Source of the DNA: Planctomyces sp. SH-PL14 | GTDB taxonomy: Bacteria > Planctomycetota > Planctomycetia > Planctomycetales > Planctomycetaceae | DNA: 64,000 nt | NCBI RefSeq assembly: GCF_001610835.1 | Contig: NZ_CP011270.1 | Location: forward strand, 1,240,001-1,304,000 | Direction: 5' to 3' | Shown here: piece by piece, positions 1-64,000 of the stretch | Position numbering within the stretch: the first letter of the stretch is position 1 | Layout: the number at the start of each line of letters is the position of its first letter | Notes under the pieces: model-generated | What the model was told of the DNA's origin: nothing | The model's database searches: none | What the model saw: the letters and a program-made list of their open reading frames with translations, nothing else | Made by a program: the position numbers and the translations under genes

Positions 1-961
1 GGACAGTGAGCACTTTCAGGACCTTGTGGGCTTCCCGGATATCGCGCTCTGTCGGCAGGAAGATCAGCACGTCCCCTTCACCGTGGCCGCAGACCTCCTC
101 GACGGCGCCGACCATCGCGCCAAACCAGTCGCTCTCGCCCGTCTCCTCGTCTTCGTCGGGCGGCCGGTACCACGTCTCGACGGGGTACGTCCGACCGGCG
201 ACTTCGATCACCGGCGCCGGGCCGTGCTCCGAGCCAAAAAAGTCCGAGAACCGGGCGGCGTCGATCGTGGCCGACGTGATGATCAGCCGCAGATCGGGAC
301 GTTTCGGCAGGAGGCGGCGGATGTAGCCCAAGAGGAAGTCGATATTGAGCGACCGCTCGTGGGCCTCGTCGACGATGATCGTGTCGTACTGGTCGAGGAA
401 CCGGTCTGACTGCGTCTCCGCCAGGAGGATCCCGTCCGTCATCAACTTGATGTAGGTGCCGGGGCTGGTGGCGTCGGTGAACCGGACCTTGAAGCCAACC
501 CCCTGGCCGACCGACATCTTCAGCTCTTCCGCCACGCGGGCGGCGACCGAGCGGGCCGCAATCCGGCGGGGCTGGGTGTGGCCGATCACCCCCGTGATCC
601 CGCGGCCCATCTCCAGACAGATCTTGGGGATCTGGGTCGATTTCCCAGAGCCGGTCTCGCCGCAGAGGACGACGCATTGGTGCCGGGCGATCGCTTCCCG
701 AATGGCGTCGCGGTGCTCGGCGATCGGCAGGGCCGCGTCGTATTCGATCTTCGGGACGCCGCGTTCCCGGGAGTCGCGGCGGTCGAGCGATTTCCGCAGG
801 CGTTCTTCGAACTTCGCGAGGGCCTGATCGAACGGTTTGCCGCTGTCCCGCTGGCGGAGGAGCCCCTTCCAGTCCCGGTTCAGGGCGAACCGGTCCCCCT
901 GCATCGCCCGTTCGATCTGCGGGGCGAGGTCGTCGAGGGAGGAGGTGGGCGATTCCGACAT
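1..961 (-). CDS. hrpA: ATP-dependent RNA helicase HrpA, N-terminal part (runs off the window)
   Basis: DEAH-box (SF2) helicase; the family unwinds RNA using ATP in the cytoplasm. About 320 residues are visible and the reading frame is still open at base 1, so the C-terminal helicase, HA2/OB and DUF3418-type regions lie outside. Walker [10 protein letters not shown] is at residues 101-109, DEAH at 198-201 and SAT (motif III) at 230-232. The start is the ATG at 959-961, where the protein begins MSESPTSS. The roughly 80-residue stretch before the helicase core is typical of bacterial HrpA. The gene is divergent from the phosphofructokinase gene, and the shared upstream region is occupied by an interspersed element. 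HrpB is an alternative name, but the N-terminal extension and the motif spacing favour HrpA. Confidence 0.9.
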
Positions 962-1061
962 GGGACGTGGTGATTCCGTGAAACAAATGGCCCAGGACTC
1001 TATGCCGTGGGGGGACGCGGGAGAAGACAGTGGTGGGGGGTGTCGCGTTCGCGGGCGCGAG

Positions 1062-1374
1062 CTGCGTCCTTGCCGGACGGACTCTCATCTCTCAAACCCA
1101 ACGTGCCACGGCAGCCGGGGTCAAGGGGGCAACCCCTTGCCGCCGGAGGCGCTTCTGTGAGGAACCGTGGTCAGCAACGGACGTCCCCTTTGTGAAACCG
1201 GCGTTGAGGACTCACCGCTCGCCTTGGGATCTCCTTGGGTTGGTGAGGGGGCATACGACGCCTTGTCCGCACTTGAACACACACTTCTTCCGACAGTGTC
1301 CGACGAGACAGGCCTCCGGCGGGCAAGGGGGTGTGATCCCCTTGCATCCCCCACCAGGGTGCCCCTGGACCCGG
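1062..1374 (+). repeat. Interspersed palindromic element, copy 1
   Basis: First of ten substantial copies of a non-coding family. The left end reads like GCGTCCTTGCCGG, then CTCAAACCCAACGTGCCACGG. Next come a G5/C5 hairpin (A), the arm GCCGGAGGC, a core of about 160 nt, the arm GCCTCCGGCGGGC, a second G/C hairpin (B), and a terminal hairpin (C) with CCAGGG/CCCTGG arms ending GGACCCGG. The two GCCTCCGGC arms are inverted repeats of each other. No conserved reading frame runs through the copies. This copy lies in the divergent interval between hrpA and the phosphofructokinase gene. Its hairpin A is shortened (four-base loop GCAA), and its right half reads GACGAGACAGG where other copies have a variant of GACGGCCAGG. 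Confidence 0.9.
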
Positions 1375-1541
1375 TGAGTTAACTTTGACGGCGTGCTGGC
1401 CACCAAGCGGCGAATGCACCGTTCGCCGACATCCCGCTGGCCCCTCGCTGGCGTCCCACTTTGGGCGCTCCTACGATTTCGGCTTCCGGCGACCTCGCCA
1501 CGCCGCCCCCCCTTGCCCCACCTGCATCCACTGCTGTGTCC

Positions 1542-2795
1542 ATGTCGAAAGCCAATGCCCTCATCGGCCAGTCCGGCGGGCCGACCTCCGTCATCAACTC
1601 CTCCCTCGTCGGCGTCGTCGAGACCTGCCTCAAAGCGCGCAAGATCGACAAAGTGTTCGGCATGCGGTTCGGCATCGAAGGGGTCCTCAACGACCACCTC
1701 CTCGACCTCGGCGCCGAATCGCGGGCGGTCCTCAAGGCCCTCCGCAAGACCCCCAGCAGCGCCCTCGGCTCCAGCCGCCTCAAACTCAAGGAAGAACACT
1801 TCGCCCCGATTCTCGAGCAGCTCAAGAAGTACAACATCCGCTACTACTTCATGATCGGCGGCAACGACACGATGGACACGATCCACCGCGTCACCGAGTA
1901 CGCCAATGCCAACGGTTGGGAAATGACCGGCGTCGGCGTCCCCAAGACCGTCGACAACGACCTCTACGGCACCGATCACACTCCCGGCTTCGGCAGCGCG
2001 GCCCGGTTCGTCGCCACGAGCGTCCAGCAGGCCGGCCTCCTCGCCCGCGACATGCAGCGGGTCGACCAGTTCGTCGTCTTCCAGACCGTCGGCCGCAGCG
2101 CCGGCTGGCTCCCGGCTGCCGCCGCCTGCGCCCGCCGCGTCGCTGGCGACGCCCCCCACGTCATCCTCTTTCCCGAACGGGCGTTCGATCGCGCGAAATT
2201 CCTGGCGCGGGTCAAGGAAGTCCACTCCGAGCGGGGCTTCGTCTCGATCGTCTGCGGCGAAGGGATCCGCGACGCCGACGGCAACCCGGTCAGCGCCTCG
2301 ACGACCCGCGACAAGTTCAACAACGTCGAGTTCGGCGCAATGGGGGGGACAAGCGCCGCCATGATCCTGCACCGGATCATCAGCGACGAGTTCGGCTGGC
2401 GCGGCGAATTCCAGGTCACCGAGTCCCTGCAGATGTGCGCGGCGGACCGGGCGGTCAAGCGGGACCTCGTCGAAGCCTACGGCTGCGGCCGTCAGGCGGC
2501 GCGGCTGGCCCTCAAGGGACAGGGGGGTGTGATGGTCACCATCGAACGCGCCTCCAAGCCCGGCAAGCCGTACCGCGCCGAGTTCGGCACGATCCCGCTC
2601 AAGGAGGTCGCCAACCACGAGCGGCCGATGCCGGACGAGTACATCGCCGAATCGGGGATGGACGTCACCCCGGCCTTCATCAAGTACGCCGCTCCGCTGG
2701 TCGGCGAACTCCCCGAATACGCCCAGCTGAAGATGATCAAGGCCAAGCCCTCCGCGCCGCGGAAGTCCGCCTCCCGAACCCCCGCCGCCACCTGA
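1542..2795 (+). CDS. pfp: Pyrophosphate-dependent 6-phosphofructokinase
   Basis: 417 residues. The enzyme interconverts fructose 6-phosphate and fructose 1,6-bisphosphate in cytoplasmic glycolysis/gluconeogenesis. The N-terminal phosphate loop GQSGGPTSVIN is at residues 9-19, GGNDTMD at 106-112, the catalytic loop PKTVDND at 134-140, and a GRSAGWL segment binds sugar phosphate. The PK in place of PG in the PKTVDND loop, and Asp after Asn in GGND (where ATP enzymes have Gly), are the known signatures of PPi-type rather than ATP-type enzymes. The ATG at 1542 (MSKANAL) is preferred to the in-frame ATG at 1461 because only the sequence after it resembles the family. Phosphoryl-donor choice is inferred from motifs. 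Confidence 0.9.
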   Translation: MSKANALIGQSGGPTSVINSSLVGVVETCLKARKIDKVFGMRFGIEGVLNDHLLDLGAESRAVLKALRKTPSSALGSSRLKLKEEHFAPILEQLKKYNIRYYFMIGGNDTMDTIHRVTEYANANGWEMTGVGVPKTVDNDLYGTDHTPGFGSAARFVATSVQQAGLLARDMQRVDQFVVFQTVGRSAGWLPAAAACARRVAGDAPHVILFPERAFDRAKFLARVKEVHSERGFVSIVCGEGIRDADGNPVSASTTRDKFNNVEFGAMGGTSAAMILHRIISDEFGWRGEFQVTESLQMCAADRAVKRDLVEAYGCGRQAARLALKGQGGVMVTIERASKPGKPYRAEFGTIPLKEVANHERPMPDEYIAESGMDVTPAFIKYAAPLVGELPEYAQLKMIKAKPSAPRKSASRTPAAT

Positions 2796-2819
2796 CCCAC
2801 CCCGACGAGCCGAAGCTTC

Positions 2820-2848
2820 GTCCCCCCGCCGGATTGAGGCCGGGGGAC
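2820..2848 (+). terminator. GC-rich stem-loop after the phosphofructokinase gene
   Basis: GTCCCCC at 2820-2826 pairs with GGGGGAC at 2842-2848, and an inner GCC/GGC pair extends the stem. It lies 25 bp past the stop codon. There is no T-run after it, so termination is only a possibility. Confidence 0.35.
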
Positions 2849-2901
2849 CCGCTCGGCCCCCTCCATCCCTCCGCTCCTTCGTACGACGAAACGGATCGAC
2901 C

Positions 2902-3471
2902 ATGACCTTCAAAGCCCAGGCCATCCTGTTCGCGGTGCTGACCGCCTTCTTCTGGGGCGTGTACGGCCCGGCCCTCGGCTTCGCCCGCAGCACCAGCCGG
3001 CCCCCCGAGTGGAGCCCGTTCAAGCCGTACCTCTTCATCGGGCTCGCGTACCTTGTGTGGGGCTGCGTCGGCGGCGCGATCATCATGAAGGCGGTCTTCA
3101 ACGACACCTTCACGTTCTCAGGGAACCACGAGGCGGCCGCCAAGTGGGGCTTCCTGGCCGGGTCGCTGGGGGCCTTCGGGGCTCTGACGCTGACCTTTGC
3201 GGTCGTGAACGCCGGCCGGGCCGGATCGGGCCCCGCGCTCGTGATGCCGATCGTCTTCGGCGGAGCCGTCACGGTCTCGGCGATCACCGGCTACCTGATC
3301 CTGCGAAATAGCCCCGGTCTCCACGTCGAGTGGCTCCCGCTGCTGACGGGGATGGGGCTCGTCCTGGCGGGGATCATCCTCGTCGCCAAGTACACCCCGC
3401 ACGCCGCCCCGCCGGCAAAGCCCGCGGCCGCCGTCGCTCCGCCGGCGGAAGCCCCGGCGACAAACTCGTAG
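2902..3471 (+). CDS. Hypothetical five-helix inner-membrane protein
   Basis: 189 residues, not recognised with certainty. Predicted membrane segments lie near residues 7-27, 42-64, 81-103, 112-134 and 143-163. An Ala/Pro-rich cytoplasmic or periplasmic tail (about 165-189) follows. The small-residue-rich helices, with VNAGRAGSGPALVMPIVFGG between the third and fourth segments, resemble half of a drug/metabolite transporter (EamA-like) protein, but a full ten-helix unit is absent. It sits 106 bp after the phosphofructokinase gene on the same strand and ahead of the scramblase-like gene, so the three may be co-transcribed. Confidence 0.7.
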   Translation: MTFKAQAILFAVLTAFFWGVYGPALGFARSTSRPPEWSPFKPYLFIGLAYLVWGCVGGAIIMKAVFNDTFTFSGNHEAAAKWGFLAGSLGAFGALTLTFAVVNAGRAGSGPALVMPIVFGGAVTVSAITGYLILRNSPGLHVEWLPLLTGMGLVLAGIILVAKYTPHAAPPAKPAAAVAPPAEAPATNS

Positions 3472-3541
3472 TCCGCCTTCCGGCCCCGGGTCAGTTTTCG
3501 TTGGTGTCCCCGCCCTCTCCGTTTCCACGAAGGTCTGGTCG

Positions 3542-4129
3542 ATGCACCCCGCCCTGGCGAACAACCTCTACCTGATCAAGGAACACGTCGGATTCTTCAA
3601 GGCGGCGAACAACTACGACGTCGTCGATCCTGAAACCGGACGGGAGATCCTGCACTGCCGCGAGCCGCGGCTGGGCTGGGTGACCAAGATGTTCCGGTTC
3701 ACGGACTACAAGCGGCTGACCCCGTTCCACATTGAAGTCACGACCCCTTCGGGCGAGCCGGTCCTCCGCGTCGAGCGGGGCGTCACCTTCTTCCTCTCGA
3801 ACGTGTCGGTCTTTGACGACGAGGACGAGCGGGTCGGTGGCTTCAAGCAGAAGTTCTTCTCGATCGGCGGCTCGTTCAATGTCCTCGGCCCCAGCGATCA
3901 GCCGCTGTGCTCGCTCAAGGGGTCGTGGACCTCGTGGGAGTTCTCGTTTGAGAAGGACGGCCAGCAGTACGCCAAGGTGAGCAAGAAGTGGCGGGGCCTG
4001 GGGCAGGAGCTGTTCACGTCGGCCGACAACTACATGCTCGAGATCTCGCCGACCGTGCCGCCCGACAATCCGCTCCGCGTCCTGATCCTGGGGGCGGTCT
4101 TCTGCATCGACATGGTGCTGAAGGAGTAG
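3542..4129 (+). CDS. LURP-one-related / phospholipid scramblase-like protein
   Basis: 195 residues. The pattern matches the LURP-one/Tubby-C-like fold: a run of short beta strands, with DYDVVD-type and FDDEDERVGGFKQKFF segments alternating with GSWTSWEFSFEKDGQQYA. The C-terminus is a hydrophobic helix (LRVLILGAVFCIDMVL), as in scramblase-like proteins where it enters the barrel or membrane. No enzymatic motif is expected. Eukaryotic relatives move phospholipids; the bacterial function is unknown. It starts 70 bp after the five-helix membrane protein. The ATG at 3542 fits the family N-terminus (NNLYLIKEHVGFFKAANNYDV). Confidence 0.75.
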   Translation: MHPALANNLYLIKEHVGFFKAANNYDVVDPETGREILHCREPRLGWVTKMFRFTDYKRLTPFHIEVTTPSGEPVLRVERGVTFFLSNVSVFDDEDERVGGFKQKFFSIGGSFNVLGPSDQPLCSLKGSWTSWEFSFEKDGQQYAKVSKKWRGLGQELFTSADNYMLEISPTVPPDNPLRVLILGAVFCIDMVLKE

Positions 4130-4144
4130 CCGGCGCCGGATCGG

Positions 4145-4597
4145 TCACCGGGTCTGCCGCAGCCCCTCGTAGACGATCGTGTTGACGGTGCTGGCGAGGT
4201 TCAGGCTGCGGGCCCGTTCGTCCATCGGGAGTTTGAGGCACCGGTCGGGATGTCGGGACCGGAGGGATTCCGGCAGGCCGCGGCTCTCGCTTCCGAAGAC
4301 CAGGACGTCCTCCTTCTGAAACGTCGCGTCCCAGGCGAGCCGCTCGGCGAACTTCGTGAGAAACCACATCGGACGGCCGGCCAAGCGGGTTTCGAGTTCG
4401 TCCCAGGTGTTGACTGCTTCCCAGTCCAGGTACTGCCAGTAGTCCATCCCGGCCCGTTTGAGGTACCGGTCGTCCAGGTGGAAGCCGAGGGGGCGGACGA
4501 GCCAGAGTTTGGCACCGGCGGCGACGCAGGTCCGCCCGACGTTGCCCGCGTTCTGCGGGATTTCCGGGCAGTAGAGGACGACGTGAAAGCTGGGCAT
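4145..4597 (-). CDS. trmL: tRNA (cytidine/uridine-2'-O-)-methyltransferase TrmL
   Basis: 150 residues from the chosen ATG ([16 protein letters not shown]). SPOUT-class methyltransferase that 2'-O-methylates the wobble nucleotide of certain tRNA-Leu using S-adenosylmethionine. Visible motifs are [14 protein letters not shown] near the N-terminus, [11 protein letters not shown] in the middle, and [13 protein letters not shown] at the C-terminal trefoil knot. All are diagnostic for TrmL. An in-frame ATG at 4612 would add five residues (MLNPS) and cannot be excluded; neither start has a clear ribosome site. It converges with the scramblase-like gene, with stop codons about 15 bp apart. Confidence 0.92.
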
Positions 4598-4627
4598 GGA
4601 GGGGTTAAGCATTCAAGGAGGGCCGGC

Positions 4628-4948
4628 TCGAACCGCGTCCGTGCCGACACGACTATGCTAGCTCAAGCCCAATGTGCGACGGCAGCTGGGGTCAAGGGGG
4701 CCTCGCCCCCTTGCCGCCGGAGGCCTCTTCTATGCGGAACCATGAGACACAACGGACGTCCGCTTTGTGGAACCGGCGTCGAGGATTCACCGCTGGCTTT
4801 GCAATCCCCGCGGGTTGGTGAGGCGGCATACGGCACGTCGTCCGCGCCTGGACACTCACTCCTTCAGACATCTCTCGACGGCCAGGCCTCCGGCGGGCAA
4901 GAGGGCGTTGCCCCCTTGCATCCCCCACCAGGGTGCCCCTGGACCCGG
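4628..4948 (+). repeat. Interspersed palindromic element, copy 2
   Basis: Full copy between trmL and the 3' end of lpxI; its right end lies 11 bp from the lpxI stop codon. The innermost pair of hairpin A is C-G (loop CTC), where copies 3-6 have T-A. Hairpin B has GAGGGC/GCCCCC arms. Confidence 0.9.
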
Positions 4949-4959
4949 TCGGGGCTTTC

Positions 4960-5859
4960 TTACGACGCCAGGCGGAGCTGCAACTCGTCTGCCTTCACCG
5001 AGACGATCACGATCCCGAGCTTGTCCGCCAGAGCGACCACCGCCGGCTCATCGAGCAGGATCGTCATCCCCGCCTCGATCGCCAGGACGCGGGCTCCCGC
5101 CTCCCGCATCGACTGCAACGTCTGCACCCCCACCGTCGGCACATCGAACCGCATGTCCTGCTGCGGCTTCGCTACCTTGACCACCGTCATCCCCCCCCGG
5201 CGGCACAGCGCCGCCGAGCGGCGGATGCAGGAGTCGGTCCCCTCAATCGCCTCGACGGCGATCACCGCCATGTCGTTGACGATGACGGTCTGGCCGATGT
5301 CGAGCCGCCCCATCTCCTTGGCCATCTCGAAACCGAACCGGATGTCCTTCCACTGGGCGGCGGTCGGCTGACGCTTGGTGAGGAAACCGTGTTTCACGAG
5401 CAACTCCGGGCAGAAATTGAGGGCGGATTCAAACACGATCTTGTCGCGGGCGAACTCACGGATGACGGCGAGAAGGATCGTGTCGTCCTTCTTGTTCTCA
5501 CGGGCGTAGCGATACCACATGTGCATCGCCCGCAGGTCCGGCAGGTACTTCAAGATCCGGAAGGGGTCGAAGATCACGGTCTTCTCGACCTTTCCGGCCA
5601 TCACGGCCCGGGTGATCTTGTGACGGCGGAAGTACCGGATCGCCCGACCCAGCTTTCCGATTCCCGCGAACTCGATGTCGTCGCAGACATCCCGCAGCTC
5701 CTCCTGGGCCATCCCCTCGATGGCGAAGCAGTAGACCGAAAAGCCCTGTTCCCGCGCGGCGCGGGCAAAGGTGATCGGGAAAGCTCCCCATCCGGCCAGC
5801 AGGCCCACCCGTTCCCCTTGGCCGGGGCGGATGGGGATGATGTTGCGGTGCTCAGTCAT
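4960..5859 (-). CDS. lpxI: UDP-2,3-diacylglucosamine pyrophosphatase LpxI
   Basis: 299 residues. LpxI (DUF1009 family) hydrolyses UDP-2,3-diacylglucosamine to lipid X and UMP in lipid A synthesis, on the cytoplasmic face. Recognisable features are VGLLAGWGAFPITFARAA near the N-terminus, the GKLGRAIRYFRRH and MAGKVEKT segments, and a C-terminal catalytic domain with VNDMAVIAVEAIEGTD, where Asp/Glu residues bind metal, followed by CRRGG. It is 51 bp downstream of lpxD on the same strand, and the shared pathway makes a two-gene operon likely. LpxI is the less common alternative to LpxH and is known in alphaproteobacteria and planctomycetes. Confidence 0.93.
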   Translation of the reverse strand: MTEHRNIIPIRPGQGERVGLLAGWGAFPITFARAAREQGFSVYCFAIEGMAQEELRDVCDDIEFAGIGKLGRAIRYFRRHKITRAVMAGKVEKTVIFDPFRILKYLPDLRAMHMWYRYARENKKDDTILLAVIREFARDKIVFESALNFCPELLVKHGFLTKRQPTAAQWKDIRFGFEMAKEMGRLDIGQTVIVNDMAVIAVEAIEGTDSCIRRSAALCRRGGMTVVKVAKPQQDMRFDVPTVGVQTLQSMREAGARVLAIEAGMTILLDEPAVVALADKLGIVIVSVKADELQLRLAS

Positions 5860-5910
5860 GGCAGAGGAGGCTGGAGGCGGAAGACTGAAGGCGAAGGGCA
5901 GGCGGGATCG

Positions 5911-7002
5911 TCAGGCGGCTTCGACCGCAGGCGCTGCCGGCGGAGCGGCAGAGGCGGGCTGCAGCTGCTTCTGGAGGGCTTTGACCGTCTTTTCGAGTTC
6001 CTTCACCTGATCGCGGAGATCGGGAAGTTTTCGCAGGGCGAGGTGAATCCGGATCTGCTCCATGTCCGGAGCGGCGGGGACGCCGTAGTAGGTCGCCTTC
6101 TCCGGGATGTCTCCCATGACGCCCGACTTTCCGCCGAGCGCCGCCTGGCTGCCGATCGTGATGTGGTCCGCCACGCCGACCTGGCCGCCGCAGCGAACGT
6201 AGTCGCCGGTCTTGCACGAGCCGGCGAAGCCGACCTGCGAGGCGAAGGCGTTGTGCCGCCCGATCTCGCAGTTGTGGGCGATCATCACGAGGTTGTCGAT
6301 TTTCGTCCCCATCCCGATGACGGTCGCGCCGACCATGGCCCGGTCGACCGTGGCACAAGCCCCGATCTCGACGTCGTCCTCGACGATCACGGTTCCGGTG
6401 TGCGGGATCCGGACGAACTGTCCGCGGACCATCCGGTAGCCGAAGCCGTCGGCACCGATGACCGCGTTGGCATGGATGATGACCCGCTGGCCGAGCGTGA
6501 CGTCGTGATAGAGGACGGCGTTGGGATGCAGGACGCATTCGTCGCCGAGCCGGCAGCCCGGGCCGATGACGACGCCGGGATGGATGTCGCAGTTCTTTCC
6601 GATGACGACGCCGTCGGCGATTGTCGCTCCGGGCCAGACATTCGTTCCGGTTCCGATCTTGGCGGTCGGTGAAATGACCGCCCGCTGATCGATCCCGAGC
6701 GCCGGCCGCGAGCGGAGCGGCCGGAAGTGGAGCATGACCTGGATGAAGGCCGCCTGGGGCTCGGCGACGGCGATCAGCGTGGCGGCGGTCGCACCGCGAG
6801 CCGCTTCGACGACCGCGGGGGTGACGAGGATCGCGCCCGCCTGGCAGGTGCGGAGCTTGGCGACCTTCTTGGGGTCTTCCAGGTACGTCAGCTGGTCCGG
6901 CTGGGCCTTCTGGAGCGGGGCGACCTCCTGGATCAGGAGGTCCGCGGCGCCGTGAACCTGACCTTCAACGAGGTCGGCGAGAGCTTGAATGGTGGCGGGC
7001 AT
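5911..7002 (-). CDS. lpxD: UDP-3-O-acylglucosamine N-acyltransferase LpxD
   Basis: 363 residues. LpxD transfers a 3-hydroxyacyl chain from ACP to the 2-amino group of UDP-3-O-acyl-glucosamine (third step of lipid A synthesis). Residues 1-100 form the uridine-binding domain (QLTYLEDPKKVAKL). After it comes a left-handed beta helix of hexapeptide repeats, with HPGVVIGPGCRLGDECVLHP and MIAHNCEIG carrying the conserved catalytic His region. A C-terminal coiled helix (LRKLPDLRDQVKELEKTV) helps trimerisation. The start is the ATG at 7000-7002 (MPATIQAL); the frame extends 19 codons upstream, but those do not resemble the family. The Ala/Pro tail is unremarkable. Confidence 0.94.
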   Translation of the reverse strand: MPATIQALADLVEGQVHGAADLLIQEVAPLQKAQPDQLTYLEDPKKVAKLRTCQAGAILVTPAVVEAARGATAATLIAVAEPQAAFIQVMLHFRPLRSRPALGIDQRAVISPTAKIGTGTNVWPGATIADGVVIGKNCDIHPGVVIGPGCRLGDECVLHPNAVLYHDVTLGQRVIIHANAVIGADGFGYRMVRGQFVRIPHTGTVIVEDDVEIGACATVDRAMVGATVIGMGTKIDNLVMIAHNCEIGRHNAFASQVGFAGSCKTGDYVRCGGQVGVADHITIGSQAALGGKSGVMGDIPEKATYYGVPAAPDMEQIRIHLALRKLPDLRDQVKELEKTVKALQKQLQPASAAPPAAPAVEAA

Positions 7003-7170
7003 CGGGGCGGAGTCCTTTCCGCGGTGAGCGGGAACCCGGAAAAACCCGAGGCTCCCCAACCTGTTTGCTCAAGGTTTTTATCTCGTCCCGTCACTCCGCG
7101 GCAATGCGAATCCAGCGTCGCCACAACTCACTTGTGCCAAATGGGTTACAAAGCAGAGATCCATTGGCGA

Positions 7171-7641
7171 TTAAGCGGGTCCCAGCGCCTTCCGCTTCTC
7201 CGCGATGAACTGGGCGTGGTGGGGGATGTGCCGCGTAATGCGGCGGAGCAGCGTTTCGAGGGTGATCTCGCCATCGGCCGAGTGGATCCCGGCCCGTTGG
7301 AACGCTTCTTCCGGGAGGGCTTTGAGGATCGACGCGACGTGCTTCCGGCAAACGTCGATCAACTCGAGTTCTACGTTGAGGTCGCGGGTGGGGTAGGCGA
7401 GCTTTGCGGCGAACTGGTCTGGGTCGCCGCTCATCATCTTCGGCTTGTCTTCGGCGACGATCCGTTTCATGCGGTCAGCGTAGATTGGCTCGAAGTCTGC
7501 GATGTGGCAGATGAGTTGCCGTGTCGACCATTTTCCCGGGACGGGAGCGGCGTCGAGTTGGGCGGGGGTCATTCCCTGGATGGCGTCGCGGAGGAGTTGG
7601 GGGCCACGAAGGTATTCGGAGATGAGGTCGTCGAATGGCAT
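7171..7641 (-). CDS. DinB/YfiT-like metal-dependent protein
   Basis: 156 residues, a four-helix-bundle protein of the DinB_2 superfamily. The expected metal ligands are visible: His46 in ICHIADFE, and His138/His142 in [30 protein letters not shown] is the typical helix-2 signature. Members include bacillithiol/mycothiol-dependent transferases and many proteins of unknown substrate, so no reaction is assigned. The start is the ATG at 7639-7641. The frame continues upstream into copy 3 of the interspersed element, but those codons are not gene-like. Confidence 0.85.
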
Positions 7642-7733
7642 GGGAAGCTCCGGCCGGTGGTGGGGAGAGAACGCGGGGATGGATGCGGCGCCGGACATCC
7701 TATCGCCAGGGAAGGTTCGCCTCGACTCTGTCA

Positions 7734-8069
7734 CCGGGGTCCAGGGGGTCACCCCTGGTGGGGGATGCAAGGGGGCGAAGCCCTCTTGCCCGCCGGAGGC
7801 CTGGCCGTCGAGAGATGTCTGAAGGAGGGCGTTTCCAAACGCGGACAACGTGCCGGATGGCTCCTCACCTAACCCGCGGGGATTGCAAAACAAGCGGTGT
7901 GGGTTGAGGGGGCCTCAACGCTGGTTCCACAAAGCGGACGCCCGTTGTATCCCACGGTTCCGCATAGAAGAGGCCTCCGGCGGCAAGGGGGTGAGACCCC
8001 CTTGACCCCAGTGGCCGTAGCACGTTGGGTTTGACGTGGCATAGCCGTGCCGGCACGAACGCGGTTCGA
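7734..8069 (-). repeat. Interspersed palindromic element, copy 3
   Basis: Full copy in reverse orientation, lying between a DUF1559 gene and the DinB-like gene that follows it on the minus strand. Terminal hairpin C has the long form (CCAGGGG/CCCCTGG). Hairpin B reads GAGGGC/GCCCCC when turned to the plus orientation. The left end includes GCTCGAACCGCGTTCGTGCC. Confidence 0.9.
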
Positions 8070-8085
8070 GCGAGCGGCCCCTCAA

Positions 8086-8122
8086 AACACAAAGACCTTC
8101 CACTGACGTCCGTGGAAGGTCT
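8086..8122 (-). terminator. Rho-independent terminator of the DUF1559 gene
   Basis: A perfect 11-bp stem, AGACCTTCCAC (8093-8103) with GTGGAAGGTCT (8112-8122). Read on the minus strand it is followed by TTTGTGTTTT. It lies about 160 bp after the stop of the DUF1559 gene on that strand. Confidence 0.75.
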
Positions 8123-8197
8123 CGCCGCCGGCCGGATGGTGACAGTTCCGGCCGACTGGAACGGAGGGGATCACGATGGTCTCAAGTCATTGTCTTC

Positions 8198-8266
8198 ATC
8201 TGTGTTTATCCGTGTTGATCTGTGGCTAAGAAAATCGGCCACAGATGAACGCAGATGCACACAGAT
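8198..8266. repeat. 29-bp inverted repeat of the ATCTGTG type
   Basis: The arms at 8198-8226 and 8238-8266 are inverted copies with a few mismatches, separated by an 11-base loop (TAAGAAAATCG). The units are variants of ATCTGTGTTCATCTGTGG, a word I recall as common between genes in several phyla including planctomycetes. It sits between the DUF1559 stop codon and its terminator. It is A/T-richer than the surroundings. Confidence 0.75.
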
Positions 8267-8282
8267 AGGACGCGACGCCCGA

Positions 8283-9446
8283 TCACTGCGGAATGTCGAC
8301 CTGCTCGCCATCCGCCCGGGCCACCAGCTTGCCGAGAAGGCCGGCATCCATATTCTCGCTCAAGAACCGGACCGCTCCGTCACCGAACACCGCCTGGGCG
8401 CCGCCGGTGTGGAAGCTGAAAATCTCGTCGTTGGGACCACAGTTCTTCGTGCTCCATGCGTTCGCACCGCCCCCCATCGGGCGATTGCTGTTGTTGATAA
8501 CCCGCCCCGGCGAACCATAGGCCGAAGAGGACGGAGCCGGCATCGGGCCGTTACACTGGCCGCTCACGCCGATCGCATTCGCCGGATCCCCCCAGCGGTT
8601 GGGGCACCGCTCATTGTTCCCCGAGCCACACCCCTGGCCGCTCGCCCCCGGATTGTTGTCCGCTCCCGCTCCAAAGGCGCTCGACGCATTGGCGACCGCC
8701 CACTGCCGGCCCGCCGCCTCCGCGATCAGGATGGTGTTGCTCGTCCCGTCCGTGAGGAGCCCGATCGGCGTCCCCCCCAGCCCGAGCGCCCCCACGCGGC
8801 GGCTCCCAGGCGACGGCGGCGAACCGGTCGGGTTCGGGAGCTTCACCTTGCCGACGTCGGCCGTGGCCCCCGTCGTCTCAATGTCGGTGTAGCTCGTCGC
8901 GCCATAGTCGACCTGGCCGTACCCCTGAGTGTCGTCGGTCATCGCCCCGTTGCTCGGGCAGAGAAGGAGAGCGATCTTGGTCTTGGCGGCGCTGATGTTC
9001 TGGTTCGTAGTCGGGGTCAGCGTCGAGTTGTAGGCCGCCCCCATGAACATGGAATTGTAGATCGGGCCTCCATCCATGTAGGGGAGGATCGAGGTGAACG
9101 TCGAATGCGGATCGAACGCGGGCTCGTACCGCGTCGAGTTGCCGGTGGTGTCCCAGTTCGGCGTCCCGGGCGCGGAGCCGAGCCGCTGGGTCGAGAACTG
9201 CGAACCGCTGGCGATCATGTCGACCCCTTTGCCGCTGCTCGGAAAGCGGCGGAAGGTCGACTCGTAGTTCATGACCGCCAGGCCGAGTTGCTTGAGGTTG
9301 TTCCGGCAGGTGCTGCGGCGGGCCGCCTCGCGGGCCTGCTGGACGGCGGGGAGCAGGATCGCCACCAGGACCGCAATGATCCCGATGACGACCAGCAGCT
9401 CGATGAGCGTGAAGCCGTGTCGATGAGAGTGATGATGACGACGCAT
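8283..9446 (-). CDS. DUF1559 prepilin-like protein
   Basis: 387 residues. The N-terminus [18 protein letters not shown] is a type IV prepilin/pseudopilin cleavage and methylation site (cut after Gly) with its hydrophobic helix. The DUF1559 signature [17 protein letters not shown] and [16 protein letters not shown] follow. The C-terminus has [14 protein letters not shown], the H-X9-DG motif region. This family is massively expanded in planctomycetes; its role is thought to be surface or export related but is not established. The start is the ATG at 9444-9446, with GGAG seven bases upstream. The longer open frame upstream has no family similarity. Confidence 0.93.
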
Positions 9447-9832
9447 GAAACAACTCCATTGAGGACTGCCCCGCGTTCCCGGGGCCGGATCGGCGCGCAG
9501 CGGCGCCGCAGAACCGCCGGGAAAGACAAAATCCCCGGCAAGGAAATCCATCAGCGCGGCCGTCACCGCTGCCGCGCGGGAGAGATCGGGAGAACGTCCG
9601 CTCCGCGTCGACCGCAGCGAGGGACCGTTCGGAATTCGGTTCGTCAGAGTGCGGAGAGTGGAAGACTCAACCCGCGGGACTCGTCCGGCGGGAGGCCGGA
9701 CCATTCAGGCATCGATCGTCACGGTTGCCCTGTCACCGGACACCGCCGACGATACGATCTGTCACCCATCAGCCTGTCTCGTCGCGTTCGACGTCCCGTC
9801 CGCGGCTGCGGACAATTCAAGGAAGTCCAATC
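9447..9832. other. Divergent intergenic region without a gene
   Basis: Spacer between the divergent DUF1559 and esterase genes. It must hold both promoters, but I could not pick a confident -35/-10 pair. The open frames here lack gene-like composition. Confidence 0.5.
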
Positions 9833-10603
9833 GTGCGAGTCCTCCTGTGCACCCTGTTGTTCTGTAGTACGCTCTCGGCCGGGGAATCCGTGAACAAAGA
9901 TTCGTTCGAAAAGCATGTCTTCGAAGCGGAAGGGGCGTCTCTCCCCTATCGCCTGCTGAAGCCGGCCAACGTCGAATCCGGAAAGAAGTACCCTGTCGTC
10001 GTGTTCCTGCATGGCGCCGGGGAGCGGGGGACGGACAACGAGAAGCAGCTCGTCCACGGGATGTCGGTCTTCCTCGACGGCCAGTTCCGGAAGGACCACC
10101 CGTGCTTCGTCGTCGTCCCGCAGTGCCCGGACAAGACGATGTGGGTCGACATCCCCTGGGACTCCCCCCAGCCGCGGATGCCGGAGATGCCGAACCTGAA
10201 CCACAAGCTCGTCATCGGCCTGCTCGATCGCCTGGAGAAGGAGCTGCCGGTCGACGTCGACCGCGAGTACGCCGCGGGACTCTCGATGGGGGGCTTCGGG
10301 ACCTGGGACCTCCTCATCCGCAATCCGAAGCGGTTCGCGGCGGGCGTCGTCGTCTGCGGCGGCGCGGACCTGTCGCGGGTGATCGTGGCCAAGGACATTC
10401 CGCTCTGGCTGTTCCACGGCGCGAAGGACACGACCGTCCGCGTGGAGCGGTCCCGCGAGGCGGTCGAAACGCTCAAGAAGATCGGCGCGACGCCACGGTA
10501 CACCGAGTATCCGGACGTCGCGCACGACAGCTGGAACAACGCCTTCGCGACGCCTGAACTCTACGAGTGGTTGTTCACGCAGAAGCGAACCGCCACCCCA
10601 TGA
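9833..10603 (+). CDS. Secreted alpha/beta-hydrolase (esterase/peptidase-like)
   Basis: 256 residues from a GTG start at 9833, supported by AAGGAAG upstream and by a signal peptide (VRVLLCTLLFCSTLSAGES). The oxyanion region is VVVFLHGAGERG (residues 56-66). The nucleophile elbow is GLSMGGFG with Ser151, the acid is Asp199 in FHGAKDTTV, and the base is His231 in DVAHDSW, so the full triad is present. The arrangement matches the phospholipase/carboxylesterase-like and LpqC/PHB-depolymerase-like enzymes that planctomycetes secrete. The substrate is unknown. Its stop overlaps the queG start (ATGA), so the two genes are translationally coupled. Confidence 0.85.
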   Translation: MRVLLCTLLFCSTLSAGESVNKDSFEKHVFEAEGASLPYRLLKPANVESGKKYPVVVFLHGAGERGTDNEKQLVHGMSVFLDGQFRKDHPCFVVVPQCPDKTMWVDIPWDSPQPRMPEMPNLNHKLVIGLLDRLEKELPVDVDREYAAGLSMGGFGTWDLLIRNPKRFAAGVVVCGGADLSRVIVAKDIPLWLFHGAKDTTVRVERSREAVETLKKIGATPRYTEYPDVAHDSWNNAFATPELYEWLFTQKRTATP

Positions 10604-11754
10604 CGCTCCCCGCTTCGCCCGGACCGGCCTCCACGACGCCGGAGTTGAGCACCCGCGAGGGGCTGACCGGGCACCTCAAAACGCTCGCCGCCGCCCAGGG
10701 GTTCTGTCTGGCCGGGGTGGCACCGGCGGTCGAGCCGGACGGGTTCGGCCCGTTTCAGGCGTGGCTCAAGGCAGGCTTCGCCGGAGAGATGCATTACCTC
10801 CCCCGGCGGGAGAAAGCGTACGAGCATCCCGCGTCGGTCCTCCCGACGGTCCGCTCGGTCCTGATGCTGGCGATGACCTTCCGGACCGAAGACCGCGCCC
10901 CGAATCGACCGGGCGCCGGACAGGTCTCCTGTTATGCCTGGGGGGACGCCGACTACCACGACCTGCTGCGGGATCGGATGCGGCCCCTCTCCGATGCCCT
11001 CCATGCGGCGCGGCCGGGATGCCGGACGCGGCTGGCGGTCGACACCGCGCCGCTCCTGGAGCGGGACTTCGCCCGGCGGAGCGGACTCGGCTGGTTCGGG
11101 AAGAACACGATGCTCCTGAACCGCCGCCACGGGAGTTTTTTCTTTCTCTCCGCGATCCTCACCGACGTGGACCTGGCGCCCGACACGCCGCACGAGACTG
11201 CCCATTGCGGCACCTGCACCCGCTGCCTCGACGCGTGTCCGACGGACGCCTTTCCCGAGCCGTATGTCCTCGACGCCCGTAAGTGCATCTCGTATCTGAC
11301 CATCGAGCTGAAAGACGATCCCGTCCCGGTGCCGCTGCGGGAGGGGATGGGGGACTGGATTTTCGGGTGTGACATCTGCCAGGAGGTCTGCCCCTGGAAC
11401 CGCAAGGCCCCGCGGTCGGCTGAACCGGTCTTTGCGCCGCGGGAGGGGACGCGGCCGGTCGAACTGACGCGGCTGCTGGAGCTCTCTGAGGAGGAGTTTG
11501 CGAGGGAGTTCGGGCACACGCCGTTGGCGCGGCCGGGGCGGCGGGGGATCGCCCGGAATGCGGCGATTGCGCTCGGGAACCAGAAGGACGCCGGGGCTGT
11601 TCCTCAGTTGAAACGATCTCTTTCTGATCCGGAACTGCTTGTGCGGGAGGCGGCCGCGTGGGCTCTGGGGCAGATTGAAGGAACGGCGGAGACGTCGGGA
11701 GATGCGGCCCCTGCTGTACGCCCGGCGATGCCGTCGCCGGATGGCGGTGGGTGA
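10600..11754 (+). CDS. queG: Epoxyqueuosine reductase QueG
   Basis: 384 residues. QueG reduces epoxyqueuosine to queuosine in tRNA using cobalamin and two [4Fe-4S] clusters. Cluster cysteines are visible in CGTCTRCLDACP (203, 206, 209, 213) and CDICQEVCP (257, 260, 264), with Cys229 completing the set. The catalytic Asp148 lies in VDTAPLLERDFA. GLGWFGKNTMLL is a family hallmark. The C-terminal third carries HEAT-like repeats (residues about 325-370), as in crystallised QueG. The ATG at 10600 overlaps the esterase stop by four bases. The last 20 residues are low-complexity and run up to copy 4 of the interspersed element. Confidence 0.95.
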   Translation: MTLPASPGPASTTPELSTREGLTGHLKTLAAAQGFCLAGVAPAVEPDGFGPFQAWLKAGFAGEMHYLPRREKAYEHPASVLPTVRSVLMLAMTFRTEDRAPNRPGAGQVSCYAWGDADYHDLLRDRMRPLSDALHAARPGCRTRLAVDTAPLLERDFARRSGLGWFGKNTMLLNRRHGSFFFLSAILTDVDLAPDTPHETAHCGTCTRCLDACPTDAFPEPYVLDARKCISYLTIELKDDPVPVPLREGMGDWIFGCDICQEVCPWNRKAPRSAEPVFAPREGTRPVELTRLLELSEEEFAREFGHTPLARPGRRGIARNAAIALGNQKDAGAVPQLKRSLSDPELLVREAAAWALGQIEGTAETSGDAAPAVRPAMPSPDGGG

Positions 11755-11773
11755 AACGGCTTCCCCTGCTGGC

Positions 11774-12114
11774 TCGAACCGCGTCCTTGCCGGCGCGGCG
11801 ATGCCAAGTCAAACCCATCGTGCCACGGCAACCTGGGGTCAAGGGGGTCTCACCCCCTTGCCGCCGGAGGCACTTCTATGAGGAACCGTGGGAAACAACG
11901 GATGTCCGCTTTGTGGTACCAGCATTGAGGACCCCCTCCAACTACACCGCTCGCGTTGCAATCCCCGCGGGCTGGTGAGGGGGCATCCGACACGTTTTCC
12001 GCGCCTGGGTACGCTCTTCTTCAGACGTCTCTCGACGGTCAGCCTCCGGCGGGCAAGAGGGCGTTGCCCCCTTGCATCCCCCACCAGGGTCCCCCTGGAC
12101 CCGGTTCGGCACAG
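11774..12114 (+). repeat. Interspersed palindromic element, copy 4
   Basis: Full copy that starts 20 bp after the queG stop codon. The left end GGCTCGAACCGCGTCCTTGCC is well preserved. Hairpin A has the T-A innermost pair (loop CTC). The core has a small insertion relative to copy 2 (CCCCCTCCAACTACACC). Confidence 0.9.
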
Positions 12115-12263
12115 TCTCCTCTCGGCTCCTCTTCCGCCCTCACCGCTCTCCCGGCGGCCCCCTTCGGAAAAACTTCGAAGAATCGGACGCGCCGGGAGGC
12201 AATTGGCGTGATGTCCTGCGATTTCCCACGCCAGAACAGACGTGAGGTCCGTGTCGTGAGGGA

Positions 12264-14999
12264 ATGATGGAAGAACTCTGTCTGTTTCTGACGGGTGCCG
12301 CGATTGTATTGGGATTTCCAATTGCGCTGCTCGTCACGCTCATCAAACTCTACCACGGCCAGGACCAGCTCCGGACGGAGGTCAACACCAAGTTCCGCCG
12401 CGTCCAGGACCGGCTGGATGAACAGTCCTCCCTGATGAAACGACTCGCAGACGGCGGGAGCTTCACCCGCTCCGACGAACCTTCGCCACCCCACGCGGCC
12501 GCTCCTCCCGTTCCTCCGCCTCCCGTTCCCACTCCCGCAGCGGCTCCTGCCTCCCCTCCGGTGATGGAAACTGCTCCGCCGATCGAAGCGGAAGTCGGAA
12601 CTGCGGCGATGGATTCGAGCGCCCTGAACGCGGCCGCGGAGAACAAGCCCGAACGAGCCTCTGAGGCCGTTCCCGCCCTGAATCAGCACATCATCGGTGA
12701 GCCCAGTCCGCCGCCGATCGAACCCGCCGCGCCGCTGCGGCCCGCCGCCTCTCCTCCCCCGATTCCCGATCCAGTCCGCCCGGCGGCTCCGGCATCTCCC
12801 CCATACCGTGGCTCGACACGCGCCGCCCCCCAGTCTCCGCGCCGTCCGAACTCCGTTCCCGTCCAACGGTCCGCGCCGGTCCCGCCTCGTCAGCCCAGCC
12901 GGTTCGAGCAGGATGCCTTCGAGGCGATGCGGAAGATCTGGAACTGGTTCATCGTCGGCGAGGACAACATCCCCAAGGGGGTCTCCTTCGAGTACGCCTT
13001 CGCCAGCCAGTGGCTGCTGCGGATCGGGATCGTCCTCCTCGTCGTCGGGATCGGCTTCTTCCTGAAGTACTCGATCGAGCGCGACCTCATCACGCCGATC
13101 GGCCGCGTCGGCCTGTCGACGATCGCCGGCCTCGGGCTGCTGATCGGCGGCGTGCGGCTTTTGGGCGGCAAGTTCCACATCTTCGGCCAGGGGCTGATGG
13201 GGGGCGGGATCGCCACCCTCTACTTCACCGTCTTCGCGGCGGCCAACTTTTACCATCTCATCGAGATGCCGGTCGCCTTCGGACTGATGATCGGCGTCAC
13301 GGCCCTCTCGGGATGGCTCGCCGTCCGCTTCCACTCGAAGCTCGTCGCCATCCTGGGGGTCCTGGGAGGCTACGGGACGCCGATCATGCTCGATACGGGC
13401 GTGGTCAACTTCACCGGCCTGTACGGCTACATGACGATCCTCGGCCTCGGGGTGCTGGGCGTGTGCGCGCACAAACGCTGGCCGCTGCTGAACTACCTGA
13501 GCCTGACCTGCAACTGGGCGCTGGCTCTGGCGGCCCTCCGCGGCTACCAGCCGGTCCACTTCCAGGAAGTCCTGGCGTTCCTGACCGGCTTCTTCGTCCT
13601 CTTCTCGACGATGGTCTTCGTTTACAACCTGCGGAACCGGGTGAAGTCGAACCTTCTCGATCTCCTGGTCCTGTTCGGGAACGCGGGGGTCTACTTCGTC
13701 ACCGCCTTCCGCCTGATCGAGATGCAGCATGGCCGGGAATGGACCGCCGCCCTCACGCTCGGCCTGGCGGCGTTCTACATCCTTCACGTCTACTACGGCC
13801 TCGCGCGAAAGATCCTCGATCGCGAGCTGATGCTGAGCTTCATCGGCCTGGCCGCCTTCTTCCTGACGATCACGATTCCGCTGGTGCTGTCGGACGCCTG
13901 GCTCACGGTGAGCTGGTCGATCCAGGCCCTGATCCTGCTGTGGATCTCCGCCAAGCTCGACAGCCAGTTCCTCCGCCACATCGCGTACCTGCTGTACGCG
14001 ATCGTGATCTACCGGTTCTCGTTCCTCGACCTGCCGGCGAACTATCCGCAGGGAGCGATCACCGCCGTCCCGCTGGCGGACTACTGGCGGCTGCTCCTCT
14101 CCCGCGTCGTCATGTTCGGCGTCCCGATCGGGTCGATCGCCGCCGCCTCCCGCCTCCTGACCCACATGCCCTCCCGCGGGGCGCTGGCGGTCGACGGCGA
14201 GAGCGACATGTCGGAGGTCGTCTCGCGAAACGGGGCGGCGGCGACGCTCCTTGTTCTGGCGGCCGGGGGACTGTTCCTCTCGCTGCACCTCGAACTCAGC
14301 CGGACCTTCGGCGACCTTGTCCCCGACTTCCGGCTCCCCGTCCTGACGGTCCTGTGGGTCGCGATGTCCGCCTTCCTGATCCGGCAATACAACCGCACCG
14401 CCAATGCCGCGTTCTTCGCTCTCGGAGCCCTGTTCGGCCTGGGAGCGATCGTGAAGTTGTTCTACTTCGACCTCCCCTCCTGGGAACTCTCGGACCGGCT
14501 GTGGTACGACGGGGCCTACAGCGTCCGCGCGGCCGGGCTGCGGCTGTTCGACTTCGGCCTCATCATCGCCCTGCTCGCCTGGGTCGCCACCCGGGTCAAG
14601 GGGAACGACGTCGAGCCGGGCTTCGGGGTCTCGTCCGGCGTTCTCTCGGTCGGGATGCTGTTCCTCTTCACGACTCTCGAGCTCAACACCTTCCTCCACA
14701 GCTACCTAGAGGAGCTCCGCTATGGCGGAATCTCGATCCTGTGGTCGATCTACGCCCTGGTCTTCGTGCTGGTGGGGATCCGCCGGAACGTCCGCGGCCT
14801 GCGGTACGTCGGTCTCCTGCTCTTCGCGATCGTGGCCGCCAAGGTGTTCTTCGTCGACCTGAGCCAGCTCGACCAGATTTATCGGATCGTGGCGTTTATC
14901 ATCCTGGGGGTGATCGTCCTGAGCGGCTCGTTCCTGTACCTGCAGTATCGTCAGACGTTCGCCACGGCCGAGGCGGACGAACCCGGGGAACCTGTATGA
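12264..14999 (+). CDS. DUF2339 multi-pass membrane protein
   Basis: 911 residues. An N-terminal helix (residues 6-27) is followed by a short coiled coil ([20 protein letters not shown]) and a Pro/Ala-rich linker (about 75-215). About 25 closely packed hydrophobic helices fill the rest. [20 protein letters not shown] precedes the first helix of the core, and [20 protein letters not shown] is the family signature. The function is unknown; DUF2339 proteins are predicted inner-membrane proteins found next to DUF3999. Its stop overlaps the next start by four bases. The purine-rich GAGGGA just upstream supports the ATG at 12264. Confidence 0.9.
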
Positions 15000-16420
15000 G
15001 ACTCCTCTCGACATGCATCGGCGGGATCGCGGCCCTCTGGCTCGTCCCCCTTTGGCTCGGCGGCCTGGCCGCTTCGGCCTCCGCCGCCGGAGACGAACTC
15101 CGCTTTCAGTCGGCCCGGAAGATTGACCTCCCGGCGATCACGCGGGAAGAACTCGTCGCCGTCCCGCTCGATGCCGCGGTGTATGCCGCGACGAACGAGG
15201 CGCTCAGCGACTTGCAGATCCTGGACAAAGAGGGCCACGTCGTCCCGTATCTCCTCCGCCCGCAGGTTCAGACCAAGCTGACCCGCACGGTGCGGTCGAC
15301 GCGGGCCCAGGACGTGACGCTCAAGCTCCCCGAGGATGGAACGCTCGAGCTGCGGTTCTCCGCCGGGGAGCGGTACGACGGTCCCAATCCCAATGGATTG
15401 ACGCTTTCGATCCCCCTCCGCGATTTCGAGTTCCGGGTCCAGGTCTTCGACGGAGCCGACGAGACCCGTCTGCTCGCCGAGACGGTGATCTTTGACTACT
15501 CGCGGTACATGGACCTGCGGGAGACCAGCATTCGCCTGCCGGGGGACGGGACGACGCGGTTCCTCGTCCGGATCGACAGCCCCACGAGTAAGCAGAAGTC
15601 GGAGCTCAAGGAGCTGACGCACCAGTTCCTGGAGGGGAAGCGGGAACGGATCGAGGAACGGCAGTCGGTGGTCGACCGATCGCTGCGGATCGACCGGGTG
15701 ATGATCTGGGCGGAAACGGAACGGGAGGATCCCGACGGCGACGCGACCGTCGACTATCCGGTCAACTCCTTCGAAGTGACGCAGAATCCGGAGCAGAAGG
15801 AGACGATCGTCACGATCGAAGCGAACCGCGAGCCGATCACGTCGTTGACGCTCGAGTCATCCGCCCGGAACTTCCACCGGAACGCGGTCGTCGACGTCTT
15901 CCGGCCGCAGCGGAATGAATGGGCCCGCGTCGGCATGGGATCGCTCTCCCGCTTCACCTTCCAGGGAAAGAGCAAGGAGGAGATGACGCTCCCGGTCCAG
16001 TCCGACCGCCAGAACCGGTATCGGATCGAGATCGTCGACCGGGACAACAGCCCGCTTCCGATCACGGGCGTCAAAGCCCGCGGCCGGGTCCACGAGCTGG
16101 TGTTCATCGCCGACCCGGCCAACCTGTACGAGCTCCATTTCGGGGCCGACCGGATCTCCCCTCCCGAGTACGACGTCGTCTCGATTCATCAGGCGCTCGC
16201 CACCGGGGCGACGCCCCTTCCGGGAAAGACCGGCCCCGTCGTGGCGAGTTCGGCTCCCATCGAGGCCCCTGCGAAGACCTTCAAAGAGCTCCTGAACGAT
16301 CCCGTGGTCCTGGGGGCCGTGATCGTCCTCCTCGTCGCGTTGCTCGGCTTCGGCCTGTACAGCGCGGGGCGCCGGGTTCCGGACATGGAGGACGAGGAAG
16401 CCGGAGCGCACAGCCGGTAG
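14996..16420 (+). CDS. DUF3999-like membrane-anchored exported protein
   Basis: 474 residues. An N-terminal signal peptide ([19 protein letters not shown]) is followed by a large beta-rich region. The segment from RKIDLPAI to [26 protein letters not shown] is the typical DUF3999 opening. A single C-terminal membrane helix ([20 protein letters not shown]) precedes a short acidic tail. The ATGA overlap with the DUF2339 gene shows coupling, and this pair recurs in other bacteria, which supports the family call. The function is unknown; a periplasmic partner of the DUF2339 channel-like protein is inferred only from adjacency. Confidence 0.75.
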
Positions 16421-16458
16421 CACGGCGTTTGGCTTCGTCTTGAATCCATTCGCCTCGC

Positions 16459-17187
16459 TCAGTACCGGCGGCGGTGGACCGACTTCGTGGTCCGGAACTC
16501 TTCGATCTCCCCGTCCGTCAGGAACGGGGCCGTTCCGATCGGCACGGAGACGATCAGCGTCGAGTTGATGACGCGGGATTGGAGCGGGTCCGGCCGGAGG
16601 ATCCGCGCCGTGTGCAGCATCCCCTTCCAGCTCCAGGGCCGGTCCGTCGTCGACCGGAGCGAGTTGTTGACGCAGACGATCTGCGCCCCCTCCGGGCGGA
16701 ACGAGTCCAGGCGGATCGTGTACGGCCGGAGCCGCTCCTCCCCTTCGTAAAACATCGGGTTGTGCCGGTCGAGGAGTTCCTGCTCCGAGAGCCCCTGGTC
16801 CCCGGCGCAGGCGGAGAAGTCCGCGACCGCCACTTCGCTCTCGACGGTCGACGGCTCGCATCCCAGCATCAGAAAGCAGTTCTCCGGACCGCCGTCTCGG
16901 TGCAGCTTCGTGGTTCCCTGCTGGTCGAACCGCGTCGCCGACTGGTAGATCAGCTCCTCTCCGGTCTCCCGCAGGTGTCGGTCCGAGAGCGCTCGCGTCA
17001 GGGCCACCAGGCGGTCTCTCATCCGCAGCGACGTCTCCGTCGCCGGCAGCGTCAGGACGCAGAAGCCGGGACGGTCGAGCGTCTGCCGGCAGACGGTGCG
17101 GTAGACCCAGTCGGTCAGCTCGGGGAACGGCGTCGCGTGATCGACCGGACGCGTGTAGTCATCGATGGACCAGGCGGGAGCGGGCAT
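16459..17187 (-). CDS. Possible 2-oxoglutarate/Fe(II)-type oxygenase, otherwise hypothetical
   Basis: 242 residues from the ATG at 17185-17187 (MPAPAWSI). Not firmly recognised. An HxD pair occurs in KLHRDGGPENCFL, about 117-121. A later His lies in GMLHTARILRPD, followed by SRVINSTLIVSVP with an Arg. This H-x-D...H...R order is that of the double-stranded beta-helix oxygenases. The surrounding beta-rich pattern agrees, but the overall similarity is too weak to name a substrate. It is convergent with the DUF3999 gene (38 bp) and divergent from the pilin-like gene, with copy 5 of the interspersed element upstream. Confidence 0.65.
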   Translation of the reverse strand: MPAPAWSIDDYTRPVDHATPFPELTDWVYRTVCRQTLDRPGFCVLTLPATETSLRMRDRLVALTRALSDRHLRETGEELIYQSATRFDQQGTTKLHRDGGPENCFLMLGCEPSTVESEVAVADFSACAGDQGLSEQELLDRHNPMFYEGEERLRPYTIRLDSFRPEGAQIVCVNNSLRSTTDRPWSWKGMLHTARILRPDPLQSRVINSTLIVSVPIGTAPFLTDGEIEEFRTTKSVHRRRY

Positions 17188-17252
17188 AGCGGGCCAAGGG
17201 ACAGGGTGTGTTTTGCGGGGGAGGCGGCGTGGGGTCCAGGCGGCGGATGGGC

Positions 17253-17576
17253 TCAAACCGCGTCCTTGCCGGACGGACTCTCATCGCTCAAACCCAACGT
17301 GCCACGGCAGCTGGGGTCAAGGGGGTCTCACCCCCTTGCCGCCGGAGGCACTTCTATGAGGAACCGTGGTAAGCAACGGACGTCCCCTTTGGGGGACCGG
17401 CGTTGAGGACTCCACGCTCGCTTTGCAATCCCCGCGGGTTGGTGAGGGGGCATACGACACGGCGTTCGCGCTTGAGCACGCACTCCTTCGGACATCTCTC
17501 GACGAGAGGGCCTCCGGCGGGCAAAGGGGCCTTGCCCCTCTGCACGCCCCACCAGGGGTGACCCCCTGGACCCCGG
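17253..17576 (+). repeat. Interspersed palindromic element, copy 5 (reference copy for the fold)
   Basis: Stems can be placed exactly here. Closing stem: GGGGTC 17313-17318 with GACCCC 17569-17574. Hairpin A: 17318-17338. Stem P2: CGCCGGAGGC 17340-17349 with GCCTCCGGCG 17510-17519, enclosing about 160 nt. Hairpin B: 17522-17542. Hairpin C: CCAGGGG 17552-17558 with CCCCTGG 17563-17569. About 60 nt of conserved left flank lie outside the closing stem. The copy lies in the divergent interval upstream of the putative oxygenase gene. Confidence 0.9.
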
Positions 17577-18177
17577 CTCTTGGGCCAGCGCGCAACACTC
17601 CGGCTTCGACTCAGCAACGGCAGGACAACGACGCCGCTCCGGGCCGGCGGGTTCGCGTGATTCGTTGCGCTGACGACCCGATTGACGAAGTGTTAAGCCC
17701 CTGAAACAGGGCGGGCGCAGCCGGCACAATCGCTACAGACGGACTTCCGGGCTCAAAGTCTTTTGCCATCGAATCTTGGGCACAGGCACACTCGGCGCGG
17801 ACGGTCCGGTGGTACGGGTTATGCCATCTGTAACGATTGTCAGGATGGCAACGGTTTGCAGGGATGCAACGGATTTTCCACTGTTCAGCCGGAGCAGCAC
17901 TGGACGAATTGGCTGTCGTGTCGGCGGCCTTCGAGAGCGTGTGTGGCGACCTGAGACACCGCCACTTGACGGCCTTCGGGCCGTTCTTCCGAGGCAAGAC
18001 TGAAAGTCCCCACGGCGTCCGCCCCCTGGCCATGTTGGCCGCGGGTGGGCCACTGGTCCGGGACGACGTGCGAGCCGCTGCGGGCTCAGCTTTCAGTCTT
18101 GCCCGGAGTCTCTCGTCCAGCCTCTTCGCCGCGCCGGCGCCGCCCCTCGCCCCGCATCCGCCCCCATGGAGTCTGTC
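17577..18177. other. 600-bp intergenic region with a foldable leader
   Basis: No convincing gene. It contains small hairpins (for example GGCCTTCGGGCC at 17971-17982) and the three-way-junction candidate listed separately. The open frames on both strands lack gene-like composition and good starts. Confidence 0.5.
17993..18103 (+). ncRNA. Candidate structured RNA / cis-regulatory leader (three-way junction)
   Basis: The closing stem is perfect: GGCAAGACTGAAAG (17993-18006) pairs with CTTTCAGTCTTGCC (18090-18103). Inside it, CACGGCGTC (18011-18019) pairs with GACGACGTG (18062-18070) with one mismatch and carries a GGCC/GGCC hairpin (18028-18040). A separate hairpin GAGCC/GGCTC (18072-18087) completes a three-way junction. 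It ends 74 bp before the pilin-like start codon on the same strand. It matches no riboswitch class I can recognise from sequence. The strand is chosen from the downstream gene only. Confidence 0.45.
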
Positions 18178-18726
18178 ATGCGCACGCTGCGCGCCCTCTG
18201 GAACGATGAAGCCGGTTTCATTATCTCCGCCGAACTGGTGCTGATCGCCACCCTCTGTGTCCTGGGGCTGGTCGTCGGCATGACGCTGGTCCGAGATGCC
18301 ATCGGAGGTGAGTTCTCCGACATTGCCTGCGCTCTCCGGTCTCTCGACCAGAGCTACTCGTACTCCGGCTTCCGCGCCTGGAAGCGGTGCGGCTACGGCT
18401 GCGGCACCACCAAGGCGTACACGGCTGGCTCCTTCTTCAGCCAGAAGGGCGAAGTGACTCAGGCCGAAATCGTGAGCTTCGGGGATTGCCGCCAGGTCGC
18501 TCCCGCGCTCCCCGCAGCCCCCGCAGTCGAGACGGTCCCCTGTGCTCCGGTTGCCCTGCCGGTCACCGTTCCCTGTCCGCCGCCCGCGGCCCCGACAATC
18601 GAGTGTCCCCCCGTCACGCTCCCGGCCCCGGTCGTCTGTCCCCCCGCTCCGATCTACTGCCCGACGACGATCGAAGTCTGCCCGACGATCCCGACCTGCC
18701 CGGCTCCGCTCTACGTTCCGCAGTAG
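18178..18726 (+). CDS. Flp-pilin-like protein with Cys/Pro-rich tail
   Basis: 182 residues from the ATG at 18178, which has GGAG seven bases upstream; another ATG at 18166 would add four residues. The N-terminus RALWNDEAGFIISAELVLIA resembles Flp/TadE-type pilins: a short leader, Gly, an acidic residue five positions after the putative cleavage, then one hydrophobic helix (about 15-37). Residues 40-105 form a small Cys-containing domain (KRCGYGCGTTKAYTAGSFFSQ). The tail (110-182) is a run of CPP/CPA units with about ten cysteines. Proteins like this are common in planctomycetes and uncharacterised. A surface fibre or matrix role is inferred. A clear terminator follows. Confidence 0.75.
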   Translation: MRTLRALWNDEAGFIISAELVLIATLCVLGLVVGMTLVRDAIGGEFSDIACALRSLDQSYSYSGFRAWKRCGYGCGTTKAYTAGSFFSQKGEVTQAEIVSFGDCRQVAPALPAAPAVETVPCAPVALPVTVPCPPPAAPTIECPPVTLPAPVVCPPAPIYCPTTIEVCPTIPTCPAPLYVPQ

Positions 18727-18787
18727 CCGATCGAACACGATGGCAACGGAAATCGCCCTCGACTGACTCCAGACGACTTAGCCCATG

Positions 18788-18826
18788 AGCCCAGGGTTGG
18801 CCGCGATGCGGACTCCCTGGGCTTTT
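18788..18826 (+). terminator. Rho-independent terminator of the pilin-like gene
   Basis: Stem AGCCCAGGG (18788-18796) with CCCTGGGCT, followed by TTTT. It lies about 60 bp past the stop codon. Confidence 0.8.
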
Positions 18827-18984
18827 GCCATTGGGCCCTCCGATATCCGACACAACCGCTACCTCTTTCGCGGCCGCCGTCTCTTTCGCGATCGATCGGG
18901 TTTGACATCGATCTCTCCCGAGCTCGCCGTCGATAGTCCCCTCTGGAGTGCGACCGAACCGGGTCGCGCCCGAGGGACCGAGAC

Positions 18985-19419
18985 ATGGCCGACTCCGCCA
19001 AATCACTGACCAGCCTCGTGCTGCTTGTCCTGACCACCACGCTCTTCGCCGTGGGATGGAGCGGCGACGCCCATGCCCAGCGGCGACTCGCCGCCGAATG
19101 GGCGGACCAGGCGGCTCGCCGGACCTCCCCGTCGTCCCCCACGCGGGAGCCAGCCCCCCTGCCGCAGTCCGCCCGCGCGAGCCGGGAGCTGACCCGGACC
19201 GTCGAGACGTCGCCGCTGGCGCGGCTCTCGCCGGGCCGCTACCGGATGACCGACACCGCCGGGCGGGTGGCGACGTTCGTGATCGATTCGAACTACAGCA
19301 GCGGCCTTCCGCCGCGTCACCGCGTCGCCCTGATGAACATCGACGGCGTCGCCATGGCCCTCGTCCGCGAAGAACCGGTCGCCGACCGGGCCACGGACAG
19401 CCAGACCGCCCTGCGGTGA
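18985..19419 (+). CDS. Hypothetical exported protein
   Basis: 144 residues, not recognised. The signal peptide SLVLLVLTTTLFAVGWSGDAHAQ ends with an AHA-Q cleavage site near residue 32. A Ser/Pro/Arg-rich linker (35-75) leads to a small beta-rich domain (GRYRMTDTAGRVATFVIDSN to HRVALMNIDGVAMALVREEP). Composition and codon use match the surroundings. It is followed by about 350 bp without a gene. Confidence 0.65.
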   Translation: MADSAKSLTSLVLLVLTTTLFAVGWSGDAHAQRRLAAEWADQAARRTSPSSPTREPAPLPQSARASRELTRTVETSPLARLSPGRYRMTDTAGRVATFVIDSNYSSGLPPRHRVALMNIDGVAMALVREEPVADRATDSQTALR

Positions 19420-19772
19420 GCCGCCTGAGAGGCGTCCGAATCCGCGGTCTCCCGTAACACCACGCGCAGGGCGGCCCTCCGGTCCGTCGACCTACCGGTC
19501 CACAGGGTTGTCGGGCTGGAGGCCCCCCCTGCGAAGGTGTTTTCCCCGGCCGCGGATCGCCCCCCTCGCCCCACTCGCGACCCCGCCCCCCGCAATTCCG
19601 ACTCGCGGGAGATGCCGGGAGCGGACGGCGGGGGTAGAATTCGAACGCTCGTCCTGGAATTCGTCCGGAACGGCCGGTGTCGGCACCGGATCGAGCGGTC
19701 AGGGGAGCGCCCCCGCCTGGCAGAGGCGTGGCGTTCCGCCTGCCGGACAGCGACTCAGAGGAGGAACGGGTA
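19420..19772. other. Intergenic region without a gene
   Basis: Pro/Arg-coding open frames here are composition artefacts. I see no repeat or stem-loop of note except the strong ribosome site GAGGAGG just before 19773. Confidence 0.5.
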
Positions 19773-20831
19773 ATGCCCCTCGTGCTGCGGTTGACGCTGA
19801 CGGTGTTGGTTCTTTCGGCCTGGTCCGCCGCGTCGGGACGTGAGCGTCGGCCGATCCAGCAGCAGTCCTTTGACGCGATCCGCGGCGCGTTTCGCGACGC
19901 GACGCGGGAGGCCCGGAAGTCGACCGTCCGGGTGGCCTGCGACGGAGCGAACGCGACCTACGGCGTCATCGTCCGGCCCGACGGCTGGATTGTGACGAAG
20001 GGGAGCGAACTCGCCCGCGGCGGCGAGGCGACTATCACGGTCCGGCTGGCCGGCGGACGGGAGTTCGCCGCCCGGCATGTCGGATACGACCCGACGCACG
20101 ATCTGAGCCTCCTCAAGATCGAAGGCAAAGACTTTCCGACGGCCCAGTGGGCCGACCGCGACCCCGCTCCCGGGACGTTCCTGGCGACCGTCGGACTCGA
20201 CGAGGATCCGATCGCCTCCGGAGTTGTCAGCGTCGCCCGCCGCAGCATTCCGCGGCTCTCGGGCGTTCTCGGGATCCGGCTCAAATCGATCCCCGGCCCG
20301 GCCGAGATCGATGAAGTCTTCGCCAACGGAGCGGCCGAGGCGGCGGGCGTCCTGACGGGGGACATCGTCGAACAGATCGGCGAGGTGCTGGTCAAGGACC
20401 GGGAGAGCCTCGTCCGGGAGATCCGTCGCCACCAGCCGGGGGACGTCATCGCCCTGGCGATCCGCCGGCGAGGGGACCCCGTCTCGATCAAGGCGCAGCT
20501 CACGCACCCCTTCGGCGACTTCCTGACGCGGGTCGCCGAACAGAACCAGATGGGGGGAGCCCTGAGCAACCGCCGGGCCGACTTCCCCGCCGTCATCCAG
20601 CACGACATGGTCCTGAGTCCGGGCGAATGCGGCGGACCGGTCGTGGACCTCAGCGGCAAGGTGGTCGGACTCAACATCGCCCGGGCGGGCCGGACCGAGT
20701 CGTTCCTGGTCCCCGCGGCCGCGATCGCGCCGCTGATCGACGACCTGATCGCCGGGAAGTTCCCCCCCCCGCCGCCGGTCGATCTCAATCCCGTGATTCC
20801 GCCCCCGCCGCCGCTGGCCGTGACGCGGTAG
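19773..20831 (+). CDS. Exported trypsin-fold/PDZ protein, probably catalytically dead
   Basis: 352 residues; the start is set by GAGGAGG eight bases upstream and by a signal peptide (residues 1-22). The HtrA-like fold is recognisable from YGVIVRPDGWIVTKG (63-77), DPTHDLSLLKI (106-116) and SPGECGGPVVDLSGKVVGLN (282-301). The triad position for His holds Ser78, Asp110 is kept, and the Ser nucleophile is Cys286 (GECGGP instead of GNSGGP). A PDZ domain (about 163-245, GIRLKSIPG to GDPVSIKAQL) sits between the Asp region and the nucleophile loop rather than after the protease domain. A scaffold or binding role is inferred. The C-terminus is a poly-Pro tail. Confidence 0.8.
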   Translation: MPLVLRLTLTVLVLSAWSAASGRERRPIQQQSFDAIRGAFRDATREARKSTVRVACDGANATYGVIVRPDGWIVTKGSELARGGEATITVRLAGGREFAARHVGYDPTHDLSLLKIEGKDFPTAQWADRDPAPGTFLATVGLDEDPIASGVVSVARRSIPRLSGVLGIRLKSIPGPAEIDEVFANGAAEAAGVLTGDIVEQIGEVLVKDRESLVREIRRHQPGDVIALAIRRRGDPVSIKAQLTHPFGDFLTRVAEQNQMGGALSNRRADFPAVIQHDMVLSPGECGGPVVDLSGKVVGLNIARAGRTESFLVPAAAIAPLIDDLIAGKFPPPPPVDLNPVIPPPPPLAVTR

Positions 20832-20906
20832 TTGCGGGAAATCGTCCGTCTTCAGCTTTCCGTGACTGATGCGTGGGCCGCCGGTCGCTGATGTGGGAAA
20901 CCAATC

Positions 20907-21905
20907 TTGAAGCTTGTTGTTCATCCGCCGGTCGAGACCGCTCGCCTGAGCCGGATCCGTGAGGCAGCGGGCCGGATGGACGTCGTCAACGCCGAGGATG
21001 GTCCGACCGCCCTCCGCGAGATCGGCGATGCGGACGCCTTCTTCGGCAAGCTCACACCGGAACTTCTCCGGCAGGCCCGGCAACTGCGGTGGGTCCAGTC
21101 CCCCACGGCGAGCCTGGAACACTACCTCTTCCCGGAGCTGATCGAGCATCCCTGCGTCGTGACCAACATGCGGGGACTGTTCTCGGATGTGATCGCCGAT
21201 CACGTCCTCGGCTTCGTCCTCTGCTTTGCGCGGAACCTCCACACCTATCTCGCCCAGCAGGCGACGGGAACCTGGGCGCCGGTGGGGGGTGAAACGGAGC
21301 GGGCGACGTTCACGAGCGGACCGGGAACGGTCAACGAGATCGACCGCCGCCATCTCCACCTGGCGGACTGCACGCTCGGGGTCGTCGGAGTCGGCCAGAT
21401 CGGCGCCGAGATCGCCCGGCGGGCCCGGGCCTTCGGGATGACGGTCATCGGCGTCGATCCCGTGGTGACGGCCACGGACGCCATCGAGTCGGTGTGGCCC
21501 CTGGAGCGGCTCGGCGACCTGCTGGGGGTGAGCGATTTCGTCGTCATCGCTGCGCCGCACGCCTCGGACAACGCGCGGATGATCGCGGCGCCGCAGCTTC
21601 GGCAGATGAAGCGATCGGCCTACCTCATCAACATCGGGCGAGGCGTCCTGGTCGATCTGACAGCCCTGACCGAGGCGCTCCAGGCCGGAACGCTGGCCGG
21701 TGCGGCGTTCGATGTCTTCGAGATCGAGCCTCTTCCGACCGATCACCCGCTGTGGCGGATGCCGAACGTGATCCTCACGCCGCACATCGCCGGAACCTCC
21801 CCGCGGATCGCCGAACGGCACACCGGCGTCCTGCTGGAGAACGTCCGCCGGTTCGCCGCGGGGGAGCCGCTCGTCAACATGGTCGACAAGCGGCGGTGGT
21901 TCTGA
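20907..21905 (+). CDS. D-2-hydroxyacid dehydrogenase (NAD-dependent)
   Basis: 332 residues, starting at a TTG (MKLVVHPP). Family enzymes reduce 2-keto acids to D-2-hydroxy acids. The N-terminal substrate domain holds RWVQSPTASLEHYL (the usual S/T-x-G loop is altered). The NAD-binding GVGQIGAEIARRARAFGM follows near residue 155. The catalytic Arg is in INIGRGVLVD, Glu in VFEIEPLP, and His in LTPHIAG, so the Arg-Glu-His set is complete. Its substrate cannot be inferred from sequence; GhrA/SerA-like relatives are typical names. It stands alone, 75 bp after the PDZ protein gene, and converges with the lipoprotein gene. Confidence 0.88.
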   Translation: MKLVVHPPVETARLSRIREAAGRMDVVNAEDGPTALREIGDADAFFGKLTPELLRQARQLRWVQSPTASLEHYLFPELIEHPCVVTNMRGLFSDVIADHVLGFVLCFARNLHTYLAQQATGTWAPVGGETERATFTSGPGTVNEIDRRHLHLADCTLGVVGVGQIGAEIARRARAFGMTVIGVDPVVTATDAIESVWPLERLGDLLGVSDFVVIAAPHASDNARMIAAPQLRQMKRSAYLINIGRGVLVDLTALTEALQAGTLAGAAFDVFEIEPLPTDHPLWRMPNVILTPHIAGTSPRIAERHTGVLLENVRRFAAGEPLVNMVDKRRWF

Positions 21906-21928
21906 CGGCGGCAGGGAGCCGCAGTCGA

Positions 21929-22372
21929 TCAGAACTCCTTGATGACCTTCTCAACGACCGGCTTCTGTCCCTTCCAGCTCAACTGGAGCAGGAGCGTATC
22001 GGTCGGCTCGTCGACGGTGATCTCCAGCCCGGATGTCAGGGGATCCCCGTAGGATGCGGGGCAGCCAAAGGTCCGCATCCCGTTCGCTTCGTCGACGGAA
22101 ACGACCGTGACCTTGTGCTTCCCCGGAACGACGCCGTCGTCCTCCGTGAAGGTGCCGAGGACGAACTGTCCTCCCGGCTTGATCGTCGCGGTCGCCGGAC
22201 GGGCGTTCGCCGGCAGGACCTGGATATAGCCCTTTTCCAGGGCCTTGCCGTCGATGATGATCGAGCCGGACGCTTTGACGAGTGCCGGACGGCCCTCGCC
22301 GCAGCCGGGGAGCAGCGCGAGCCCGCAGAGAAGAGCGCCGAAGACCGGCGCGTGACGCAAACGAAGGTTCAT
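21929..22372 (-). CDS. Lipoprotein with carboxypeptidase-regulatory-like fold
   Basis: 147 residues. The signal peptide ends in a lipobox (ALLPGC, Cys24), so the protein is predicted to be lipid-anchored. The mature part, SGSIIIDGKALEKGYIQVLPAN...GKHKVTVVSVDEANG, matches the small beta-sandwich lipoproteins that repeatedly follow DUF1559 genes in planctomycetes. That placement is repeated here, 104 bp after a DUF1559 gene on the same strand. The function is unknown. AGGA lies seven bases before the ATG at 22372. Confidence 0.8.
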   Translation of the reverse strand: MNLRLRHAPVFGALLCGLALLPGCGEGRPALVKASGSIIIDGKALEKGYIQVLPANARPATATIKPGGQFVLGTFTEDDGVVPGKHKVTVVSVDEANGMRTFGCPASYGDPLTSGLEITVDEPTDTLLLQLSWKGQKPVVEKVIKEF

Positions 22373-22476
22373 GGAAATCCTGACAAAGCCCGAGCGCGGG
22401 CTGGAGGAGGACGAGAATTCAATGAAGCGACGCCGGAGCCTGGTCCGGCGTCGCCAATCTGAGCAATCGGGTATCG

Positions 22477-23406
22477 CTACAGAGCGGTATTCTGCTCACC
22501 ACCAGCGCGGGTCGACAGGGCTCGAAAGACCGGGAGGGAGATGTTCTCCGAGAGGAACTCGACCCGGCCATCACCGAAGACGAACTGCGCGCCGCCGACG
22601 TGGTAGCTGCCGAAAGCCGCGTTGCTTCCGCTGAACAGGATGCCGGCACCCGGCTTGGTATTGATCGGGTTTTCCGTGCTGCGGAACGTGGCAAAGTGGC
22701 GCGAGTAGTAGCCCCAGCGGTTCGGGTTCGTGGTGTTGTCGGAAGCCAATACTTCCCCCGCGAGGAATGTGTTGGACATTCCGTCGGTGGCATCCCGCCC
22801 CCTCTTGTGGAACTTGTAGACGAACATCCCGTTGTTATCGAACTTGGCGTTTGTTCCCGTCCCGGTCGAGGGACCGTAGGTTCCCGCGCTGAGGCCGTAG
22901 CTGATCACCGCGACCGGCGCCGTCGTCGCCCCGATCGTCAGACTGACGGTCGGCTGGCTGATATCGGAAGGACAGACGTAGGTGGGGGGCCGGCTGACGA
23001 CGATCCGCTTGTTGATCGGGTCGTCCAGCCAGGTCGTGTTGCCGTCCCAGTTCGGCGGGTTGGCGGGGTTGAACAGATTCGAGAGGGCCGTCTGATCGAT
23101 GAACGGAAGCAGCCCGACGAAGCCGCTCGTCCCCGTGTACGTGTAGTTCGGATCGGCCGCGCAGCTTCCGTCGCACCCTTGCCGACCGACGGGAAGAACA
23201 TCGTACGTCGATTCGTAGTTGGCGAACGCAACGCCGAGTTGCTTGAGGTTGTTGTTGCAGGTCGACCGGCGGGCCGCCTCGCGGGCCTGCTGGACGGCGG
23301 GGAGCAGGATCGCCACGAGAACCGCGATGATCGCGATGACGACGAGCAGTTCAATGAGTGTAAAACCGGCCTTGCGGCACCGGGCGACAGGCGCATTGTC
23401 GTTCAC
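22477..23406 (-). CDS. DUF1559 prepilin-like protein
   Basis: 309 residues from a GTG start with AAGGAA upstream. The N-terminus [18 protein letters not shown] is the prepilin cleavage site and helix; [17 protein letters not shown] and NNLKQLGVAFANYEST follow. The C-terminus FGDGRVEFLSENISL carries the family DG motif. It shares the first 60 residues almost exactly with the DUF1559 protein at 8283-9446, while the rest diverges. The order DUF1559-lipoprotein suggests co-transcription. The gene is divergent from clpB, and the shared region holds two GTGCCA palindromes. Confidence 0.92.
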   Translation of the reverse strand: MNDNAPVARCRKAGFTLIELLVVIAIIAVLVAILLPAVQQAREAARRSTCNNNLKQLGVAFANYESTYDVLPVGRQGCDGSCAADPNYTYTGTSGFVGLLPFIDQTALSNLFNPANPPNWDGNTTWLDDPINKRIVVSRPPTYVCPSDISQPTVSLTIGATTAPVAVISYGLSAGTYGPSTGTGTNAKFDNNGMFVYKFHKRGRDATDGMSNTFLAGEVLASDNTTNPNRWGYYSRHFATFRSTENPINTKPGAGILFSGSNAAFGSYHVGGAQFVFGDGRVEFLSENISLPVFRALSTRAGGEQNTAL

Positions 23407-23595
23407 GGTACGTTCCTTGATTCAGGGGACGAAGGGAAAAAATGAAAGTCGCCGCCGCGGCTTTGTGAAAACCGCAAGAAGAGAGCAGAGACGACTTGAC
23501 TATAAGTCCCGCAGGGGCGCCAGACAACAATTGGCCGGCGATTCCCATGGGCTGCCATCGCAGCATCCCCTCTCGAATACCTTCGACCCGGAGAA

Positions 23596-23655
23596 GTGCC
23601 ATTTTGGCACCACTCAGTCGACAGCGAATCAACCCGGAAAGTGCCACATTGGCAT
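23596..23655. promoter_or_regulatory. Pair of GTGCCA-N3-TGGCAC palindromes upstream of clpB
   Basis: GTGCCATTTTGGCAC (23596-23610) is a perfect palindrome with three central bases. GTGCCACATTGGCAT (23641-23655) is the same with one changed outer base. Both are preceded by GAA, and their centres are 45 bp apart (about four helical turns). They lie between the clpB start and the divergent DUF1559 start. They match neither the CIRCE nor the HAIR heat-shock operator. Confidence 0.5.
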
Positions 23656-23805
23656 TTCGCACAGAGTTAAACACCGGTCCCGTGCCGATGGCGCCGGCTT
23701 TTCCTTGAGGAATCTCGCGGAATCTGGTGTGGAATAGGGTTTGCCATCTGACGGCGGACAGGGGTGCGGCGCGCCAAAGCGTCGCTTCCTCCAGGAGGCA
23801 CATCC

Positions 23806-26421
23806 ATGGCGTTTCGTCCCGACAAACTCACTGTCAAATCCCAGGAGGCGGTCCAAGCCGCCCAACATCTCGCCGAGACCAAGGGGAACCGGCAGCTCGT
23901 CCCCCTGCACCTGCTCCGCACACTGCTGGACGAGCCGGACAGCGTCCCCCGCGCGCTGCTGCAGAAGATCGGCGCCAACTACGCTCAGCTTTCGAAGATG
24001 ATCGACTCGGAGATCGGCCGGCTGCCGTCGTCGAGCGGGTCGAACATTTCGCTGCAGGGTTCGTCCGAGATCATGCAGGTCTTCGACGCCGCGCAGAAGA
24101 TCGCCGATCAGATGAAGGATTCCTTCGTCTCGACCGAGCATCTTTTCCTCGCGCTCACGAAGGTCGACGACGGGGCGAAGAAGCTGCTCCAGCTCAACGG
24201 GGTCGAAGAGACCGACGTCCTGAACGCGCTCAAGGCGGTCCGGGGCGGACAGCAGGTCACCGACCAGAATCCCGAAGAGAAGTACCAGGCGCTCAAGAAG
24301 TACGGGAAGGACCTCGTCGAGCTGGCCCGCAACGGCAAGATCGATCCGGTCATCGGCCGCGATCAGGAGATCCGCCGCGTTATCCAGGTCCTCTCCCGGC
24401 GGCGGAAGAACAACCCCGTCCTGATTGGCGAGCCGGGGGTCGGCAAGACCGCCATCGTCGAAGGATTGGCGGACCGGATCGTCAAAGGGGACGTGCCGCA
24501 GAACCTCAAGGACAAGTCGGTCATCGCCCTCGACATGGGGGCCCTGATCGCCGGGGCGAAGTACCGCGGTGAGTTCGAAGACCGGCTCAAGGCGGTCCTC
24601 AAGGAGGTCGAGCAGTCCGAGGGGCGGGTGATCCTGTTCATCGACGAGCTCCATACCGTCGTCGGCGCGGGTGCGTCCGAAGGGGCGATGGACGCCTCGA
24701 ACCTCTTGAAGCCGGCTCTCGCCCGCGGGGAGCTGCACTGCGTCGGAGCGACGACGCTCGACGAATATCGGAAGCACATCGAGAAGGATGCCGCTCTGGA
24801 GCGCCGGTTCCAGCCGGTCATGGTCCAGGAACCGAACGTCGAGGACACGATTTCGATCCTCCGCGGTCTCAAGGAGCGGTACGAGTCCCACCACGGGGTG
24901 CGGATCACCGACGATGCTCTGATCTCGGCGGCGACGCTGTCCGACCGCTACATCAACGACCGGTTCCTGCCCGACAAGGCGATCGACCTTGTCGACGAGG
25001 CGGCGTCGCGTCTGCGGATGGAGATCGACTCCATGCCGGTCGAGATCGACGAAGCGACCCGCAACCTGACCCGGATGCAGATCGAAGCGGCGGCGCTCTC
25101 AACGGAGAAGAGCGCGGAGTCGAAGGAACGGCACGAGGAGCTCAAGCGGGAAATCGCTGAACGGGAAGAGAAGGTCAACGCCCTCAAGGCCCGCTGGCTG
25201 GCGGAGAAGGAAGTCCTCAGCGGCCTCAAGCCGCTGCAGGAGCAGATCGACCAGCTCAAGCAGGAGTATGAGCGGGCGTTCTCCCGCGCCCGGACGACGA
25301 ACTCCAACGCGGACTACATGCAGGCCCGCGAGGCCCAGGTGAAGCTCAACGACGCCGAGCAGAAGCTCGCCGGACTCCAGAAGAAGTTCACGGAGATGAA
25401 CGCCGCCGGCGGGGAGCAGATGCTCCGCGAGGAGGTCACGCCGGAGGACATCGCAAAGGTGGTCAGCACCTGGACCGGGATTCCGGTGGCGCGGATGCTC
25501 CAGACCGAGCGGGACAAGCTGCTGCGGATGGAGGACGAGATCCACAAGCGGATGATCAACCAGGAGGAGGCGGTCACGGCCGTCTCCAACGCGGTCCGCC
25601 GTTCGCGGTCGGGACTGCAGGACCAGCATCGCCCGATCGGCTCCTTCATCTTCCTTGGCCCCACGGGGGTCGGGAAGACGGAGCTCTGCAAGGCGCTGGC
25701 CGGGTTCCTGTTCGACGACGAGCGGGCGATGATCCGGATCGACATGAGCGAGTTCATGGAGCAGCACTCCGTGGCCCGCCTGATCGGCGCCCCTCCGGGG
25801 TATGTCGGGTACGAGGAAGGGGGCCGGCTCACCGAGGCGGTCCGCCGGCAGCCGTACTGCGTGGTCCTGTTCGACGAGATCGAGAAGGCGCATCGGGACG
25901 TGTTCAACGTCCTGCTGCAGGTCCTTGACGACGGTCGTCTGACGGACGGGCAGGGGCGGACGGTCGACTTCACGAACTCGATCATCGTCATGACGTCGAA
26001 TGTCGGCTCGCAGGCGATCATGGACCTGACCGACACCGACGAGGAGGAGCAGATCCGCGAGCGGGTCCTGGAGGCGCTGCGGCACAAGTTCCTGCCGGAG
26101 TTCCTGAACCGGATCGACGAGATCGTGGTGTTCCATCCGCTGGAGCGGAACGACATCCGGAAGATCGTGGACCTGCAGCTGGCCAAGCTCGAGAAGCAGA
26201 TGGAGAGCCACGGTTTCAAGCTGGAAGTTTCCGACGCGGCAAAGACGCTGCTGGCGAACGAGGGTTATGACCCGGTGTATGGGGCGCGTCCGCTGAAGCG
26301 GGTGATCCAGAACCGGTTGCAGAACTCGCTCGCGAATTCGCTTTTGGGAGGCGAGTTCGAGGCGGGGGCGACGATCCACGTCGACAACCAGCACGGCGAG
26401 CTGACGTTCGAGAAGCGGTGA
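23806..26421 (+). CDS. clpB: ATP-dependent chaperone ClpB
   Basis: 871 residues. A cytoplasmic hexameric disaggregase that works with DnaK. The domain order is complete: Clp-N repeats (about 1-145), first AAA+ module with GEPGVGKT near 206 and FIDELHT, the ClpB-specific coiled-coil middle domain (about 400-525, [21 protein letters not shown]), second AAA+ module with GPTGVGKT near 620 and [11 protein letters not shown], and the C-terminal D2 domain. The middle domain and the absence of a ClpP-binding IGF loop make it ClpB rather than ClpA/ClpC. The ATG at 23806 has AGGAGG eight bases upstream. A strong terminator follows. Confidence 0.97.
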
Positions 26422-26452
26422 GGAGCGTTCCAAGCCCGACCGGACGCTGACT

Positions 26453-26494
26453 GATGAACCCCGGGAGCGCTGGCTGCTCCCGGGGTTCATCGTT
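26453..26494 (+). terminator. Rho-independent terminator of clpB
   Basis: A 16-bp perfect stem, GATGAACCCCGGGAGC (26453-26468) with GCTCCCGGGGTTCATC (26476-26491), followed by GTTT. It is 31 bp past the clpB stop and 11 bp before copy 6 of the interspersed element. Confidence 0.85.
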
Positions 26495-26505
26495 TCCCCG
26501 GTCAA

Positions 26506-26834
26506 CCGGGTCCAGGGGCACCCTGGTCAGGGGGTGCAGGGGGCAGAATGCCCCTTGCCCGCCGGAGGCCTGGCCGTCGAAAGTTGTCTGAAGGAGCACG
26601 TGTCCAAACGCGGACAACGCGCCGTATGCCCCCACACCAACCCGCGGAAATGGCAATGCCAGCGGTGTACGTTGGGGGAGTCCTCAACGCCGGTTCCACA
26701 AAGGGGACATCCGTTGTCTGCCGCGGTTCCTCATGGAAGTGCCTCCGGCGGCAAGGGGGTGAGACCCCCTTGACCCCGGCGGCCATGGCACGTTGGGTTT
26801 GAGCAATGGGAGCCTGACCGGCAAGGACGTTGTC
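26506..26834 (-). repeat. Interspersed palindromic element, copy 6
   Basis: Full copy in reverse orientation directly behind the clpB terminator. Hairpin B has an extra A-T pair beside the C-G pair (GCATTCTGC loop region), shared only with copy 7. The region between hairpins B and C reads CCCCCTGACCAGG instead of CCCCCACCAGG, also shared with copy 7, so copies 6 and 7 form a subfamily. Confidence 0.9.
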
Positions 26835-26986
26835 CGAGACAGCGGGATCCAGCCTCACTCCGCGACCGACCACCCGTCGGCGAAAGCCCCGTCGCAACCC
26901 GCCGCTTGACCGGATGGCTATCGGGCGGGCACACTCAGATCCACGCGGATGTTTTGAATGGGTCGAACAAAGCCAGCGGGGCCAAC

Positions 26987-27763
26987 ATGCTGAGTTGGTT
27001 GTTTCCACCGTCCTGTCCGTGCGAACCGGAAGCGAAGGGGTGGGTCGAAGAGCGCCTCGAATGGCTGGCCGAAGAGTTCGACGACTCCGCGTTCAACGGC
27101 CGCCGTCTCGTCCTGCCGACGGCGGACTTCTTTCCCGCTCCGTATGACGGATCGGAAGAGGCGGTCCGCGTCCTGTTCGATCAGGTCTGCGAGTACATGG
27201 ATGTCATTCCGGATCTCGTCGACCTGAAGCTGGTCACCAATACGAGCCAGCTGTGGATCGTGAACGGGTCCGGGCAGGCGTTGCCGCCGGCCGCCGGCGG
27301 AACTTACCAGGAGCGGTTCGGGCGGTTCCTGATCCATCTCGATACGTCGGAGATGCATGACCCCGTCGGCATGGTCGGGGTCATGGCCCACGAGCTGGCG
27401 CACGCGCGGCTCCTGGGCGAAGGGCGGATCATGAGCGAGATTTTCGACAACGAACTGCTCACCGACCTCACCGTGGTCCACTTCGGACTCGGGATCTTCC
27501 TGGCGAACTCGCCGCGGAACTGGGCCGGGCAGACCTCGCTCTGGCCGGGGACGAAGGTGAAGCGGACGGAGTACATGTCGCCGCCGATGTTCGGCTGGGC
27601 ACTGGCCCACCTGGCCTGGTTCCGCGGGGAGGAACGGCCGGCGTGGGGAGCCCATCTCCATCCCGCCGCGCGAGCGAATCTCATGGAAGGAGTCCGGTAT
27701 CTGTTCGCGACGTCGGATTCGGCCTACAAACCGGTCCGGCTGAGAAAGCGCCCGCGCCGATGA
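26987..27763 (+). CDS. Putative zinc metallopeptidase (HExxH protein)
   Basis: 258 residues from the ATG at 26987 (MLSWLFPP); the frame is open 27 codons further upstream without gene-like content. The zincin motif HELAH is at 135-139 on a predicted helix (VGVMAHELAHARLLGEG). A candidate third ligand is Glu156 in FDNELLTDLTVVHFGLGIFL. The N-terminus contains PPSCPCEPE, a Cys pair that could bind metal. There is no signal peptide, so it is predicted cytoplasmic. I do not recognise the family beyond the zincin signature; the substrate is unknown. It is followed 54 bp later by the LRR gene on the same strand. Confidence 0.7.
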   Translation: MLSWLFPPSCPCEPEAKGWVEERLEWLAEEFDDSAFNGRRLVLPTADFFPAPYDGSEEAVRVLFDQVCEYMDVIPDLVDLKLVTNTSQLWIVNGSGQALPPAAGGTYQERFGRFLIHLDTSEMHDPVGMVGVMAHELAHARLLGEGRIMSEIFDNELLTDLTVVHFGLGIFLANSPRNWAGQTSLWPGTKVKRTEYMSPPMFGWALAHLAWFRGEERPAWGAHLHPAARANLMEGVRYLFATSDSAYKPVRLRKRPRR

Positions 27764-27817
27764 GGACCCGCCGCCCGATCGGAAGGCCGGGGCGAATTTT
27801 GGAAGTGAAGGCCGCCC

Positions 27818-28432
27818 ATGTCCGCCGAACCCATGTTCCGAGCCGTCCGTCTGGCGGACGGCCGCATGTCGCTTGTCATCGGGCAAGGGCGATCCGCTGA
27901 GGTCACCGACCGCGAGATGCTCGAGAACTGTCCGCGGCACGCGTACTCGGTCGCGCAGCTGCACGACACCCGCATGGGCGATCTGGGGCTCCGCACCCTG
28001 CTGGACGATTCCCGGGCGACGCTCGAGCACCTCAATCTCTTCTGGACCAACATCACGGACCGCTCCGCCGGCGCGATCGCCGCGTGCGGGAAGCTGATGT
28101 ACGCCACGGTCGCCCGGACCGCCGTAACGGACCGCTTCGTCGCCGCCCTGGCGGGTCATCAGACGCTCACGCGGCTGATCCTGACCGAGACGGAGGTGAC
28201 GGACGACTGCATCCGCGCTCTGGCGTCGTGCCCGAAGCTGGAGTTCGCGGCGTTCGTCAAGACCCGGCTGTCGGATGAAGGACTGACGCAGCTCGCGGCA
28301 ATCCCGTCGCTCCGGTGGCTGGCGGTCGGCGGGTCGCGGGTGACGGAAGCAGGCGTCGAACGGGTCCAGGCGACGTCGAGATTGGAGATCGACACGCGTC
28401 TGGGACTCGATTCGGACGACGACAACGAGTGA
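27818..28432 (+). CDS. Leucine-rich-repeat protein
   Basis: 204 residues. Residues about 45-190 consist of roughly 24-residue LRR units of the cysteine-containing/RNI-like type (for example LRTLLDDSRATLEHLNLFWTN, LTRLILTETEVTDDCIRALA, LRWLAVGGSRVTEAGVERVQ). The repeated V/L-TD/E-x-G/C-I/V pattern marks successive helices. An acidic tail DSDDDNE ends the protein. There is no signal peptide. Such LRR proteins are numerous in planctomycetes and presumably bind proteins; no partner is evident. Convergent with the LssY-C gene, with only 21 bp between stop codons. Confidence 0.78.
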   Translation: MSAEPMFRAVRLADGRMSLVIGQGRSAEVTDREMLENCPRHAYSVAQLHDTRMGDLGLRTLLDDSRATLEHLNLFWTNITDRSAGAIAACGKLMYATVARTAVTDRFVAALAGHQTLTRLILTETEVTDDCIRALASCPKLEFAAFVKTRLSDEGLTQLAAIPSLRWLAVGGSRVTEAGVERVQATSRLEIDTRLGLDSDDDNE

Positions 28433-28453
28433 ACGGGCCGCGGCCGGCGCGGC

Positions 28454-29224
28454 TTATTCGACCCGCTTCTTGAGCACGCAGCCCCGGAGGGTGCCGTCCG
28501 TATGCCACGGGTCGCCGCCGCCGTTGCGGCCTTCCTTGACCTTGTGGAAGTTGTCGACCTGAAACATCTCCGCAACGTCGCCGGACGCTTCGAGGTCGCT
28601 CATGAGCCGGTCGCGCTCGGTGTCGACGTCCGCCGCGATGTGGTGCGTGATCTCTCCGTCGGTATGGCTCAGTCCCACGCCGCGGTCGTAGGTCGCCCCT
28701 CCGACCCACAGCGGGCGGCCATCGGGATCGGGCGTCTCCGTCTTCCAGAAGCGGACGTGGTTCCGCTGCCGCGGGTCGTGGCCGACCGGTTTCTCGAACG
28801 CGAGGTCTTCCTTGCGATCAAAGAGGTAGAGCGAGCTGACGGGGGCCTCGTCGAACGGCCTGTGGAGGACGGTGTCGGCGGCGATCTCAATCGAGCTCTT
28901 GAGACTCAGCGGGTCGGCCGGGTACCACTTGGCTTTCAGCAGGGCGGCGATGAGCTCGTGCTGTGTGCCGACGACGGCGACGTTGAGGGGGTCGGCGGGG
29001 ATGCCGACCTTGGTTGTGGTGATCCCCGGGACCTTGTCGAGTCCCGGGTGGCGGTGGACGTAGAGGCCCCACCAGAGCGGCATCACGAGATAGGCGACCG
29101 CAACGTAAGTCGCGAGGAGTCCGCCGATCAGGAGAGCCAGCGTTCGGGAGGTCCGCCGCTGCGTCGGCGACGCGGCCGTGCTGGGATCCTGCTCAGGACG
29201 TTCGACGTTCCCTTCCGATTCCAT
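28454..29224 (-). CDS. LssY C-terminal-domain membrane protein
   Basis: 256 residues from the ATG at 29222-29224 (MESEGNV). One membrane helix (TLALLIGGLLATYVAVAYLVMPLWW, about 30-55) is followed by the LssY-C domain, with DPLNVAVVGTQHELIAALLKAKW, WYPADPLSLKSS, VSSLYLFDRKEDLAFEKP and GGATYDRGVGLSHTDGEITHHI. LssY-C domains occur in LssY/PAP2-linked proteins of unknown function. Upstream codons in the same frame do not look coding. Copy 7 of the interspersed element lies behind it. Confidence 0.82.
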   Translation of the reverse strand: MESEGNVERPEQDPSTAASPTQRRTSRTLALLIGGLLATYVAVAYLVMPLWWGLYVHRHPGLDKVPGITTTKVGIPADPLNVAVVGTQHELIAALLKAKWYPADPLSLKSSIEIAADTVLHRPFDEAPVSSLYLFDRKEDLAFEKPVGHDPRQRNHVRFWKTETPDPDGRPLWVGGATYDRGVGLSHTDGEITHHIAADVDTERDRLMSDLEASGDVAEMFQVDNFHKVKEGRNGGGDPWHTDGTLRGCVLKKRVE

Positions 29225-29343
29225 CACGCGCTCTCCCCGATCTCGATTGATCGGCTGCCCAGCCAGCTTTCCCCGCTTCGGAATTCGAGGGGGGAGTGCC
29301 GCGTACATTAGCAGGCTGGGTGGAGATCGGCTCGTCCGGCTCA

Positions 29344-29688
29344 CTCAAACGGCGTCCTGGCCGGACGGACTCCCATAGCTCAAACCCGACGTGCGACGGC
29401 AGCTGGGGTCAACGGGCCAAAAAACAACACAGGCCCCCTTGCCGCCGGAGGCGCTTCCATGAGGAACCGTGGTAAGTAACGGATGTTCCCCTTGTGGTCC
29501 CCTCGTTGAGGACTCCTTCACATCACACCGCTTGCTTAGCAATCCCCGCGGGTTGGTGAGGGGGCATCCGGCACGTTGTCCGCGTTTGGACAGGTGCTCC
29601 TTCAGCGAGTGCCTGACGAGACGGGCCTCCGGCGGGCAAGGGGCATTCTGCCCCTTGCATCCCCTGACCAGGGTCCCCCTGGACCCGG
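29344..29688 (+). repeat. Interspersed palindromic element, copy 7
   Basis: Full-length copy with a decayed hairpin A: the left arm is GGGCC and the loop has grown to AAAAAACAACACA, so pairing is largely lost, while P2, B and C are intact. It shares the GCATTCTGC hairpin B with copy 6. Confidence 0.88.
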
Positions 29689-29718
29689 TGCGGACGAAGA
29701 CCATGGCCGCCTATTGGC

Positions 29719-29780
29719 TCGAGCCGCGTCCTCGCCGACGCAGCGATGCCCGCTCAATCCCATCGTGCGACGGCCACCCG
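29719..29780 (+). repeat. Left-end fragment of the interspersed element
   Basis: CTCGAGCCGCGTCCTCGCC, then CTCAATCCCATCGTGCGACGG. This matches the first 60 bp of a full copy, then stops before hairpin A. It lies just behind full copy 7. Confidence 0.65.
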
Positions 29781-29797
29781 GTGCAGCGGGACGCTGC

Positions 29798-32700
29798 CTA
29801 GCTGGCCGCTTTGGTTTCCCGGAGGCCCGAACGCGCGGGAAGCCAGATCGGCTCGATCCCCTGGCTCTCAAACATATGCGCCAAATGCAGGTGACAAGTG
29901 AAAAGAAGAATCTGCTGCCCCTGATCCGCAAACTCCATCAACGTCTGCACCGCCGCCTCCGTCCGGATCTGGTCGAAGTTCACCACGACGTCGTCCAGCA
30001 CCATCGGGATCTGGACACCCCGCTCCGAGAAGTCCTTCACCATCGCCAGCCGGATCGCCAGGAATACCTGCTCCCGCGTCCCGTTGCTGAGATGCTCGAC
30101 CTTCAGCGACTCGCCATGCTCGTCATCCACGACAATGTGCCGCTGACCCAGCGGCGTCCAGATGTTCTGGTACTTGTGCAGTGTCAGCCGATCCAGGTAC
30201 TCCGAAGCGTGCTTCAGGATCTCCGGCTGGTTGTTCCGCTCGACACGAGCCCGGATCTTCTCAACCGCCTGGGCCGCCATCTGCAGCGCCATCCACTTCT
30301 CAGTGGCCCGCTGCATCTGGTCGACGATCTGGGCGTGATCGTACTTGAGGGCCGGAAGCCGCCGGTCATTCTCGAGTTCGGAAACCTCCTGCTTCGCCCG
30401 CCCGAGCTTCTCGAACAGCTGCTCCTGCAGGGTGTCGAGATCCTTCATCTCCCGCTTGATGTCCGCGATCTGCTGCTCGACCCGCTTGGGATCGAACGCC
30501 AGCAGATCGTCCTCGACGATCGCGACTTCCTTCTCGGACTTCGTGGCGGTTTCAAGCTCCAGGAGGGCGACAGCGTGGAGCTTCCGCAGTTCTTCCAGCC
30601 GCTGGTAGCCCCGCAGGCGACTGACGAGGTCATCCCGACCCGACGCACCGCCGCGGGTCAGGAGCGCGGCACGGCGGTTCCGGCGGTCGGCGATCCGCTC
30701 GTCGAGGTCGACGAGGGAGCGAGACGAGTCTTCGATCTCGCGGAGGAGCCGCTGCCGTTCGGCGCGGGCCTCGTCCATGACGCGAATCTGCTGGTCCCAG
30801 GAGAGCAGGAGCTCGTGGTGGTCCTTCGCCTTGCCGTCCCGAACCTGGATGCGGCGGGCGAGGCCGTCCACGCGGGTCCGGAAGTCGCCGACGATCCGCT
30901 CGTCCCGCTCCGACTCCCGCTGGTCAGCGGACCACACAGCCCACAGTTCCTTCGCCTCGGCCACCTTGGCCCACAGGTCGAACGCTTCCGCGATCTTGAG
31001 CGTCTCCTTGAGACCGAGCCGCTTCAGGAGGTCGCACCAGTCGCGGCGGGCGGTCCCCACGCGGCGCTGCCGCTCCTTCATCCCCGCGCGGAGCTTGCTG
31101 AGCCGGTCCCGCTGGGCATCGATGTCGAGAGCGTCCCGCTCCATCCGGTCGAAGTCGGCGAGACGGCCCCGGATCTGACTGGCGACGTCCAGCTCGGTCA
31201 GGTCCCCCTTCTTCTCCGCCACGATCTTTCCGGCCCCCTTGGCCTCGGCGACGTCGAGCGAGCCGATGTGGAGCGACGGGATGCCGCCGCGGGCGTGGTT
31301 CTGATTCGTGATCCGGCTGATCTCGCGGCGGACGTCTTCGAGCTCGTACTCGATCTCGGACTTCCGCTTCTGGATCGCCCCCATGTTGAGCTGGGTCGGT
31401 TCGAAGTGCTCCTTCATGGACCACGTCACGCCGCCGCAGGAGACCCCCATCAGCATGTAGACGAAGCCGGCGATCCACGCCGCGTGCCCGCCGAAGCCCC
31501 CGGAGGAGATGTTGTCCCCCTGGAACAGGATCGAATAGATCCCGGCCAGGAACAGAACGAGGCCGGCGAGGCCGAAGAACCACATCGTGGCGTAGAAGTA
31601 GAGCGGCAGGTCCCGCGGACGGAGGGCCTGCGCCATCTGGAGGCCGACCGCGGCCAGAAGCTCCTGGAGCGTCTCTTCGCGGTTGCGGAGCTGGAGCAGC
31701 TGATCGAGCTCATCGAGCCGGCGGTGACAGTGCTCGCGGGCCTGCGAGAGCGAGAGTCCGCCGAGGCCGCGGAGGCGGTCCTCGAAGGCGGCCTGCCGCT
31801 TCTGGGCCGCGACGGCGAGCCGCTTGTAGGTCTTGTGCGACTGCGACCGCCGCCAGAGGGCGGCGCGGTAGTCCTTGGCCCGTTCGACCATCGCGTGGAC
31901 GGAGCGCGGCGATGTGTCGGCCTGTTCGAGGTGCCGGACGTCCCAGCTCCCTTCCAGTGAGCCGAGGTACTTGCCCCGCATGTCGGCGAGGTGCTGGTCG
32001 AGCTTCCGCTTCCCTTCGAAACCGGTCTGGCGGCGTTCTTCCAGCCGCCGCTCGATCTCCTTGACCTCCCGCTGCTCGTCGAGGAGGTGCCGGATCACCG
32101 AGAGGTGGTCTTCCAGCCGGGAGTCGCCGATCGCGACATCGGACTGCCGCTTCATGCGGGCGATGTCTTCCGCGAGCTTGCGGCGCTGGCCGTCGAACTG
32201 ATCGAGGTCCTGGTCGAGTTCTTCCAGCCGCTGGAGGCCGTCCTTCGGGAAGTCCCGCAGGTCCGGCAGACCGGTCATCTCCATCCGGAGATTCCGTTCC
32301 TTGAGCCACGGACCGTGGACCCGCTCGAAGAACGCCGTCGCCCGCAGGTTGTAATCGAGCGCTTCCTGGCGCTGCTTGCTCTTCTGGATCTGCTGGGCGA
32401 GCTGGTCCCGGCGGTCAGTCAGCTCGGCGTGGCGGCGGGTCGTATCCCCCAGGCTCGCCATCTCCTTCTCGACCGCGTGCAGGCTGCGGGCGAGGTCGAA
32501 CAGTTCCCCTTCGTGGCTCTCCGGATTCACGAGGGCCAGCGACTCCCGCTCCGACGCGTACTGCGCCTTGAGGATCCGCTCCCCATCCGGACCGAGGGAG
32601 ATGCCGTAGATGTGCCGCGCGACTTCCTCGCCGTCGAGGGTCGCCAGTTCCTGGAGCTCCTGGAGGCCGATGGCGAAGACGTTCTCGAAGATCGCTTCGC

Positions 32701-33052
32701 TCGTGCCGCCGGTGAAGGTCTTGAGCAGGGCTTCCGCTTTGACCTGGTCCTCGACGTTGTCGATCTGGATCCGGCCGCGGGTGCCGGGATAGGTCATCCG
32801 GCGGAGGCCGTATTCCCGGCCGGTGTGGTCAAAGTTGATCGCCCCGGCGCATCGCAGCGGCTGGGGGTTGGGGCCGGCGGTCCGCTCATCCTGCGGGCGG
32901 AAGCCGTAGAGCATGCTGCGGATGTACCGCATCAGCGTCGATTTGCCCGCCTCGTTCGGCCCGTAGAAGACGTTCACGCCCGTCGGCGAGAGCCGGAGGT
33001 TGAGGTCGCTCCAGACGCCAAAGCGTTCGATCTGTAGTTCGCGGATTCTCAT
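29798..33052 (-). CDS. YhaN/Rad50-like SMC-family ATPase with central membrane hairpin
   Basis: 1084 residues. The N-terminal Walker A is GPNEAGKST (31-39), followed by a Q-loop region. Long coiled coils run through the middle (about 180-470 and 560-900). The ABC signature is LSNGTREQ (about 987-994) and Walker B PMVLDDVVVNFD (about 1016-1027), so the ATPase head is complete. Two adjacent membrane helices (about 480-505 and 518-538, with YATMWFFGLAGLVLFLAGIY) replace the zinc hook at the coiled-coil turn. YhaN proteins are Rad50/SbcC relatives with a YhaO partner in DNA metabolism. The partner gene is 89 bp upstream on the same strand. Confidence 0.88.
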   Translation of the reverse strand: MRIRELQIERFGVWSDLNLRLSPTGVNVFYGPNEAGKSTLMRYIRSMLYGFRPQDERTAGPNPQPLRCAGAINFDHTGREYGLRRMTYPGTRGRIQIDNVEDQVKAEALLKTFTGGTSEAIFENVFAIGLQELQELATLDGEEVARHIYGISLGPDGERILKAQYASERESLALVNPESHEGELFDLARSLHAVEKEMASLGDTTRRHAELTDRRDQLAQQIQKSKQRQEALDYNLRATAFFERVHGPWLKERNLRMEMTGLPDLRDFPKDGLQRLEELDQDLDQFDGQRRKLAEDIARMKRQSDVAIGDSRLEDHLSVIRHLLDEQREVKEIERRLEERRQTGFEGKRKLDQHLADMRGKYLGSLEGSWDVRHLEQADTSPRSVHAMVERAKDYRAALWRRSQSHKTYKRLAVAAQKRQAAFEDRLRGLGGLSLSQAREHCHRRLDELDQLLQLRNREETLQELLAAVGLQMAQALRPRDLPLYFYATMWFFGLAGLVLFLAGIYSILFQGDNISSGGFGGHAAWIAGFVYMLMGVSCGGVTWSMKEHFEPTQLNMGAIQKRKSEIEYELEDVRREISRITNQNHARGGIPSLHIGSLDVAEAKGAGKIVAEKKGDLTELDVASQIRGRLADFDRMERDALDIDAQRDRLSKLRAGMKERQRRVGTARRDWCDLLKRLGLKETLKIAEAFDLWAKVAEAKELWAVWSADQRESERDERIVGDFRTRVDGLARRIQVRDGKAKDHHELLLSWDQQIRVMDEARAERQRLLREIEDSSRSLVDLDERIADRRNRRAALLTRGGASGRDDLVSRLRGYQRLEELRKLHAVALLELETATKSEKEVAIVEDDLLAFDPKRVEQQIADIKREMKDLDTLQEQLFEKLGRAKQEVSELENDRRLPALKYDHAQIVDQMQRATEKWMALQMAAQAVEKIRARVERNNQPEILKHASEYLDRLTLHKYQNIWTPLGQRHIVVDDEHGESLKVEHLSNGTREQVFLAIRLAMVKDFSERGVQIPMVLDDVVVNFDQIRTEAAVQTLMEFADQGQQILLFTCHLHLAHMFESQGIEPIWLPARSGLRETKAAS

Positions 33053-33141
33053 ACGTCTTTCGTCCTCCCTGACCGTGGAGGCCGAGTTCTCCGGTCAGCT
33101 GTCCCCTCAGGGGCGGGCTGACTCGCGAAACTCTGACCGCC

Positions 33142-34416
33142 TCACGTCCACCACAGTCGGGCCAGTCGTCGCGATTCGTATCCGACGTGCTCCGGGTCCA
33201 TCCGGTACACGACGCGGTTCAGGCTCGACGCCCAGGGAGCCTGCACCGATTCAAACACCTTGCCGCGTTCCTTCCACTCCGGCGCCCCCGGCTGCAGCTG
33301 GTCCGAGATGGCGCCCGTGTACTCCAGAAACAGGTTCGTCGTTTCCAGCTCGCCGTCCTCGACGGGAGGCTCGCGGGTCAGCAGGTGGTGCCGCCGCACC
33401 CCTTCCGTCCGGACTTCTTCGTCGAGGAACTCCCACAGCTCGCGCTGGGTCTTCGATTCGCCGAGCAGGTCGAAGAGCTCACCCGAACCGCGGACGATCC
33501 ACTGGACGAGCCACATCGATTCCTGGCCGACCTCGCGGTCGACCAGCTGCATCGCCATTCTCTGGACAAGCTCGTCGAAGCTGACTCCGGGACGGACTTC
33601 CACCGGAAGGGCTTCCCAGCGGACCGGGGCCGTCTTGACGAGTTCATGGACGAGGCTGCCGTCCGACTTGGATTCGACGACCGTGCAGCCGTGCGGGCCG
33701 ATCCCGCGGCGGAACCGTGACTGGGACGGGCCGGGCGCGTGAATGAGCGTCGAGCCGGAGCGGATGGTCCGCCGGGCTCCGTTGCCGCCGAAGCCGATGT
33801 AGTCGACCTCCGCCGCGATCGCCTGCTGGACGATCGCCAGGGCTCCGCTCGACGAGGGGGAACGATCGAGGGTCAGCGGGCCCGTCGAGTCCCAGCGGAG
33901 GGGGGCCCCTTCGGCGATGAGGCCGATCTTGAGGCCGCGGGCGGTCTGGAGAGCGTGATCGAGGAAATCCCAGTGGGCTTCTTCGCCATGGGCTCCGACG
34001 AGCGGGATGATGGTGGCCAGGGTGCGGCCGTCGGAAACAAGGTCCGTCGGCTCGTCGTCGTTGGCGTCGAAGATCGTGACGGAATCCGGCGTCCGGATGC
34101 CGCTCCAGGCCGACGGGGGGTCCGTGTGGCCCGGCAGAATGAACGACGGGATGTTGTTGTCGTCGAGGCGGCCGAGAGCGGCCTCGATGGCGGACTTGGC
34201 GCGGAGGCTGAGCTCGCCGCCGGTGAAGGCATTTCCGGTGAGGAGGAAGAAGTCGACCGCGCGGTCGACGCAGGCGTCGACGAGGCGCGACAGGCTGATG
34301 AGGGTGGCGTCTTCGGCCAGCCGACGGTCCTCACCGGTGAGCGGACCGGAGCCAACGAGTGGCTCATCGAGGTCCAATTGCGTGGCATGGATGAAACGAA
34401 CGCGCTCGTTCGCCAT
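33142..34416 (-). CDS. YhaO/Mre11-like protein with lost metal-binding motifs
   Basis: 424 residues from the ATG at 34414-34416, with AAAGGAG upstream. The calcineurin-like phosphoesterase framework is clear: RFIHATQLDLDEPL (7-20), VDFFLLTGNAFTGGEL (54-69), IPSFILPGHTDPPSAW (89-104), VDYIGFGGNGARRTI (204-218), then IHAPGPSQSRF, where active members have a PGSPQ loop. Every ligand position is changed: DxH is QxD, GD..D is GN..T, GNHD is GHTD, and GHxH is GGNG. A nuclease activity is therefore unlikely. A structural role for the neighbouring YhaN-like ATPase is inferred from pairing and spacing. Confidence 0.78.
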   Translation of the reverse strand: MANERVRFIHATQLDLDEPLVGSGPLTGEDRRLAEDATLISLSRLVDACVDRAVDFFLLTGNAFTGGELSLRAKSAIEAALGRLDDNNIPSFILPGHTDPPSAWSGIRTPDSVTIFDANDDEPTDLVSDGRTLATIIPLVGAHGEEAHWDFLDHALQTARGLKIGLIAEGAPLRWDSTGPLTLDRSPSSSGALAIVQQAIAAEVDYIGFGGNGARRTIRSGSTLIHAPGPSQSRFRRGIGPHGCTVVESKSDGSLVHELVKTAPVRWEALPVEVRPGVSFDELVQRMAMQLVDREVGQESMWLVQWIVRGSGELFDLLGESKTQRELWEFLDEEVRTEGVRRHHLLTREPPVEDGELETTNLFLEYTGAISDQLQPGAPEWKERGKVFESVQAPWASSLNRVVYRMDPEHVGYESRRLARLWWT

Positions 34417-34518
34417 GTCCGGACTCCTTTCCCGTGCGCAGAATGCGCGCACATCCCTTGGGCAAACTATAGGGACCGTGGAAATCTAGGAAAAGCCCAG
34501 CCAGGGCCTCCCCCCTGA

Positions 34519-34585
34519 ACCCAGGTTCCGTCGCACGATGGGTTTGAGCGGACCGGGCCTGTTTGGGCGGGCGCGATGCTCGAGC
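34519..34585 (-). repeat. Left-end fragment of the interspersed element
   Basis: Reverse-strand left end: GTCGCACGATGGGTTTGAGC then GCGATGCTCGAGC. It matches the fragment at 29719-29780 more closely than the full copies. Its right part is missing. Confidence 0.6.
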
Positions 34586-34729
34586 TTTCGAGGAGGGGGC
34601 GGGCGGCCCTCGTGGGACGTGGCTGCTGGTCTGCCGGAATCAGACGTTCGGGTCGGACCGGAGGTCCAACCCGGGGCTGGAAACCGCGTCCGGCCAACCG
34701 GCATGCGATGCGTAGCACCTCGTCGCCGG

Positions 34730-34765
34730 CCCACCGGGTCCAGGGCGGATGCCCTGGCAAGATGG
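34730..34765 (-). repeat. Hairpin C fragment of the interspersed element
   Basis: CACCGGGTCCAGGG with a diverged CCCTGG arm, as at the right end of full copies in reverse orientation. It lies on the wrong side of the left-end fragment at 34519-34585, so the two are not one intact copy. Confidence 0.5.
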
Positions 34766-35001
34766 TCCGGTGGGCGAACCGCTGCGGATGGCGAAAGGGA
34801 TCCGCGTTGCACTTTCCTTATCGCAAGCGGCCGGAGGGAATTCCGGATTCCGCCTTGCGCCCGGCCAGGATTCCGGCCGGATGCTCAGGGGAGTGTAGGT
34901 TTGAGCGTGTCTCGCCCCCGTGCAGACGTCCGATCCGCGTGTGACCGACAGGCCGCGGACCAGACTGCCGGGAGGCTGCCGCCGCAGGAGTCCGCCGTTC
35001 C

Positions 35002-35586
35002 ATGAATCGAAAACTCGTTTCGCTCGCCGTCGGGACCATTCTCTCGGCGTCGTCCGTCCATGCGGGGTGCAACTGCAACAAGGGAGGCCGTGTCGGCTAT
35101 GAGTCGACGCCCGCCCCCTACGCGGTTTCCTATCCGGCCGCGACCGGGATGCCGACTCAAGCCCCGCAACCCGGCTCGCCTGTCCTGCCGATCTCGCCGT
35201 ACTCCGCCATCGTTGGCGCGGGACCGGTGTACTCCGGGGTCATGGCCGGCTCCATCACCCCCCCGCCGGGGACTCTGGGGCAGACGTACCAGCGGTCGTC
35301 CCGCCCCGTCCCGGCCGACAAGCATCCGCGAGCCGGCCTCCTCGAGGTCCGGGCCCCCGGCGCGGTCGATGTCGCCGTCTACGACGTCGAGAACTACCGG
35401 ATCGAGGACCGCGTCGACGGATTCCGCAACCAGGATGATCCGGCGATGTGGCACTTCGAGTCGAAGCCTCTCACTCCTGGCCTGACCCACATCTACCGGG
35501 TCATCATCCGCCGCGGGCCGGGCAAGGACTTCGAAGAGCGGTACGTCCGCCTCGTCATGGGCCGCGTCGTCTCGGTCGACTTCTGA
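35002..35586 (+). CDS. Hypothetical exported protein
   Basis: 194 residues. The signal peptide (MNRKLVSLAVGTILSASSVHAG) is followed by CNCNKGGR, two cysteines at the mature N-terminus. A Pro/Tyr/Gly-rich low-complexity stretch (35-105) is next. A C-terminal domain (110-194) follows: AGLLEVRAPGAVDVAVYDVENYRI...LTPGLTHIYRVIIRRGPGKDFEERYVRLVMGRVVSVDF. Its order of strands resembles the small beta domain repeated in planctomycete secreted proteins (TIGR03000-like), but the match is weak. AGGAG lies about 12 bases before the ATG. Confidence 0.68.
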   Translation: MNRKLVSLAVGTILSASSVHAGCNCNKGGRVGYESTPAPYAVSYPAATGMPTQAPQPGSPVLPISPYSAIVGAGPVYSGVMAGSITPPPGTLGQTYQRSSRPVPADKHPRAGLLEVRAPGAVDVAVYDVENYRIEDRVDGFRNQDDPAMWHFESKPLTPGLTHIYRVIIRRGPGKDFEERYVRLVMGRVVSVDF

Positions 35587-35638
35587 TCACGGGACCGTTG
35601 CGGGCCGCCGCCGGTCATGGCCGGCCCTCGAAGCAGTC

Positions 35639-35673
35639 GAACGCGGGATCGGTCCCCTCCCGGTCCCGCGTTC
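35639..35673 (+). terminator. Stem-loop after the exported-protein gene
   Basis: GAACGCGGGATCGG (35639-35652) pairs with CCGGTCCCGCGTTC (35660-35673) with one mismatch. There is no T-run, so factor-independent termination is uncertain. Confidence 0.5.
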
Positions 35674-35696
35674 CGCACAGCAGTGCCGGCCGGCAA

Positions 35697-35736
35697 CAAA
35701 AAAAATCGGCCGGCACTCGTCTGGAGTGCCGGCCGA
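35697..35736 (-). terminator. Rho-independent terminator of the coiled-coil gene
   Basis: A 13-bp stem, TCGGCCGGCACTC (35706-35718) with GAGTGCCGGCCGA (35724-35736). Read on the minus strand it is followed by eight T. It is 50 bp past the stop codon. Confidence 0.88.
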
Positions 35737-35785
35737 TCAGAGGCGAGTCGTCCCGTGCTGTCGCACGGAACTGGTCGAGTCCAAG

Positions 35786-37072
35786 TTACTCGGCCGTGGG
35801 GGTCGGGACCGGGCGGTCGGAGGCGGTCTCTTCGAACCCGTCCTTCTTGCTGTTCTCGGCGACCATTTCGGTCCGGCGGCGGTTGACGACATTCCGGGCC
35901 ACTTCGCGGATCTCGCTGTCGTCGAGCCGGCGAAGGCTGACGCGGGTGGCGAGCGGTTCGATCATGGCGATCGTCCGGGCCAGGGCGCTCTCCATCATCA
36001 CGATCTCGGTCAGGCCGCGGCGGAGCGAATCGAGCTTGCCGGTCTGCGTGTTGAACTCGGCCTGCAGGTCGGTGATCAGCTCGAGGTTCCCGACAGCGTC
36101 GGCGATCAGGCCGGTCTGGGACTTGAGCTGGTTCTGCATCCCGACGAGCGAGCCGAGGTTCTTCTCGGCGACGGGGAGGTTCAGCTCTCCGCCGGTCAGC
36201 GTCGACTGGATCGCGACGAGCTTGTCGGTCGTCTGGCGGGCCTGGTCGATCGTCGCTCCGCCGGCGACGATCTGGTCCTTCATGGCGATCATCGAGTCGG
36301 TCGTCTGGCGGGCGGCCGGGACGTCCGAGCCCTTGGCGACGATCTCGGACTTGATTTCGATCAGCTGATCGAGGGTCTGGGCCGCGGAGGCCAGATCGGA
36401 CTGCTGCGCGGCGATCGACTGCCGCAGGGCGACGAGCGAGTCGATCGACTGGCGGGCGGCGTCGATGTTCTCGACGGCGCCGATCGCCTGCGTCTTGACT
36501 GAGGCCAGCCGGTCGAGAGCGGTGAGGGCCTTGTCGAAGCCCGCTTCGGCCGCTTCGATGGCGGTCACGCGGGAGGGGGTCTGGCCGGCGAGGGTTTCGA
36601 CGCGGGCCTGGAGGGAGGCGAGGATGTCGTAGGAATCGGAGGCGGCCTGGAACTCGGCGGAGCGGGAGATCAGTTCCTGCTGGAGTCCGGCGTAGCCGCG
36701 GACGGCTGCCAGGGCCTCGGTGGTCTGGCGCGCTTCCCGCAGGACGTTCTGCTGCAGCAGGCGGGTCTGCTCGACGGCCCGGCCGGCTTCGACGAGCTGG
36801 TCGTGCTGGACGCGGAGGTTGTGGAGGAGCGAATTGGAAACGACCAGATCATCGCGGTGTCCTGCGAGAAGGAGCATCTGCTTGTTGATCTCCGCCATGT
36901 TCTGCTGCATCCCGGCGACGCGGGACATCAGGGGGCGGGCAATGACGATGTGAACGCTGAGCACACCCAGAATGAGACCGCCCGCGAGCGCGGGCAGGTG
37001 CAGTTTCTGGAACCACTGGCGAAGGGCGGAGACATTCGCGTCGGATGCCGACGCGGCTACGGAATGGTTCAC
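35786..37072 (-). CDS. Membrane-anchored coiled-coil protein
   Basis: 428 residues from a GTG start at 37070-37072 with GGAGG six bases upstream; the longer open frame before it has poor composition. One membrane helix (LPALAGGLILGVLSVHIVIARPL, about 27-49) anchors a long helical domain. Residues about 200-340 contain near-repeats of about 40 residues built on AARQTTDSMIAMKDQIVAGG / QARQTTDKLVAIQSTLTGGE / AARQSIDSLVALRQSIAAQQ, all predicted coiled coil. The C-terminus is charged. No enzyme motif is visible. A cell-envelope tether or chemoreceptor-like rod without a signalling tip is possible; the function is unknown. Confidence 0.75.
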   Translation of the reverse strand: MNHSVAASASDANVSALRQWFQKLHLPALAGGLILGVLSVHIVIARPLMSRVAGMQQNMAEINKQMLLLAGHRDDLVVSNSLLHNLRVQHDQLVEAGRAVEQTRLLQQNVLREARQTTEALAAVRGYAGLQQELISRSAEFQAASDSYDILASLQARVETLAGQTPSRVTAIEAAEAGFDKALTALDRLASVKTQAIGAVENIDAARQSIDSLVALRQSIAAQQSDLASAAQTLDQLIEIKSEIVAKGSDVPAARQTTDSMIAMKDQIVAGGATIDQARQTTDKLVAIQSTLTGGELNLPVAEKNLGSLVGMQNQLKSQTGLIADAVGNLELITDLQAEFNTQTGKLDSLRRGLTEIVMMESALARTIAMIEPLATRVSLRRLDDSEIREVARNVVNRRRTEMVAENSKKDGFEETASDRPVPTPTAE

Positions 37073-37365
37073 GGATGACCTCCGGGGTTTCGGTGAAAAA
37101 AGAGGGCGCCGAAACGCAATAGCGGCCGGGCAAGCGACCGGCGCAATGAGCAAGGCGGAACAGTTTGCCTCGCTTCTGTCGTTTCTCTCTACGAACATGT
37201 ATCGCCAGATTCGCCGACCGGCCCGTTGGGTTTCACCGGCAGAAACCGCCATAGCCCCGCAGTCTCGCAATCTCATCGATACAAACGGACTGATGAGTGG
37301 GGATTGGCGAAGTGTTCGTAAGGCCTGATTTTTCGTTGAAGAATCGAAAGACCGCCGAAGTCCAG

Positions 37366-37536
37366 GGCGAGCGGGGAGTCCTCAACGCCCGTCCACAAAA
37401 GGGACATCCGTTGTGTCCCACGGTTCCTCATGGAAGTGCCTCCGGCGGCAAGGGGGCGTGGCCCCCTTGACCCCGGGCTGCCGTCGTACGTTGGGTTTGA
37501 GCAATGGCCGTCCATCCGGCGAGGACGCTGTTCGAG
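37366..37536 (-). repeat. Interspersed palindromic element, half copy
   Basis: The left half in reverse orientation: left end, hairpin A (C-G inner pair, CAC loop), left P2 arm and about 80 nt of core. It ends at GGACTCCCCGCTCGC, so the right P2 arm and hairpins B and C are missing. It lies in the divergent interval between the coiled-coil gene and the SNase gene. Confidence 0.85.
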
Positions 37537-37623
37537 CTGACGTGATCGAGCCATTCCGCCATTCAACGTCATCACCCACAATCCTGCGACTTCACTCCCG
37601 TCGTCCCGAACAAGAGGAAATCC

Positions 37624-38244
37624 ATGACATCGCGGCGAAGGGCCTCCAGCCGCGCGACTTGGAAATGGCCGGTCCGACGCGGCCTGCTGGCGGCGGCCGG
37701 CATCGCCGCCCTCCTGCGACTCGCGTCGCTGTCCCGCGAACCGGCGCAGCCCCCCCGCGCCGCGGACCCGACGGCGGTCCACCGAGTCGTCGACGGCGAC
37801 ACCCTGCTGATGGCCACCGGGACGAGAGTGCGGCTCCTGGGAGTGGATTGCCCCGAAGTCCGTCACGCCGAGGCGCCGGCCGAGCCCTGGGCCGACGAAG
37901 CAACCGCCTTCACGCGGCAGGCGATCGGGGACCGCCCGGTCCGCTTCGAATACGACCGCGAGCGGCTCGACCGCTACGGCCGCCTCCTGGCCTGGGTCTG
38001 GATCGACGACCGTCTCCTGAACGTCGAACTCGTCCGCGCCGGGCTGGGACGGGCCGAAGTCCGATATCCGATCCGCACCGACTACCGGCGGCGGCTGGAA
38101 CAGGCACAGGCCGAAGCCGAACAGGCGGGCCGCGGAATGTGGTCGGAACCGCGGCAGGCGGACTTGCGGGCCGACGGTCCGCCCCCCATTGTGAGACGGT
38201 CCTCCGAAGCTTCCGGAACCGCGCGGCGGTCCGGCGGGCATTGA
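37624..38244 (+). CDS. Thermonuclease family protein (SNase-like)
   Basis: 206 residues. An N-terminal Arg-rich segment and hydrophobic helix (about 18-35) act as signal or anchor. The SNase domain (about 50-175) has VVDGDTL, then VRLLGVDCPEVRH, equivalent to the staphylococcal nuclease loop with Arg35. DRYGRLLAWVWI holds the Arg87 equivalent, and LNVELVRAGLGRAEVRYP follows. The catalytic Arg pair and the Ca-binding Asp are visible; the general-base Glu43 is expected in the HAEAPAEP loop. The enzyme should cut DNA or RNA outside the cytoplasm. A low-complexity tail follows. The next gene starts 27 bp downstream. Confidence 0.87.
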   Translation: MTSRRRASSRATWKWPVRRGLLAAAGIAALLRLASLSREPAQPPRAADPTAVHRVVDGDTLLMATGTRVRLLGVDCPEVRHAEAPAEPWADEATAFTRQAIGDRPVRFEYDRERLDRYGRLLAWVWIDDRLLNVELVRAGLGRAEVRYPIRTDYRRRLEQAQAEAEQAGRGMWSEPRQADLRADGPPPIVRRSSEASGTARRSGGH

Positions 38245-38271
38245 CCGGCAGGACCAGACAAAGGGACCGAG

Positions 38272-39753
38272 ATGAACTTTGCGGTGCTGGGGTCCGCTCC
38301 CCTGGCGTTGGAACTCTCTCGACAGCTGGCCAGCGCCGGCGAAGACCGGGTCGTCGCGGCGAGCGACGATCCCGCGGAGATCCTGGCCTGTCCCGAGATC
38401 GATGTCCTGGTCCTGGCGACATCCGCCGCGGAGGCCCTGTCGGCGGCGGAACGGCTCTCGGAAAAGACGTCGCTGATCGTCGTTCCGGACCGGGGCCAGG
38501 GTTCGGCGTTCGCCTACTCGCTCGTGCTCCACGACCAGGACGGCCGGACCGTCCTAATGCCCGCCTTCTCCGCGCGGTTCGATTCCCGGCTCCGGACGCT
38601 CCGGGAGACCCTCCGCTCCGGAGTCCTCGGGCGGTTCGTTTCCGCACGCTTCGAACGCGTCTCCGCTGCCGGTCCTTCCGGCGGCGACATGCTGTTTCCC
38701 GCCGAGGAAGCGGAGCGGGCGATCCTCGCGGATGTCGACGCCCTGCGGTTTCTCCTCGGCGAATTCAACAAGGTCAGCGCCGTCCCGGCCGGAGCCGGCG
38801 GGGGGCTGGCGAGCCTGACGATCACCTTCGGCAGCGCCGCCGGACAGGACGTCCTGTGGACGTTCCGCCGCGGAGACCGGTCTGGAGCGGAGCTGGAGAT
38901 TCGCCTGGAACGGGGGACCTGCCTTGTCCGCTGGGAAGCCGAGGGAGTGGCGGGGGTTCGGATTCAGTCTGAGACTCTGGCCGCGCCATCACCGCCTGAA
39001 GTCGCCGAGCGGGTTCTCGCCGAGTTCCGTCAGGCCCACGCCTCGCCCGCCGCATCGCGCGAGGCGACCTGGACGGACTACGTGAGGGCAATGGACCTCG
39101 TCGACGCGGTCGCCCGGTCGATGCGCCGCCGCCGGACGATCGACCTGCACCTGGAAGAGACCTCGGAGCGGAACCAGTTCAAAACGCAGATGACCGCGAT
39201 CGGGTGCGCCGTCGCGGGACTGACGCTGATGGGGTTCTTCGCCCTGCTGACGGTCGGGGCGATGCTGGATCCGCGCGACGCTCAGCAGCGGGTCGCGGAA
39301 GGGGCGGGGCTCGTCCTGCACCAAGGGGGGAATTCCCGCTCCGATCTTGATGACTCCCAGCTCCGCGAACTGGAGCGGATCCGGGCGAACTATCGCGTCA
39401 GCCCGACCGCAATCCTGGTCGAAGGAATGTCCAGCGAGGATGCCGCCGCCGAGAGCCGCCGCAAAGCCGTCGTCGCGGATCTCTTGAAGGCAGGCTATTC
39501 CGACGCCGAGACGCGGGTCGTGATCCGCCCGCTGCGAGGCCAATGGTTCGCACGGGGTCTGGCCGCCGGCTGGATCCTGCTCTTCGCGCCGCTGGGCGCG
39601 TTCCTGCTGCTCCAGGTTCTTCTGGGCATTACCCGTTCCGGCACAGAAGCGGCCGCCTCAAGCACGAAGCGGCAGGATGCAGGGGCCCGAGACAGTGCCT
39701 CGGACGAAAGCGACCCTGCATCCTGCCGAAGTGCTCTCCCTCCGCGCCGCTAG
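38272..39753 (+). CDS. Rossmann-fold (Gfo/Idh/MocA-like) protein fused to membrane helices
   Basis: 493 residues. The N-terminus MNFAVLGSAPLALELSRQLA is a Rossmann-type start, and LVLATSAAEALSAAERL matches the beta-4 region of the Gfo/Idh/MocA family. The nucleotide-binding glycine pattern is degenerate (GSAPLA), so catalysis is doubtful. Two membrane helices (about 303-330 and 430-457) flank a soluble segment (SSEDAAAESRRKAVVADLLKAGY). The last 27 codons and the stop codon lie inside palindromes (see 39671-39773), so the native C-terminus may have been shorter. The function is unknown. Confidence 0.65.
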   Translation: MNFAVLGSAPLALELSRQLASAGEDRVVAASDDPAEILACPEIDVLVLATSAAEALSAAERLSEKTSLIVVPDRGQGSAFAYSLVLHDQDGRTVLMPAFSARFDSRLRTLRETLRSGVLGRFVSARFERVSAAGPSGGDMLFPAEEAERAILADVDALRFLLGEFNKVSAVPAGAGGGLASLTITFGSAAGQDVLWTFRRGDRSGAELEIRLERGTCLVRWEAEGVAGVRIQSETLAAPSPPEVAERVLAEFRQAHASPAASREATWTDYVRAMDLVDAVARSMRRRRTIDLHLEETSERNQFKTQMTAIGCAVAGLTLMGFFALLTVGAMLDPRDAQQRVAEGAGLVLHQGGNSRSDLDDSQLRELERIRANYRVSPTAILVEGMSSEDAAAESRRKAVVADLLKAGYSDAETRVVIRPLRGQWFARGLAAGWILLFAPLGAFLLLQVLLGITRSGTEAAASSTKRQDAGARDSASDESDPASCRSALPPRR

Positions 39754-39773
39754 GCGGCGTCCGGCGAGGGAGA
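39671..39773. repeat. Two adjacent palindromes covering the gene's 3' end
   Basis: First: GGCAGGATGCAGGG (39671-39684) pairs with CCCTGCATCCTGCC (39714-39727), with an inner CCGAG/CTCGG pair. Second: TCTCCCTC (39735-39742) pairs with GAGGGAGA (39766-39773) with inner CGCCGC/GCGGCG. The TAG stop codon (39751-39753) is exactly the apical loop of the second stem. Confidence 0.8.
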
Positions 39774-40204
39774 ATCGCCCCCGGAACAAAAACGTAGTGA
39801 ATTCAGGAGCCGCGAAGGGGCGCGGTCGGTCGCGCCGGAGGCGGAGAGGACGAGGGCGAGGGGGACACCGCGTTGGGGCGGAGAGAAGAGAGTACGAGCA
39901 AGGCGAGTGTCGAACGCCGGCCACGTGCGGTTCGACGAGCTTGCAGAAACTGCCGGTGGTAAATCACGAGCGCTCCGCCATCACACATGCTACGGACTGA
40001 CACCGCCACGTTCCCCGAAGGGGCCGACTCATCGTCGGCTGTCGCGGCGGACCAGCGTCGTCCCGTTTCCTCCGGTCTGGGGGAAACTCGACAACCGTTA
40101 ATATCGGAAGAGGTTCTCCGCTTTGTTGAACCGGACTTTTCGAATCGTGAACATCGGGGTTTCACCGGATGGGCTCGATTTCGCCTCAAGGAGCAGGTGC
40201 CGCG
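39774..40204. other. Intergenic region without a gene
   Basis: Besides a GGCGCG/CGCGCC hairpin at 39819-39836, no gene, repeat or promoter could be supported. Open frames here are short and Arg-rich. Confidence 0.5.
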
Positions 40205-40744
40205 GTGATCCCCTTCGAAGAGCCGATTCAGGCAGCGGCGCGAGAGCTGTTCAACCTTCTGGATGCACGTCGCATCCGCCTCGCAGCGGCCGAGAGCTGC
40301 ACGGGGGGCGGGTTCGCCTCCGCGCTCGTTGGCGTCCCCGGGGTGTCACAGTGGTTCTGCGGATCGGCGGTCACGTACCGCGACGATACGAAGCACCGCT
40401 GGCTCGGCGTCAGCGCTGCGGATCTGGCCGACCCGGCGATCACTGCGGTGAGTGAAACGGTCGCCCGCGCGATGGCGGCCGGCGTGCTGGAACGGACCCC
40501 GGAAGCGGACTGCGCCCTGGCCACGACGGGTCACCTCGGTCCCGATGCTCCCTCGGGTCAGGACGGGCTCGTCTACCTGGGATTCGCCTCGCGGACCGCG
40601 GGCGGCCTCGAGGTCCAGGTCACCCGTCATCACCTGCAGGAGCCTCCGCCGCGGAATGCCGGCGATGCCGACGGTCGACAGCGGCGGCAGCGGGAAGCGG
40701 TCCTGGCGGCGCTCCGATTCGCGTGCGACTCGCTGCGGCCGTAA
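40205..40744 (+). CDS. pncC: CinA C-terminal-domain protein (nicotinamide-nucleotide amidase-like)
   Basis: 179 residues from a GTG at 40205 preceded by AAGGAG; an in-frame ATG at 40169 would add 12 residues. Family members deamidate nicotinamide mononucleotide (PncC). RLAAAESCTGGGFASALVGVPGVSQWFCGSAVTY is the CinA-C hallmark, and ATTGHLGPDAPSGQDGLVYLGF follows, where most members have GIAGP; here the turn is altered (GHLGP). The N-terminal MoCF domain of full-length CinA is absent, as in many stand-alone amidases. The C-terminus RREAVLAALR is typical. Convergent with the Rrf2 gene (6 bp). Confidence 0.85.
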   Translation: MIPFEEPIQAAARELFNLLDARRIRLAAAESCTGGGFASALVGVPGVSQWFCGSAVTYRDDTKHRWLGVSAADLADPAITAVSETVARAMAAGVLERTPEADCALATTGHLGPDAPSGQDGLVYLGFASRTAGGLEVQVTRHHLQEPPPRNAGDADGRQRRQREAVLAALRFACDSLRP

Positions 40745-40750
40745 GGGGGT

Positions 40751-41215
40751 TTACCTGGAGGCAGTCGGTTCGATCGCCGCCCCCGGCGGATAGGGACAGA
40801 GCGGGATGCTGGTTGTCGGCTCCGACAGGATCTCGGCCAGCGTCGTCTTGGCGAAAGCACTCTCCACCATCTCCAGCGCGCTGTCGAGCCGGTGGTGCAA
40901 CGGGCAGAGATGAACGCCGTGGGAGGCGAGCCCCAGCGGGCAGGTCCGGATCCGCTGGATTGGCTCGACGGCGTTGACAACCTCAAGGATCGTCAGTTCC
41001 TTGGGCGACCGGTTCAGCAGCACGCCTCCCCCGACGCCTCGCTGAGACGTGACCAGCCCCGCGTCCCGCAGCCCCTGCAGGACCTTCGACAGATAGGCCC
41101 GCGGGACAAGCGTCTTGCTCGCAATCTGGTCGGTCGTGCGGGCCGCGGACGGGTCGGTCGCCAGATAGACGATCGCCCGGAGGGCATATTCCACGGTCTG
41201 AGAAAACACGATCAC
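40751..41215 (-). CDS. Rrf2-family transcriptional regulator
   Basis: 154 residues from a GTG start. The winged-helix domain (1-80) has SQTVEYALRAIVYLA, VPRAYLSKVLQGLRDAGLV and SQRGVGGGVLL, the family signature. Cluster ligands follow in CPLGLASHGVHLCPLHHRLD: Cys92, Cys104 and His107 fit the IscR-type positions, while the middle cysteine position (98) is Ser, and another Cys is at 141. Rrf2 proteins with this CPLG...LCPLH motif sense NO, redox state or iron-sulphur supply. A palindromic site just upstream of its start codon suggests autoregulation. It is divergent from the protoglobin gene, its probable target. Confidence 0.9.
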   Translation of the reverse strand: MIVFSQTVEYALRAIVYLATDPSAARTTDQIASKTLVPRAYLSKVLQGLRDAGLVTSQRGVGGGVLLNRSPKELTILEVVNAVEPIQRIRTCPLGLASHGVHLCPLHHRLDSALEMVESAFAKTTLAEILSEPTTSIPLCPYPPGAAIEPTASR

Positions 41216-41221
41216 GCCTCA

Positions 41222-41287
41222 AAAGTGGACATTGACATCCACAATTCGACCGATGACACTTTCAATGTGGATGTCGATGTCCACTTT
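41222..41287. promoter_or_regulatory. Two inverted 22-bp operator-like sites between Rrf2 and protoglobin genes
   Basis: The blocks at 41222-41243 (AAAGTGGACATTGACATCC...) and 41266-41287 (...GATGTCGATGTCCACTTT) are inverted copies with a single mismatch, and their centres are 44 bp apart. Each block has its own dyad, GTGGA...TCCAC. The first overlaps the ribosome site region of the Rrf2 gene. Confidence 0.7.
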
Positions 41288-41342
41288 ACGCACCTTCCAG
41301 GCAACTTTCCATACCGCATCCGTTTCCGTGAAAGGGCAGGCC

Positions 41343-41921
41343 ATGCAGACGATTGATGAACCGCGTCTCGAAACCGATCTCGAATACCGCGTCGGCTACC
41401 TCGCCGGATTCATGGGACTGGGACCGGAGGACCTGGCGGCGGTCCATGGGGCCGCGCCGCTCCTGGCTCCCCTCGTCTCGGGACTCGTCGACGCTGTCTA
41501 CGACAAGCTGTTCGAGTACGACTGCACCAAGCGGCATTTCGTACCCCGGCAGTCGGGCTACGCCGGCGCGGTTCCGGAAAGCGTGGAATCGCTGCAGATG
41601 AGCCACGAGCAGATCCAGTTCCGCAAGCAGCACCTCGGGCGGTACCTCGTGAACCTCGTCACGAAGCCGTACGACGCCAAGATGTTCCAGTACCTCGACA
41701 ACGTCGGGAAGATCCACACCCCCAAGGCGGGCTCCCCCACGCTCGACGTTCCGCTCGTCCAGATGAACGCCCTGATGGGATTCGTCTCCGACGCCCTGAT
41801 CGCCACGATCCTGGGACTCGGCCTGCCGGCCGAGCAGCAGAACCGGACGCTGCGGGCGTTCAGCAAGCTGCTCTGGCTCCAGAACGACCTGATCGTCCGG
41901 CACTATGCGTGTGCGTGCTGA
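41343..41921 (+). CDS. Protoglobin
   Basis: 192 residues from the ATG at 41343 with AAAGGGCAGG upstream. The protoglobin/globin-coupled-sensor fold is recognised by YRVGYLAGFMGLGPEDLAAVHG (15-36), YDKLFEYDCTKRHF, MSHEQIQFRKQHLGRYL (86-101) and VGKIHTPKAGSPTLDVPL, where His125 is the likely proximal haem ligand. There is no transducer domain, so it is a single-domain haem protein that may bind O2, NO or CO. The divergent Rrf2 regulator with paired operators suggests induction by NO or redox stress. The stem-loop at 41944-41971 follows. Confidence 0.88.
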   Translation: MQTIDEPRLETDLEYRVGYLAGFMGLGPEDLAAVHGAAPLLAPLVSGLVDAVYDKLFEYDCTKRHFVPRQSGYAGAVPESVESLQMSHEQIQFRKQHLGRYLVNLVTKPYDAKMFQYLDNVGKIHTPKAGSPTLDVPLVQMNALMGFVSDALIATILGLGLPAEQQNRTLRAFSKLLWLQNDLIVRHYACAC

Positions 41922-41943
41922 GGAATCGAAGCTGACGCGGCAA

Positions 41944-41971
41944 ATGCCCCCGCCGTATGCTGCGGGGGCAT
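41944..41971 (+). promoter_or_regulatory. 10-bp hairpin that contains the M50-type gene's start codon
   Basis: ATGCCCCCGC (41944-41953) pairs perfectly with GCGGGGGCAT (41962-41971). The right arm ends with the first two bases of the ATG start codon at 41970-41972. It could terminate the protoglobin message or mask the start codon; no T-run follows. Confidence 0.55.
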
Positions 41972-44243
41972 GCCGACTCCCCCTGTCAGTCTGACGGCCG
42001 CTCCCCCCACGGCCACGCCGCCGGCCCCCGCTCCGCCGATTCCGCTGCGGCCGCGCGCCGATCTGGTGTTTGTCTCGCGAGTGATGGACGGCCGTCGCTG
42101 CTGGACCGTCAAGGACCCGGTCGCGCTCCGGTTCTACGAGATCGGGGACCACGAACAGTTCCTGCTGAGCCAGCTCGACGACGCCATCAACGTCGACGAA
42201 CTCGAAGAGCGGTTCCGCCGCCGCTTCGGACAGACGCTCCCCCGGCAGCAGCTACTCGAATTCCTCGGCCGGCTCTGGCAGCAGGGGTTGGTCATCAATC
42301 TGAACCCGGGAACCGGCATCGCCCTCTTCGCGCGTCGGGAGCAGCGCGGAGCGGGCTCGTGGATCTCACGGCTGGCCGGGCTGCTGTCGTTCCGCTGGAA
42401 GGGAGTGAATCCCGACCGCTTCCTCGGCTGGCTTCATGGCTGGATGGGCTGGATCTACTCGCCGCCGGTTCTCGTGATCGTGCTGCTGACGATCCTCGCC
42501 GCCGCGACCCTCGTCGTGACGGAGTTCGACACGTTCTGGCGCCGGCTCCCCGACCTGCAGTCGTTCCTCAACGTCCGCGACCTCGTGACGGGGGCGATCC
42601 TGCTGGGAGGGATCAAGGTCCTCCACGAGCTGGGGCACGGACTGACGTGCAAACACTTCGGCGGGGAGTGCACGGAGCTGGGGGCGATGTGGCTGGTCGT
42701 CACGCCGGCCCTCTACTGCAACGTGACCGATTCCTGGCTCCTGTCGAGTCCCTGGAAACGGGCCGCCATCAGCGGCGCCGGGATCGTGACAGAGCTGTTC
42801 CTCTCGGCGATCTTCACCTTCCTGTGGTGGTTCAGCGAGCCGGGCCACTTCCACGACGCCTGCCTGTGGGGCATGGTCATCGGCTCCGTGAACACGCTCC
42901 TCGTCAACGGCAACCCGCTGATGCGGTACGACGGCTACTACGTCCTGGCCGACCTGCTGAACATCTCGAACTTCCGCGCCCGTTCGCAGCGCGAAGCGGG
43001 AGCACTGGCGGCCGCGGTGATCCTCGGCGTCCGCCGACCGCCGTCGGGAGAGCGGGGCGCCCGCCGCGGCGTGCTCCTGGCATACGGGATCGCCTCGTGG
43101 GTCTATCAGTGGGTCGTGCTGATCGGGATCGTCTGGTTCCTGTACTATCTGACGCGTCCCTACGGCCTCGATCCGTTCGTGATCGTCCTGGGGACCGTGA
43201 TGCTCGGGACGCGGGTGCTGACCGGGGGACTCCGGACGGCCGCCGCCGTCCGGCAATGGCGACGCGAGGGATCAATGAGCTGGATCCGGGGGATCATCGG
43301 ACTGGCGGCTCTGGCCGCCGCGATCTGGTGGGGAGGCACAACCCCCTTCCCGCAGACCGTCCGGGGCCCGGCCCTCCTGGCCCCGCGCGAATCCCAGACG
43401 CTCTATGCCACAACCCCCGGCCTGCTGAAGTCTGTGGCGAAGCCAGGGGCCGTCAACGCAGGGGACGAACTGTTCGTTCTCGACAACCCCGACGTCGGAA
43501 TCGAACTTCAGAAGCTGGAAGGGAACGTCGCGCGGCACGAACGGATCGTCGCCTCACTGGCGGAACGGGTCGTGAACGAACCGCACCTCACGGCGCAGCT
43601 CGCCGCGGCTCAGGCCTCGCTCGCCGACCACCGCGAACGGCTCGCCGGTCGGAAGCGGGAAGCGGAACGGCTGCGGATCGTCGCCCCTGCGGAAGGCCGC
43701 TGGCGGGCCCTGACGGTCGAAAAGGAGGGAGAAGGGACCTCGCGGCTCCTCTCCCTGACGCCGGGGGACCGCGCGCTGCGGTCGGTCCGCTGGTCCGATC
43801 CGCGGATGCTTGGCGCCTGGGTCCCGGCCGGGACGGCGATCGCCGAACTCTCGACCTCCGGTGAGATGGAAGCCCGCGTCTATGTCGAGCAGTCGGAGAT
43901 CCCGTTCGTCCGCGTGAATCAGCCGGTCCGCTTGCGTCTTCCCCAGGTGAGCGACCGCGTCCTGGAAGGAACGGTCGTCGAAGTCGCCGCGCGGAACGTC
44001 GACTCTCCACCGCTGGAACTCCTCCGCCGTCAGCTAGTCGCTGCCCAACCGGCTGCGGCGACCGGCGGTTTCCCGCGCAGCCGCGACGTCCTCTACGAAG
44101 TCCGGGTGACAATCCCGTCGCCCCCCCACGATCTCGTCTCCCGCGGCACCGGCGAAGCCAAGATCGAAGTCGGAACAAGCTCGCTCTTCGAGCGCCTCGT
44201 CCGGTTCCTCCGGCTGACGTTCCGGATCCGGGAGGGAGTGTAG
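41970..44243 (+). CDS. PqqD-M50-HlyD-like peptide zinc metalloprotease/secretion protein
   Basis: 757 residues. Residues about 25-110 resemble a PqqD-like domain (LVFVSRVMDGRRCWTVKDPVALRFYEIG, LEERFRRRFGQTL). Membrane helices of an M50-type protease follow: the zinc motif HELGH is at 219-223, then CKHFGGECTELGAM, and NGNPLMRYDGYYVLADLLNISNF carries the Asp ligand. From about 470 on, a HlyD/biotinyl-lipoyl-like hairpin (coiled coil with ARHERIVASLAERVV) and an LEGTVVEVAARN barrel strand follow. This is the architecture of putative peptide zinc metalloproteases linked to bacteriocin/peptide export. No ABC transporter is adjacent, so the partner is unknown. Confidence 0.88.
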   Translation: MPTPPVSLTAAPPTATPPAPAPPIPLRPRADLVFVSRVMDGRRCWTVKDPVALRFYEIGDHEQFLLSQLDDAINVDELEERFRRRFGQTLPRQQLLEFLGRLWQQGLVINLNPGTGIALFARREQRGAGSWISRLAGLLSFRWKGVNPDRFLGWLHGWMGWIYSPPVLVIVLLTILAAATLVVTEFDTFWRRLPDLQSFLNVRDLVTGAILLGGIKVLHELGHGLTCKHFGGECTELGAMWLVVTPALYCNVTDSWLLSSPWKRAAISGAGIVTELFLSAIFTFLWWFSEPGHFHDACLWGMVIGSVNTLLVNGNPLMRYDGYYVLADLLNISNFRARSQREAGALAAAVILGVRRPPSGERGARRGVLLAYGIASWVYQWVVLIGIVWFLYYLTRPYGLDPFVIVLGTVMLGTRVLTGGLRTAAAVRQWRREGSMSWIRGIIGLAALAAAIWWGGTTPFPQTVRGPALLAPRESQTLYATTPGLLKSVAKPGAVNAGDELFVLDNPDVGIELQKLEGNVARHERIVASLAERVVNEPHLTAQLAAAQASLADHRERLAGRKREAERLRIVAPAEGRWRALTVEKEGEGTSRLLSLTPGDRALRSVRWSDPRMLGAWVPAGTAIAELSTSGEMEARVYVEQSEIPFVRVNQPVRLRLPQVSDRVLEGTVVEVAARNVDSPPLELLRRQLVAAQPAAATGGFPRSRDVLYEVRVTIPSPPHDLVSRGTGEAKIEVGTSSLFERLVRFLRLTFRIREGV

Positions 44244-44262
44244 GAGAGAGGAGGAAGGCTGA

Positions 44263-44409
44263 AGGCTTAAGGCGGAAGGTGGAGGGGGCCATCCGGCCGG
44301 GGGCCGGTTCGCTTCGACGACGATCGGATTTCGCCTAGCCTTTGATCTGCGCCTCCCGAAGAGCTCGAACCGCGTTCAAACGTCTCCTCTACCTTCCGCC
44401 TTCAGCCTT
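44263..44409. repeat. GGCTGAAGGCGGAAGG-type inverted repeat
   Basis: AAGGCTTAAGGCGGAAGGT (44263-44281) and ACCTTCCGCCTTCAGCCTT (44391-44409) are inverted copies with one mismatch, 110 bp apart. Each is a run of short purine- or pyrimidine-rich GGCTGAA-type units. A related run occurs at 5866-5895. The interval also contains CTCGAACCGCGT (44363-44374), the first 12 bases of the interspersed element's left end. Confidence 0.6.
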
Positions 44410-44430
44410 AACCCCTTCCGCCTCCCCCTC

Positions 44431-45042
44431 ATGTCTTCCCGCCACCACGCCGCGACCGAACATCTTCACCGCTCGGACAAAGTGCTGCGGCGCGTGATCC
44501 TCGCCACGGGGCCGTGCGTACTGCGGCCGAACCGGGATCGGTTCGGAATGCTCGCCCGGTCGATCCTGTCGCAGCAGATTTCGACGGCTGCCGCCCGGAC
44601 GATCAGGGACCGCCTGATTGCCCTGACCGGGGGACTGGAGGCAACGCGGCTGGCCGGTCTCACCGATGAGGAGTACCGCTCGGTCGGCGTCTCGCCGCAG
44701 AAGGCGAAGTACCTGCGGGACCTCTCGGAGCGGGTCGACTCGGGGCGGCTGGAGCTGAAGCGGATCGGCCGACTGCCCGACGACGAGGTGATCGAACGGC
44801 TGACCGAAGTGAAGGGGATCGGCCGCTGGACGGCCCAGATGTTCCTGATGTTCGCGCTGGGCCGGGCGGACATTCTGCCGCATGACGATCTGGGAATCCG
44901 CAACGCGATGCGGAAGCTCTACGGACTCGAAGCGATGCCGAGCCGCGATGACATGGATCGCATCGCCGAGCCCTGGCGGCCCTACGCAACCGTCGCCTGC
45001 TGGTACTGCTGGCGGAGCTTGGAGCAGCCCGCTCAAGTGTAG
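44431..45042 (+). CDS. DNA-3-methyladenine glycosylase (AlkA-like, HhH-GPD)
   Basis: 203 residues. Base-excision repair glycosylase that removes alkylated bases. ARSILSQQISTAAARTI (42-58) is the conserved helix region of the AlkA group. The helix-hairpin-helix is LTEVKGIGRWTAQMFLMF (128-145), and the catalytic Asp is in ILPHDDLGIR (150-159). It is shorter than E. coli AlkA and lacks its N-terminal domain, like many bacterial and yeast MAG-type enzymes. The upstream pyrimidine-rich tract ends at the ATG. The next gene begins 25 bp downstream. Confidence 0.9.
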   Translation: MSSRHHAATEHLHRSDKVLRRVILATGPCVLRPNRDRFGMLARSILSQQISTAAARTIRDRLIALTGGLEATRLAGLTDEEYRSVGVSPQKAKYLRDLSERVDSGRLELKRIGRLPDDEVIERLTEVKGIGRWTAQMFLMFALGRADILPHDDLGIRNAMRKLYGLEAMPSRDDMDRIAEPWRPYATVACWYCWRSLEQPAQV

Positions 45043-45067
45043 CCGACATGGCCTGGGGAGGGGAACA

Positions 45068-45565
45068 ATGGACTTGCCCGACATCGTGAGTCGCTTCGGG
45101 GCAGCGGATTTCATTTATCCTCCGACCTCCGCAGAGGACTTGAACGCTGCGCGAGTGCGAGGCATCCCTGACTCGCTGCTTGAACTGTTTCGATTGGTGG
45201 ATGGCCTCTACGTCATCCCCGGTGAAGACTTTCTCGCGCCGAATGGCCAGAGCTTCCGATTCCAGATCCCTCGGTTGAGGCAGATCGAATCCGTTGCGGA
45301 GGCAGGCTACTGCCCCAGTCATTCGCCAATGGTTCGTCGTTTAGAGCGATGGTGGCAGTTTCTCGACTGTGGCGACGGTAACTGGGTGGGCATGACGGAT
45401 TCAGAGGATCATTGCCGGATCGTCGATCTGTTTCACGAAACGATCGGAACACCCGGCTCCCACGCAGTCATCGCGGATTCTCTTGAGCGGTTCCTCGAGT
45501 TGCTGTTGGAGCACCAGGGGATGTTTTGGCTTGGGGAGGAATTCCCAAAGGTTGTGTGGATCTGA
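45068..45565 (+). CDS. SMI1/KNR4 (SUKH)-like protein
   Basis: 165 residues from the ATG at 45068 with GGAGGGG upstream. The pattern PPTSAEDLNAARVRGIPDSLLELFRLVDGLYVIPGEDF, then RLRQIESVAEAGYCPSH and WWQFLDCGDGNWVGMT, matches the SUKH superfamily, whose members are often immunity proteins against contact-dependent toxins. No toxin gene is adjacent, so it may be an orphan immunity protein or a housekeeping SUKH protein. GC content and codon use are lower in GC than those of neighbours (many A/T third positions), which suggests recent acquisition. Confidence 0.75.
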   Translation: MDLPDIVSRFGAADFIYPPTSAEDLNAARVRGIPDSLLELFRLVDGLYVIPGEDFLAPNGQSFRFQIPRLRQIESVAEAGYCPSHSPMVRRLERWWQFLDCGDGNWVGMTDSEDHCRIVDLFHETIGTPGSHAVIADSLERFLELLLEHQGMFWLGEEFPKVVWI

Positions 45566-45725
45566 TTACAGTCGCCCGTATTGCAACGGTCACCTGCTGT
45601 TCCTGCTGGCGGATCCTGCAACAGTCAGCTCAGGGATGAAGTCCTTCTAACTCAGCGTTTGCGTTCTCAATCCCGCGAACGATCTGCATAGAGAGGGGAG
45701 CAACCCTCGATCGGAGGCGGATCCG

Positions 45726-46178
45726 GTGCATGGTCGCGTCACGAGAATCGTCGTCTCTCTGGTCGCCCTCGCGGTTCTCTCAACGCTGACCGTCTGTCAC
45801 GACCGTGCGTTCGTGGATCGGCACACCGGATCGAGAAAGGGCTTTCGACAGTGGTGGTTCGGACTGCGGACGGGCGAGTGGTATCGTCAGTCCCTCCTCG
45901 AACGGTGGGTCCGAGCATATCGCCGTTCCCCACCGACTTCCGACTGGGTCAGCTACGCCGGGACGGGACGAAATCTCCTCGGGCGACCTATGGAGAGCGG
46001 CCACGGGATTCCCGGGCCGATCATTCTCGTGTCGCCGGAAATGCTCGACGAGTACTGCCGCACACACGACGACGCGGAGCTTCTCGCTCTCCATGACACC
46101 CTGGTCAGGGACGACTCCGCCGAAGTTCAAGAAGAGATCGGGTGGATCCTGGACTGGAGTCTTCAGGAGACGGAATGA
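45726..46178 (+). CDS. Hypothetical exported or membrane-anchored protein
   Basis: 150 residues, GTG start at 45726 with GGAGG eight bases upstream. The N-terminal hydrophobic segment (TRIVVSLVALAVLSTLTVC, 6-24) is a signal peptide or anchor. The rest has no recognised domain; features are WWFGLRTGEWYRQSLLERWV, PIILVSPEMLDEY and an acidic C-terminal helix (DDSAEVQEEIGWILDW). Like the SMI1/KNR4 gene before it, it has somewhat lower third-position GC than the surroundings. Convergent with the DinB-like gene, 68 bp apart. Confidence 0.65.
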   Translation: MHGRVTRIVVSLVALAVLSTLTVCHDRAFVDRHTGSRKGFRQWWFGLRTGEWYRQSLLERWVRAYRRSPPTSDWVSYAGTGRNLLGRPMESGHGIPGPIILVSPEMLDEYCRTHDDAELLALHDTLVRDDSAEVQEEIGWILDWSLQETE

Positions 46179-46246
46179 CTCCGCCACGGTTCCTGGGCCA
46201 GGAATCGACCCTGACAGCACCTCGGCCCCCTGCCCGATCTTCTCTT

Positions 46247-46759
46247 TCAGGCATCCGCCGACAGGTCTGTTCCGAGACGCTCACCGATCTTCTGCAGATG
46301 GTGCCGCAGGTGTGTGACATAGTCCTCAATGAGGTATCCCAGCGTCACCGGCTCATAGGGGCCGATGAAGCAGCGAGTCTCCAGGGACGCCGGCGCGACC
46401 TGCCGCATGACGTGGGCGAGATGGCGGTTGTAAGCAGCCCAGAGAGTGATGACATCGGACCAGATGGCGGTGTCGTAGCGTTGCCGCGAAACCCACTCGT
46501 TCTGCTCGTACTTGGGGAAGACGAACTCCCCCGGGGACTGAGCCCGCACGAACCGCTGATGGTTGTTGGCGGCGGAGTCGATCAGGTGTCCGACGACCTC
46601 CTGGATCGCCCAGCGGTCGGGGGACGGACGGGCGGACACGACGTTGTCGGTCAATCCCCGCAGCACGGGCTCGGCCGCTTCAACCGTTCGCAGCAGCCGG
46701 TCGGCGACCGTGTTCAGGAAGGCCCGGTTGTCATCCTCCGTGGATCGTTCGAGGCTCAT
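46247..46759 (-). CDS. DinB-like metal-dependent protein
   Basis: 170 residues. The helix signature is DRWAIQEVVGHLIDSAANNHQRFVRA (about 49-74), with His near residue 58. The C-terminal YVTHLRHHLQKIGERL (about 147-162) supplies the other His ligands. This is the DinB_2/YfiT four-helix bundle. It differs strongly from the DinB-like protein at 7171-7641, so they are not recent duplicates. The function is not assigned. Confidence 0.82.
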   Translation of the reverse strand: MSLERSTEDDNRAFLNTVADRLLRTVEAAEPVLRGLTDNVVSARPSPDRWAIQEVVGHLIDSAANNHQRFVRAQSPGEFVFPKYEQNEWVSRQRYDTAIWSDVITLWAAYNRHLAHVMRQVAPASLETRCFIGPYEPVTLGYLIEDYVTHLRHHLQKIGERLGTDLSADA

Positions 46760-46852
46760 GAAGCGGGGACCAGTCAGCGATGGGCACTGGGGCCGAATGT
46801 AAGAACTGTTCGGGGATCGTGAGTGATGACACCCGCCTCACGTCCGAGGTTC

Positions 46853-47311
46853 TCACGGGACCGCGTTTCCGGGTGGGTTTTCCCGGAACCACTGAACGAT
46901 GCCGGGCATGTGCGGCTCGAAGGTGCCAGGAGTCGAGAAGTTCAGGACGCCGGCCCGCACGGTTCCGCGGTTCTCGAAGTCGTGCGTCGTTCCGCCCGGA
47001 ATCAGGACGAACGATCCCGGCGCGGCGTCGGTCCAGGTCGTCCCCACGAGGATGCTCATGGTTCCCGCCAGGACATAGAAGATGTCGTCCTCGGGATGGG
47101 AGTGCGTTCCCGGCCCCTTCGTGTTCGGCTCCAGCCACCACTCCGAGATCGAATACCCACCGGCTGTCTCTTCGCCATCCGCCTTGAACAGAGCGGTGAT
47201 CCGTCCCATGTCATAGGACCGCCCCGCTCCGGGAGCCAGGACGACGGGACGGCGGGGAGAAACGGGATTCGGTTCGGCCACGGAAACCTCCTCTGGACGG
47301 GGCCGGGACAT
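46853..47311 (-). CDS. Cupin-domain protein
   Basis: 152 residues, with AAGGGG six bases before the ATG. The cupin motif 1 region is PGTHSHPEDDIFYVLAGTM (about 68-86), with two His and one Glu as metal ligands. Motif 2 is PGSFVLIPGGTTHDFEN (about 98-114) with the final His. The single-domain beta barrel probably binds a metal. Small cupins serve as isomerases, dioxygenases or sensors, and nothing here decides between them. Located between the DinB-like gene and a secreted-protein gene. Confidence 0.85.
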   Translation of the reverse strand: MSRPRPEEVSVAEPNPVSPRRPVVLAPGAGRSYDMGRITALFKADGEETAGGYSISEWWLEPNTKGPGTHSHPEDDIFYVLAGTMSILVGTTWTDAAPGSFVLIPGGTTHDFENRGTVRAGVLNFSTPGTFEPHMPGIVQWFRENPPGNAVP

Positions 47312-47387
47312 CGTAGCCCCTTTTCCGGAGGAGGTCCCTATACTGGCCGCCGCGGCAGGGCGCCCTGTCGGTCGGGAGAGGCGGTCG

Positions 47388-48365
47388 ATGCGGGGATGTC
47401 AGAACGTCGGGCGGCACTGGGCTCTGGTGCTGCTCATCGTCGTCGTGTGGTGCCGGTGCGGCGCCGCGCAGGACCTGATCACGCGGCGGGCGATCGCGCG
47501 GAAAGCCCTGGAAGAGAGCGTGGTCTCCCTGCAATCGCTCTCCTGCCGGTTCGATTCCGAGGAGCTGAGGGCCGGGGCGGAACCGGCCGCTCCGGAACAT
47601 TGGATCTCGATGGAGTCGGGCCGTCGGGCGCTGCTGACGCGGAACGGGACCCCCTCGGGCGCAGGATTGAAGTCCCCCTACACCTGGATGAGTTCCGACG
47701 GAGACCGCGGCTTCTGGCTCAAGCCAAGGGAGGCCGATCCCCGGCAGATCGAACTCGTCGTCGTCAGCGCTGCGATCGTGCCGCAGTATCAGTCCTTCGT
47801 TCGTCCGGCCCACTTCATCGGCCGGCCGTTCATGCTCACGGCGATGACCCCGGCGAACGCGGTCGCGGCGGAGCGGGTCGAGTTCCTGGGCGAAGAACGC
47901 CTTCACGACGCGGCCTGCTGGAAGTTCATGCTCCCGGACCTGCTGGCGACGAGCGGCGCGCGGAAGCGTCTGACGTTCTGGCTCGACCCGCACGCCGGCT
48001 TCCTCCCGCGGCGATATGTGGTCGCCCCCGACGATGCCGACCTGGCCCGGCTGGGGGAGCCCGGATATCTCCCGACGTCGACGTACTACATCTTCGATGT
48101 TCTCCGGTTCGAGTTTCTCGCGGACGAGGCTACGGGAACGGCCCGCCCGTTCCCCGCCGAGGGGACCGTGGTCAGTCCGCAGGGACGGTGGCGCTATCGC
48201 TTTCTCGAAACGCGTCTCAATCCGGAACTCGCCGCTTCGGACTTCCGGCCCCGCGCCCAGGCGAATACGAAGCTGGAGTTTCGCGGCGCCGCGGGACAGC
48301 AGGATGTCCAGGTGGGGCGGGCTCAGGAGTGGCTCAAACGTCTTGCGGACGAACCGGAGCGTTAG
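47388..48365 (+). CDS. Hypothetical exported protein (LolA-like beta fold possible)
   Basis: 325 residues with GGGAGAGG before the ATG. The signal peptide is HWALVLLIVVVWCRCGAAQ (about 10-28). The remainder is rich in predicted strands: LSCRFDSEELRAG, GRRALLTRNGTPSG, GFWLKPREADPRQIELVV, DAACWKFMLPDLL, KRLTFWLDPHAGFLPRRYVV and YYIFDVLRFEFLADEATG. The FWLDPHAGFLPRRY segment resembles the outer-membrane lipoprotein-sorting type of secreted planctomycete proteins. No catalytic motif is evident. Confidence 0.68.
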   Translation: MRGCQNVGRHWALVLLIVVVWCRCGAAQDLITRRAIARKALEESVVSLQSLSCRFDSEELRAGAEPAAPEHWISMESGRRALLTRNGTPSGAGLKSPYTWMSSDGDRGFWLKPREADPRQIELVVVSAAIVPQYQSFVRPAHFIGRPFMLTAMTPANAVAAERVEFLGEERLHDAACWKFMLPDLLATSGARKRLTFWLDPHAGFLPRRYVVAPDDADLARLGEPGYLPTSTYYIFDVLRFEFLADEATGTARPFPAEGTVVSPQGRWRYRFLETRLNPELAASDFRPRAQANTKLEFRGAAGQQDVQVGRAQEWLKRLADEPER

Positions 48366-48447
48366 TCGAGAGATCGTCTCCGCTGACATCTCGTCTTGCC
48401 GCCTTGGTTCTTTCCGGCCACGATGAGCAGCCAGCAGCAGGTGCCGG

Positions 48448-49593
48448 ATGGGCGAACGGACTCGATGGCGATGGGGATTCGACAGGATTGCGGCCTGCGC
48501 GGCGCTCCTGGTTGCCGTGATCGCCCTGGCGGAGGACCGGCCGGCTGGACGCAGGCCGAATGAGTCCGGGAAAACCCGGGAGCCGATCCCGACCTGGTGC
48601 CAAACCCAGCAGCGGCAGGCGGTGGCGGCGCCGGAGTCGCTCCTCGCGCGAAGCTGTCAGCAGTGCCACTCCGCCGATGATGAGAACGCAGGTTCCACAA
48701 TGCCCTTCAACGCTCCCCTTCCCACGCTCGGCGGCCGACAGCTGTGGGGGGACGTGCGGTTCTTCAGCGGGTGGCGGGTCCAGCAGAACGTCCTCACGAA
48801 GCACTTTCGACTGCTCGATCCCGGCGATATCCGGCGGGCGTGGGGAACGCGGGAGGAGTGCGACGCCGTACTCGCTGACATCCGCCGGACACGGGGCCTT
48901 CCGCCGATGTCCGGCAAGGCGTGTCTCCTGATCCACGGGATCTCGCGGTCGTCCAAGTCGATGGCTCCCCTGGCGGAGCCTCTGCGGCGAGAGGGCTACC
49001 TCGTCGTTCCGTTCGATTATCCGAGCACGCGTCTCTCGATCGAAGAGTCAGCCGACTATCTGCGGCAGGTCGTCCGTTCGCTCGAGGGGGTCGATCAGAT
49101 TGACTTCGTCGTCCACAGCATGGGGGGGTTGCTTGTCCGTTCCTCGCTGGCGAAGACAGCCGACGCTCCCGAGCCTGATCCCCGGTATCGGCGGCTGGTC
49201 ATGCTCGGTGTTCCCAACCATGGTGCCCGGATGGCGGACCTGGTTGAGCGGCAGCCGCTGTACCGGCTGATCTATGGCCGGGCGGGGGGGCAGCTTGTGG
49301 GGCGGGCGAATCCGTTTATCACCGAGCTGCCGATTCCGGCGTTCGAGTTCGCGGTCATTGCGGGCGCACGGGGGACGGCGGATGGTTACAACCCGCTGAT
49401 TCCCGGGGACGACGACGGGACGGTGCGGGTTGAGGAGACCCGTCTCCCGGGGGCGACGGATTTCATGACGGTCCCGGCGATCCATAGCTTCCTGATGAAC
49501 AACCCGGCGGTGATCGACGCGAGTCTGCGTTTCCTCAAGGAGGGGCAGCTCCGGAGCGAGCCAGGCCGAACGCCGATTCCGCAAGGGCCTTGA
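48448..49593 (+). CDS. Exported lipase-like alpha/beta-hydrolase with a CxxCH motif
   Basis: 381 residues. The signal peptide/anchor is at about 12-28. SCQQCH (about 69-74) is a CxxCH cytochrome-c haem-binding pattern ahead of the hydrolase domain. The hydrolase part has LLIHGISRSSKSM (oxyanion region), VHSMGG with the nucleophile Ser, a D in PLIPGDDDGTVRV as the probable acid, and VPAIHSFLMNN with the probable His. This resembles triacylglycerol lipases/PGAP1-like proteins. Whether haem is bound cannot be decided; no distal Met motif is obvious. The element copy that follows begins about 5 bp after the stop codon. Confidence 0.75.
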   Translation: MGERTRWRWGFDRIAACAALLVAVIALAEDRPAGRRPNESGKTREPIPTWCQTQQRQAVAAPESLLARSCQQCHSADDENAGSTMPFNAPLPTLGGRQLWGDVRFFSGWRVQQNVLTKHFRLLDPGDIRRAWGTREECDAVLADIRRTRGLPPMSGKACLLIHGISRSSKSMAPLAEPLRREGYLVVPFDYPSTRLSIEESADYLRQVVRSLEGVDQIDFVVHSMGGLLVRSSLAKTADAPEPDPRYRRLVMLGVPNHGARMADLVERQPLYRLIYGRAGGQLVGRANPFITELPIPAFEFAVIAGARGTADGYNPLIPGDDDGTVRVEETRLPGATDFMTVPAIHSFLMNNPAVIDASLRFLKEGQLRSEPGRTPIPQGP

Positions 49594-49598
49594 AGCGC

Positions 49599-49894
49599 GC
49601 TGGCCGTCGCGACTCCCATAGCTCAAACCCAACTTGCCACGGCAACCTGGGGTCAAGGGGGCCACGCCCCCTTGCCGCCGGATGCACTTCCATGAGGAAC
49701 CGTGGTAAGCAGAGGACTCCCTCACATCACATCGCTCGCTTTGCAATCCCCGCGGGTTGGTGAGGGGGCATCCGGCACGTGGTCCGCGCCTGAGCACGAT
49801 CTCCTTCAGACATCTCTCGACGAGAGGGCCTCCGGCGGGCAAAGGGGCGTTGCCCCTCTGCACTCCCCACCAGGGGTGACCCCCTGGACCCCGG
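49599..49894 (+). repeat. Interspersed palindromic element, copy 8 (internally deleted)
   Basis: Carries all stems but lacks about 30 nt of the core (the CGGACGTCC...GGCGTTG part). Hairpin A has the CAC loop closed by C-G. Its last base is adjacent to the stop codon (CTA, 49895-49897) of the convergent Nramp-like gene. Confidence 0.88.
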
Positions 49895-51346
49895 CTAAGA
49901 GAAGGCGGCGATGAGATCGCGCAGCTGCGTCGGGACTGCGTAGGCCGCAACGATCAGGATCGACACCACCGCGATCCATAACAACACATCCGTCACCACC
50001 CACGGCTGGAGCCGCTTATCGACTCGCGTATACCGGAAATACATCGTCACCAGCGCGATCATCGGCAGCGTCATCGCCTGGGCAATCCCCCCCACCTTGA
50101 CCATCAGCTGCGGGTCACGGGCCACAATACAGAAGAACAGCGCGAGTGCCGGAAAGAACAGACAGAACCGCTGAATCATCCGCACCCGCTGCGGAGCGGT
50201 CGGCGAAGGAGCGATCGTGGTGAGCGTCAGAAAGTCCGCGGTCAGCCGGCTGTTCGCCGCGCACGAAAGATATAGGGTCTTGAACAGCACCGCCCCCGCC
50301 CCGATCAGAAACAGGATCCGTGTCCAGGCCCCGAACGGCCCGATGAACATCTTGGACAGCGTATTCACCAGGGCCGCCCCCTTCGGGTCCAGTCCCTGCG
50401 GATGCAACACCGCCGCCCCCATGACGTAGAAGGCGACCGTCGAGATCGTGAACACGACCATGCTGACCCAGGCGTCCAGGTGCATGACCCGGATCCAGCC
50501 TTTGGCCCGCCGCTCCCATTCTTCGGTCGGCTGGACCCGGCCCGTGAAGCGGGCGTAGCCCTTCTCCAGACACCAGTACGGGTAATAGAAGAGCTCCGTC
50601 GCCCCGACCCCGGTGATGCCGAAGACCGCGAACGCCGTCGACAATCCCGCGGCCGGAACCTGGAACTCCAGCCCCTTGAGCAGATCCTCGCCTCGGACCG
50701 GGAAGTCGGTCCACACGAGTCCCAGCGCGGCGGCCATCGTGATCAGCGTCACGCCGACCACGATCACGGTCGTCAGCCACTCGATCCGCCGATAGCTGCC
50801 GTGGTAGATGAGGGCCATCGTGACGAGGCACACCAGCACTGCCCACGGAAGCTCGGGAGCGTCGGTGAGAAACTGCCCGAGCGCCGGGGAGGCTTGTGTC
50901 GCAACGCTGACGACCTTCGCCGAGAGCGACGGAAAGGCGAGGTTCAGGGCCTGCCCGATCCCCCCCGTCATCCCGCCGAGCTGGAAGACGGTGCAGAGCA
51001 TCATCAGGAACCACCACCAGACGAGCCAGTGGCCGTAGCGGCTACCGCCGGGGACCTCGTTGAGCGCTCCGAGCGTCGGCTTGCCGGACGAGATCGCGTA
51101 GCGGCCGAGCTCGATCTGGACGAAGACCTTGATGACGCAGCTGAAGAGAATCAGCCACAGAAACACGAAGCCGTGTTTTGCGCCGAGGCCCGTGGTGACG
51201 ATCAGCTCCCCGGAGCCGACGATCGTCCCGGCCAGGATGATCCCCGGCCCGATTTTGCGCAGTGCCTCCCACGTTGTGGCGGGAGGTTCCTGGATCGCGT
51301 CGGGAGGGAGCGCATAGGGATCGTAAGCGAGAACCTCATCACTCAT
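49895..51346 (-). CDS. Nramp-like membrane transporter lacking the canonical metal site
   Basis: 483 residues, about 11 membrane helices. The overall pattern, starting with WEALRKIGPGIILAGTIVGSGELIVTT, matches the Nramp/MntH superfamily. The canonical helix-1 DPGN metal motif is replaced by TIVGSG, and the helix-6 MPH motif by GVGATELFYYP. Manganese or iron transport by the usual mechanism is therefore unlikely, and this is better called an Nramp-related transporter. The ATG at 51344-51346 follows a typical spacing. The stop codon directly abuts element copy 8, and copy 9 lies upstream. Confidence 0.82.
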   Translation of the reverse strand: MSDEVLAYDPYALPPDAIQEPPATTWEALRKIGPGIILAGTIVGSGELIVTTGLGAKHGFVFLWLILFSCVIKVFVQIELGRYAISSGKPTLGALNEVPGGSRYGHWLVWWWFLMMLCTVFQLGGMTGGIGQALNLAFPSLSAKVVSVATQASPALGQFLTDAPELPWAVLVCLVTMALIYHGSYRRIEWLTTVIVVGVTLITMAAALGLVWTDFPVRGEDLLKGLEFQVPAAGLSTAFAVFGITGVGATELFYYPYWCLEKGYARFTGRVQPTEEWERRAKGWIRVMHLDAWVSMVVFTISTVAFYVMGAAVLHPQGLDPKGAALVNTLSKMFIGPFGAWTRILFLIGAGAVLFKTLYLSCAANSRLTADFLTLTTIAPSPTAPQRVRMIQRFCLFFPALALFFCIVARDPQLMVKVGGIAQAMTLPMIALVTMYFRYTRVDKRLQPWVVTDVLLWIAVVSILIVAAYAVPTQLRDLIAAFS

Positions 51347-51521
51347 TCGGGTGGCTTTTCATCAGGAGCGTCGGTGATGACCACGTCCGCGCGATGATAA
51401 CGCCGATCCCGACCTGCTGCGCCGCCGTGCGGGAGCGATTTTCCTTGGTATGCCGCGGGACATGACACGATCGTCATGTCCGTTCGAGCCGGTCGTACTG
51501 GAGGCTGATTCTGATGCTTCA

Positions 51522-51855
51522 GAGCACGTCCTTGCCGGCGCGACTCTGATTGCTCAAACCCAACGTGCCTCGGCAGCCTGGGGTCAAGGGGGCCACGCCC
51601 CCTTGCCGCCGGAGGCACTTCCATGAGGAACCGTGGGACACAACGGACGTCCGTTTTGTGGTCCCCGCGTTGAGGACTCCCCCACACCACACCGCTCGCT
51701 TTGCAATCCCCGCGTCATCGGTGAGGGGGGCATACGGCACGTTGTCCGCGTTTGGACACGCCCTCCTTCAAACATCTCTCGACGGCCAGGCCTCCGGCGG
51801 GCAAGGGGGCGTTGCCCCCTTGCATCCCCTACCAGGGGTACCCCCTGGACCCCGG
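51522..51855 (+). repeat. Interspersed palindromic element, copy 9
   Basis: Full copy between the Nramp-like gene and the FAD/Rieske gene. The left end is AGAGCACGTCCTTGCCGG. Hairpin A has a CAC loop with C-G inner pair; hairpin B has the perfect GGGGGC/GCCCCC form. Terminal hairpin C is CCAGGGGTACCCCCTGG. Confidence 0.9.
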
Positions 51856-51895
51856 TTACCTTCGCCAAGGGATGTTCCATCCGGACACCCGGCCG

Positions 51896-53443
51896 CTACG
51901 ACCCGGAATTCGAAGCGGTCCGCCGTCGCGTCGGCTTGCGGCCCACCGTTTTGAGCGGCGTCTCCGCCGGCCCGCCAATGACCTCCCCTGTCGGCAGAAA
52001 CCGCGAACCGTGACAAGGACAGTCCCACGTCTTCTCCGCCGAGTTGAACCGGACAATGCACCCCATATGGGTGCAAACCGCCGAGCAACGATAGAGCGTC
52101 CCCTCTTCGTCCCGGTGACAGGCGACCTTCTCGCCATCGAGCGTCAGAACCTTCCCCTCGCCCGCCTTCACGCTGCGGACGCTCTTCTCTTTCCCCTGCG
52201 TCAGCCAGCCGGTGATGAAGTGGTAAGGAACCTCCATGTTCTCAGTCAGGAAGTCCCACGCGCCGCCCAGGACCTTCTTGCGGCTCGGCGAGAAGATCTT
52301 CTGCCACGGATTGCTCTGACCGAGCGCGACGTCCTTGGCCATGATCCCGGCGATCGTCCCGAATGTCAGGCCGTTTCCGCTGTAGCCGGTACCGACGAAC
52401 TGGTTCTTCGCCGTCTCGCCGATGAACGGCAGACCGTCGTTCGTTTCCACGACCTGCCCCGACCAGCGGCGATCGATCTCCGCCCCCGGCACCAGCCGGC
52501 GGAACATCGCCTCCAGCCGCTGGAAGCAGGCTTCCGTGTCGTCGACCTGTCCCGTCTTGTGGTCCTCGCCGCCGAAGATCGCGTAGTCATGGTCCACATT
52601 CGAATGGACCCGCAAGTAGTAATAGGGATCCGAGGTGTCCCAGTAGAGCCCGGCCGCGAACCGCCCCTTGGGAATCCGGGCGCCCACGACATAGCTGGAA
52701 TAGGGATAAAGCTTGGTCTGAAACAGCGTCGCGCTGACGAGGCCGGTATTCCCCATGAGCGGGACGTGTGTGCCGATGACCACCGACCCCGCCTGGATCT
52801 CCACGCCGTTGACCTTGAGCCGGATCGGATCCTCCTGGAACTCCGTCACCTCCGAGTTCTCAAAGACCCGGCTGCCATCGCGGTCGATCGCGCGGGCGAG
52901 TCCCGTCAGGTACCGCAATGGATGAAAGATGGCGTTGTCGGCAAAGGCGACCGCCGGTTTCCCTTCGACCGGCCCCTGCGGAAGGAAACGGACCGGGAAT
53001 CCGAGCTCCTTGACCAGTTCGAAGTCCGCCTTGAGAGCGGCCGTCTCGTCCCGAGCCTCCTTCAGGCTGGCATGGAGGAACCCGGGAACCCGCTGAAATC
53101 CACAGTCGATCCCCAGGTCCATCACGATCGTCTCGATGGCATCGATCGCCGTGACCCCCGCCTCGAGCGTCAGCCGCAGACCGTCCTTCCCGAAGGTCCT
53201 CGATAACTCCGTTGGACGCAGATCGATCGGATAAGCGAGATGAGCCGACGTGTGACCGGTCTCGCCTCCCCCGATCTGCCCCTTCTCGATGACGCAGACT
53301 TTCTTACCGGACTGCTTCAGGAAATATCCGGCGGTCAGCCCGGTGATCCCCCCGCCAACGATGGCGACGTCAAAGGTCTGAGGCTGCGAGGCCGCCTCGA
53401 ACCGTGGCTGATGACCTTCCATCCAGAGCGACGAACTCTCCAT
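51896..53443 (-). CDS. FAD-dependent oxidoreductase with C-terminal Rieske domain
   Basis: 515 residues from the ATG at 53441-53443 with GGGAG upstream. The FAD-binding DVAIVGGGITGLTAGYFL is at about 24-41, followed by GETGHTSAHL, where DAO-family enzymes bind substrate/FAD. The body is a DAO-type glycine-oxidase-like domain (LPFIGETAKNQFVGTGYSGNGLTFG). The C-terminal Rieske [2Fe-2S] domain has CTHMGC and CPCHGSRF (about 460-490). The family is distributed in many bacteria, with unknown substrate, and is often named gamma-glutamylputrescine oxidoreductase-like. The fusion means electrons may pass from FAD to the cluster. Confidence 0.88.
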   Translation of the reverse strand: MESSSLWMEGHQPRFEAASQPQTFDVAIVGGGITGLTAGYFLKQSGKKVCVIEKGQIGGGETGHTSAHLAYPIDLRPTELSRTFGKDGLRLTLEAGVTAIDAIETIVMDLGIDCGFQRVPGFLHASLKEARDETAALKADFELVKELGFPVRFLPQGPVEGKPAVAFADNAIFHPLRYLTGLARAIDRDGSRVFENSEVTEFQEDPIRLKVNGVEIQAGSVVIGTHVPLMGNTGLVSATLFQTKLYPYSSYVVGARIPKGRFAAGLYWDTSDPYYYLRVHSNVDHDYAIFGGEDHKTGQVDDTEACFQRLEAMFRRLVPGAEIDRRWSGQVVETNDGLPFIGETAKNQFVGTGYSGNGLTFGTIAGIMAKDVALGQSNPWQKIFSPSRKKVLGGAWDFLTENMEVPYHFITGWLTQGKEKSVRSVKAGEGKVLTLDGEKVACHRDEEGTLYRCSAVCTHMGCIVRFNSAEKTWDCPCHGSRFLPTGEVIGGPAETPLKTVGRKPTRRRTASNSGS

Positions 53444-53608
53444 AACCGACTCTCCCAGAGCGAGAACGGACAGGTGTCCCGGGGGAAGAACACGGTGGCA
53501 AACGGCATACCGTCCCGCTGGGCCGGGAAGGGCTGCCATGTCGATCGTGAGACGCCGGGCCCATCGGAGAAACAGGGCGGACGGCGGTGTGGTCGTCAGC
53601 CGAAACGT

Positions 53609-54574
53609 TTAGTCCGCTTCGTTTTCAGCGCCGAAGCGGGCGCCGATGGGAACGCTGTTCCCGCGCAGAAACTCGTCGATCATCATCGCCCGCTTCCCGG
53701 CTGCCTGAACCCGCTGGATGGCGACAACCCCGTCCCCTGTTCGGACATGAAGCGACTTTCCATCGTTGGCCACGACGCTTCCCGGAAGCGCTGAAGCGCC
53801 CCCTCCACCGGAGACCTCTTCCGTCGACAGGACGAGGAGCCGCGCTGGCGGCCGGTCCTTCACATGCAGAAACGTGAATGGCATGGGCCACGGCTGCATC
53901 GCCCGGAGGTGCCAGTCGATCTCGCGGGAGGTCTTCGACCAGTCGACGAGCCCGGCCGACTTGGGCATCTTGGGGGCCTTGGTAACCCCCGCGGCATCCT
54001 GCATCGTCGGGTGCGTCGTCCCCGATTCAATCTCCGCGAGGACGGTGACCGCCAGATCCGCTCCCAGGTCGGCCAGCCGGATTTCGAGTTCCCCGGCGGT
54101 CTCGCGCGGACCGATCGGCGTCTTGACGATTCCGAGGATCGGGCCCGCGTCGAGGCGGGGCTGGATCTGGAAGATCGTCACGCCGGTCTCGGCCTCCCCC
54201 TTCCAGACCGCGTACTGGATGGGAGCCGCGCCGCGATACTTGGGGAGGAGCGACGCATGCAGGTTGATCGCACCGAGCCGGGTGACCGTCAGGAACTCCG
54301 CCGAGAGGATCTGGCCATAGGCGGCGACGACCATCAGGTCGGCCCCCAAGGCCCGCAGAGCCTCGAGCGACTCCGGCGCGTTACAGCTTGCCGGCTGCAG
54401 GACCGGGAGACCGGCCGCGACCGCCCGCTCTTTCATCGGGTGCGGATGGTTGTGCTTGCCGGGTCCGGTTCGGTCGGGCTGCGTCAGGAGGGCCGCGACC
54501 TCATGGGACGAACCGAGCAATCGCTCGAACGTCGGCAGCGCAAACTCTCCGGTCCCGACCATCACGATCCGCAT
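53609..54574 (-). CDS. fmt: Methionyl-tRNA formyltransferase
   Basis: 321 residues from the ATG at 54572-54574 (MRIVMVGTGEFALP). Formylates initiator Met-tRNA using 10-formyl-THF in the cytoplasm. GTGEFALPTFERLL, the tRNA-loop region TQPDRTGPGKHNHPHPMKE, and the catalytic INLHASLLPKYRGAAPIQYAV with the Asn-His-Asp set are visible. C-terminal OB-fold with DGVVAIQRVQAAGKRAM. The insertion-loop residues differ from E. coli. No peptide deformylase gene is adjacent. The next gene lies 73 bp away on the same strand. Confidence 0.94.
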   Translation of the reverse strand: MRIVMVGTGEFALPTFERLLGSSHEVAALLTQPDRTGPGKHNHPHPMKERAVAAGLPVLQPASCNAPESLEALRALGADLMVVAAYGQILSAEFLTVTRLGAINLHASLLPKYRGAAPIQYAVWKGEAETGVTIFQIQPRLDAGPILGIVKTPIGPRETAGELEIRLADLGADLAVTVLAEIESGTTHPTMQDAAGVTKAPKMPKSAGLVDWSKTSREIDWHLRAMQPWPMPFTFLHVKDRPPARLLVLSTEEVSGGGGASALPGSVVANDGKSLHVRTGDGVVAIQRVQAAGKRAMMIDEFLRGNSVPIGARFGAENEAD

Positions 54575-54647
54575 GGAACACTCACTCCGCTGAACGGCCC
54601 GCCCGATCGGGCGGGGCTGATCCTGCACGATATGGCCGCGCTCCCGC

Positions 54648-55469
54648 TCAATCAATTCGCGTCCGCGTCCCGACCTCGGGCGTGTCCTCATGGAGGAAGG
54701 CGAGAACGGCGTTCTTGAGCGCCGCGTTGACGGAAATCCCGCTCCCGCCATCGGCCCGGGCAACTCCGGAGAAGTCGACGAAGTGTCCCCCCGCCTCCTG
54801 GAGGATCGGCACAAGGGCGGCGGCGTCCCACAGACTGAGCTGGGGATCGATCATGACGTCGGCCCGGCCGGTCGCGACGAGAATGTGGCCAAAGCAGTCT
54901 CCCCAGCCCCGCGTCAGCCGGCACGTCCTCGTGAGCCGCTGCATCGTCTGAAGCCGTCCCACCGCTTCCCACGTCCCGAGCGACGTGAAGCACAGCAGCG
55001 CATCAGCCAGGTTTGAACAGTTCGTGACGCGGCACCGCGTCGCCGCGGCCGAATTCCGCCGCCACCAGGTTCCTTCTCCCCGGCTGGCATAGATGACTTC
55101 ATTCTGCGCCGGCAGGCCGCAGACTCCGGCGACCGATTCCCCGTCGAACTCCAGCCCGATCAGCGTCCCGAAGAGGGGCACCCGGGCCACGAACGACTTC
55201 GTGCCGTCAACCGGATCGAGGACCCACCGGTACCCGCTGGTGCCGGCTCGCTCGCCGAACTCTTCCCCGAGGATGGCGTCGTCGGGGAACTCCTTCGAGA
55301 GGAAATCCCGCAGCAGCTCTTCGGCCCCCCGGTCCGCGGCCGTGACCGGCGTCTGGTCCCCCTTCCAGTCGACGACCAGCGAGTCCGCCTCGTAGTACCG
55401 GAGAATCAGTTCGCGAGCCCCTTCATATCCCCGGAGCGCGGCGTTCAGGCGGGCGGTGATCTCGGTCAT
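54648..55469 (-). CDS. hisN: Inositol-monophosphatase-family phosphatase (HisN-like)
   Basis: 273 residues from the ATG at 55467-55469 (MTEITARL). Mg-dependent phosphatase motifs: GEEFGER (68-74), DPVDGTKSF (85-93), and WDAAALVPILQEAGG near 212-226. The size and GYRWVLDPVDGTKSFVARVPLFGTLIGL fit histidinol-phosphatase HisN rather than the longer CysQ. The exact substrate (histidinol phosphate, inositol phosphate or other) cannot be decided; no histidine gene is nearby. It lies upstream of fmt on the same strand. Confidence 0.82.
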   Translation of the reverse strand: MTEITARLNAALRGYEGARELILRYYEADSLVVDWKGDQTPVTAADRGAEELLRDFLSKEFPDDAILGEEFGERAGTSGYRWVLDPVDGTKSFVARVPLFGTLIGLEFDGESVAGVCGLPAQNEVIYASRGEGTWWRRNSAAATRCRVTNCSNLADALLCFTSLGTWEAVGRLQTMQRLTRTCRLTRGWGDCFGHILVATGRADVMIDPQLSLWDAAALVPILQEAGGHFVDFSGVARADGGSGISVNAALKNAVLAFLHEDTPEVGTRTRID

Positions 55470-55620
55470 GGCGGTGCGTCCGGGAAGGAGGGGCGAAAGC
55501 CCGAAGGTCCGAGCGAGGCGACGGAAATTGCACACCCCGTTCCAGACTTCGGAAATGAACGAAGCCGAAGGGGCGATCGAGCGTCCCTCCGGCTTCGGAC
55601 TCAGTCTGCGGCGGGCCGGC

Positions 55621-57024
55621 TCACTTGCCGTACAGGATCGCCGCCATGTTGTTCTTGTATGCCTCGACGCCCGGCTGGCCGTAGGGGTTGATCCCGATCA
55701 GCCGGCCTTCGACCACCGTCGCCAGCATCAGCATCTGGAGGAGCTGGCCGATCGCATAGGCGTCGAGCTGCGGCAGGACGATGTCGGCGGTCGGCCGCTC
55801 GTCGTCGGCATAGGCCTTGTTCGTCCCCTGGATCGCCGCCACAAGAAGCTGGTCGAGCGTCTTCCCCTTGAGGCGATTGAGCTGATCCTGGTCCTCGGTC
55901 TCGGCGACGACCGGCACCGCGATACCCGGCAGGCTCGGCTTGCGGACGATGACGTTCGTGATGAGCTTGTCCCGCGCCCCTTCCTGGTGCTGCTGGCCGC
56001 GGCTGTGCAGGTCGCGGGTGTTGACGATCGTCAGCGGCAGGGCGCCGCGTTCATGCTTGCCGAGGCTTTCGGCGAGGAGCTGGTCGTACCACAGGCCGGC
56101 CGCTTCCAGCTTCTTGCCCCAGGTCGACAGGATCCGGGTCTTGAGGCCGCGATGCTTTTCGAGCAGGTGGCAGACCGCGGTGTAGTCGAGGACCGGGTTC
56201 TCGCCGATGGCGGTCTTCTTGAAGGTCTCGGTCATGTCGGCCGCCCCTTCAAGCATCGCCTTGATGTCGACGCCGAGGACCGCCGCCGGATAGAGACCGA
56301 CCGCCGTAAAGACCGAGAACCGGCCGCCCACGCCGTCCGGAATCGGGAAGGTGTCCGGATACTTCCGGCCGTTCGACAGATCGCGGAGTTTTCCCTTTTC
56401 GCCCGTGACCGGGACGATCAGGTTGCGGGCTTCGGCCGAATCCGGGCCGTAGTACTTTTCGAGGGCCTGCCGGAAGATCCGGAAGGCGGCCGCCGTTTCG
56501 AGCGTTCCCCCCGACTTGCTGATGACGACCGTCCCCCACCGCTCGGTGAGTTCCTTGGGGTTCCGGCACCGCTTCTGGAGCAGATCCAGCAGTCCGCTCG
56601 TGGCGTCGGAGTCGAGGTTGTCCCCTTCGAAGTAGAGCCGCGGCGAGCCGTTCCGCTCGCTGCGGGTCAGCTCGTTGTGATACGGATGGCAGCAGGCTTC
56701 GAAGATCGCCCGCAGGCCCATGTAGGAGCCGCCGATCCCGAGCGAAACGAGGATGTCGATCTGGTCCCGCAGCCGCTTGGCGGAGTCGAGCATCCGGTCG
56801 AGGAGCTTGTTGTCGCCGCCGTCGAGCAGCCGCCGCGGGAGCTCGATGAACCCGGAGTCGAGCGGGTCCTTCGCGGCCGGAACCGCCTTCTTGGAGTCGA
56901 GCATCTCGACGTCGGCGATGACTTCCTTGCGGGCGGCCTCCAGGGCCGGGGTCACGCGGTCCCAGTCCGGCCCCGAGATGTAAGGCTGGGCGGCGGAGTA
57001 GTTGTACTGCAGCGGAGAAGCCAT
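55621..57024 (-). CDS. pgi: Glucose-6-phosphate isomerase
   Basis: 467 residues. Interconverts glucose 6-phosphate and fructose 6-phosphate, linking to the phosphofructokinase encoded earlier. LVSLGIGGSYMGLRAIFEAC (about 89-108), VVISKSGGTLETAAAFRIF (about 166-184) and GVGGRFSVFTAVGLYPAAVLG (about 235-255) are the SIS-domain substrate-binding signatures. The catalytic Glu is in the NYELL-equivalent HQEGARDKLITNV region, altered in sequence. Slightly shorter than the E. coli enzyme but similar in length to Bacillus and other bacterial PGIs. Starts at the ATG at 57022-57024. Confidence 0.93.
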   Translation of the reverse strand: MASPLQYNYSAAQPYISGPDWDRVTPALEAARKEVIADVEMLDSKKAVPAAKDPLDSGFIELPRRLLDGGDNKLLDRMLDSAKRLRDQIDILVSLGIGGSYMGLRAIFEACCHPYHNELTRSERNGSPRLYFEGDNLDSDATSGLLDLLQKRCRNPKELTERWGTVVISKSGGTLETAAAFRIFRQALEKYYGPDSAEARNLIVPVTGEKGKLRDLSNGRKYPDTFPIPDGVGGRFSVFTAVGLYPAAVLGVDIKAMLEGAADMTETFKKTAIGENPVLDYTAVCHLLEKHRGLKTRILSTWGKKLEAAGLWYDQLLAESLGKHERGALPLTIVNTRDLHSRGQQHQEGARDKLITNVIVRKPSLPGIAVPVVAETEDQDQLNRLKGKTLDQLLVAAIQGTNKAYADDERPTADIVLPQLDAYAIGQLLQMLMLATVVEGRLIGINPYGQPGVEAYKNNMAAILYGK

Positions 57025-57231
57025 GGGAGAGTCCTTCTAAGGCTGTGGCTGGAAGCTGGGAGGCTGTGGACTGTCGATCACGAGGCCAATGGCCAGGGGC
57101 GGCGGCGGACGATCGATCGGACCGGCCCCTGACGTCGACACACAACGCATTCTGCCGGAAAGGTTATCGATCCGGACGTCCGCGCTCGATTCCGCCGCGG
57201 TCTATTCCTGCAATCTTCATCACCCGCGGTG

Positions 57232-57786
57232 TCACGCCTGCGGCGGCTGAAGGCCGAAGTCTTCGATCGTCAGGAGCGACTGGAACGGCAGGTTCTTGTC
57301 GGCGAAGTTCTGGCGGCCCCCTTCCATGCGGTCGATGATCGCCAGGACCAGAACGACTTCGGCTCCGAATTCACGGACCCGGTCGACTGCCAGGATCGAG
57401 CTGCCGCCGGTGGTCACGACGTCTTCGACGATCACGACCTTGTCGCCGGGCTGGATCGGCCCTTCGACGTATTTCTGCGTCCCATGTCCCTTCGATTCCT
57501 TGCGGACCAGGAATCCATCGAGGCTCTTTCCCTGTTCCGCGGCGACGGTCAGGATCCCGGCGACGATCGGATCGGCCCCGATCGACATCCCGCCGACGGC
57601 GGAGCACTCGACCCCCTGCATCAGCTCGAGGAGCCCCTGGCTGACGAGCCGCAGTCCCTCGGAGTGGAGGGTGATCTGTTTGCCGTCGAGGTAGTACTTG
57701 GCTTTTTTGCCCGAGGCGAGGGTGAAGTCGCCGAACTTGAGGGCGCGTTCGCGGAAGAGCTGGAGCAGGCGGGGACGGTCGAACAT
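57232..57786 (-). CDS. pyrE: Orotate phosphoribosyltransferase
   Basis: 184 residues. Forms orotidine 5'-phosphate from orotate and PRPP in pyrimidine synthesis. FTLASGKKAKYYLDGKQITLHSEG (22-45) is the orotate side, MSIGADPIVAGILTVA binds the base, and VIVEDVVTTGGSSILAVDRVREFG (about 120-143) is the PRPP-binding motif. FLVRKESKGHGTQKYVEGP is the flexible loop. Length is typical. There is no attenuator-like structure ahead of the start. Confidence 0.95.
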   Translation of the reverse strand: MFDRPRLLQLFRERALKFGDFTLASGKKAKYYLDGKQITLHSEGLRLVSQGLLELMQGVECSAVGGMSIGADPIVAGILTVAAEQGKSLDGFLVRKESKGHGTQKYVEGPIQPGDKVVIVEDVVTTGGSSILAVDRVREFGAEVVLVLAIIDRMEGGRQNFADKNLPFQSLLTIEDFGLQPPQA

Positions 57787-57871
57787 GGTGATTCCCGGGA
57801 CATCGAAGCGTCGCTGGGCATGTTACTTAGCGCGTCCGAATTTGAAAGGAGTGGGAGGCTTGGGCCGGCAA

Positions 57872-57916
57872 CCGCCGCTTGAGCGAACAGCACAGAGCCG
57901 GCAAGGACGGCGCTTG
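57872..57916 (-). repeat. Probable left-end fragment of the interspersed element
   Basis: TTGAGC, then GCCGGCAAGGACG, matching the reverse-strand left end of copy 6 (TTTGAGC...ACCGGCAAGGACG). Only about 45 bp remain. Confidence 0.4.
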
Positions 57917-57929
57917 GCCCGATGAACAC

Positions 57930-58910
57930 CTACTCCTTCCCCCAGATCCGCACATTCAGCCCCAGGGCCTCGACGATCCCGACACAGCTGTTGATCTGTT
58001 CGTAGTAGCCGCGGAGATATTGTTCGTCGAACAGACTGGTCCCGAACCGCGGCTCGAACAGATTCCGGTCGAGCGGGACCGCGATGAACAGACTGGAGTG
58101 GATGAACGAGAACGTCACCGGGGCGTTGAACTTCCGCCGAACCTCCAGCATCCGCCGCATCATGTTCGGCGTCAGGATGTAGCGGGCCTCGATCTGGTCC
58201 GTCGCATTGACCACGAACTCCCTCTCGAACTCCGGATCCTCGAGCTGGACAAGCCGATTTCCTCCGGGACTTCTCTTCTGAATCGCCCGGCCGAGGATTC
58301 CGAACGTCCGCTCCGCAAAGTCCGGCCGGACGAGCGTGTGGCCATGGAAGTTCTTGTGAAAGTCCGCGTGAATGAACAGCCCTTTGAAGATCGTATGCCA
58401 GGTCGTGCTCTTGCGCCCCTTGCTGTCCTTCGACGTCGTCTTGTACTCCGTGTGGAGCTCGGACATCTGCACGTAGGTCTTGCCGATCACTCCTTCGAGC
58501 CGGTCCTCCCCGCCGTAGCGGTCCGGGGAAGGCTGGAAGATCGCGCTCGCGGCGTAGAGTTTTGGAAACACCATGCGGTTCGGGGCATACCGAAACCCGT
58601 CGCCGATGCTTTGGGCGATCGGCGCGATGAAGCGGCGTTTGAATTCGACGACGTAGGTGGCCCGCGGCGCGACAATGTCAGACGTCCACGCGGAGGCGAT
58701 CGTCCACACCGCCGAGATCAGGATGAAGGGGACCACGACTCCCCATTTCAACCACAGGCACATGGCGGTGAGGGCTCCGCCGATCACCACCGATCCGGCG
58801 ACTTTCAGCCAGCCATGGATCACCTTCTGATAGAGGGCGGCCCGCAGTCTCTCCAGGTCGGCCAGTTCCCGCCGAAGTTCCGGGAGGATTGCATGAAACG
58901 GCCTGAGCAT
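57930..58910 (-). CDS. DUF3137 membrane protein
   Basis: 326 residues. Two membrane helices (about 36-55 and 57-76) are followed by a soluble domain with the DUF3137 signature: EGVIGKTYVQMSELHTEYKTT, TIFKGLFIHADFHKNFHGHTLV, LVQLEDPEFEREFVVNATDQIEARYILTP and SFIHSSLFIAVPLDRNLFEP. The function is unknown; DUF3137 genes often neighbour lemA, as here (98 bp, same strand, downstream). Related proteins have been suggested to act on membrane trafficking or galactosidase-like processes, without proof. Confidence 0.85.
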   Translation of the reverse strand: MLRPFHAILPELRRELADLERLRAALYQKVIHGWLKVAGSVVIGGALTAMCLWLKWGVVVPFILISAVWTIASAWTSDIVAPRATYVVEFKRRFIAPIAQSIGDGFRYAPNRMVFPKLYAASAIFQPSPDRYGGEDRLEGVIGKTYVQMSELHTEYKTTSKDSKGRKSTTWHTIFKGLFIHADFHKNFHGHTLVRPDFAERTFGILGRAIQKRSPGGNRLVQLEDPEFEREFVVNATDQIEARYILTPNMMRRMLEVRRKFNAPVTFSFIHSSLFIAVPLDRNLFEPRFGTSLFDEQYLRGYYEQINSCVGIVEALGLNVRIWGKE

Positions 58911-59008
58911 GGACAGAACACAGATGAGAAGAGCGGCCGGCCGAAGGCAAATCCGCCGAGAAGAAACAGAAGGCCCGAAACGGTCGCCGACGCCAGTCCC
59001 GCGGCGGT

Positions 59009-59578
59009 TCAGGCAAAGAGCTTTCCGACATCCACGTTCTGCCGATCCGCCTCGGGAATCTCGAAGTACGCCCGCCGCTGGAAGTTGTTCATGTTCGCGA
59101 TGACTTTGTACGGGAACATGTCGACGGCGTTGTTGTAGTCCAGCACGGTTGCATTGAAGGCCCGCCGCGCCGCGGAGATCTGCTCTTCCGTCTCGTAGAG
59201 CACCGCCTGGAGCTGCTGGATGTGATCGTTCGCCCGCAGGTTGGGGTAGGCGTCCATCGCGATCCTCAGGTGCCCCAGTGCCCCGAACAGCAGTCCTTCA
59301 GCCTGAAACCGCTGCTCTGAGGTGGAGACCGGACTGACCGCTGTGTTTCGGAGACTGGTGATTCGTTCGAGAAGGCTCGCCTCGTGCCGCATGTACTGCT
59401 TGACGCTGGCGACGAGGTTCGGGATGAGGTCCGTCCGCCGCTTGAGCATGACGTCGATGGAGCTGAACGCATTGTCAACGGCGTTCCGTCGGCCGACGAC
59501 CGTGTTGTAGAGCGACGCCCAGACGAGCGCGCCCGCCAGCCCGATCACCACGATCAAAGCCACAGTTGGAACATCCAC
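59009..59578 (-). CDS. lemA: LemA family protein
   Basis: 189 residues from the GTG at 59576-59578 (VDVPTVALIVVIGLA), chosen because LemA proteins begin with one N-terminal helix; the longer frame from 59650 would add a second hydrophobic stretch. The helix (about 5-25) is followed by YNTVVGRRNAVDNAFSSIDVMLKRRTDLIPNLV, the hallmark. Then come a coiled-helical domain and FYPYKVIANMNNF-like MFPYKVIANMNNFQRRAYF near the C-terminus. The family function is unknown; it is predicted to be an envelope protein. It precedes DUF3137. Confidence 0.86.
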   Translation of the reverse strand: MDVPTVALIVVIGLAGALVWASLYNTVVGRRNAVDNAFSSIDVMLKRRTDLIPNLVASVKQYMRHEASLLERITSLRNTAVSPVSTSEQRFQAEGLLFGALGHLRIAMDAYPNLRANDHIQQLQAVLYETEEQISAARRAFNATVLDYNNAVDMFPYKVIANMNNFQRRAYFEIPEADRQNVDVGKLFA

Positions 59579-59686
59579 GGTTCGCTCGCAGCGAAGAAGA
59601 AAGGAACAGGAAACGGTCCACAATACGACAAAAACACCGCCCCGGATCAAGCAGTCTCAACCTCCGTGCCCCGCCGCGGCCCGCGG

Positions 59687-61237
59687 CTACTCATACCGCC
59701 ACTTCAGCTCCCACGGGTCTTCCGTGCTCTTCTCCCACGCCTGGAGCTTCTCCTGAAGGCGCTTCAGCGTCGCCGCATGCTCGGCCGAGGTCGAGAGATT
59801 GTTGGTCTCCCAAGGGTCCGCCTCGAGATCGTACAGCTCGAACCGCGTCCGCTGGAGGAAACTCTCGACCGTCCGACCGGCAAACATCTTCTCGTTTCGC
59901 TTCAGCACTCCCTGCCAGGTGGGGGAGGCGTAGATGTCGGTCGCGAACGGGTAGGGGAGCTGATGGGCGATGTTGAAGATCAGCTTCCATTTTCCGTCGA
60001 TCACGACCCGCATCGGGTAGTACATCGTGATCTCGTGGAACGTGTGGGAGGCGTAGAGCTCGTCCCACCCTTCGGGGTGCGGCGTATCGAGGAGAGAGAG
60101 GAACGACCGGCCGTGGAATGTCACCGGGACCGGCTTCGGCTGTCGACGGGCATTTCCTCCTTCGGGGCCGCCGTCGTCCGGGCCGCGGCGGATCGGCGGT
60201 GCGGGGGGCGGCGTGACGCCGCAGTAATCGAGAACGGTCGGGACGAGGTCCGCCCAGGAGACCCGCGCGTCGCAGGTCGAGCCGGGCTTTGTTGCGGTCG
60301 GGCTGCGGACGAGGAGCGGAAGGTGCATCCCCGGCTGGTAGAGCGAGGTCTTGGCCCCCGGAAACGGCGGCCCGTTGTCGGAGAGGAACAGGATCAGCGT
60401 CTCCTTGGCCCGCCCACTCCGGTCGAGGTAGTCCAGCAGGCGGCCAACCCCCTGGTCGACCCGCGTGATCGCCTCGTAGTACTCCGCCAGTTCCTGCTTC
60501 ACTTCAGGGGAGTCCGGCAGCCACGGCGGCGGAGTCATCTCCTCCGGCCGGAACCGGATTCTCTCGCAGCCGGGGTACTGGTTCGGCTGGTCGTCGGCCG
60601 GGTTGGCGAACCCTCCCGGCCCGCCGCCGCGATGCGGGTCGGCGGTCGCGATATAGAGGAAGAACGGACGGTCGTCTTTCTCGGACATCCACTCGATCGC
60701 CCGATCCGCCATCTGGACCGGATTGCGGGCCCCGCCGACCCCCTGGTTCCGATACGTTTCAAAGTGGTACACCTTCTCGGGGGCGAGGTGATACTTTCCG
60801 ATCGAGCAGGTCCGGTAACCCGCGTCGGCGAGATAGACCGGGAGGCTCTTGACGGACGCGAACGTGCTGAAGTGGTGGAAGTCGTGGGCGTGGCCGTAGT
60901 GCCCCGTCGCATGGTTATGCAGGCCCGTCAGGATCACGGAGCGGCTGGCGCTGCAGCTTGCGGAGGTGCAGTGGGCGCGGGTGAACCGCGTTCCGGTCGC
61001 GGCGAGCCGGTCGATGTTCGGCGTGCGGGTCACCTTGTCGCCATAACAGCCGAGCTGAAATCCCAGGTCGTCGCAGACGAAGACGATGACGTTTCGCACG
61101 GCCGGGGCCGGGCGGGCGGCCGGTGTCGAGGCGGGCGGTGCCGAGGGGGGCGGGGGTGCGTCGGCCCGAAGGGATGACAGGCCGCAGGCGGTCAACCAGA
61201 CCGTCGCGCACCACACGAGACACCGCGGAATGCTCAT
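59687..61237 (-). CDS. Exported sulfatase (formylglycine-type)
   Basis: 516 residues from the ATG at 61235-61237. A signal peptide (about 5-25) and a Pro/Ala linker (29-46) precede [18 protein letters not shown], which holds the Asp-Asp metal ligands (56-57). The active-site motif is CSASR at 95-99; the Cys becomes formylglycine after maturation. [19 protein letters not shown] and [13 protein letters not shown] (third-ligand DN) complete the sulfatase set. Planctomycetes carry many such enzymes for sulfated algal polysaccharides. The substrate is not predictable from sequence. Confidence 0.92.
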
Positions 61238-61835
61238 TGTCCCCTCGCGCCCCATCGCCACAGTGGAGAGTCCGGCCGGATTATTCCGATCGGGTGGAGT
61301 GGATGTAAGGACGAACCCCCGCTTTCTCGCGGCCGTTTGACGATTGCCCGTGAAGAGGGCGGAGCGAGGTGCGTTTTGAAGAACAGCCCCTCCTGCCATA
61401 GTCGTCCCGTTGCCGCGGACCGCGCGTGTCGGATTAAATTTTCGGCAGCTTCACTTCATAAAAGTCGGCGGTCCGACGGAGCGGCGAAGGACTTTGCAGG
61501 AGGCCGCCGGTCCCTTCCAAGCGTGACCCCATCAGAGGCTCAGCGAACCTTCATCTAGAGAATTGACACCCACCAAGGGGACTGGTAGTCTCGTTGATCA
61601 CCCCGTTTGACGCAGCCTTTCTCTTCATCCATTCTCATTGAGGTTGCTGCAGCAGGGTGTGACGGATGTTGAAGGTCGGTCGTTCGACTGGACCACAACT
61701 CGGTGAATCGTAGGACGTGACTTCATCCATTCGTCACCTCATGTCAGGGTGCCCAGCCTAGAATACCACACCTCTCGTTCACTCCGAACGAGACCGTCGC
61801 GCCCAGGGTGATCTGACGGGCTGCGGAGAGTCTAG
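61238..61835. other. 600-bp divergent intergenic region
   Basis: Upstream of both the sulfatase and the FHA-protein gene, with unusually low GC for the window. A perfect -35 box TTGACA (61563-61568) is followed after 17 bp by TAGTCT (61586-61591, three of six -10 bases), a candidate promoter for the FHA gene. No gene or clear repeat is seen. Confidence 0.4.
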
Positions 61836-62741
61836 ATGTTGCAGGCAAAGCTTCGCGTTGCATCGGGTAAGCAGCAGGGAAATGAGATTCCGCTCCCCCA
61901 TGGAAAATTCCTGGTAGGGCGGGAAGAGGACTGCCATCTCCGCCCGAACAGCGACCTCGTGAGCCGTCATCACTGCGTCTTTACGCTCGATGACTTCACG
62001 CTCCGGCTCCGTGACCTCGGAAGCACCAACGGAACGTTCCTCAATGGCGAGCGGCTTCGCGGCGCCGCCGTTCTGAATCCCGGCGACCGGATCGTCATCG
62101 GGAAGCTGGAGGTGGACGTCGTCATCTCCGCCGGGGACGACACTCAGCTCGTCGCCCCCCCGGAAGAGGCGACCCAGCTCGACAACCCGATCGTCGTCGC
62201 CGTCGAATCGGCGACCGATACGCCGGAGGGGCAGAGCCCGACGGTGACCGTCGACCTGGGCGGCTCGACCGAATTCCAGATGCCGGCCGCTGCCATCGCT
62301 CCCCCTCCCGCGGGCGACACACAGTATTACCAGGGGCAGGTTCCGCCGGGCTATCAGGTGCCGGTTGGATATCCCCCCCAGTACCCGCAGTATGGCTATC
62401 CGCAATATCCGCAGATGCCGGGCTATTACCCGCAGATGGGCTATCCGATGCCGGGAATGATGCCCGGCGGTCCCCCGATGCCGGGATACCCGCAGCCAGG
62501 ATATCCCCAGGGGTATCCGCAGCAGGGCTATCCGGCTCCCGCCCCCGCCGCGATCGAATCGGCGACGCCGGCCCCCGCTGCCAAGCCGGCCGGCAACGCT
62601 CTCGAAGTCAAGCTTCCTGATCCGGAGACGACGGGGGCCCGGGCTCCCGAGCAGGTTCCGGGCTCAGGCGGGACAGGCAACAAGCCCGCGATCCCGAAGG
62701 CAGCTGACGAGATCATCAAGCAGTACATGACCCGCCGCTGA
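61836..62741 (+). CDS. FHA-domain protein with Pro/Tyr/Gly-rich region
   Basis: 301 residues. The FHA domain (about 1-95) has FLVGREEDCHLRPNSDLVSRHHCVF (Gly-Arg, Ser-x-x-His) and LRDLGSTNGTFLNGERL, the phosphothreonine-binding signature. A hinge (100-170) leads to a low-complexity tract (about 170-245) of short PGYPQ/GYPPQYPQ/MPGYYPQMG repeats, like those that drive assembly or phase separation in other proteins. A conserved-looking C-terminal helix (AIPKAADEIIKQYMTRR) ends the protein. No kinase gene is in the window, so its phosphorylated partner is unknown. Confidence 0.88.
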   Translation: MLQAKLRVASGKQQGNEIPLPHGKFLVGREEDCHLRPNSDLVSRHHCVFTLDDFTLRLRDLGSTNGTFLNGERLRGAAVLNPGDRIVIGKLEVDVVISAGDDTQLVAPPEEATQLDNPIVVAVESATDTPEGQSPTVTVDLGGSTEFQMPAAAIAPPPAGDTQYYQGQVPPGYQVPVGYPPQYPQYGYPQYPQMPGYYPQMGYPMPGMMPGGPPMPGYPQPGYPQGYPQQGYPAPAPAAIESATPAPAAKPAGNALEVKLPDPETTGARAPEQVPGSGGTGNKPAIPKAADEIIKQYMTRR

Positions 62742-62824
62742 TCTTCCGGCGGCCGTCTGGCCAAGGCGGTCCGTTGTGAATCTCCCTCCGGTAGCGGTCG
62801 CCCCCCGGCGTTTACGCCTTCGCC

Positions 62825-63457
62825 ATGCCCGCACCCTCCCGTCGTGACCTGCTGCGGTGGGGGCTGCTGATTGAAGGGGGGCTCGTCCTTCTCGCGCTGC
62901 TCGGCGCGTGGCTCTTCCGCGTCGACCTTTCGTGCGTGAGGTGGACGCCGGCGGCGGTCTTGTGGGGACTGGGCGGAATTCTCCCGATGCTGGGCGTCTA
63001 CCGCGTCAGCGGAGAGTTGCGGGATCGTGTCGTGGAGCTCCTGGGCCCGACCCTCATCCGCTGTCGCTGGTACGACCTTCTCCTCCTGGCCCTCCTGGCG
63101 GGCGTCGGCGAGGAACTCCTGTTTCGCGGCACGATCGAACTGGCCCTGGAGCGGTACCATCTCTGGGGCGGCATGATCCTGGCGAACCTGCTGTTCGGCC
63201 TGGCCCACAGCCTGTCGTGGCAGTATTTCGTCTTCGCCACGGTGATCGGCGTTTACCTGAGCTGGCTCTCAGGGTTCCCTGGTGAGCGGAACCTGTTGCC
63301 CGCGATCCTGGCGCACGGGCTCTACGACTTCGCAGCGTTTCTTCTGATCCGGAGAGAGGTCCGCGTCGCCTCGTCGGAGACAACCGCCGAATTCTCGTCG
63401 CTTCCGGTCCCGCCCTCCGCCCCAGCCCCGGGCGAGGGGGCCGACGACGGTCACTGA
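62825..63457 (+). CDS. CPBP-family intramembrane metalloprotease
   Basis: 210 residues, about six membrane helices. CPBP (Abi/CAAX-like) active-site motifs: GVGEELLFRGTIE (EExxxR, about 97-106), NLLFGLAHSLSW (FxxxH, about 120-127), and AILAHGLYDF (HxxxD-like, about 158-167). The family includes prenyl-protein proteases and bacteriocin self-immunity proteins. The C-terminal 35 residues are soluble and Pro/Ser-rich. It overlaps the convergent hypothetical gene by 7 bp. Confidence 0.86.
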   Translation: MPAPSRRDLLRWGLLIEGGLVLLALLGAWLFRVDLSCVRWTPAAVLWGLGGILPMLGVYRVSGELRDRVVELLGPTLIRCRWYDLLLLALLAGVGEELLFRGTIELALERYHLWGGMILANLLFGLAHSLSWQYFVFATVIGVYLSWLSGFPGERNLLPAILAHGLYDFAAFLLIRREVRVASSETTAEFSSLPVPPSAPAPGEGADDGH

Positions 63458-63954
63458 GCGGCGTACTGCTCGGCGTATTCGAGGACCCACTGCTCGATCA
63501 TCTGCTCAAGGACGGTGACGTCCAGGGTCTCGAGCTGCTGGTAGTGCCGGCGGTGAAAGACTTCCCGGTTGCGGATCGTCCCCTTGGCCACGATCTCGAC
63601 GATCGGCGCGGTCCCCAGCGGCGTGACGAGCATCTCCAGCCGCGAATAGAGCGACTCGGAGGAGCGTCCGGACTGGAGCCGCAGGTCGTCGCGGCTGACC
63701 TTCGCCCCCCAGCCGTCGGAGCCGATCAGCGACTGGTACTGGAAGCCGGGAAAGTGGTCGGCGAGTTTCCGCAGGCAGGTCTCGATCTTGTCCGAGAGCT
63801 CGGTCCGGGCCGAGGAGTGCCGGGAACGGACTTCCTCCGCGGAGAGCTGCCGCGCCAGTTCGGCCCGGTCGCGCGCGGTCCGGGAGCGCTCTCCCCGCGC
63901 GATCGCCTTCTCGAGTCTCTGCTGAAAATCCATGACAACCCCAGTCGTGCTCAT
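63451..63954 (-). CDS. Hypothetical cytoplasmic protein
   Basis: 167 residues, not recognised. The N-terminal half is a charged, Arg/Glu/Ala-rich helix pair (QQRLEKAIARGERSRTARDRAELARQLSAEEVRSRH, predicted coiled coil). The C-terminal half has strands LYSRLEMLVTPLGTAPIVEIVAKGTIRNREVFHRR and a final helix (VLEQMIEQWVLEYAEQYA). An alternative ATG seven codons later (63933) is equally plausible; AGGA lies eight bases before the longer start. Planctomycete proteins of this shape are common as single genes of unknown role. Its upstream region runs off the window. Confidence 0.65.
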   Translation of the reverse strand: MSTTGVVMDFQQRLEKAIARGERSRTARDRAELARQLSAEEVRSRHSSARTELSDKIETCLRKLADHFPGFQYQSLIGSDGWGAKVSRDDLRLQSGRSSESLYSRLEMLVTPLGTAPIVEIVAKGTIRNREVFHRRHYQQLETLDVTVLEQMIEQWVLEYAEQYAAQ

Positions 63955-64000
63955 GGCAGTGTCCTGCGTCTGACTTCGTGGTGCAAACCTGTCGTCAAAA

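Follow-up and report, generated by a model that had tools for sequence, protein, structure and literature searches.

A REPIN-like family of inverted-dimer hairpin repeats with paired changes at the hairpin tips in Planctomyces sp. SH-PL14

One family of inverted-dimer hairpins, whose copies have diverged but are still intact, makes up about 4% of the chromosome of Planctomyces sp. SH-PL14. With roughly even confidence, we regard this element as an old, no longer spreading, lineage-specific REPIN-like family, the hairpins of which are maintained as single-strand folds. The stem-loops would be kept for their ability to fold in single-stranded form, in the case of hairpin B on the minus strand, and may serve as recognition sites for a protein or have a structural role. 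The family would have spread long ago with the help of some enzyme and would now be kept in place copy by copy, and the tips may have changed by short exchange between hairpins. The window, a stretch of 64,000 nucleotides with a G+C content of 66%, belongs to a single contig of 8,442,773 bases and contains nine full copies of the element and one half copy, as detected by nhmmer.

The architecture is described here for copy 5, all parts of which are given on the plus strand. Based on the conservation of the end columns over ~80-90 copies, this inverted dimer of ~325 nt extends from about 17249 to 17574; the nhmmer match covers 17248-17587. Column conservation reaches the background ~62 nt to the left of GTCAAGG and a few bases past CTGGACCC, so that the interval 17313-17574, to which the preliminary description had confined the element, is its core only. 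The copy alignment shows the conserved blocks TTGCCGG and CTCAAACCCAACGTGC in the left arm (17249-17312). It is followed by hairpin A (17319-17337), in which AAGGGGG and CCCCCTT enclose a T-CTC-A tip with the covarying closing pair 17326 x 17330. The central inverted repeat has its 5' arm, GCCGCCGGAGGC, at 17338-17349 and its 3' arm, GCCTCCGGCGGGC, at 17510-17522; according to the pair table both arms are invariant, which makes covariation uninformative either way. Hairpin B (17521-17543), the inverted counterpart of hairpin A, has the closing pair 17530 x 17534 and an A·C mismatch at 17524/17540, and its pairs 5, 9 and 10 covary. The right end is formed by hairpin C (17552-17569, CCAGGGG/CCCCTGG), with near-invariant arms and a variable loop and arm length. 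A left-half model also hit right halves, in the opposite orientation and over more than the hairpin alone (61 hits, E<1e-3), and the element is therefore an inverted dimer of ~160-nt monomers. Each monomer carries a G5/C5 stem-loop beside GCCGCCGGAGGC; the monomers face each other, with the extra hairpin at the right end.

The other plus-strand copies identified by nhmmer are copy 1 (1050-1381, 330 bits), copy 2 (4623-4952), copy 4 (11765-12111), copy 7 (29336-29700), copy 8 (49584-49906, with an internal deletion) and copy 9 (51508-51859). Copies 3 (7720-8075) and 6 (26491-26847) are located on the minus strand, as is the half copy (37362-37540), which comprises the left monomer only (model positions 9-198). 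Copy by copy, the pair that closes hairpin A is T-A, enclosing CTC, in copies 3, 4, 5 and 6 (tip TCTCA) and C-G in copy 2 (enclosing CTC, tip CCTCG) and in copies 8, 9 and the half copy (enclosing CAC, tip CCACG), as had been described before. Copy 1, which was absent from that description, has the four-base tip GCAA, a recurrent class of 39 copies. Copy 7, the hairpin A of which had been considered decayed, in fact belongs to a recurrent class with a long, A-rich tip, found in 47 of 325 copies. Directly after copy 7, a fragment at 29711-29781 of the window matches the left arm of the element only.

To quantify the paired changes, 325 full-length copies were aligned. In the 177 five-base tips of hairpin A, the closing pair is C-G in 116, T-A in 58, G-C in one and T·G in two copies, i.e. 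175 of 177 are Watson-Crick pairs. Permuting the two sides yields 96.9±5.9 such pairs, and a null model on a copy tree that was built without the hairpins, with both columns evolving independently, yields 123±12 (maximum 144 in 1,000 runs, P≤0.001). Chance is therefore excluded. On the same tree, 47 branches change both sides of the pair and two change one. The stem body AAGGGGG/CCCCCTT is unchanged in 172 of the 177 copies; this near-invariance implies that the sequence itself is also constrained, and that the fold is tested at the tips only. No wobble asymmetry was seen in hairpin A, where the mismatches (three G·T, one A·C) are too few for a polarity to be assessed.

Of hairpin B, the 267 copies with the prevailing length were compared. 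Its closing pair, pair 10, is C-G in 209, A-T in 49 and T-A in seven copies, pair 9 is G-C in 234 and C-G in 26, and pair 5 is A-T in 136 and G-C in 111. All three pairs exceed the copy-tree null (P≤0.001) and two non-pair controls do not. A stricter, R-scape-like scan of all column pairs, with a tree-based null and 212 copies, was passed by three pairs. The closing pair of hairpin B is the sole true base pair among them, and the other two, adjoining it, look like register artefacts. Within the window, the inner C-G pair of hairpin B is kept in copies 2, 3, 4, 8 and 9, copies 6 and 7 read C-ATTCT-G with an added A-T pair, and the arms of hairpin C alternate between CCAGGG and CCAGGGG with matching partners, all of which agrees with the earlier reading. 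Independently varying stem positions and common mismatched arms, which would speak against a selected fold, are not the pattern observed genome-wide.

The non-Watson-Crick cells of the hairpin B stem are strongly polar, with 254 A·C against five G·T. Read on the minus strand, a plus-strand A·C is a G·T or G·U. The A·C excess is not caused by a mutation bias between strands, as G>A (5.9%) and C>T (7.5%) changes are about equally frequent outside the hairpins and copies are present in both orientations. It favours the maintenance of a wobble-tolerant single-strand fold of the minus strand; alternatively, the C-rich arm may represent a stricter sequence signal. Taken together, the selected single-strand fold put forward earlier is upheld by two-sided, pairing-preserving changes at the tips of hairpins A and B far beyond chance, and by a hairpin B asymmetry that is unexpected for a duplex-binding palindrome. 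It is not upheld by the fixed stem bodies, by hairpin A with its lack of wobble asymmetry, by the predicted long-range and middle helices of the consensus fold, for which pair tables and copy alignment revealed no covariation, or by the fact that the changes come as whole-tip cassettes. A maintained single-strand fold, whether of RNA or of DNA, is likely for hairpin B and for the tips.

The tips of hairpin A fall into discrete classes, CCACG (76 copies), TCTCA (58), long A-rich (47), GCAA (39), CCTCG (35) and GTCA (19), and behave as cassettes unlinked to anything beyond about 40 nt. The long tip reads CCAA(A/G)AAACAACACAGG; it is inverted in 10 of the 47 hairpins A and also occurs in 32 hairpins B. 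Within a copy, the tip classes of hairpins A and B show no linkage (P=0.77), and on the copy tree the tip state is almost random, with 155 changes compared to 167±4 after shuffling. These observations point to an exchange of tips between hairpins or to repeated switching, and make template switching or cassette exchange a realistic alternative to compensation base by base. The paired changes could accordingly stem from mutation rather than from selection on the fold, by template switching within a hairpin or by tip exchange among the ~2,000 A and B hairpins, with both sides replaced at once and loops invertible. We consider this a serious contender, if somewhat short of an even chance. It would account for the predominance of two-sided branches in hairpin A, for the recurrence of exact cassettes and for the sharing, inversion and lack of linkage of the tips. 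Template switching is known to generate compensatory paired changes and loop inversions (PMC8794818), as observed here, but it has been described within one hairpin, whereas the tips of the element seem to be common to separate hairpins. A mutational origin leaves the fixed stems, the GNNA sequence of 67 of the 71 four-base tips and the one-sided A·C excess of hairpin B unexplained, and pair 5 of hairpin B appears to have changed stepwise, with 49 one-sided branches and 17 A·C intermediates. The ~1,080 near-independent copies extrapolated for the chromosome amount to a natural mutational scan of a hairpin, in which selection, template switching and cassette exchange can be weighed against each other directly.

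This copy number is based on 367 strong matches in 2.86 Mb of sampled DNA. None of 389 copy midpoints falls inside a called gene, and the median distance is 19 nt to the neighbouring stop codon and 136 nt to the start; genes were called by a simple codon-usage script, so that these distances are approximate. The proximity to stop codons would fit a functional structured RNA (or an mRNA 3'-end element) with transcription from numerous loci, in which the covariation would be that of RNA stems, and GNRA-like and UUCG tips and a consensus fold with many helices would suit it as well. However, the orientation relative to neighbouring genes is unbiased (tandem same 85, opposite 95), the middle helices do not covary, and Rfam returned no match at the gathering threshold, the best hit (E=0.25) being far below the cut-off. 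We thus regard an RNA element as quite unlikely.

Five gaps of 38-137 kb are free of the element, at genome positions 217,047-354,381, 1,345,225-1,383,391, 1,423,838-1,502,956, 4,318,993-4,400,000 (the end of the sample) and 5,095,105-5,193,609. Four have a G+C content of 0.61-0.64 and the fifth, of 38 kb, of 0.651. Of eight tyrosine-integrase matches found in the sampled DNA, some of them weak, six are located within or beside these gaps, which are probably horizontally acquired islands, mostly of lower G+C. As the element is missing from low-GC gaps with integrases, DNA of recent acquisition seems not to have been colonised by the family. A search of 39 relatives yielded no element, and in 397 other genomes of the class matches of 30-37 nt in two genomes were all that was found. 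Pattern matches in other genomes were single and scattered over many phyla, as expected by chance, and plasmid and phage records contained no match. Judged by these searches, the family appears to be lineage-specific.

The copies are diverged from each other. Identity to the nearest neighbour is 91.6% at most, with a median of 87.7%, the copy tree has long terminal branches, and degraded copies are few in the 2.86 Mb sample; hence our reading of the family as old and static. Column pairs more than ~40 nt apart are in linkage equilibrium across copies. For a held-out test, conserved sites were defined on one half of the copies; among nearest neighbours of the other half, these sites differed by 1.2%, compared to 33% for variable sites. 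Together with the scarcity of degraded copies, this site-specific constraint is not easily reconciled with neutral decay after insertion, and suggests that the copies are kept in place or that exchange keeps particular sites alike. There was no sign of gene conversion in the form of shared rare haplotypes; the copies that carry rare alleles are locally damaged. The high copy number, extragenic location, half copies and patchy distribution are reminiscent of dead MITE-like repeats that drift neutrally, with the hairpins as mere relics. Given the held-out constraint and the few degraded copies, we consider this highly improbable; a target-site duplication, which such repeats would lead one to expect, was not detected, as 10,140 comparisons of flanks gave no convincing k-mer match, although age could have erased it. 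No autonomous parent with the ends of the element was seen in the sampled 2.86 Mb. The half copies (46, of which 37 are right halves, against ~325 dimers) are slightly more decayed than the dimers, with a conserved-site load of 3.2% compared to 2.2%, which lends weak support to selection on the dimer as a unit. The family bears on the long retention of REPIN-like repeats by bacteria, as its copies appear old, are absent from new islands and are still conserved.

On the core chromosome, the spacing of the elements is more regular than that of random intergenic slots (combined z about -4.1; the simulations carried the same gap limit as the data), with an effect that is uneven between blocks, four of ten segments individually reaching P<0.05. 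Even spacing, invariant stems and unbiased orientation are all compatible with a protein-binding palindrome in duplex DNA or a chromosome-organising site, kept for its sequence and not for single-strand folding. Such a site would, however, need neither the covariation of the closing pairs nor the polarity of hairpin B, and the spacing effect is not uniform; this explanation is unlikely in our view. We are also doubtful, but a little less so, about a chromosomal hairpin site that is functional at about 1,080 evenly spaced places of the core chromosome, with fixed stems and with tip cassettes renewed in either orientation by a dedicated or repair-driven exchange between copies.

Of the known systems, REPINs, which are doublets of REP units of 20-40 nt (Bertels and Rainey 2011, PMC3116915), and BIMEs resemble the element most in form. 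They share with it the high copy number, the extragenic location, the conserved palindromes and the combination of two inverted stem-loop units into one element, and here, too, half copies corresponding to singlets occur and the inverted doublet is the common form. In contrast to the REP unit, the monomer measures ~160 nt and the dimer ~325 nt, the spacer blocks are as conserved as the hairpins, and the tips vary as cassettes. A GTAG or CGTC tag is absent beside hairpins A, B and C in the consensus, and GGAG is present solely inside the GCCGCCGGAGGC arm. REPs with GTAG and CGTC tags have been reported in Planctomycetes as well (Di Nocera 2013, PMC3733652); like the element they are intergenic hairpin repeats, often downstream of coding regions, but the GTAG REP of this genome has another sequence and three copies, all beside the RAYT gene. 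The element is REPIN-like in shape and is not classed as a REPIN, given its size and the lack of the tag and of a cognate RAYT.

No enzyme linked to the element was found among the RAYT and IS200-like genes of the genome. The one RAYT (NF047646) was rejected as a cognate enzyme, being flanked by its own GTAG REP, with the nearest element several kb away. It is located at 1357-1986 of L072 (genome ~2,097,753) and forms, with the GTAG REP at genome positions 2,097,380-2,097,612, a minimal REP/RAYT system. TnpA of the IS200/IS605 type and TnpA_REP recognise single-strand hairpins in a strand-specific manner (PMC8266576), a property that would match the pattern of tips and polarity in the element, but the two Y1 genes of the genome carry other hairpins without a link to it. 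The IS200-like transposase gene at 1370-2010 of L071 (genome ~6,246,572) was likewise dismissed, as the hairpins on both of its sides are of a different type, CCTGGGGCAACGCCCCAGG, and unrelated to the element. The sampled 2.86 Mb also contains nine copies of a second hairpin-rich repeat of ~240 nt, which sits twice at the half-half junction of the element, at genome positions of about 6,073,431-6,073,666 and 5,386,920-5,387,155.

Follow-up and report, generated by a model that had tools for sequence, protein, structure and literature searches.

A gene pair in the window, the whole 64,000-nucleotide stretch of Planctomyces sp. SH-PL14 DNA that was analyzed, encodes a YhaO-like protein with the fold of Mre11 and none of its metal ligands, followed by a YhaN/Rad50-like ATPase. 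Computation gave an Mre11 fold, clade-wide loss of the eight ligands, purifying selection, constant pairing of the two genes, ATPase motifs, and a predicted transmembrane hairpin. We consider it fairly likely that the pair is a nuclease-free, membrane-anchored ATP clamp of the Mre11-Rad50 type, with the dead subunit as its scaffold.

The YhaO-like protein and its active site

The pseudo-nuclease gene lies on the minus strand at 33142..34416 and is an uninterrupted frame of 424 codons plus a stop, with its ATG at 34416 and its stop at 33142. A Shine-Dalgarno sequence, AAGGAG, can be read directly 7 nt 5' of the ATG (34424..34429, minus strand), and no frameshift was found when one was looked for in this ORF. 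In an alignment with L044, the canonical YhaO encoded elsewhere in this genome, the eight metal ligands D-H-D-N-H-H-H-H correspond to Q13-D15-N62-H97-T98-A168-G211-G213, so that 0/8 are kept. By motif, again on the minus strand, the canonical DxH of motif I is Q13-L14-D15 (34372..34380), the GDxxD of motif II is GNAFTG (residues 61 to 66; 34219..34236), the GNHD of motif III is G96-H-T-D99 (34120..34131), and the GHxH of motif V is GGNG (residues 210 to 213; 33778..33789). The original prediction had these four motifs in the right places but substituted, with the PG loop after them retained; the alignment bears out the former, and the latter is seen directly as HAPGPSQ (residues 226 to 232; 33721..33741, minus strand). 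Motif IV, which had gone unnamed, has A168 in place of the canonical histidine (33913..33915, minus strand), as judged from the same alignment and the conservation test.

Because the motifs are gone, the protein scored, as expected, below the cut-offs of PF00149 in Pfam (12.7 versus 21.5 bits) and TIGR00619 in NCBIfam (17.9 versus 77.65 bits). A PDB sequence search with the single window protein matched no chain, and a profile of the dead clade found Mre11/SbcD in the PDB from sequence alone (1ii7, E 1.5e-5). The AF2 model (pLDDT 87.1, pTM 0.80) is of lower confidence in the C-terminal helices, residues 361 to 423. Foldseek returned Mre11 and SbcD as the best matches of this model, over the nuclease and capping domains (3tho_B, E 7.9e-14), and VIA aligned 296 of its residues to the Mre11 chain 4tug_A at 4.4 A (Z 23.6). 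The predicted fold is Mre11-like across residues 4 to 357, with the phosphoesterase fold and capping domain both present and a helical C-terminus completing the protein. Since the clade profile and the predicted fold both match Mre11, the relation is no chance alignment.

Ligand loss and selection across the clade

We took 100 stretches, 98 from genomes of the family (Planctomycetaceae by named relatives) and two from the window's genome, and then 60 further stretches. Together with the window's own row, these gave an alignment of 162 rows: 39 canonical, 92 from the window's clade, and 31 from a third, degenerate group. Group labels came from locus origin and ligand score and were then checked on trees. 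All 39 canonical rows keep 8/8 ligands. No row of the window's clade keeps more than two (44 keep none, 38 keep one, and 10 keep two), so a check for orthologues that retain the metal ligands instead found the loss to be clade-wide, 92/92. The third group, which comes from other families of the class plus two outlying loci (L045 and L232), keeps 0 to 5 of 8. The dead-clade mean of 0.63 ligand matches of 8 is near the 0.32 expected by composition alone, and the active site is therefore close to fully erased. The loss of the cutting residues in this family appears to be old. At the level of sequence there is strong support for the original prediction, in which a Rad50-type motor carries a dead nuclease subunit.

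The alignment rows are not independent, and the conservation test used 53 non-redundant dead rows. By entropy the ligand columns rank 108 to 388 of 397 in the dead clade. W306 in the capping domain (33499..33501, minus strand) is present in 53/53 rows, and L84, H10, W104, P110, and W422 are near-fixed. W306 is a derived marker common to both degenerate clades: tryptophan occupies this column in 92/92 rows for the window's clade and 25/31 for the sister clade, against 3/39 for the canonical clade. The C-terminal W422 (33151..33153, minus strand) is near-fixed in the window's clade only (85/92 rows), tryptophan being unlisted at that column for the sister and canonical clades.

A check for signs of a pseudogene found none: ORFs were intact, and YhaO dN/dS could be computed for 20 of 21 close pairs, giving 19 values of at most 0.294 (mostly 0.03 to 0.29) and one of 0.402 with a tiny dS, the remaining pair being saturated. 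YhaN behaves likewise, often with somewhat stronger conservation. This pattern fits a YhaO kept for structure and not for catalysis. Evolution is fast in some dead YhaO rows, with end branches of up to 1.8 changes per column, implying loose constraint on parts of the protein. A subgroup of dead YhaO proteins (L105, L110 to L113, L115, L116, L121, L122, and L141) is about 530 to 600 aa long, more than 100 aa longer than the window's.

The partner ATPase and its predicted membrane hairpin

The 1,084-aa YhaN/Rad50-like ATPase is encoded on the minus strand at 29798..33052, starting at 33052 after a gap of 89 nt 3' of the pseudo-nuclease gene. It was assigned from PF13514 (AAA_27; 73 bits over a cut-off of 22), PDB matches to Rad50, and an AF2 model. 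As the original prediction stated, it carries an intact Walker A motif, GPNEAGKST (residues 31 to 39; 32936..32962), an ABC signature, LSNGTRE (residues 988 to 994; 30071..30091), and a Walker B motif, MVLDD (residues 1017 to 1021; 29990..30004), all on the minus strand. The residue after the Walker B aspartate is usually the catalytic glutamate; here it is an aspartate, as in dead-clade and most canonical YhaN partners examined. Because most canonical partners share it, it is no sign of decay.

In the window YhaN, ATPase lobes stand on either side of a long coiled coil, in the middle of which are two hydrophobic helices. Hydropathy and an AF2 model with a pTM of 0.40 predict these to be transmembrane helices, the first at residues 485 to 510 (31523..31600; hydropathy 2.3) and the second at residues 525 to 548 (31409..31480; hydropathy 1.62), both on the minus strand and both helical in the model. 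In dead-clade YhaN this hydrophobic hairpin stands at the place of the Rad50 zinc hook, and no CxxC hook was found in the middle 35 to 65% of YhaN proteins (0/154). A hydropathy peak reaching 1.5 or more occurs in 88/88 dead-clade partners, counting those that were long enough and skipping four shorter ones, and in 29/31 sister-clade partners, the exceptions being those of L045 and L232. The canonical partners have it in 12/35, 10 of those 12 with a second peak nearby. A full hairpin is accordingly predicted in 88/88 dead-clade, 29/31 sister-clade, and about 10/35 canonical partners. Outside the phylum, Deinococcus YhaN has a strong hydrophobic peak (2.11), and the peak of Sphingopyxis YhaN is weak (1.51) and lies outside the middle. 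Dead pairs are thus predicted to use a membrane-type YhaN, and canonical pairs to come in both types.

Long C-terminal tails occur on the YhaN of 11 loci of one genus, g39 (Gimesia by named relatives). Nine were scanned, seven as tails and two as whole proteins (L062, L066, L067, L071, L075, L077, L081, L086, and L088), and these YhaN, extended by up to about 350 aa, matched DUF4332 in 9/9 cases and helix-hairpin-helix (HhH) over the Pfam cut-off in 6/9. The YhaN partners of L045 and L232 also end in a DUF4332/HhH domain and have no transmembrane hairpin. Sister-group YhaN tails (L174 to L213, from other families of the class) are long and rich in proline and glutamate; a Pfam scan of five of these long tails plus three other tails gave no match. 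The DUF4332/HhH tails are the sole direct hint in sequence that suggests DNA binding.

Distribution and gene pairing

A search with the single window pseudo-nuclease found matches in 139/150 family genomes. The dead pair is present in at least 127 of the 150: 117 by the clade profile above 260 bits, the best canonical match, and ten more by aligned loci (nine full and one partial). Canonical YhaO was detected in 63 of the 150 genomes, in one of them as two fragments, and the 30 canonical loci checked from those genomes all keep 8/8 ligands. SbcD was over the cut-off in 17 of 150. Dead and canonical YhaO occur together in 58 genomes, and canonical without dead in 5. In 55 of 150 genomes, at least 23 of which are 98% complete or more, the dead pair is the only Mre11-type gene detected, with neither canonical YhaO nor SbcD over the cut-off. 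An independent scan of 41 loci gave mostly Thalassoglobus, Gimesia, Planctomicrobium, Fuerstiella, Planctomyces, and Planctomycetaceae MAGs, with one Rhodopirellula and two Kuenenia records. Plasmids (50 records) and phage records (4) held distant homologues only, at 27.4% identity or less among the matches listed (5 and 4, respectively), and the two plasmid YhaO copies examined keep 8/8 ligands.

YhaO and YhaN ORFs were both found in 100/100 stretches and were co-oriented in all 159 loci holding both. We found no conserved neighbours beyond the pair and no shared mobile neighbours. The largest neighbour cluster (62 loci) was set aside, as it looks like antisense ORFs of YhaN, as was a block common to 8 to 14 loci, mostly of g39.

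The window genome has three YhaO-YhaN pairs: the window's own, the canonical pair L044 (C1:1193656; 8/8 ligands), and the divergent L045 (C1:7513312-7518168). L045 and its counterpart L232 in another genome (G040) are very divergent, their YhaO having 1/8 ligands and no Pfam match. No SbcD over the cut-off was found in the window genome. Replacement of SMC by the dead pair was considered and rejected, as this genome has a full SMC (923.7 bits).

Phylogeny and proposed order of loss

A YhaO tree of 104 rows, built after masking the ligand columns, splits the three groups at 99% SH-aLRT. With an SbcD outgroup (55 rows), each group fell on one side of a branch, and bootstrap and SH-aLRT values were 98/92 for the window's clade, 82/99 for the canonical clade, and 100/99 for the sister clade, and this rooting left the branching order of the three unsettled. 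A YhaN tree of 48 rows, made by a quick method with a midpoint root and leaving out L045 and L232, places both degenerate groups together, apart from the canonical partners, at 100 SH-aLRT. The outliers of the third group have long branches and an uncertain placement.

In both degenerate groups the N and H of motif III seldom survive, and 29/31 sister rows have G in place of the first motif V histidine, GHxH having become GGxH in L174 to L213. The YhaO of these latter loci is half dead: GNHD is lost, and many sister rows still have DxH and GD, which is why residual one-metal chemistry may be possible there. Because the YhaN tree joins both groups and W306 is common to both, the sequences are most simply read as a degenerate system that arose once and then lost its ligands step by step; the two groups may instead have lost ligands in parallel. 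The half-dead sister clade, the membrane hairpin, the clade-wide conservation, and the intact nuclease paralogue in the same genome were not part of the original prediction.

Discussion

The dead pair is probably there to hold or tether a target, DNA being the likeliest, and not to cut it. From the data above we infer complex formation, DNA as the substrate, tethering, and the cellular role of the pair. In the mechanism that we propose, the two-helix hairpin of YhaN would anchor the far end of the coiled coil in the cytoplasmic membrane, at the place of the Rad50 zinc hook. Both ATPase lobes would be cytoplasmic, and the pseudo-nuclease YhaO would bridge the YhaN heads in the manner of Mre11. 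The clamp would open and close as ATP is bound and hydrolyzed, most likely on DNA, which would be held at the membrane without being cut. A role as a DNA clamp or sensor had been proposed from the start; DNA as its target is suggested by homology to Rad50 and Mre11 and by the HhH/DUF4332 tails of one genus.

The Rad50-like ATPase and these tails also count against the strongest competitor, a membrane-anchored clamp on a target other than DNA, such as RNA or a membrane partner, although a Pfam scan of the window's own YhaN found no HhH tail or other added DNA-binding domain; we give this version a small but real chance. Slightly less probable is a pseudo-enzyme regulator that pairs or competes with an active YhaO paralogue and so tunes its nuclease. 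The window genome does hold such an intact paralogue in L044, with all 8 ligands, but the dead YhaO adjoins its own YhaN, and the 55 genomes with neither canonical YhaO nor SbcD over the cut-off offer no such paralogue to regulate. We also think it unlikely that the protein is a metalloenzyme with a rebuilt active site, either another nuclease or a phosphoesterase with new ligands. H10, D17, D55, D99, and H226 are well conserved in the dead clade and could be put forward as such a set; however, H10, D17, and D99 show equal conservation in the canonical clade, where the true ligands are present as well, and so are not new, and the motif III to V positions are among the most variable columns. 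A check for alternative ligands, made on conservation, saw no new conserved set, and a new metal site was accordingly judged unlikely.

A little less plausible still is anti-phage defence of the SMC-like, Gabija, or Lamassu kind with a dead effector. The ATPase weakly matches several PADLOC ATPase models, mostly over its first ~80 residues, but YhaO matches 0 PADLOC families, and defence genes are usually patchy in distribution, whereas this pair is near-universal in the family and lacks shared mobile neighbours. That YhaO is simply decaying under relaxed selection, with only the ATPase mattering, is very improbable: the ligand columns do drift and YhaO diverges faster than YhaN in many pairs, but the ORFs are intact across the family, dN/dS is low, W306 and scaffold residues are fixed, and at least 127 of 150 genomes retain the gene.

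Returning to the membrane-anchored DNA clamp, we extend it only tentatively to the family and, more widely, to its class, which we take to be Planctomycetia. There it would be an ancient, near-core, nuclease-free Mre11-Rad50 complex with a Rad50 arm ending in the membrane, serving as an ATP-driven chromosome-membrane tether or end-holder. It would have arisen once, through a loss of the active site that began with motifs III and V and reached I and II later, and it would have been retained together with SMC and, in some genomes, with an active nuclease pair.

Nuclease-dead Mre11 mutants are used to probe the roles of Mre11-Rad50 besides cutting. Evolution seems to have made such a dead Mre11 and kept it across a bacterial family, with the half-dead sister clade as intermediate stages. 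Should the complex tether DNA to the membrane, nature would have separated tethering from cutting in a form open to testing, in bacteria whose cell biology is unusual. Part of the test is possibly already in print, as a transposon essentiality (TraDIS) dataset exists for the planctomycete Planctopirus limnophila (PMC10632474); the word YhaN is absent from the main text of that paper.

Comparison with known systems

A search of the open-licence PMC literature, with subscription papers outside its scope, found no paper on a nuclease-dead YhaO. The YhaO-YhaN (SbcE) system of Bacillus and other bacteria resembles the dead pair in its order, YhaO then YhaN, in the YhaO fold, and in having an AAA_27 YhaN. 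It differs in its ligands: the YhaO copies examined from outside the phylum (L313 from Deinococcus and L314 from Sphingopyxis) keep 8/8, and the window protein of the dead clade keeps 0/8. In B. pumilus, one study reports induction of yhaONM together with the SOS regulon, and the title of a paper by Krishnamurthy et al. cited there ties YhaN to break repair in Bacillus (PMC3896406). SbcCD and Mre11-Rad50 have in common with the dead pair the Mre11 nuclease-plus-cap fold and a Rad50-type ATPase; unlike them, the dead pair has no metal ligands and no CxxC hook, and it has a predicted transmembrane hairpin instead.

The nearest precedent for the dead YhaO appears to be the B-subunits of eukaryotic replicative polymerases. 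These are described as calcineurin-like proteins related to the Mre11 nuclease that, in comparison with archaeal DP1, have lost all catalytic residues and are kept as a scaffold (PMC4996933). On that description the B-subunits are eukaryotic, have an OB domain, and belong to a polymerase complex, whereas the dead YhaO is bacterial and belongs to a Rad50-like ATPase complex, probably at the membrane.
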